This document shows, one piece after another, positions 1-64,000 of a stretch of DNA of 64,000 nucleotides. Both the position numbers and the translations under genes were made by a program. Each line of letters begins with the position of its first letter. The first letter of the stretch is position 1. Source of the stretch: Antedon mediterranea (taxonomy: Eukaryota; Echinodermata; Crinoidea; Comatulida; Antedonidae); NCBI RefSeq assembly GCF_964355755.1, contig NC_092673.1, forward strand, positions 29,765,001 to 29,829,000. The letters are read 5' to 3'. The notes below the pieces were generated by a model, which saw nothing but the letters and a program-made list of their open reading frames with translations, ran no database searches and was not told where the DNA came from.

Positions 1-113
1 GGAAGAAAGTGAAAAAGAGGAAGAAAGTGAAAAAGAGGAAGAAAGTGACAAAGAGGAAGAACATGAAACATATGGTGAGGAAGTAGAAGTGATCAATATC
101 CCTTGGCAATGGT
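1..113 (+). CDS. 3' end of a TRIM/LC8-family paralogue (partial, cut by window edge)
   Basis: The first 113 bases read open in one frame as an acidic stretch of Glu/Lys/Ser repeats (EEESEKEE units), then a short tail ending in PWQW and TAA. A similar acidic repeat follows the LC8-like domain in the intact copy ending at 11018, and the shared 3' UTR element of this cluster lies downstream at 487-535. I infer it is the last exon of another member of the family. The acidic block is made of near-identical 18-base units, so its length probably varies between copies. Nothing upstream is visible, so the rest of the gene is unknown. Confidence 0.5.
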
Positions 114-1360
114 AATCATGTCACAGAAGTACACAGTGCAGAGAGAGTAGGCCTACGTCAGTACTACAATATTCTTTGAACAGAGAGGAAAAGTGTACAA
201 GTAGGCCTATGAGAAAACTAAAAAAAAAACAGATTTGCAAGAAACATGCCAGAGAAGTGGAAAGGGTGAAACAAAAAGACAATTCATTTCATCATTGGCG
301 AAAAAATGTTTCTTAAAAGATTCGAAAAGTGCAAAATGGATCAATGACAAAGTTGTACACTATGAATTATGTAAAATACAAGAATTAGATTAAAACTTAG
401 CAAGAGAAAAAAATTGTAATGAATAACAAGATTTGAATCATGTTTCTTTGATGACCAAATAAAACTACAATAATAATGTCATGTAGTTTCAATATTATTG
501 AAAATAAACATTTTAAAAACATGTATTAATACTTGTTACAAGTTCTCTAGTAGGCCTATAGTGACAACTTACCGTAAAAAATTCACTGTAAATAAAAGAT
601 CCAAATATTAAATCTGAATATTAAATTTTAACATTTTTATAAATAAATAACACATTTTATTTTATATAGTGTTATTTTTTAGAGATTTCAACATTAGAAT
701 GAAAATAATCTTAATTTAAATAAAACGATAAATCAGAGTATTTGGCTATTCATTTACTATAGTTAAAATAAAAATAGACTAATTTTATTTAAGTATAACA
801 TATTTAATAATATCAAATACACAAATTAATTTTTAAGTTCTGTCCCAATCATAACATGGTATTATTATCCACCCATATATGTGGTAAAAAAGATGAATGA
901 AAGTAATTTGATGTGTTTATTAGTTTTTAAAAAGTTAGTTTTTATGTCACTTTAATTTATTACATAGCTGCTGAAAAAAAAGATTGCCTTGTTTTCGACT
1001 TGCTTGTGTATATAATTATATATATTTAGTTATTATAAAAAATAATATAAAATCTGCATTGTTTATTTAACTTTCCTAATTTCAGACATGAGTAATAAAC
1101 AATATAAAACAAATATATAAGAGGATGGAAATAATTATTATATCTTTAAAGATATTGAAAAAAACGCCCTTAATTGTGGCAGTGAGTTAAGTTGTATTGT
1201 TTATTATACAATAATATATGTATACAACAATTCTAAATGCATTTAATATTTAACAGATTGGAAATTCCAAAGTTTGCCTAACTGTCGCCATTATTATTGC
1301 TGAATGATCGTTTTTTAAAAAATAAATAGCATATCAAGTTTTACTTGAATTAAAGGTAAA
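114..1360. other. AT-rich spacer and 3' flank of unit A
   Basis: No coding region seen. 487-535 holds the shared 3' UTR element. The stretch at about 600-900 resembles 14,335-14,780 at the other end of the cluster, so the two flanks appear to be segmental duplicates. Confidence 0.5.
487..535 (+). promoter_or_regulatory. Shared 3' UTR stem-loop with poly(A) signal, unit A
   Basis: TTTCAAT and ATTGAAA form a short hairpin that runs into AATAAA at 503-508, then a conserved ATGTATTAATACTTG. The same element occurs at 2493-2537, 3010-3057, 11304-11337 and 13787-13838, about 280 bp after the stop codon of the intact second gene and at comparable places in other units. I read it as the 3' end of the family's transcripts. 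Confidence 0.5.
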
Positions 1361-1586
1361 ACAAATGTTTTTAAACAGCTATGCTGTGTTCTCACACATT
1401 TTGTAAATTATGTATTAAAAAGTTAAACTGGAGTTGAATGCCATGCCAACATTTATATTTAATATCACTTGCCCTACCTGTAGAATGGAAACCCACTAGA
1501 CAAATTCTGTCAGCATTTCATTTACAAATGTGATAGAATAGATAAATAAGAAGCAACAAGTAAAAGAACAAGGCCAACAGCCATTA

Positions 1587-2360
1587 AGTCGCGTGCTACA
1601 ATGCACAATGCATAGTGATACCGGACCGACAGACAGACCGACAGACAGACAGACAGACAGAGAGACCGACCGACCGACATAGTGAACTATACTGACCGAA
1701 ATTACTGAACATGTTTAAAAATGTTGAAATGTTTAAAAACATTTATTTTTTTTTAATTTACACGTGCGTAGCCTGTCACTTTCGACGTGCTCGTATAACG
1801 TAATTTCGAGTTGAAAAGTAAGTCAAGAAAACAGAAATCGGGCAAAAAGAGTGCGCAATAACATTTAACGCGCAGTGCGCGCGCAAAAATATGCGCACTC
1901 ATGGCAATTTTGTAAACGCTTAAAATTGCCTAAAATGTACTCTTATTTCATCGAAAATCAATTTTGAAAATGTTAAGCGCGCGTACGCATGCGTTACATG
2001 CGCTACGCACGTAATTGTATTGCCATATGATGATTTATGCCCTGAAATTTATGAGTACCAAATTTTATTTAATTGTGATTCATGGTTGTGAAGATATATG
2101 ATTACAAACGTGATTTCGTTAAATCGTGCGTAGACCGCGTAATGTTTTATTGCGCACCGTGAAAACATAACCACATTGATTCCTGGCCATAAGGAATATA
2201 CTGTGAAAAATTGACCTAGCTTAAACTGATATCAAGATAAGGTCAGAAAGCGATAAAACGCATAGTGATACCGGACCGACAGACAGACAGACAGACAGAC
2301 AGACCGACAGACAGACAGACCGACCGACATAGTGAACTATAGAGTCGCTTCCACGCGACT
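1587..2360. mobile_element. Non-autonomous element with 9-bp terminal inverted repeats and GACA-rich subterminal repeats
   Basis: The left end AGTCGCGTG (1587-1595) is the inverse of the right end CACGCGACT (2352-2360). A 6-bp hairpin AGTCGC/GCGACT sits at the right end (2343-2360) and is followed by AAAA. Two direct repeats start CATAGTGATACCGGACCGAC (1612 and 2261) and run into (GACA)n tracts ending CATAGTGAACTAT. It carries no long frame. Terminal hairpin plus short inverted ends resemble Helentron-like elements, but this is only a suggestion. It lies inside decayed unit B. Confidence 0.5.
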
Positions 2361-2492
2361 AAAAAGGGTCGATAACCGAGTTTGTCGCGAGCTTGGAGTA
2401 AAATTGAATTTCTTCTGTCTTAATTGCTCTAAATTAGTTTGTGGTGATGATTTAAGATTGTGTGTTAGTGAAAACCGAAGCAGAACCAATAG

Positions 2493-2537
2493 TTTCAATT
2501 GAAAATAAACATTTAAAAAAACATGTATTAATACTTA
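2493..2537 (+). promoter_or_regulatory. Shared 3' UTR element, misplaced copy in unit B
   Basis: A copy of the hairpin/AATAAA element directly joined to the end of the B-box remnant and followed by the C-terminal tail remnant. The order is scrambled compared with intact units, which indicates rearrangement. Confidence 0.45.
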
Positions 2538-2637
2538 CAGAAACATTGAGAGAAAAGACAAGAAAAGCTATCGAAGATTTTACAGAAAACAAAAAATGAA
2601 TAAAAGATTAGCAGGTCGTGATATGGATCAATTATAA

Positions 2638-3057
2638 TATGTGTGCTATACTGTGACGTGTAGGTTCAGATGTCACTGTAACTGCCATCCCTTTCATCAA
2701 TTTTTAAGTTTTATAAACACTAAGTCTCAGATTTTCATAATATGGCAGAAAAAATTAAAATAATCTGTTAAATTGTTGCATAAATCCCAAAAGAACATAA
2801 AAATGAAGAAATGCACAATATTGGATATAGCTAACAAAGACAATCATATTAGCACATTAGTAGTTAAGATAATATAATTCTGGTGATATAGCATCGTGCA
2901 AGAACCCTGTTTTATTGTGTTTAGTTCATATATCAGGGTAAAAATTACTTTTGGAATTACAAACAATCGTGAAACAAAAAACGTTGATTGCAACAATAAT
3001 TTCATTCAGTTTCAATATTATTGAAAATAAACATTTTAAAAATGTGTATTAATACTT
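2638..3057 (+). other. Former 3' UTR of unit B
   Basis: The sequence after the old stop codon is collinear with the 3' UTR of the intact gene ending at 11018. It has TGTGACGTGTAGGTTCAGAT after the stop, then a GATATAATTCTGGTGATATA segment, and ends in the hairpin/AATAAA element at 3010-3057. Confidence 0.5.
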
Positions 3058-3224
3058 GCTTTAGGTTCTTTAAGTAAAAAAAAACATTAATCAGATTTGT
3101 TTGATATGAAGAAACATCAGAGTGGTATTATTTTCTAAAAAGATGTACAAATAAGACAAATATGCTTGAGAAGTAAATTCATATGATGGTAACTGTAAAG
3201 GTTATAATAGGAAAAGCCTTCGTA

Positions 3225-3475
3225 AAATATGCACAGTACTTACAAAGAAGAACATGTCAACGAAATAGAATAACATTTTTAAAATATGCATAGTACTTAC
3301 AAAGAAGAATATGTCAACGAAATAGAATAACATTGTAAGATAACCCAGTACTTACAAAGAAGACCATGTCAACGAAATAGAATAACATTTGTAAGATATA
3401 CACAGTACTTACAAAGAAGAACATGTCAACTAAATAGAATAACATTTGTAAGATATGCACAGTAAAATACATTAC
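3225..3475. repeat. 57-bp minisatellite, short array (about 4 units)
   Basis: Units of CAGTACTTACAAAGAAG... with about 57-bp period. It stands in front of the first intact TRIM gene, in the same place as the long array 7361-8655 before the second gene, so it belongs to the duplicated unit. Confidence 0.8.
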
Positions 3476-3576
3476 AAAAAAGTAAAAAAAACATGTCTAG
3501 GCCACCTCTATAGAACTTTAATTTATGAGAGCCTCATCCGTCTGCATGCCATAGTTGTCAAATGTAAATTGTATTC

Positions 3577-3584
3577 TATAAATA
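3577..3584 (+). promoter_or_regulatory. TATA box candidate of the first TRIM/LC8-like gene
   Basis: TATAAATA in a conserved context (GTATTCTATAAATACGGTAT) that recurs at 8786-8793 before the second gene. It lies about 330 bp before the ATG. Confidence 0.45.
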
Positions 3585-3788
3585 CGGTATTTTTTAGAGG
3601 AAAACGTGTATGATTAGTAAATATGCTTGGATTCTTCAATTAAAAAATATCATGTATTGTTTAAGGCCTGTTTTTTTTTCTGGCTGTACGTCATCGGCTA
3701 CTGTAATCATAGTCTTAGTAAAGTAACTATGGGCCTCACCAGAAACAAACATTTACATCACGCCCTCTATAATAGTATTGTAAGAACA

Positions 3789-3799
3789 GGGGAATCCCC
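3789..3799. promoter_or_regulatory. kappaB-like palindrome upstream of the first TRIM/LC8-like gene
   Basis: GGGGAATCCCC, a perfect 11-base palindrome matching the NF-kappaB consensus GGGRNYYYCC, 115 bp before the ATG at 3914. An identical site at 9025-9035 lies 113 bp before the second gene. Binding is inferred. Confidence 0.5.
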
Positions 3800-3913
3800 T
3801 TTTAGATATTGGGGAAAGTCCATGTTGACACCCGACGCCATTTACAGTTCAGTAACTAAGCCTCTATCTAGTCTTAGCGTTAGCCGCTCACGGCCTATGT
3901 GTCTTTCAACAAA

Positions 3914-6005
3914 ATGGCTTATCACTTGCTAGATGAATTGAAAGAACAAACACTAACATGTCAATTATGTTTTGAGGTTCCCGGAGGAGGAGCACAAGGT
4001 GATACAAATGTTTTCAAACAGCTAAGTTGTTCTCACATATTTTGTAAATCATGTATTCAAAAGTGGACAGTAGCAGAAGGCTATTGTCGTGGAATTATCA
4101 CTTGCCCTAATTGCAGGAAGAAAATCAGGGGGAATGTAGACGCACTTCCGTCAGCATTTCAGGTTACAAATGTGATCGAATGGATAAATAAGAAACAACA
4201 AGATAAGTCGACAAATCGAGTTTGTCGTGAGCATGGAGTACAATTGAATTTCTTCTGTCTCGATTGCTCAGCATTTGTATGTGGTGATGGTTTGAGATTA
4301 TCACAAAGTCACGAGGAGCACACAACATTGTATGTTAAAACCGAAGCAGAACCAATACGCAAGGCGGCGCAAGATATGATGGAAGAAATTAAATTTCGAA
4401 TGGGCCACTGGAAGAAAGCTCATGAAGAAGTCAGGGGAATGATATCGAGTATTGATGATGATACATCAAAAGCGTTGGAATTATTAGAGAAATATACGGA
4501 AGAAATAAAAAAAAGTCTGATATCAGCTCAAGATCTTTTAAGAAAAACAATAATGAACACACAGAAGAAAAAGATTGAAGTACTGGAAAAAGAAAAATAT
4601 GCAATCATAAGGAAAATCCAGGAAATTGAGAAGAAGATATTAGAACACCAAGAATCAATGAAAAAAGCAGATGAATTTGAGGTATTCAATGAACACGTTG
4701 CAATCACTAAAATGCGTCAAGAATTCCTGAGAGATCAACTTCCAGACACGACACAGATGACCAAACAAACAGAAGATGATTCATTAAGGTTTGCACCAAA
4801 TTTCATCTCTCTCAGACGCCTGAAAAATGATATTGCTCATTTTGGTAAAGTGCATAATAAATCTGAAAGTAAGTATATATTATACATAAACTTCGATAAT
4901 TTAATTTATACATATTATAAAGTAGAGCTAATACATACAGTATCAGTAAATACAGAAGAGTATTAAATAACTATAGTAAATTTTTTTTACTCGAAGTTCA
5001 CTTTATGTTGTCCATATTTTTTTTATTGTTAAATGGTTATTTAACTTATCAATTTTAGGTCACCTTTTTTCTATCTGTATCTAATTCTTTTAATTAACTA
5101 ATTAGGCCTAATTGATTTAAAATATGTTCTTCTACCTATATCTTGACCTGTTGAGCTCCATTACAAGAAAGTATGTGCCTAAATTACTGTAGTATTATGT
5201 TTGAGCACAGCAAATTCAATAACTTTATTTAATATTGAATGATAATTAGATATAATTTATTTAATAATCAATGATTAATATCAATTAACCAGTTGAATTT
5301 GGATGTTCTACAAGATTGTTGGTCTATATGATCGTATATGATCTAGAAATATGGAAAGTGGATTCACAGAAAACTGTTGACTTTTATTTTTCAGAATCAT
5401 TAAAATTCATATCAACTTCATATTCTAAAGGATTATCTCGACAAGTGTTGAAAACCATGGAAGATGTGGTAAAGGAAGCCTACGAACTAGACTTATCAAA
5501 TATGGAAAAAGTTGAAGACAGAAGAACCAAACTGACATTTATTGTAAAGCATTTGGAAGATGTTCTTGAAGGAGAATGGAATTGCATTTTAGGTGATTTT
5601 GAAAGATCGCAATGGCCAGTGCAAGTTAACAAAACTGTGAATTTCTTGGTAAATGACACAGACAATGTCATTATTTATAAATTAGTAGGAGTGGAAGAGC
5701 AGAAAAAATATGAAAAAGAAGTAATTTTAAAAAAAGAAGAATATTCCAGAGTAGAAGTGTTGAACCCAGCTTTAAAAGAGGTATACAACAACGCGCCGAG
5801 CCAGTGGCAAAATGTTAAACAAAGCAACACGTCACAACGAAGTTATTCTAAACAACAGCTTTTGGATATGAATGCGAATCATTCTATTTCTGATGATACT
5901 TACCGCGTTTTAAATGGTTTTGGAATTTTGCGTCATTCTCGTCGAAAAGCAGGTAATAACAAGGCCATGTACATGGCTGCAGTCGCGTGCTCAAATTTGA
6001 GTTAG
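3914..6005 (+). CDS. TRIM-type RING/B-box/coiled-coil protein with LC8-like domain, copy 1
   Basis: Two exons, 3914-4868 and 5395-6005 (donor GTAAGT, acceptor TTTTTCAG), give 521 residues. RING finger: Cys16, 19, 39, His41, Cys44, 47, 64, 67. B-box: Cys104, His107, Cys115, 118, 123, His133, 136. Residues about 145-265 are a coiled coil rich in Glu, Lys and Leu. Exon 2 (about 335-412) aligns with dynein light chain LC8, with Trp380 opening the motif WNCILG where LC8 has WHCIVG. RING plus B-box implies a ubiquitin E3 ligase; the LC8-like part would be a dimerising or peptide-binding module (inference). From about residue 465 the tail leaves the paralogue and reads like the N-terminal part of a CR1/L2-type LINE protein (YSKQQLLDMN, GILRHSRRKAG), so a LINE insert supplied the stop. 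The ATG at 3914 is chosen because the paralogue shares it (AAAATGGCT). Confidence 0.75.
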
Positions 6006-7312
6006 TGTACCAACCAACATAGTGAGCTGTAAAAAACGTATATATCATGTACCTAGGCCTAAAAACATTAGAAACATTGTAAAATATAATAATCTTGCTC
6101 CTGGTAGGAAAAATAAAGAAAATCTTCGTGCTATTCTCTGCGTGAATCAAATTTTGAATATCAACGTTCACCTGTGAACGAATTAAGACCGTCATCTTCG
6201 CCGATCACGTCCTGCTTTACGATGTTAACATACTACTGGTTACTATAGACGTGGTTGACTATTGATGATCAGAGCCACTAACAACTATGGGGAATCAGGT
6301 ATACAGGTTACTTCATAAAAATCACTAAATGTATCCCTATCTTCATCTTCCTATACTTACGCGAGTTTTGAACATTGTGTTATTAGCGTACAGAATAAAG
6401 TTAAACTAGTTGGTATTTTTTTTATATATGTGATTTTATTCAATTAATTATACATTTTTTGGTATTATAATGGTAACCATAATAACGTGTATTTACAGTG
6501 ATTTTTACCCCAAAAAAATATAAATTATAATATATACAGTGATTATTTACAGTAATAATAATAAAAATTAATAGTTTTATAGACTTTATTCAAACAGAAG
6601 TTGAATAATAAAATACTGAATAAATACAAAGTTTCATTAGAGGTTTACAATCAATAGAAAAGATGAATACATATAATATTCTAAGTATCAAAACTAGCAG
6701 ATAGTGTTTAGGAAGATTACACGGTATATTGGCAGCGGCCTACAAAATGAACATGGTTATAAGCAAAATTTACGTATTGATTGATTGATTGAATCGGGCA
6801 TCACTATAAGCAAAGCTTTAAAATGTGATGTCCTATTTAACAATTAAAAATTGGGAAAAAAAAATAATTTTAAAAAATATATAAAAAAAAATTTACGCCC
6901 TCCACCATCTCGAGCAAATGGTCTCCGGACTAGTACATTTCTAGCAGAAGTATAATTTTTTTCGAAGAAATTGTTGTTATTCCTAATGATAATTAATTAA
7001 ATGATTAATGGTGATTTCAACCTACATGTGGACATTCCCGGAAAGTGGGAGACTGCCGAATTTATAAATATACCGACTCAAACAGGATTTCATCAATACA
7101 TAAATCAACCGACGCATAAAATGGGTCACATCCTGGACTTAGTTATATCTCGTACAGAAGATAATGACATTGAACGTGTACAGGTGTATCCTTTAGAATA
7201 CTCGGATCATCAAGTTGGATGTATAGTGCCGAGAGGTATACATTATACAACACTGTATAAAAAGGGTGCTCAATCTTATTTGGCAATAATTTTCCGGAGA
7301 GTAATGATGTAA
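5800..7312 (+). mobile_element. Broken LINE (CR1/L2-type) 5' part downstream of copy 1
   Basis: Two pieces read in the same direction. 5800-6130 gives a LINE-like N-terminal motif (YSKQQLLDMN...RSRRKAG pattern) followed by broken frames. 7001-7230 gives an endonuclease-like stretch with GDFNLHVD, INQPTHKMGHILDLVI and SDHQVGC, the pattern of the APE endonuclease of non-LTR retrotransposons. No reverse transcriptase is left. The first piece overlaps the coding end of the TRIM gene. 6260-7000 between the pieces is AT-rich with no gene seen. Confidence 0.55.
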
Positions 7313-7360
7313 ATATTCTCGTAGATTCCTTTGTCTCGATGACATACATAGTAGGGCCTA

Positions 7361-8655
7361 CTTACAAAGAAGAACATACCAACGAAATAGAATAACATTT
7401 GTAAGATATGCACAGTACTTACAAAGAACAACATGTCAACGAAATAGAATAACATTTGTAAAATATGCACAGTACTTACAAAGAACAACATGTCAACGAA
7501 ATAGAATAACATTTGTAAGATATGCACAGTACTTACAAAGAACAACATGTCAACGAAATAGAATAACATGTGTAAGATATGCACAGTACTTACAAAGAAG
7601 AACATGTCAACGAAATAGAATAACATTTGTAAGATATGCACAGTACTTACAAAGAAGACCATGTCAACGAAATAGAATAACATTTGTAAGATATGCACAG
7701 TACTTACAAAGAAGAACATGTCAACGAAATAGAATTAGATGTGTAAGATATGCACAGTACTTACAAAGAAGAACATGTCAACGAAATAGAATAACATTTG
7801 TAAGATATGCACAGTACTTACAAAGAAGACCATGCCAACGAAATAGAATTAGATGTGTAAGATATGCACAGTACTTACAAAGAAGAACATGTCAACGAAA
7901 TAGAATAACATTTGTAAGATATGCACAGTACTTACAAAGAAGACCATGCCAACGAAATAGAATTAGATGTGTAAGATATGCACAGTACTTACAAAGAAGA
8001 CCATGCCAACGAAATAGAATTAGATGTGTAAGATATGCACAGTACTTACAAAGAAGAACATGCCAACGAAATAGAATTAGATGTGTAAGATATGCACAGT
8101 ACTTACAAAGAAGACCATGTCAACGAAATAGAATTAGATGTGTAAGATATGCACAGTACTTACAAAGAAGACCATGTCAACGAAATAGAATAACATTTGT
8201 AAGATATGCACAGTACTTACAAAGAAGACCATGTCAACGAAATAGAATAACATTTGTAAGATATGCACAGTACTTACAAAGAAGACCATGTCAACGACGA
8301 AATAGAATAACATGTGTAAGATATGCACAGTACTTACAAAGAAGACCATGTCAACGAAATAGAATAACATTTGTAAGATATGCACAGTACTTACAAAGAA
8401 GACCATGCCAACGAAATAGAATAACATTTGTAAGATATGCACAGTACTTACAAAGAAGACCATGTCAACGAAATAGAATAACATTTGTAAGATATACACA
8501 GTACTTACAAAGAAGAACATGTCAACGAAATAGAATAACATTTGTAAGATATACACAGTACTTACAAAGAAGACCATGCCAACGAAATAGAATAACATTT
8601 GTAAGATATGCACAGTACTTACAAAGAAGACCATGCCAACGAAATAGAATAACAT
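7361..8655. repeat. 57-bp minisatellite, long array (about 23 units)
   Basis: Units such as AGTACTTACAAAGAAGACCA followed by TGTCAACGAAATAGAATAAC, period 57 bp, with a few variant types (ACATTTGT or TTAGATGTGT segments) alternating. As 57 is a multiple of three and one minus frame lacks stops, a long repetitive minus-strand frame arises that I do not regard as a gene. The array ends about 490 bp before the second TRIM gene. Confidence 0.9.
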
Positions 8656-8785
8656 GTGAATGCACAGAGATCACACAAAAAAATCCAGAATTAAAAAACA
8701 AACAAACCATGTCTACGCCGCCTCTAGGCCTATAGAAAACTTTAATTCATCTGCATGTCTTAGCTGTCAAATGTAAATTGTATTC

Positions 8786-8793
8786 TATAAATA
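8786..8793 (+). promoter_or_regulatory. TATA box candidate of the second TRIM/LC8-like gene
   Basis: TATAAATA in the same conserved context as 3577-3584, about 355 bp before the ATG at 9148. Confidence 0.45.
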
Positions 8794-9024
8794 CGGTATT
8801 GTTAAAAAAACGTGTATGATTAGTAAATATCTGCTTGGATTCTTCAATTTAAGTTGGTCTAACTGTGTTTTGTAAATAAATTTATTAAAAAAATCATGTA
8901 TTGCGTCCGTGTTTTCCTATCTGAAATGGCCTAGCTTTCATTGGCTGACTATGGTGTGATAATGGTGGTGCCAGAAACAAACATTTACATCACGCCCTCA
9001 ATAATAGTATAAATTATAAGAACA

Positions 9025-9035
9025 GGGGAATCCCC
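9025..9035. promoter_or_regulatory. kappaB-like palindrome upstream of the second TRIM/LC8-like gene
   Basis: GGGGAATCCCC, identical in sequence and nearly identical in distance (113 bp before the ATG) to the site of copy 1. Confidence 0.5.
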
Positions 9036-9147
9036 TTTCAGATATTTGGGAAAATCGATTTTGACATCCCACGCCATTTACAATTCAGTAACTAGACCTC
9101 TAGTCTTAGCGTTTAGCCGCTCACGGCCTATATGTTTTTTCGTTAAA

Positions 9148-11018
9148 ATGGCTTGTGCCGTGTTAGATGAATTGAAAGAACAGGCACTAACATGTGAATT
9201 GTGTTTTGAGGTTCCTGGAGGAGCACAAGGTGACACAAATGTTTTCAAACAGCTAAGTTGTTCTCATGCATTTTGTAAATTATGTATCCAAAGGTTGGCA
9301 GAACAAGTACGAGTAGAAGAAGTACTACCGTTAAGCGAAATATTGCACAGGTATAGATATCATGATCAAGATAATTATGGTTGGCGTCGAAATATTGCTT
9401 GCCCTAATTGCAGGGCCATTACCTCTATAGAAGGAGAGGATGTAGACAACGGGGTAGACAAACTTCCATCCGTATTTAAAGTTACAAATGTGATCGATTG
9501 GGTAAATAGGAAGCAAGAAAAGGAGAAAGAAATGAAAGATCGAGTGTGCAGTGTGCACGAAGGAGTACCATACAATTTCTTCTGTCTCGATTGCTCTAAA
9601 TTTGTCTGTGGTGATGGTTTGAGATTAACAGATAGTCACGAGGAACACACAACGTTGTATGTGAAAACCGAAGCAGAGCCAATACGTAAGGCAGCTCAAG
9701 ATATGATGGAAGAAATTGGATGTCAACTGGGCCACTGGAAGAAAGCTCATGAAGAAGTCGAAGCAATGATATCTATTATTGACGATGACACATCGAAAGC
9801 AATGGAATTATTAGAGAAATATACAAAAGAAATAAGAAAAAGTCTTATTTTAGCTCAAGATCTTTTAAGAAAAACAATAATGAACACACAGAAGAAAAAG
9901 ATTGAAGTACTGGAAAAAGAAAAAGATGCAATCTTGAGGAAAATCCAGGAAATTGAGAAGAAGATATCAGAACAACAAAAATCAATAAAAAAAGCAGACA
10001 AATTTGAGGTATTCAATGAACACGTTGCGATCACTAAAATGCGTCAACAATTTCTTGCAGACAAATGTCCTGACTTAGCACCAATGATGGCCCAACAAGC
10101 AGAAGAATCATTAAAGTTTGAACCAAATTTCATCTCTCTCAAACGCTTGAAAAATGACATAGCTCGTTTTGGAAAAGTACACAAACAATCTGAAGGTAAA
10201 ATAAATTATACAGTATGTTTTCCCTACAGTAATACTTTATATTTTTTTTAACTTGATTGAACCTGGATTAATAATTATTATTTATATCATCAACATTGTA
10301 TCATGTTTGATGATGTTTGAAAATAATTGTTATTAGCAAATGGCAAATTAAACTGTGATGTTTGTTTTTTTTTTAATTTTCAGAATCATTTTCTATAACA
10401 ACTTCATATTCTGAGGGATTATCTCCAGAAATGTTGAAATCCATGGAAGATGTGGTAAAGGAAGCCTACGAACTAGACTTATCAAAAGTAGAACAAGTTG
10501 AAGACAGAAGAACCAAATTGACATTTATTGTAAAGCATTTGGAAGATGTTCTTGGAGAAGAATGGAATTGCATTTTAGGTGATTTTGAAAAATCAATACG
10601 ACCAGGGGAATTTAACCAAACTGTGACATTCCTTGTCAATGAAGTGGACAATGTGACTATGTGTAGCAGCTTTAGCTTTATAAATGAAGAGGAAGAATAT
10701 GAGTGTGAAGAGGAAGAAGAAGAGGAAGAATATGAGTGTGAAGAGGAACAGCATGAAGAACAAAGGTATACCAGAAATGTTAAACTAGGGGAATATTTGC
10801 AAGAAATGGCTAGAGAAGTAGAACAGGTGGAACAATTGCAAGATAAATATTGTGTTAACGATGAAGACAATTATGCCAGAGAGGTGCAACATGCAGAACA
10901 CTTAAAAGATATGAAGGAAGAAGTAAATGGAAGAAGAGACAAGAAAAGCTATCGAAGACTTTACAGAAAACAAAAAATGAATAAAAGATTGGCAAGGCGT
11001 GATATGGATCAATTATAA
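9148..11018 (+). CDS. TRIM-type RING/B-box/coiled-coil protein with LC8-like domain, copy 2
   Basis: Exons 9148-10195 and 10384-11018 (phase 1 junction, acceptor TTTTCAG) give 560 residues. RING: Cys16, 19, 38, His40, Cys43, 46, then 38 residues to Cys85 and Cys88; copy 1 has only 16 there, so this RING has an enlarged loop. B-box and coiled coil are close to copy 1. The LC8-like region has Trp410 in WNCILG, preceded by an amphipathic helix (FIVKHLEDVL) where LC8 has its helix 2. It is followed by an acidic repeat (EEEEYECEEE) and a basic tail (KKSYRRLYRKQKMNKR). Likely an E3 ligase with an LC8-type module; partners unknown. This copy probably shows the ancestral C-terminus, since units A and B share parts of it. 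Confidence 0.8.
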
Positions 11019-11337
11019 TATGTGTGCTGTACTGTGACGTGTAGGTTCAGATGTCACTGTAACTGCCCTCTCTTTAAATCCATCAACATTAAGTATCAGA
11101 TTTCCTTAAAATGGCAGAAAAAAAATTTGTTGCACAAACCCCAAAGAACATACAAATGAAGAAATTCACAATATTGGATGTAGCTTCTGTAGGAAATTCA
11201 TATACTTTTAATGATATAATTCTGGTGATATAACATCCTGCAAGAACCCTGCTTTATTGTGTTTAGCTTAGGCATAAGAGAATTACAACAAATTGTGCAA
11301 CAGTTTCAATATTATTGAAAATAAACATTTTAAAAAT
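11019..11337 (+). terminator. 3' UTR and poly(A) signal of copy 2
   Basis: Collinear with 2638-3057 and ends in the shared hairpin TTTCAAT/ATTGAAA with AATAAA at 11320-11325, about 300 bp after the stop. Confidence 0.5.
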
Positions 11338-11689
11338 AAAACATCTAAAATATCATTCTAAATAAAATCATTAGTTTAAAAGAAACATTCATCAGAATTG
11401 TTTGATATGAAGAAACATCAGAGTGGTATTTGCTGAATGCTCTCAAAAAACATTATGAATGACGCATTGAAGCAGCAGAACATCATCATTATATAAACTT
11501 CTTTCAGATTATATTTTATCAAATTTGATTACCAAACACATTATTCAAAATCAACGCGTGTATATTATATAATTTACTATAATAGTTGTATACAAATAAA
11601 TAAATGCTGTTAATAATCATTTTTTTAATTCAATTCATGTATTTAACAGCAAGTTTGTAAGATCTTTATAAAGAATCACTATGGTTACG

Positions 11690-13060
11690 ACGCAGAAGCC
11701 AAACAAACAAAGCAAGATTCGTTGGACCTTTCTCTAAATTTCATCTCTCTCAAACGTTTACATTATATACATTATTACATTATATAGGGGGTCTCTGTTT
11801 TCGAGTTTTTGTCGAAAACAGAGACCCCCACTAAAACGTCTCAATATTACATTATGTAGGGGGTCTCTGTTTTTGAGATTTTCTCGAAAACAGAGACCCC
11901 CTATATAACGTAATATTGACTTAATATTGAGACGTTTTAGTGGGGTCTCTGTTTTCGAGAAAAACTCGAAAACAGAGACCCCCTATATAATGTAATATTG
12001 AGACGTTTTAGTGGGGGTCTCTGTTTTCGAGAAAAACTCGAAAACAGAGACCCTGGGTCTCGGGTCTCTGGTCTCTGTTTTCGAGGTCTCTGTTTTCGAG
12101 ACACCCAAATTTGAAGTGTTTAATGAACACGTTGCTGTCACTAAATTACGTGAAGAATTCCTGACAGATCAACTTCCTCACACAACAAAGATGACCAAAG
12201 AAACAAAGCAAGAATCATTGAAGTTTTCACCAAATTTCATCTCTCTCAAACGTTTGAAAAATGATATTGCTCATTTCGGAAAAGTACATAAGAAATCTGA
12301 AGGTAAATATTGAAATCTATAAGTTTATAAAAACACAAACTTATATATAAATATGCATATAGACAAAATAATAAACTTGATTGGGAAAATAATATGAAAT
12401 TTAATTTATTTATGTAACAGCCAAACTGATAGCGGAGTATTTCGACTACGAGTAATAACATAAATAGTAATCGGTTGTAAAAGCATTTTTTTACGTCTAC
12501 CGTTATATAATGGTAATAAAAATGTCACGGTGAAAATAAAGCATTCTAAGAGTAATTGTAGACACTTACTTCACATACTGTAAAATTATAATCTGAACTC
12601 ACATAGTAAATATTACATTATTTTTGTAGAATAACAAAATTTCATTTATTTATTTGCATTTATTTATGTTGTTTTTAGAATTATCGATTGTCATAAAGCA
12701 TTTAAATTTTGAGGGAGTAACACCAACTTTGTTGAAATGGATGCAGAATGCTATATATAAAGCATACTCACTAGATGTATCAAAATTATCTCACCTTGAA
12801 GAAAGAAAAACAAAAATTAGATGTATTGTTAATCGTTTGATACATGACCTTGGAGAAAAATGAAATTGTTGTATTGGTGATTTTACACAAGTTCATTGGT
12901 CAGGCATGAAAGGTCAGGTGTTTACTGTAAATTATGTGGATAGTGTTAGTATCTACAAGAGTGAAGCAATCATGGAGGAGCATAAAGTGTCGCCAAAAAA
13001 AGAAGCAACAATATTGCACAGTAGTTATAAAACAGAAACAGATGAAAAACGTCAATAAAT
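11690..13060 (+). pseudogene. Decayed TRIM/LC8-family copy (unit E)
   Basis: 11693-11761 and 12110-12305 both match the end of exon 1 (NFISLKRLKND core); the second ends at the usual donor (GAAGGTAAAT). Exon 2 starts after TTTTTAG near 12680 and reads through the LC8-like domain. The conserved Trp codon of the W.C.I.G motif is TGA (12861-12863). After this stop the frame goes on with NCCIGDF and SVSIYK until TAA near 13058. RING and B-box are absent. A cluster of hairpins (11787-12106) separates the two exon-1 remnants. Loss of the 5' end plus the nonsense codon mark it as a pseudogene. Confidence 0.75.
11787..12106. repeat. Cluster of tandem perfect hairpins
   Basis: At least four hairpins in 320 bp, each with a stem of about 19 bp built on GGGGGTCTCTGTTTTCGAG and its inverse around a 5-7 base loop, joined by linkers ACTAAAACGTCTCAATATTA in alternating orientation. 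The right end decays into short direct copies of GGTCTCTGTTTTCGAG. It resembles nested foldback MITEs inserted in the exon of unit E. Confidence 0.85.
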
Positions 13061-13107
13061 ATCAGTTTACTGGTGATACAGCCTTCAATATCTCTCAGTG
13101 AGAAGTT

Positions 13108-13302
13108 TTGACATTTTTTGTTTTTATTTTGGAAATGAGTGCTTTGATGAAAACACCTTGGCAGTGCATCATTCACAATAATGCTAGCATTGGCTTAAGT
13201 AAACAGCACATTGAAAGAATGAGGATTGATATACCATCAATGGTGACGGTGAGAATTAATGGTAAAGATGTTTGGTTGTTAAAAATGATTAGCTTTGAGT
13301 GA
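13108..13302 (+). pseudogene. Possible second LC8-like fragment
   Basis: This frame has WQCII and, about 34 residues later, INGKDVWLLK, followed by a stop. The pattern (Trp-x-Cys-Ile-Ile, then a hydrophobic strand with Gly and Leu-Leu-Lys) echoes LC8 (WHCIV ... LGQVAILLFK), with roughly nine extra residues between. It lies just after the unit E pseudogene. It may be a relic or a small gene with an upstream exon I cannot see. Weak evidence. Confidence 0.3.
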
Positions 13303-15588
13303 ATTAATTTTTAAGCTTCAGATCCTTTCAATATTTCTGTTCATAACAATTGAACATTTTTATAATTAGACATTTTCACAAATTTTAATTTTCTGACTGT
13401 TGGGTAAAAGACTAGTAAATGCAATATAGCGAATTATCAATTATATTTTCCTGTTCTATAGTTAAATTTTTCTGATTTGTGTAAAATGTAAAATGCTTGA
13501 AATTTTTATGTCAGGCAATATATAAGACAACCATTGTTATTATTAATATTATTATTATTTGCTTTTAAATGTATATTTTATTTAAATTCAATATTTAATT
13601 CACAGGCTTGTTTTGAGATGTATTAAATAGCATCTTTGAATGTGGTAGTGTATGACTAGATGTATAATAGTAATACTGTACAATTTAGGATGAAAACTAG
13701 GGAAAAGAAAAAATGTATAGTTGCTAATGAATTTGATAATTCTGTAGTAACTAAATCATAAATAAAACAACATTAATTCCATTTAGTTTCAATTATTATT
13801 GAAAATAAACATTTTTAAAAACATGTATTAATACTTGCTTAAGTGACATCTTACGGTAACATTCACTGTAAATAAAAAAGATCTAAAACATCATTGTAAA
13901 TAAAATCATTATTTAGAAAATAAATACTAAAAAAATAAAATTGAAAAAAAAGTATGTTTGATATGAAGAAAATAATAATACAGTACTAATACTCACTACA
14001 GAATAATGATATTGTAAATCTGTACGATGGATGTTACCATCATATTTCTTTTTACATTATATTTTAACAAATAACAGCTACAGTAACATTTGATTATAAA
14101 CACATTATTCTAAATTAAAGCTTTATTTATATAATTTACTATAAGAATTGTATTATAACATTATAACAATTAAACAGTTTATGTTATCATGATCTGGATA
14201 TGTTTGACTTTTATAAAACTGTGTATGGGGTGCCAGAAGTGTCAAAATTATATTACATCAATTTACCATACATTTGATAAACTATTAAGTTGCTTAAGAC
14301 ACCCTAACGCAACTTATATTTTGTTCTGAAATATTAAATTTTAACATTTATAAATAAATAAGACATTTTATTTAGTAATATATTGTTTAGCGATTTCAAC
14401 ATTAGATTGAAAATAATCTTACCAAAAATATAAATAAATCTTTCAAAATTAAACAATAAAATCAGTCTTTGGCTATACATTTAGTTTTCTGTTCTTTTGA
14501 CTAAAAAAGAATAATATTGTGTAAGTATAATTATGAAGTATGATTTATTAAAAAGAAAAACAAAAAGATTTGAATAAATATCAATATATATATATATATA
14601 TATATTGAAATTTGATATGTACAAAGAAAATAAAGGAATTGTCAGTCAATTTAAAAATTAATTTTAGGTTTTGTACCAATCACAACAAATAAAATAATGT
14701 ACACTATGTTGTTATTGACCCTCCTAAATTAAAAACACACATTTATATGTGGTCATATAAACAATTAATTTGATGTGATGTGCCTTTCCAAAATTCATAA
14801 TTTGATAATGATATTTTTAGTAGTATGTATGAGTTAAAAATATAGGTTGAAATAAACATTGAATAAAAACATTAACAAACATAACAAATACAGTAATTGA
14901 ACCCTAAAGCACAACCCTAGCTAAACTTTCTTTTTTACTATTGCACAATGTTGGCATGTATAAACATTTTAAAATTAGAATTAAACAAATTCGTTTCAGT
15001 AAGTAAATTGATTAAAATACAAAAATTACAGATAAATTATGGAAGTGTTTTTGTTAATAATGGATTTTAAAATTTAAATTAAAACAAACTCCTAGAATAA
15101 AACAATTGATTTTAATTAACATTAGAGTGTTTTAAATAGTTTAAACACAGACAAGATTTTTAGAATATGTTATTAAAATACACAATATTCACTGCATTTG
15201 ATATCTTATCCATTTAAACAAACAGTGTATAATACACAAATTCAATTGGAGGGATGCTTTTTTTAAATGTTTGCAATACACAGAGGTGGCAGTAGGGGTC
15301 AGTAGGGTTCAAGGGGAGAAGGCATTTAATAGCTTAATTATGGAACCATACTACAGGGGTCTGGGGCCACTTATTGATTTAATTCATCATAAATCAATAA
15401 ATAAAAGAGGCCCTATTAAGTTGGCAATGCCATAATCTTAAGAACAAAAACTGCCTGTCTGACACTAACCCTGATGTAAATGGATGCGAGAACAAAATGT
15501 TTGCGTTACCACCTCCTGCACTAGGCTGTCATTACACGACCAAACTAGGTGCCTTTGTGATGCTACTGGAAGCTGTGAAAGGTATGTA
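13303..15588. other. AT-rich spacer between TRIM cluster and tankyrase
   Basis: Contains the shared 3' UTR element at 13787-13838, a segment (about 14,335-14,780) resembling 600-900, and a (TA)n run at 14584-14604. The last part next to 15,588 is expected to be the tankyrase 3' UTR. No gene seen. Confidence 0.5.
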
Positions 15589-45623
<30,035 letters not shown>

Positions 45624-45985
45624 TTTTTCTTGGTTGTTGTTTTTTTTTTTGTGAAAATCTCTTTCGTGTTTTTTTAGGAAGTGACACTAAAAAGAATGAA
45701 AATCATTCTCAAAACAAACAATTTATTCCACTTTTAGCATGTCTTTAATGATCAAATTCATCTTTAAAAAATGCATAAAGTTCTTATTTAGCATATTCAA
45801 CATTTTAAAAATGTTACTTGAGTGTGTTTGAAGGCATTAAAAAAAATAATAAGGTACTTTATTATTATAATTGAAGACGACTTTCAGTGTAAAGATCATC
45901 GTATTTCGCGCGCGAAACTCAACAATAACAAACACAGTTCTTCCTCTTTCTCCCCGAATACTGTATTAATTAATAAAAATTGATA
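45624..45985. promoter_or_regulatory. Shared head-to-head promoter region of tankyrase and GINS4
   Basis: Only 362 bp separate the two start codons, on opposite strands. A GC-rich patch TTTCGCGCGCGAAA lies at 45904-45917 (palindromic, resembling an E2F-type core TTTCGCGC on both strands), near the GINS4 side. No TATA box. E2F control would suit a replication gene but is inferred. Confidence 0.6.
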
Positions 45986-48263
45986 ATGGTAAACATATCT
46001 GATGATGATTTTGATGAAAATCTTAGTGATGAAGAAGATGAAGAAGTTGAGATGACAGCGGCAGATTTACTTACAAAATTAAAAGAAGTATGCCTCGGCT
46101 TTAGAGACAAATTGTAGGCTAGGCTAGTGAGATAGAGAGAGAGAGAGGGGTAGGCTAGAGCTAGCCTAGCTAGTAGAAAGAATAGACAGACTACTTAGCC
46201 TCCTACCTAGCTAGGCCTATAGGGGGTCTCCTAGGCCTGCCAGCTAGAGATCTAGCCTAGCTTAACTTTACCTTTAATGTTCTTCCATTTTTATTTTATG
46301 ATAATAATATATTTTATTATAATACATACAAATATTTATAATTTTCTTTATATTTTTAGGCATGGCAAAACGAAAAATTTGCTCCTGAATTGCTGGAAAC
46401 AAAAATAGAATTAGTGGAATGTATGCTGGAACAATTAAAGCATATGGAAGATAATATTAAAAGCTGTAAAAAGGAAGATTTTAGGATTATTCTTCATAGA
46501 ATAGAGGTATAAATATTCATGAATCATATACAATGATAAAAAAAATTGTGTGCAAATGTTGTAGTAATGTTAACTTAATGATTTATTTTTGGTACCGTGA
46601 ATTCTTCCAAAACCAAAGGGTCCTCAATTCTGTATTACTATTATTTATTGATAAAACACATTGGAATTGATTTTTGAGATATTAGTCCAGTACAGGGAGA
46701 ATTGACTGGGAACAATTAGTGCTATTGTATAGTAAGAAAAATCGGAAATAATATACAATGGATATTTATTTCAGATTGATCGAATAAGATATGTGATTAG
46801 CAGTTACCTTAGAATACGACTTCAAAAGGTAAGTAATCTTTGTTCTTAATGATGTTCTTTCATATTGTATCTCTTAAGCTCTAAAAAATGTGATATGAAC
46901 ATGATGTGCATATACAGTATTTGAACATGATGATGTCATATTACAGTACTACCATATTTGGGCATATCACACTTTTTTTGTTAAACTAGTTAGATAGTGT
47001 AAACAGAGCTTTATGTAAATTTTTTGTTAACAGATAGAAGAATATGTAGAACACATACTGGAAAACGAGAGGAAGCGTAAAGAGGATGAGCCATCGTGTT
47101 TGTCACCCGAGGAGATGACGTATGCTAAAGAGTGAGGGGTTTTCTTAATAATGTCATTTCTGTATTGGAGATGGAGATTCAATCAATGAAATGTTATTCT
47201 ACTATTACAACATATAACATCACTTGCACACCATTCTGCCCACAGGAAGAACTGCTTTAACATACTTTTTGTTTATTTCTTTTAGATTTTCTGAAAGTCA
47301 AGAATTGCATTTCAAATCAGTTGTATTAAACCATGCACCTCCAAATTTACAAGGTCTAGAAAAAGAAAAAACAGGTAAGAAACAATTACTTGAAACAATT
47401 ATTATGATTTCCATGTTGTTTTAAGCTGTTAGGTTTAAATATTAACATATTTTTATTGTCTGCTTCTATAGTTTTTGCTCCAAAACCAAATATGGATTCT
47501 TATGTTTTTCTGCGAGTTAATGAAGCTCAGGATCAAGTCCTTGTGGAAGCTGAAACAGATGAACAACAGTAAGTTAGCAATACAATGTCATCATTGTATT
47601 GATCAAAGAAAGCTCTGTCTACACTATTAAATTTTATGTGACCAAAAATTGTGATGTGCCTATACTGTAAACCCCAACATTTTCACGCGCCCTTTATATT
47701 CGCCGACCGAAAATCCTAGCTAGGCCCAGCTAGGGCCCTACTCAGGGCCCTACTCAGCCTCGCTCAAAACAATGAAGAAATTCCTCGTATTATGTGACAA
47801 GGAAATGTGATGTGCCCGTATATGGACATGATGTCATATCACTACCATATTTGGGCACACTACACTTTTTTCAAACTAATTTGAGAGTGTAGACAGAGAT
47901 TTAAGTGACTATAAAATATATATTAACCTCTGGACATTCCAAATACTTGACAGTAGGTGTCTGTTAATGTGAATGTATTTATTTTATTATTTATTACTAA
48001 AGATTGCATGGTGTTTCATTTGTAAGTGTGTAGAGAGTTTAACATCTCATCTGAAGGATGGTGTCCTATTAAGCAAAATAACCAAATTTATTCTTTTTAA
48101 AGGCTTTTAGCTAACTTGTTGCAGTTTTTCTATTTGTTTTATTATCTTTATTGTTTTCGTTCACAGGGCAGATGTTGTTGACTTTGAAAGAGGGTCACAG
48201 CATATAATGAGGTACAAACCAATAGCTGAGTTGGTGGCAAACAACGCATTTTCACTCATATAA
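45986..48263 (+). CDS. GINS4: GINS complex subunit SLD5
   Basis: Seven exons: 45986-46087, 46360-46506, 46775-46828, 47034-47131, 47286-47374, 47472-47568, 48167-48263. Phases agree; total 684 nt, 227 residues (human 223). After an acidic N-terminus (SDDDFDENLSDEEDEE) come family phrases: AWQNEKFAPELLE in the A domain, RIRYVISSYLRIRLQKIE, LSPEEMTYAKEF, and in the B domain PKPNMDSYVFLRV, VEAETDEQQ and GSQHIMRYKPIAELV. SLD5 is one of four GINS subunits and, with CDC45 and MCM2-7, forms the CMG replicative helicase in the nucleus. The first Met is kept because it opens the conserved acidic segment. Confidence 0.95.
46876..47011. mobile_element. GCTCTGTC MITE family, copy 8 (GINS4 intron 3)
   Basis: Left AAGCTCTAAAAAATGTG (terminal part lost), right GATAGTGTAAACAGAGCTTT; ends only 23 bp before exon 4. 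Confidence 0.75.
47610..47901. mobile_element. GCTCTGTC MITE family, copy 9, with inner insert (GINS4 intron 6)
   Basis: AAGCTCTGTCTACACTATTA left, TTGAGAGTGTAGACAGAGAT right. About 130 bp in the middle (CCCCAACATTTTCACGCGCC, repeats of AGGGCCCTACTC) is foreign to the family. Confidence 0.75.
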
Positions 48264-48272
48264 ATATCTGTC

Positions 48273-48412
48273 AAGCTCTGTCTACACTATCAAACTAGTT
48301 TGACAACAAAGTGTGATGTGCCCAAATATGGTAGTGATACGACATCATCATGTCCATATATGGGTACATCTCATTTTTTTCACATAAAGTTTGATAGTGT
48401 AGACAGAGCTTT
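48273..48412. mobile_element. GCTCTGTC MITE family, copy 10, in the GINS4 3' UTR
   Basis: Complete copy with both ends, starting 9 bp after the GINS4 stop and lying before the AATAAA at 48534-48539, so it should be transcribed as part of the 3' UTR and could fold as a long hairpin. Confidence 0.85.
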
Positions 48413-48533
48413 ATATTATAAATGTACACTTGATATACATTGCCTATATTTATATAATAATGTATAAAATGTAAATATGAAATGGTTTTAAACCATTTAG
48501 TAGGCAATTCTAAAAAATTGTTGTATCATTTTC

Positions 48534-48539
48534 AATAAA
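48534..48539 (+). terminator. Poly(A) signal candidate of GINS4
   Basis: AATAAA 271 bp after the stop, in TTTTCAATAAAGCTGG. Confidence 0.55.
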
Positions 48540-50844
48540 GCTGGAAGATTCAATTATCTTTTTATGTAATTTAATAAAAAAATCAAATACAAGATGAAGT
48601 GCTATTAATTTTTATTTACAACTACAAATTAACATTCATCTTATTCAAGTATTAATTTATTATCACAGATAACATTTTACAATTGTAGTTATTAAGTAAT
48701 AATTGAATGTTCACACAACAAGTCACAATAAAGGACATTATCTCATTTCTTGTACAAAGTACATCCACCTGCGCTGCCTACAATAATGATTATAAGCCGT
48801 CAGGTGCTTTCCATTTACAATTTAATTAATATTCAATAATAATCTTTATGTACTTGTGTATTCAGGGAAGAGTTAAATTACTCTTCCCTGGCTGATGTTT
48901 GTCCCCTTTTCAGAATTCTCGTTTTCGTATTTTATATATTCTCTTCAAAGCGACTGTTGTAAGCGTTAATTTTTTTTAAACAAGTTAATGTACGTTAATA
49001 CTAATATACCTGATATACTTTTTAATAAATGGCATTACTAATATTAATTTAAATACAATAAACAATATCGATTTGCAAACTTCATTTTATATTACACTTT
49101 CAATTTCAACTATCTAAATAAACTACAATATTTTCGATTGTAAACTTAACCTTCAATATTTCCGGTTTATCGTGAACGTTTCCGATTTATCGTGGACTGT
49201 ATTTATCCGAAATCTAGGTCATAATTTGAGAATGTGCCAAATAATCCAGAAGCTGATAACCCACTCATCCATCCTTTCTGTGTAGCCACGAACGTTTACA
49301 ACTATCGGGGATAAATACAAGATTTCCCTATAATCACCTTAGGACGTAACATTGCACGAGAAAACGAGCGTGCATTAGTACATTGACGCCATGTAAATTA
49401 ATAACCTTTGAAGGAATATTTATATTACGTCGATAACAATAATGAACACTATAATTACTATACAATCATTTCGTGCAAAAAGTTCGAAGTATTTGTTACT
49501 ACAGTACTATTGAAAGTATATGATTGGTTCCCGCTTGGACGCAATAATGCACGCGGACGTACACGCAACGCAAGTGAGTTGGCCAATCACAAGCTTAACT
49601 ACACAATATATTAAACCGACGTAAAAATGCAGTGTCTTGATTGGTTAACATTCTTGTTTATCATTCCCAGGGTCCTCGGTTCAAATCCACTGTTACACAC
49701 ACAGTACAGTAGGCCTACTTTAAAATCAAGTCAAGAAATAGTGCAACTTAATCTTTGTCTACACTATCAAACTATTATGTGACAAACAAATGTAATATGC
49801 CCATATATAGACATGATGATGTCATATCACTACCATAGTTGGACATATCACTACCATATTTGGGCACGTCACACTTTTTGTTATCAAACTAGTTTGATAG
49901 TGTAGACAGAGCTTTAACCTTGGTTTTTGATCAACTAAAAAGAGAGGACGTTTGACCACTCAGAAATAAGATAAACAGTTACGCTATAAAAATACCACCA
50001 TTTTAGATACTGTTAAGTATCTATTAAATAAATAAAGTAAATTCATTAGGTGAACTTTAACAGTTACTTAGTTGACTTTGAGAACACATTTGGTTGGAGT
50101 TTTAGTTAAATGTACCTTGAAGATGACCGATGACAACGATTGGTTGTGGAATCTTTCAGATTACTCCAATAGTTAATATATCTTTAAAAACATGTTTGTT
50201 TAATACTGTATTTATGTTTAGTACGTCATTTCGAAGCCTATTATACCAAACATTAAAATACATGTACAGTTTGTGAGCTGCTTATCGGTAAACAATTAAT
50301 GAGATCATACTGTTCGTTTCGTTTATATCGCTAAATCCAGGTTGGCAAATGAGTTTACGAGTCAAAAGTTAACGCCGAAAATAATCAGTAAACGCATTTT
50401 GCGTCACAAACGATTTAACGACATCTCATTTGTTACAAACGAAAATTGTACATAATACGCTACCTTTATAATGCCGATTTATTTAACGCTTTTTCAATTG
50501 AATTTGTTCCAATTATCAAATTATTGCTGCAAAAACCATTATACAAATTAGGCTACAAATCGATGTTTTGATGAATTTTAATAAAATAACATTTATCTCG
50601 AGCAGACGACAATGTATAGTTCGGTAGCACATGACTCATACACAGTAGTCACGCACATTTGCTCAAACAACATTCAATTCTGCAGGCGTCAGTGTAGTAG
50701 TTCACTATTTAAACTATTGTCCTTCTAATTTTGTTGAAACATTTTTAAACGAGACATTCTTTCTTAAAACAGCCTACCAAGTACTCCTAAAGTGTCTTTC
50801 ATTCAATAAATTTAACGTGCGCAGCATTTTTAACAATGAGCATT
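48540..50844. other. Intergenic region between GINS4 and the FABP-like gene
   Basis: Mostly AT-rich with no gene seen. Holds a fragment of the CAATCACAAG MITE family at about 49520-49617 and GCTCTGTC MITE copy 11 at 49749-49915. Confidence 0.5.
49749..49915. mobile_element. GCTCTGTC MITE family, copy 11
   Basis: AATCTTTGTCTACACTATCA left, TTTGATAGTGTAGACAGAGC right, flanked by TTAA-like sequence on both sides. Confidence 0.85.
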
Positions 50845-50850
50845 TTTATT
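50845..50850 (-). terminator. Poly(A) signal candidate of the FABP-like gene
   Basis: AATAAA on the minus strand, 100 bp after the stop codon. Confidence 0.5.
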
Positions 50851-50949
50851 CACTTAACTATCCAATATTTCAAAAAAGCCTTTCACCAAATTTAATACAA
50901 TAACAAATAGTGAATACTTTCCACAAATGTTGTTTACAGTACAGTCCTT

Positions 50950-51363
50950 TCAAATCTTTTTGAAGATGCGCGTACACTTGACGTCATCTTTAATACATTG
51001 TACCATCATATCGCCAGACTCTAGAATTTCTCTGATAATTCGATGTGGTTTATTCTGATTCGGATCAACATCTTCAAACACTAGCTTATTACGGCCCATC
51101 CAGTTAACGATTACGACGCGTTTCTCACACGTTGGCGAGATATCATCAAACGGTTCACCAACACTAAACTTCTGAATGTGCACTCCAAGAACCGGTACCA
51201 CCATTTTAATTACAAAATTGTCACCAGACTGTTGAATGTCGCACGTTGGGGACATTACTACCGCTGTTTTGCGGACGTTTTCGTTAACACCCATCTTCAC
51301 CATATATTCATCAAAGTTGTCGCTTTTGCAGAGTTGGTATTTTCCCGAGAAGTCAGCTGCCAT
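50950..51363 (-). CDS. Fatty-acid-binding-protein-like protein, intronless
   Basis: 137 residues, the usual length of the intracellular lipid-binding protein family. N-terminus FSGKYQLCKSDNFDEYMVKM matches the family signature (G-x-[FY]-x...NFDEYM), followed by MGVNENVRK, GDNFVIKM and FSVGEPFDDISP (like the KF..GEEFDE region), and the C-terminal RIIREILESGDMMVQC and CTRIFKKI, where the family has Arg-x-Tyr for the fatty-acid carboxylate and here Arg-x-Phe. Binds fatty acids or retinoids in the cytosol (family knowledge); ligand unknown. The frame is open to 51672, but the Met at 51361-51363 (AACAAAATGGCA) starts the domain and has a good context. Animal FABP genes normally have three introns; here there is none. 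Confidence 0.85.
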   Translation of the reverse strand: MAADFSGKYQLCKSDNFDEYMVKMGVNENVRKTAVVMSPTCDIQQSGDNFVIKMVVPVLGVHIQKFSVGEPFDDISPTCEKRVVIVNWMGRNKLVFEDVDPNQNKPHRIIREILESGDMMVQCIKDDVKCTRIFKKI

Positions 51364-51577
51364 TTTGTTAATGAATGTAATATTGTTTTTAAAAATTGAA
51401 GATATTAAATTGTTTGTTGTCGAAGTAAAAAGCTCACCAGGTGTTGTGTATCTGTATTCGTCGACAGTGGGTTGTGTGTGTGAGCTATTCAATAGTGATT
51501 GTGTTCTTTTCAATGCGGTAAAGAAAACGTAATCCACGCAGAATCTATACAAGAAATAACTAAATCCGTATGATTCA

Positions 51578-51585
51578 TATTTATA
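51578..51585 (-). promoter_or_regulatory. TATA box candidate of the FABP-like gene
   Basis: TATAAATA on the minus strand, 215 bp before the ATG. If used, the 5' UTR would be roughly 185 nt. Confidence 0.4.
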
Positions 51586-51919
51586 AGAAGGGACCTGAAC
51601 TATTGATTTCACAATCTCGCAAAAATCACTCTTATTACGACAAAGGCAATTTACTACACCCGCCATCCACAATTGATCGCCTGCCGAATGTTATTTTAAC
51701 AATGCATTCTCAAGATATTCATTACCATCAATTGAATACACTTGTACAAATTGTTTTATTCTCCCTGATCGTGGTCATGTACTTTTCCCATCGGGAGACG
51801 TACATCATATTAAACCCTCTGGCTATGTTTCGTGCACTTTTCACGTCAAAAGACTAGACTGATCATGAATATTAGTCATCTTATCCATAATATTAAAATG
51901 TGCATAATTCGAACACAAA

Positions 51920-52081
51920 GCCGAAAAGCAACGTTGTTCGATTTACAGACCCCAATATGCAACATCTCATTTGACCAATCACAATCGATGAATTATTCGA
52001 ACTGTCGCTTGTCATTGGTCAACTCGCTTGCGTTGCGTCTACTATGTCCTTGCGTTGTGTCCTTAGTGGGAACCAAGCTTA
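51920..52081. mobile_element. Palindromic MITE of the CAATCACAAGCGATG family, copy 2
   Basis: Centre TTGACCAATCACAATCGATG is mirrored by CGCTTGTCATTGGTCAA; right end TAGTGGGAACCAAGCTT. The family also occurs at 49520-49617 (partial), 53873-54029 and 55268-55414. Confidence 0.7.
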
Positions 52082-52514
52082 AGTGAACAATACGCGCGAA
52101 TCGAACGAGCTGTGATTGGTTACACCTTTAACTCGCGTAGTGGGAAAACAGCTTAATGGTGTGAGATAGTCAAGCGCGCACGAAAATATATCCTTGTTTG
52201 ATTGAATCAGGGAAGATTAATTGGAATCATAATGGATCTGGTAATTTGTCCTAAAGCAACCTTAAATTAAGACACGATTGATTGAATGAGACAGACCATT
52301 GCCAAATTATTAACAAGTATAAATTGATGAAATATTCGCTTTTTAATTATTCTCACTCTCGGTTTGTTAACCGATAAGATTACTTACGATTGGACACTAA
52401 TTGGGGAGAAAGGGAGAAATGCGTCGTAAAAGTACATTATGGTATGATCGCGTGTCCTTAACTTCGGCAAAGATGATGATCAGTAAGACATACGGTAATT
52501 CACCATACAGACCC

Positions 52515-53400
52515 GATAATGATGATATTACGATGATGATGATGATAGCGATGATATGATGACATTACGACGATGATGATGGTGATGACGATGATAATGA
52601 CATTACGACGATGATGATGATATTACAACGATGATGATGATGACGATGATGACGACGACTATGACGATGATGATGGTGATGACGATGATAATGATGACAT
52701 TACGACGATGGTGATGATGATGAAAATGATGATGATGGCATTACGATGATGATGGTGATGATGACGATGATACTGATGAAATTACGATGATGATGATGAT
52801 GATGAAAATGATGGTGATGACGACGATGATAACGATGATGATGGTGATGACAATGATAATTATGAAATTACGATGATGGTGATGATGACAATGATGATGA
52901 TGACATTACGATGATGGTGATAATGACAACGATGATGACATTACGATGATGGTGATAATGACAATGATGATGACATTACGATGATGGTGATAATGACAAT
53001 GATGATGACATTCCGATGATAATGATGACGACGATGACTATGACATTACGATGATTATGACATTACGATGATAATAATGATGGTGATGATGACGGTGATG
53101 ACGATAATTTATTACGACGATGATGGTGAAAATGATGACTACGACGATGATGATGATGATGATAATGATGCCGATGATGATAATTCATTCCAACGATGAT
53201 GATGATAACAACACTACGACGATGACGATGATAATGACATTACGGTGATGATGATGGTGGTGATGATGATCCTATGATGATGTTGATGATGATGATGACA
53301 TTACGACGAAGATGGTGATGGTGACCGTGATGATGACGATGATTATGATGACATTAAGACGATGATGACGACCGTGATGATGACGATGATGATAGCGTAT
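52515..53400. repeat. GAT/ATG-rich microsatellite tract
   Basis: Nearly 900 bp of GATGAT, GACGAT and GGTGAT triplets with recurring ATGACATTACGATG segments. Coding sense is unlikely: the frame is broken many times. Confidence 0.95.
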
Positions 53401-53872
53401 AGGTCTGTGTGTTAATGATATAAGTACAAAACTAAAATCGGTATATCAGCCATGATACCCTATGTATGTATGTTTTACAAAAAACAAACGTAGCATCAAT
53501 ACATTATTAAATCATTACGTATTAATAATAACACATTCCATATACAATTTCTGCATGGTCTGGTAAGAAAAGAGATTAACATAAAATGAAATATCATAGA
53601 GTATATTGTAATTGGTCTATTAATAGATATAAGATAATACAAAACATTTGAATGCTCAACATTCATACTAACATCTAAACAGACACCACTGGGGAAAAGC
53701 AACGGACTCGATTATCAATGACGTAAGCAGTTCATGTGTACCATGAATCAGTATCCAGAATGTAATGAAAAAATAAAATCGTATCTTTGGCAACGTATTT
53801 TAATGTAAATATATGGCAGGCTTTTATAAATTTGTCAACAAATACGTTTTAGAATAACGTCCATGACGTCTA

Positions 53873-54029
53873 TTGGTTCACGGTTGGATGGACCGTAACA
53901 ACGTACGCGCAATGTAACAACGTACGCGCAAGTTGACCAATCACAAGCGATGGATTATCCAAACTTTCTCTAGTTATTGATCAACTCGCTTGCGATATGC
54001 TTCGGTCCTCGTGGGAACCAAGCAATCAT
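53873..54029. mobile_element. Palindromic MITE family, copy 3
   Basis: TTGACCAATCACAAGCGATG and TTATTGATCAACTCGCTTGC mirror each other; right end TCGTGGGAACCAAGCA. Confidence 0.7.
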
Positions 54030-56020
54030 CAAAATGCAATGCAAAACTTTTGATAAACAAAGAGTTAAAAAAATTGTTTACAACGAAAATTTTCGGAATC
54101 GAATTTGCATACGTCATTGTTAATTGAAAACTGCTTATAAAGTAAAACTTTAAAAATAACGATCACATTCTTAGATATGTATGCCAATTAATATAATATC
54201 ACCTATGACCAACTAAACGTCTAAACAAGAGGGCGTTACAGCCTTAAATCAAAACCAATCTGGAATGTTTATGGAGTTAATGATTGGTCCATATTGGTCA
54301 CATGGCACAGATTTTAAATTCCTAATATCTAACTATCACGCATGTGTAAATTACGGGAGACAGTAACACATATTATAAAAACTTAACAGAAATCTGATAC
54401 AAATCTCAAAATAGAATATTTTCATTATTAGACACAAAACAATTAGTATTAATTAGAATATGCAAGAATGAGGCAACAGTATTCTTAAAAGTGATTAGGT
54501 GACCCCTACTGTATCAGGTGACACTCTATCAGGTGACCCTTAGACACCCTCCTATCAGGTGACCCCTGTCAAGCAACTCCCTTAACACATATATACATAC
54601 AATAATTGTGTATCATCTGAATTAGTACCCAATAATTTTAAAAATACAATACAATAATAAAAAAATTATTTATAAATGTAACGACGACAAATTATTTGGA
54701 CAGAAAAAATGGACAAAGCCGAAACCAAAAATTAATATTATCAGCAAAAAGATAAAAATGATTTTGATTAGGTTAGGCTTACTTCTAATTATCAACCTCC
54801 TCAATATCCCTCCTTCCAATATATAACTGTATTGCACATGTCTTTGGCAAACTAAGAGATGATAAAAACATTTGTTTTGTCCACAACATGAAAAATAATT
54901 TTATTTCAGCCAAAGGAGGGCAGTAGACATGATATAGTATCATTGGCTGGCTAGTGTCAGATGACAACATGTCTCTTAGCAACACTTACAATAGTTAGTA
55001 CACCTGATATGATACAGCAACACACTTAAGTTGAACAATTTTCTTTCAAGTAGGCAAGTATGCAAAACAATTAACCATAAGCATCATAGTAAATAGACTA
55101 ATTACAATAACGGTATGACTAGTACAAAAGGTAAATCTTAAAATTTAGGCTAAAAGGTTTAAAATATGGGTAAAATTTAAATTTGGCATATTTGAGAGAT
55201 GGTTTTATTAACAATGTCACTTATTAATTATTTCTGAATCGTATTAAGACAAATACTTAAGTGGCCCTACAAGACGCATCTCATTAGGATGCAATGAAGC
55301 ACGATGCAAGCTAGTTGACCAATCACAAGCGATGGATTATTCAAACTGTCATTTGGCCAACTTGCCTGCGTTGCACGTTCATCCTTCCGTTGCTTCCTAG
55401 TGGGAACCAAGTTTAAAAGCAATTCATTTAATATACCTAATAATAGTTTTTATGGAGAAATTTCCCTTTTAAGGTCGTTTTAGTTTTAATATATAATTTA
55501 CTTTCTCCAAATTTGAAAGCATATCAGAATTTGCATAGTTTTTACCATTTCAGCCAAATAGATTGAATTAGCCTATAGTTAAAACTACCACAAATCATAA
55601 TAGAACAAATAAACAAACAGACAGACAAACAGACAGTATCAAAAATCAATGAAAGCTTATGCAAACACTTATTAGTAAAAAAAAACCAGCAAAACTACCT
55701 TATCTTCTTAAAAATTGTTTTTATACCCATTATAGCAAAATTTGTATCATCATTATTTTCATATCAAATATCACATAATATGTACAATACATTATATATA
55801 CATATATCATCATCAACAACCATTAACATATATCACATTTCTACCCCATAATAATAATACTGATTGTCAATCACTTACAACATTGCATCATGTAAACAAG
55901 CCTATGCAAATAAGTACATTCTTAATTTTGACTTAAGATAATTGGTGGAGAGACTTAAAAAAGACAATTTGTTATAAAAATAAATTTGTGAGTCTTATTA
56001 CTGTATTTACAGCAGATTAC
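54030..56020. other. Gene-poor region before the DOCK 3' end
   Basis: AT-rich. Contains several short CAGGTGACCC repeats (54495-54570) and palindromic MITE copy 4 at 55268-55414. The right part may be the DOCK 3' UTR. No gene supported. Confidence 0.5.
55268..55414. mobile_element. Palindromic MITE family, copy 4
   Basis: TTGACCAATCACAAGCGATG, then CATTTGGCCAACTTGC as diverged mirror; right end CCTAGTGGGAACCAAGTTT. Confidence 0.7.
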
Positions 56021-56076
56021 TGATTGAGAAGTGAGGCTTGAGGCTTGTGAGAGGTGGGATAACGTCAGGAAGGTGG

Positions 56077-59000
56077 TCAACTTTTAGTGTCTTTTCTGTG
56101 TACTGGTGGAGAGTATGCTGCCTTCACAGGGAGCGGTGGAGGCGGCTGAAAAAAATATATTAGAAAATAAAACACGGAAAAATATTGTTTATCTTTATTT
56201 TTCTGCGTTTTATTGTCTTAATTATGCCAAGCAAAACGAATTTTCAATTTAAATAAAAAATTTCTTTAATCATTCAACTAATCATTTATATGGAGAACAA
56301 GCTAGTAGTCAGATTATTTTTTTCATTAAAAGTGCATAGACAAGCAAGCACTACATAGACACTACATAGCTATGGCTCACACCCATTAATTTACATATGC
56401 CTACACTACAGTAGTAACTTGTAGGTATAATTGCCAAAAAAATCAACATGAGCTAGATAGGCCTGTTTACTGGCACTTCCACTGTATATCGAGTATACAA
56501 TTTCAACATACTCCAGGGAGAAAAGGGATTCATATGAACACTGCCTACTAATTTTTATTAAATGTTTTTTATTTATTCAATGTTCTGCCATATACAATAC
56601 AAAGAAGACAAAACAATTATAAAAGGCAAGGAAATACCAAACAGGTGCTAAACACCTATGCTAGTTGGTCAACCCAGAACAGAGCACAGAAAAAAAAATG
56701 TTATTCACCAGACATTTTTTTCAGGTAGTTGACATAACTTGGTACCATCATTATCATTTGGAAAAATGCACAAACCATTTATAAGAGGGTGCTACCACTG
56801 TAAATGTCTTATATATTCTTTGTCAATAGCTACTTAACCAACGCACAGAAATTGTACACACAATGTGAATAGTAGAGGAGGGTTCAATCACTGATAATAA
56901 TTTCTCTTACCTTATCCTTTGTCACTGGACTAGGGCTGGGGCCAGGATCCTTTTGTGGGACCATTCCATTATCTGGTAGGTTGGTGTAATCTGCATAGGC
57001 TTGTTTAGGCGGTAACAATGGGGGCTTCTCATTCATTTGATTTATAACTGTAAAACATGACAAATACATTAATACAATAAAAACTACTGAATTTGCCATT
57101 CATCTAAAAGCCTTGTCTGCACTATCAAACTTTGTGACAAAAAAAATGTGATATGTCCATATATGGACACAATTGTGTCATATCAGTACCATATTTGGAC
57201 AGATGACAACCCTATTTGGGCACATCACATTTTTTTTTGTCAAACTTTTTTGATAGTGTAGACAGAGCGAGCTGTATGTTTATTCATGGACGATTGAAAG
57301 ATAAAAGGTTGTATTATACATATTTGTTGGTAAACAATCTTGAAACAGGGAGTGGCTGAGTTATGGTTGAATTTATAATAATACAATTCAAATACAACCC
57401 CCGTATCAGGCCAAAACATGTACAGGATTGTTCAGTTTTCAGACCAAATATATATAGAATTGTTCAGTTTGCCTTCACTAGTGGTAAGAGACATATATAT
57501 TTGTCTTTGGATTTATATGTATATGAACACATTAGGCATAGAACATTAATTCTAAACCGCCCGGTGATATACAATTTGAAGATGAGGAAATCTGTGAGAA
57601 TGATAAAAAGTCACCCCAACCAAGATTCGAACCCGGACCTTCTGCTTGATATGCAGATGTCCTATCCATTAAACCACTGGGGCTTTCATGGTATAGTTTA
57701 AACCCGATTGGATAGCAACTCTATAACATTCTCGACGTGGTACGGCGGAACAGCACTAGTCCCTCAATTATACGCACGCGCACCAGAGATCAAATTGATA
57801 CGCCCTCATCTAATAGTATTTTTATATTATTGTATTTACAGTGATTTATTATTCTTATAATTGATTGTAAATGAAAATAATAAATGTTAGTAACAGTGCA
57901 TCATGCAGTAAACCACCTGTCTCTTTTCCCTTTCAATCGTTCCTCTCAGTTTGTATACAAATTGTTGATTATTATCACAATGCAGTCGCAATTATATATC
58001 ATTTATTTTTGTGACTGCAGTAACACAACAGATATATTGAAATGAACATTACTGTAATTATGATGTAATCATAGTTACATTAATTTTAATTGTGATTACA
58101 CTACTGTTATGCAATCACGATTACAAATAATGCATTCATAGCCATGACCACAAATAAACCGGCTGTAATGATTCTAATAATTGGGTATGAAAATAAATAT
58201 AATTTGCAAATCATATAAATAATAGGAATAAGCATAAAGGGGTTGTGAATATTGAACATTATAAAACTTAAAATACATGAACACAATATTATTATTATTA
58301 TTTTTGTTTATATAAAATATATTTGTTTATGTACTGTAATTATAAGCTGGTTTTAAAGTTGTTCTATTTGTGTTTCATTGTAAACTTCTTTCTTAACATT
58401 CTTAAATTTCTTACTGTAACTTAAGCATAGAATTACCGGTGTACCCAAAATGCTTACCATGCATTGTCTTGGGCCTCAAGGCTCTGGACTGGGTCTTTTC
58501 TTTACGTCGAGGTCTTCTTGATTGGAGCTAAAAATGAAACGACGCAATTAATACGTTCAGCCGTTTCAGGTGCTACCAAGATACTATACTACTAACCACC
58601 TGACCCAAGTCACTAAATCAGGTGACCACACACACACTACTAGAAAACCATAACCTTAGAAAATTGTTTTGTTGTTTGATGAGGTTGTTAAGTAATGAGA
58701 AATTCTACAGCTTTTAGTTTAAACATTCATGAATTTATTGTTTTCAAAAATCTTGTTAGTGATATCTTAGTGAAAAAAATCATTGGAAAAACTAATTTTA
58801 GCATAAATGTAAAGCACTGTATTATGTATGTCTATATAAATTAATCATGTTTATTTTACCTATTATAAATATCACAAAAAGTAGTTTATTAAATTTAAAG
58901 TTATTTATTTTTAGAAATAAAATGAACTAAATAGCTGTAAATAAATCCATGTTTTGTAGCTTTTTGATTTAAAAAAAATTTAAATATTGTCACAATGTTA

Positions 59001-62000
59001 ATTTAATGGTACAGTAGTACCATATCATTATTATTATATCATCAACTTCAATGTAAAATTTTAATGGATTAAAAATGATCAGCAAAGCAATTTAAAATGG
59101 ATTAATAAAAATAAGCAATCATGCAATTATGAATAAATTAACATGCAAATAGGATTACAAATTAGCATAAAAGTGTACAAAGATTTCCGATTGGTATAAA
59201 AATGACAAAAAAAACCCCATTATTTCAACATTTATATTTCAAAACAATAGTGCAATTTGGAAATAAGAAAATAATTTCTGAATTATGAACACTTTTATAA
59301 ACGATTTGTTTATGAATTTTAATAAAAAATGTAAACATAAATACAATGATAATAAAATTACCAAAATACAAGTTGAACATATAAAGATAGTAAACAAACT
59401 ATAGGTATTTATAAATGACCCATTAACATGAAAGGTACACATTTTGGAGTCTTACCTTCTCCTCCAAGATGATAGGCTCTGGGCCAGACTCTCTGTAGTT
59501 GGAGTTTGTATGATTGTTAACTTTACTATCATCAACATGTACATCAGCACGGCTGTTGCGTTTAGCGTTCTTGCCAGGAGTGCTGGACTTCTCCTTCTGT
59601 GGGGTTCCACCTTTACCTGAACTAATGCTCCTGTCATCAATAAATTCAATATTATTATTATTACATTTATTTACCCAGGGTAGCCCAAACAGTTAAAAAC
59701 TGGTTTTCATTGGGGCCCTGCATTTTACGTTATTTGAGGGTAAAGTTGCTCCTCTCATTTTGAACACAATAAGGTCTTAATTGTACTTAATGTTTTTTTT
59801 TTAATGTTCCATATATAGTTATTCACTTTGAGCAAAAAATTGGATCGAAAAAAATAAATTATTTACCTGAAACAAATTTAATTTAATAGTAAAATTGACT
59901 GCCAGCCAATGGGTTTTTGGTTGAATGTAACGGTTTGCTTTTTCTTTTTATAAGTGAAACATTTTTTTTTCTGTGGATGTGATTAAATTGATTAAAACTA
60001 CAAAAGGGCCTAGTCAAAATTTGATTTTATTAATCTTTATTTTTATGTTTTTGGGGGACAATACAAATTTTAAAAATGCATAAAACTAATTTTAATGTAT
60101 ATATATATTATTGTGAACAAGCAATATATCATATATGATTTTACACTAAGACTTACAATTGATCTGACATTGATATAATACTATTCCTTGAACTGGGTGT
60201 ATCTCCTGATGAGTTGGATGAAGTTGACCAGACGGACGTTGGTCTAGAATTTCCGGATACTCCTGAAATCAAATGTTGTCTTCTTAACTTATCAGAAGAT
60301 GGCAGGTCTTCAATAATCTACAAAAAAAAATATTCATAAATATTCATTATTTGTAATTTGTATTTACTTTTTCTTAACATACAGGACCAGAAAAGGAATT
60401 GAACCAAGACATTCAAAGTTTGTCCATCAGCATTCATACAACTCTCCAATTACAGGATAGGAAACCAATACTTTTAAAGTCTCATATGTACTGATACGCA
60501 ATGGGGACTATAACAGAATTTGAACAAAGGACCCTAGGATTGGTGAGGAAGAGAAAAGGTGGGTATCGATCGATGGGTCACATGTATTTGAATGCCTCCA
60601 CCAAATCCCTTTTTCTTCCTCCTTTCTCCTCAAGTAAGAAAACGAATTCAATTCAATCCAATTCATGTATTCATGGTAAAACACACTATGATATAGTACA
60701 TGGTTTGAAATATATTTTGTTTGTTTAAATAAATATAAAAATGAGTTAAATACATAAAAATTTGGTGAAATACAGATCATCGTCGTCATCGTTAAAAATA
60801 CAGATAAAATACTTCGTTTAAAATACAAAATACCAGCAATTCTCCCAATGTAATACAATGTTGGTATTTTTTATAATTCCAATGTGTTCACCTTTTTGCC
60901 ATATTTTTGTTCCACAGACTGTTTCCTTTCACTGAATATTTTGTCCATTTTCTCTTGCAGCTTCTTCAGGTTTTCTGGCATTTTCTGACTGTGAACTTGT
61001 AAGCCAAGCTCAAGCAAAGGTATCTAAATTACCAAAATAATCAGATAAAAATCAGTTACTTTTATAATACAGTCAGCTTTACTACTACCACCGGACTGTC
61101 TGAAAAAATGGAGACTCTCCCAAAAGCAGATGTTTCTTATCTTATGATGTTACTATTAAAAACACATTCTGAAAAACAGACATAGGCCAGTTGATAGGTG
61201 TCTGGTATTGGGAGAGTTAATACAGAAATACTCAATACTTTATGATATCATAAGTTGAATAAGAAAATTAATAATTGAAATTTGTATCATATTGTTTTAA
61301 AACTATTTTAAATGCATTATGTGCGTTACCTGCTCAGCAAACAAGTCCTTAAGTCTGGTAATAAGAACAGTGTCTTCTGGATGCTGTGATATGTACTGCT
61401 CAGTACAGAAAGCCTGAAATGATGAAAACATATTAATCTTGCATTTCTAATTTTATATATCTATAAGTTATAACCTAAAATATTTGTATTTGTCTTCAAC
61501 TACAGGTGAACCTCCTGTAAGCGGTCACCTCCCGTAAGCGGTCACTTTTCCCGGTCCTGAGGGTGGCCGTTTACGGGAGGTTTAACTGTATACACAAAAG
61601 AAATTTGAATTCAATTGGTACATTGAGAATTACTATATAAAAAAAGGGTTTTTTTAGATAGGCGAATATCCTAATTTAATAAATTAATTAATTTAATTTA
61701 TCGTTGATCCTTATCATCCTAGTGTGAATGGGCCTTAAAACTGGTTTAATAACCTCAACACATGGTAAATCGTTGATCCTTATCATCCTAGTGTGAATGG
61801 GCCTTAAAACTGGTTTAATAACCTCAACACATGGTAAATTGTTGATCCTTATCATCCTAGTGTGAATGGGCCTTAAAACTGGTTTAATAACCTCAACACA
61901 TGGTAAATTGTTGATCCTTATCATCCTAGTGTGAATGGGCCTTAAAACTGGTTTAATAACCTCAACACATGGTAAATTGTTGATCCTTATCATCCTAGTG

Positions 62001-64000
62001 TGAATGGGCCTTAAAACTGGTTTAATAACCTCAACACATGGTAAATTGTTGATCCTTATCATCCTAGTGTGAATGGGCCTTAAAACTGGTTTAATAATCT
62101 CAACACATGGTAAATTATTGATCCTTATCATCCTAGTGTGAATGGGCCTTAAAACTGGTTTAATAACCTCAACACATGGTAAATTGTTGATCCTTATCAT
62201 CCTAGTGTGAATGGGCCTTAAAACTGGTTTAATAACCTCAACACATGGTAAAACTAACCCTTTCATACATGGCTGGTCCTCCCATGACAGCGGCATCAAT
62301 AACACCATTAAGTTGCAGACTTAAGGGGTTGATAGGCAGATTAGCATTAGCTTGATGCTGGGTGATTACTCGTTTAAGTTTCTTGTTCTCCTCTTCCATT
62401 GTCTCAATAGCATTACGCAATGGACTGATCTCTTCCTGTAGTTTAAAAAAACACAAATCAAAATCATAGGTTATTATTATTATTATTTCAATCCAGGGTT
62501 CAATGCCACAATTCAGGGTTCAATGCCACTATCCAGGGTTCAATCCGCGATCCAGGGTCCAATCCGCGATCCAGGGTTCAAGCTCCAGATCCAGGGTTCA
62601 AGCTCAAGATCCAGGGCTCAATCCTGACCTTGCACATGTGGGTATTAAGACTCGCTTGATTCCTCAACACAGTTATGACGGATTCTAGTTTGTGCAACTA
62701 CCAACAACACATTATGCATAGGTTGTAAATTGAAAGTTCACTAATAATATACTGGTCGACTCACCGTATTCTGGCTAATGACCTCAAACCAACGCAATAT
62801 CCCAGGCAGCTCATAATTTGTAACATAATAGGTTCTCTCAATCCACATTGTCTGCAAAAAGGTTATTTGTTAATTTATTAAGAATCCTAACAAAGCTTAC
62901 AAATAATGACTATGTTAATACAGTCAACTCTCCCAAAAACCAGACTTTTTTTGAGGCCCCAAATTCATTTATCATTAAAAACACATATAATATTAGAAAA
63001 CCAGACATAATATTAATAGTAGGCCATCCCAAAGGTGTCTGGTATTGGGATAGTTGACTGTCAAATACATAAAACAGAGAATATTGAGAATTACTCACAG
63101 CAAACTCGTTTTCTTTGTCCTTTTGGCCTTTGTGGAATGGTCTTGAATAAGTGAAGCGTTGCACCTCATTCACTTCATAGTAGCTACAGAATATCGTGAG
63201 AACAAAAGGATAATGGTCAACATTTTTTTACCATATTTAATGAGGGTGATCCATCCAGCAATTGCTGATCATTTGAGACCCTCAGGTAAGGCAATGATAG
63301 TAAAGCATTTTGCCTAATGATGCCATCAGTATGGTACAGATAACCTTGAATCTTTATTGGGTTCAACTCCCGACAACTCCCAGTCTAATCAGCTGTAAAA
63401 TGAGCACCTGGTTGAAAATACTAGGTGGCGTGGAAAGGAACTGGTCATCCTACCACATAATGCTGAGGCTTAGTAAAATGAGCTACTAACAGCTCATTCT
63501 AAGTTCAGAAATGAATACGGGACTTGCCTTTACCTATCCCTATTTTTTTTTAATGAATTTAGACAGAAAATATGAGAGTAATGTTAATGTATTTTACCTT
63601 AAAATCTGGTCACAGATCATTTTCCCACGAAATTCTGATTTCGTCTCCCTCATTGGTTGCACAGGAACAATTTGCAAGACTAGAATTTGGTTAAGGATGA
63701 ACTTAGAATAAACTTAATAATAAACTTAACAACAACCTTTAGAATAAAGTATAAACATTAAATTAAAACTTAAGAATGAACATAGAGCAATTGGATTGAG
63801 TTTTTTAACAAATGAAATCCCAATGTCATTGGCGACTCCAGATAATAATAATTAAAAAAAGCTAAGCCTAACTTGCAAAAAGGATACTTTGGCCTTTGTT
63901 CATTTTCAAGTCAGCATCAGGTGGGGTTGTTTTGTTCATCAATTGAGCATTTGGAAACTGTTGTTGTAACCTAGCAACAAAATCAGCGAGCCTCTCATAT
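56077..64000 (-). CDS. DOCK1: DOCK1/5-type guanine nucleotide exchange factor, 3' part (5' end outside window)
   Basis: Twelve exons in transcript order: 63898-64000 (cut), 63598-63679, 63099-63183, 62765-62851, 62259-62435, 61330-61413, 60892-61023, 60157-60317, 59456-59630, 58458-58527, 56911-57047, 56077-56145; all GT/AG with matching phases. The first seven give the end of the DHR-2 domain: [74 protein letters not shown]. The rest is a Ser-rich linker and a tail with [20 protein letters not shown], close to the end of DOCK1, and PPPPLPVK, likely SH3 ligands. DHR-2 activates Rac, and the tail of DOCK1 binds the adaptor Crk (family knowledge). Family A assignment rests on the tail; DOCK1 versus DOCK5 is not resolved. 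Confidence 0.9.
57108..57268. mobile_element. GCTCTGTC MITE family, copy 12 (DOCK intron)
   Basis: AAAGCCTTGTCTGCACTATC left, TTTTGATAGTGTAGACAGAG right; 60 bp upstream of the exon 56911-57047 in the transcript sense. Confidence 0.85.
57612..57683 (-). tRNA. tRNA-Arg-like sequence with anticodon AUC (gene or pseudogene)
   Basis: A full clover leaf closes on the minus strand. Acceptor GCCCCAG/TTGGGGT (seven pairs with G-U), D arm GTTT/GGAC with loop AATGGATA, anticodon stem TCTGC/GCAGA perfect, T arm CCGGG/CTTGG with loop TTCGAAT. A TTTTT terminator follows at 57605-57609. The body resembles animal tRNA-Arg(CCT), but the anticodon loop is ATATCAA, giving AUC, which would read an Asp codon and is not used by animals. 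So it is probably a tRNA pseudogene or the head of a SINE. It lies in a DOCK intron. Confidence 0.6.
61070..61215. mobile_element. Mariner-like MITE, diverged copy (DOCK intron)
   Basis: TACAGTCAGCTTTACTACTA left and GTCTGGTATTGGGAGAGTTA right, with GACTCTCCC inside; related to the clearer copy at 62918-63060. Confidence 0.55.
61500..61592. mobile_element. MITE with GTAAGCGGTCAC ends, copy 2 (DOCK intron)
   Basis: Left ACAGGTGAACCTCCTGTAAG; right TTTACGGGAGGTTTAACTGT; related to 39938-40120 but about 90 bp shorter. Confidence 0.7.
61701..62252. repeat. 69-bp minisatellite, exactly eight units, next to a DOCK splice donor
   Basis: Unit TCGTTGATCCTTATCATCCT ... TTAATAACCTCAACACATGG, 8 x 69 = 552 bp, with only a few substitutions. 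The array ends six bases from the donor of exon 62259-62435. One minus frame is open through it because 69 is a multiple of three. Confidence 0.95.
62918..63060. mobile_element. Mariner-like MITE (DOCK intron)
   Basis: TACAGTCAACTCTCCCAAAA left, GGGATAGTTGACTGT right, with CCAGAC/GTCTGG inside; flanked by TA-type sequence. Confidence 0.7.
63240..63353 (-). mobile_element. SINE body, inverted copy of the element at 17541-17745 (DOCK intron)
   Basis: GGTGATCCATCCAGCAATTG and CCCTCAGGTAAGGCAATGA correspond to the reverse complement of 17650-17742. Immediately after it, to about 63490, lies another SINE-like stretch with box B GGTTCAACTCCC and AATCAGCTGTAAAATGAGCA. Confidence 0.6.

Follow-up and report, generated by a model that had tools for sequence, protein, structure and literature searches.

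The window analysed here (64,000 nt of contig C4, NC_092673.1, 29,765,001-29,829,000) covers a segment of an array of tandemly arranged genes for TRIM-type E3 ligases with a C-terminal LC8 module. In a reading that we hold with moderate confidence, this LC8-fold module would act as the dimeric target selector of a TRIM subfamily. The combination of a TRIM module with an LC8-type domain, proposed in the initial annotation, is borne out by profiles made from sequences outside the window, by models of the window sequences, by eleven loci of the same genome and by an intronless gene on contig C2. To us, this is an apparently new class of TRIM C-terminus, of LC8 type and present in one or two copies.

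Gene content of the C4 array

Two intact two-exon genes lie within the window, both on the + strand (3914-6005 and 9148-11018; feature positions are window coordinates), with spliced products of 521 aa for gene 1 and 560 aa for gene 2. The features of the array in the window are as follows.

1-115, + strand: end of exon 2 of U2, an upstream intact copy (acidic tail and stop)
1352-2634, + strand: degenerate relics of another copy (RING, B-box and tail pieces; tblastn)
3914-4868, + strand: gene 1 exon 1, with RING (about 3959-4114), B-box (about 4211-4330) and putative coiled coil
5395-6005, + strand: gene 1 exon 2, LC8-type domain, then C-terminal tail
5409-5687, + strand: gene 1 LC8-type domain (profile search, profile-profile comparison, structure model)
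9148-10195, + strand: gene 2 exon 1, with RING carrying an insertion (about 9193-9414), B-box (about 9535-9657) and putative coiled coil
10384-11018, + strand: gene 2 exon 2, LC8-type domain, then acidic tail
10395-10673, + strand: gene 2 LC8-type domain (profile search, profile-profile comparison, structure model)
12089-12301, + strand: pseudogene 3, remnant of the 3' part of exon 1
12705-12965, + strand: pseudogene 3, LC8-type domain interrupted by TGA at 12861-12863 (profile E=9.7e-5)
13105-13302, + strand: pseudogene 3, faint trace of a second LC8 domain, frame-shifted (PWQC...)

The window begins inside the tail of U2; the TRIM exon and the LC8 segment of this copy occupy C4:29762833-29764999. 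The third window copy (12089-13302) is a pseudogene in which the TGA takes the position of a conserved Trp. Intact members of the C4 array are U2, gene 1 and gene 2, each with one LC8 domain; the broken ones are U1 (upstream, without the LC8 exon), the relic at 1352-2634 and pseudogene 3. An endonuclease-like fragment, below cut-off, was observed at 7001-7240, and the gene 1 tail, checked for a transposon origin, gave one weak partial match elsewhere.

Exon 1 had been described as RING, B-box and coiled coil, and Pfam matches and zinc ligands agree for the RING and the B-box. On the spliced proteins, the B-box (PF00643) scores 29.0 bits in gene 1 and 28.3 bits in gene 2, both above cut-off; it also exceeds the cut-off in the family members of contigs C7 and C9, and twice in the C2 gene. 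The RING is above the Pfam cut-off in gene 1 (25.4 bits) and in the C7 and C9 members, and falls just below it in the C2 gene and in gene 2 (19.0 bits), where a long insertion separates zinc ligands; the ligands are present in both. A long charged heptad-like region after the B-box, read from the sequence, is the putative coiled coil.

In 9/9 two-exon genes checked, the exon of the putative coiled coil has a conserved end followed by a phase-1 donor, and the acceptor is of phase 1 in 8/8 genes where it could be placed (C7b left out). Because intron phase 1 is conserved and the C2 gene is intronless, a spliced fusion of exon 1 to exon 2 is, on these sequence grounds, close to certain. In the C2 gene, where everything is read in a single open frame, the fusion is independent of splicing.

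Relationship of the C-terminal domain to LC8

Searched alone, the window proteins give sub-threshold matches to Dynein_light (PF01221), with 14.3 bits for gene 1 (E=0.056, residues 341-414) and 12.3 bits for gene 2 (E=0.23). The direct Pfam search thus leaves both below the cut-off, yet the match sits where LC8 had originally been seen. A domain-1 profile was made from the C2, C7 and C9 sequences, with the window sequence excluded. Against the PDB it finds dynein light chains at E=1.2e-11, its significant matches being dynein light chains and an LC8-like fluke domain; the domain-2 profile finds dynein light chains at 5.4e-13. In a scan of six frames over 74 kb (the window plus 10 kb upstream), the domain-1 profile matches gene 2 (5.5e-9), gene 1 (1.4e-5), U2 (8.2e-5) and pseudogene 3 (9.7e-5), with no match outside the LC8 domains of the window cluster.

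Profile-profile comparison of the window domains with the TRIM-LC8 domains of other contigs gives 96.5% over 78 columns, the best of 100 column-shuffled controls reaching 2.3%. Direct comparison with the ordinary LC8 of this genome is weak (34.5% over 40 columns), although above all 100 shuffles, and when the window profile is searched against the PDB, the top match is a designed protein (aBAK), LC8 appearing only at E=0.09. Since the direct comparison is weak, the case for homology of these domains is built on the models and on the TRIM-LC8 members that serve as intermediates.

These models, made from the window sequences of genes 1 and 2 only, present the order strand-helix-helix-strand-strand-strand. 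The gene 1 model (pLDDT 63) matches LC8 structures with Z up to 9.4. For the gene 2 model (pLDDT 71), the best matches are LC8-type structures, with Z of 8.3-11.0 and rmsd of 1.9-3.2 over about 80 residues; among them is the LC8-like fluke structure 5fx0 (Z 11.0, rmsd 2.2, 84 residues). Next come one fungal protein (Z 7.9) and Tctex-type light chains (Z 6.1-7.9). The structure prediction proposed as a check on the LC8 assignment has thus returned LC8 structures at Z 8-11 for window sequences modelled as monomers, with moderate overall confidence and an unsure strand 3 region in both (pLDDT below 50). Details of the first alignment have fared unequally. Its gapless match to LC8 stands only from helix 2 to the next strand, whereas the loop between helix 1 and helix 2 is longer than in LC8 and the alignment of the strand 3 region is unconvincing; of the strand pattern, NVIIYK is seen in gene 1, but gene 2 has a degraded final strand (NVTMCSSF).

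By the profile comparisons, the resemblance of the window domains to LC8 is far beyond chance, and profiles together with predicted models place these domains in the LC8 fold. That the resemblance is fortuitous, or that two adjacent genes have been wrongly joined, could be argued from the scores of the window domains on their own, below the Pfam cut-off. We give this idea virtually no credit and reject it: the order is identical at eleven loci on four contigs, the intron phase is conserved, the profiles are significant, and the single-frame C2 gene already contradicts it.

The TRIM-LC8 family and its evolution

The Dynein_light search covered the whole 354-Mb genome, with the Pfam cut-off of 29.1 bits. 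The assembly comprises eleven large contigs, each 22-41 Mb long, together with small remaining pieces; this fits eleven chromosomes and would suit a comatulid crinoid. Ordinary LC8 genes were found on C3 (twice), C6 and C1; all other matches above the cut-off in the whole genome, each locus being read individually, lie behind a TRIM module. Relaxed to E=10, the search returned 17 matches, namely five ordinary LC8, ten from the C2, C7 and C9 TRIM genes, gene 1 (E=0.48) and one unassigned match with an internal stop.

In this genome, a TRIM module is joined to an LC8 segment at eleven loci on four contigs: U2, gene 1, gene 2 and pseudogene 3 on C4, three loci on C7, three on C9 and one on C2. 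Exon 2 queries from family members retrieve small closed sets (four on C4, three on C9, three on C7). The C2, C7 and C9 members have two tandem LC8 domains, and C7b and C9b appear incomplete. Exon 2 segments of C7 and C9 match Dynein_light at E=2e-13, 9e-13 and 1e-13, with two stretches each. The intronless C2 gene, a single open frame of 606 codons, encodes in order a RING, two B-boxes, a putative coiled coil and two LC8 domains, and scores 83.2 bits with Dynein_light (E=1.7e-23). With at least 150 B-box matches in the genome, TRIM-LC8 proteins are a small class among many TRIMs. The family had been thought to be expanding; it is indeed expanded, with clustered copies as well as pseudogenes.

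Selection is mostly purifying on both exons. Pairwise dN/dS is 0.42-0.50 (C4) and 0.21-0.25 (C9) for exon 1, and 0.47-1.06 (C4), 0.31-0.39 (C9) and 0.19-0.46 (C7) for the LC8 exon, which within C9 evolves faster than exon 1.

The number of LC8 domains differs between the clades. Within the window, no second LC8 domain was found beyond the weak relic of pseudogene 3, which scores 57 in pairwise alignment with domain 2 of C7a (at most 47 in 1000 shuffles) and is not matched by the domain-2 profile in the 74-kb scan. In the domain tree, first domains except that of C2 cluster together (91/86), and the C7 and C9 second domains are placed beside LC8. The sequences suggest that the tandem was probably ancestral and that its second copy was lost in the C4 clade. 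A single origin of the tandem appears likely, although support for the deep branches of the tree is poor and domain 1 of C2 sits on a long branch.

Possible role of the LC8-type module and known systems

To compare binding surfaces, we used 19 positions of LC8 structures presumed to form the TQT-peptide groove. On these positions, the TRIM domains retain 1-4/19 identities with LC8 and an ordinary LC8 paralogue of this genome 15/19. As judged from these residues, the TRIM domains are of LC8 fold but are not functional LC8. Since the groove residues are almost all replaced, canonical TQT binding is unsupported, and recognition of the short linear motifs of LC8 should not be assumed; for the same reason, the ligand probably differs from clade to clade and is neither a TQT peptide nor dynein.

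This bears on two ways in which the module could use ordinary LC8 partners. It might be a bait, as in TRIMCyp, with pathogen proteins that bind the cell's LC8 being caught by the fused copy and ubiquitinated: LC8 is bound by viral phosphoproteins (PMC12017986), TRIMCyp sets a precedent in which a TRIM has acquired a hub-type protein of the host (PMC4936896), and the TRIM-LC8 family is clustered and multicopy. Such a bait would however be expected to keep the groove intact, contrary to what is seen, and we judge it improbable. The domain might also serve transport, by docking the ligase to dynein or to some other usual partner of LC8. This accords with the homology to dynein light chains, but the groove is not conserved and ordinary LC8 genes are still present to do so, which makes it very improbable.

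By analogy and from the sequences, we prefer, to these two possibilities and to pure assembly, a dimeric module that recognises a new ligand. It is suggested by the loss of the groove together with three precedents: target binding by the C-terminal module of TRIM5 and of TRIMCyp is weak, avidity coming from assembly through the tripartite motif (PMC4936896), LC8 builds two grooves through strand exchange between protomers (PMC12017986), and the LC8-like dimer of fluke CsTAL3 persists without conserved interface residues (PMC5431922). While domain order, copy number and selection were computed, for the mechanism we infer the following steps. B-box and coiled coil would bring the chains together as antiparallel dimers and, beyond these, as larger arrays. 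Target selection would fall to the LC8-fold module, in the place held by SPRY or cyclophilin in other TRIMs, and the RING, with an E2, is predicted to ubiquitinate the selected target. In single-domain members the LC8-type dimer would form between two chains; in tandem members a pseudo-dimer inside one chain may be possible.

Alternatively, the module could be an assembly device only, clamping or cross-linking TRIM dimers into arrays, with target choice residing elsewhere, for example in the variable tails. The dimeric nature of LC8, the suitability of tandem copies for cross-linking, the retention of the fold despite the lost groove residues and the strong difference between the tails of genes 1 and 2 are compatible with it. 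We nevertheless find it rather unlikely, as TRIMs are already dimerised by their coiled coil and the LC8 domains of genes 1 and 2 differ mainly in their sheet half (16/29 vs 9/56), more like a changing binding face; the degraded final strand of gene 2 accounts for part of this sheet-half difference.

On a broader scale, and only as a tentative proposal, TRIM-LC8 proteins may form an ancient, lineage-specific class of recognition E3: a hub protein, once captured, would have been duplicated to give a tandem pseudo-dimer, with its client groove rewritten separately in each clade. If so, LC8 would be a diversifying recognition scaffold, like SPRY in vertebrate TRIMs. TRIM targets are recognised via a small set of C-terminal modules. 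In LC8, dimerisation itself creates the binding site, and the sequence is usually constrained by many clients. An LC8-type module would add a dimerisation-built binding site inside an already dimeric protein, making the coupling of assembly and target binding testable. It would also mean that LC8 can escape client constraint by fusion and then diversify. The combination suggests a new way for TRIM ligases to pair or to choose their targets.

No TRIM fusion to a dynein light chain or LC8 was found in titles and beginnings of abstracts of the open-access papers searched, and dynein is absent from the text of a survey of TRIM C-termini (PMC2533329). As in the TRIM-SPRY and TRIM-NHL proteins described there, RING, B-box and coiled coil (putative in the present family) are encoded in one exon followed by a C-terminal domain, which here consists of one or two LC8-type domains. 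With LC8/DYNLL, the module shares the fold, the conserved Trp-x-Cys and Gly of strand 2, and the strand-helix-helix-strand order; it differs in its fusion to an E3 ligase, its often tandem arrangement and its replaced groove residues. The fluke proteins FhCaBP2 and CsTAL3 (EF-hand plus LC8-like) likewise have a divergent LC8-like domain as C-terminal module, but a single one, and its partner is a calcium-binding domain instead of RING and B-box. TRIMCyp (TRIM5-cyclophilin A) resembles the present family in placing a small, independently folding host hub protein behind the tripartite motif, in a clustered family. In TRIMCyp, however, cyclophilin retains its ligand pocket, whereas in TRIM-LC8 proteins the fused domain is often tandem and deeply diverged, and its groove has been rewritten.

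The 3' end of gene 1 and repeats in the window

The tail of gene 1, the first TRIM-LC8 gene, past its LC8 domain (window 5750-6005) is unlike that of every other copy. An endonuclease-like fragment, recognized by a sub-threshold Pfam match, lies downstream of this tail (window 7001-7240), and the original 3' end of the gene may have been replaced by a transposon insertion. Tandem repeats also lie in the window:

window 3222-3464: shorter array of a 57-base unit, ahead of gene 1
window 7359-8655: tandem repeat of the same 57-base unit, 22.7 copies at 95%
window 11773-12100: 72-base tandem units that lead straight into pseudogene 3, a broken TRIM-LC8 copy, at its truncated exon 1

Since 57 is a multiple of three, long open frames remain on both strands of the 57-base repeat. 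Each 72-base unit contains a near-perfect hairpin (GGTCTCTGTTTTCGAG...CTCGAAAACAGAGACC).

RING/B-box genes on contig C7

Between the TRIM-LC8 genes of contig C7 are located two other genes:

L012:8466-9365 and L034:2881-3906 (minus strand), stretches of C7: RING/B-box genes

Neither frame contains an LC8 segment; both genes terminate in a hydrophobic run resembling a membrane anchor. On the same contig of the whole genome (G000), several dozen B-box frames are densely arrayed at about 26.5-27.8 Mb; this array is a large, separate TRIM-like expansion.

An intronless gene, nearest of its family to ordinary LC8

Contig C2 carries a further member of the family:

G000:C2:16903126-16904904 (stretches L011, L040): intronless TRIM-LC8 gene that encodes two B-boxes and two LC8 domains as well as an acidic linker

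It constitutes a suitable query to begin looking in other species, and is the TRIM-LC8 family member nearest to ordinary LC8.
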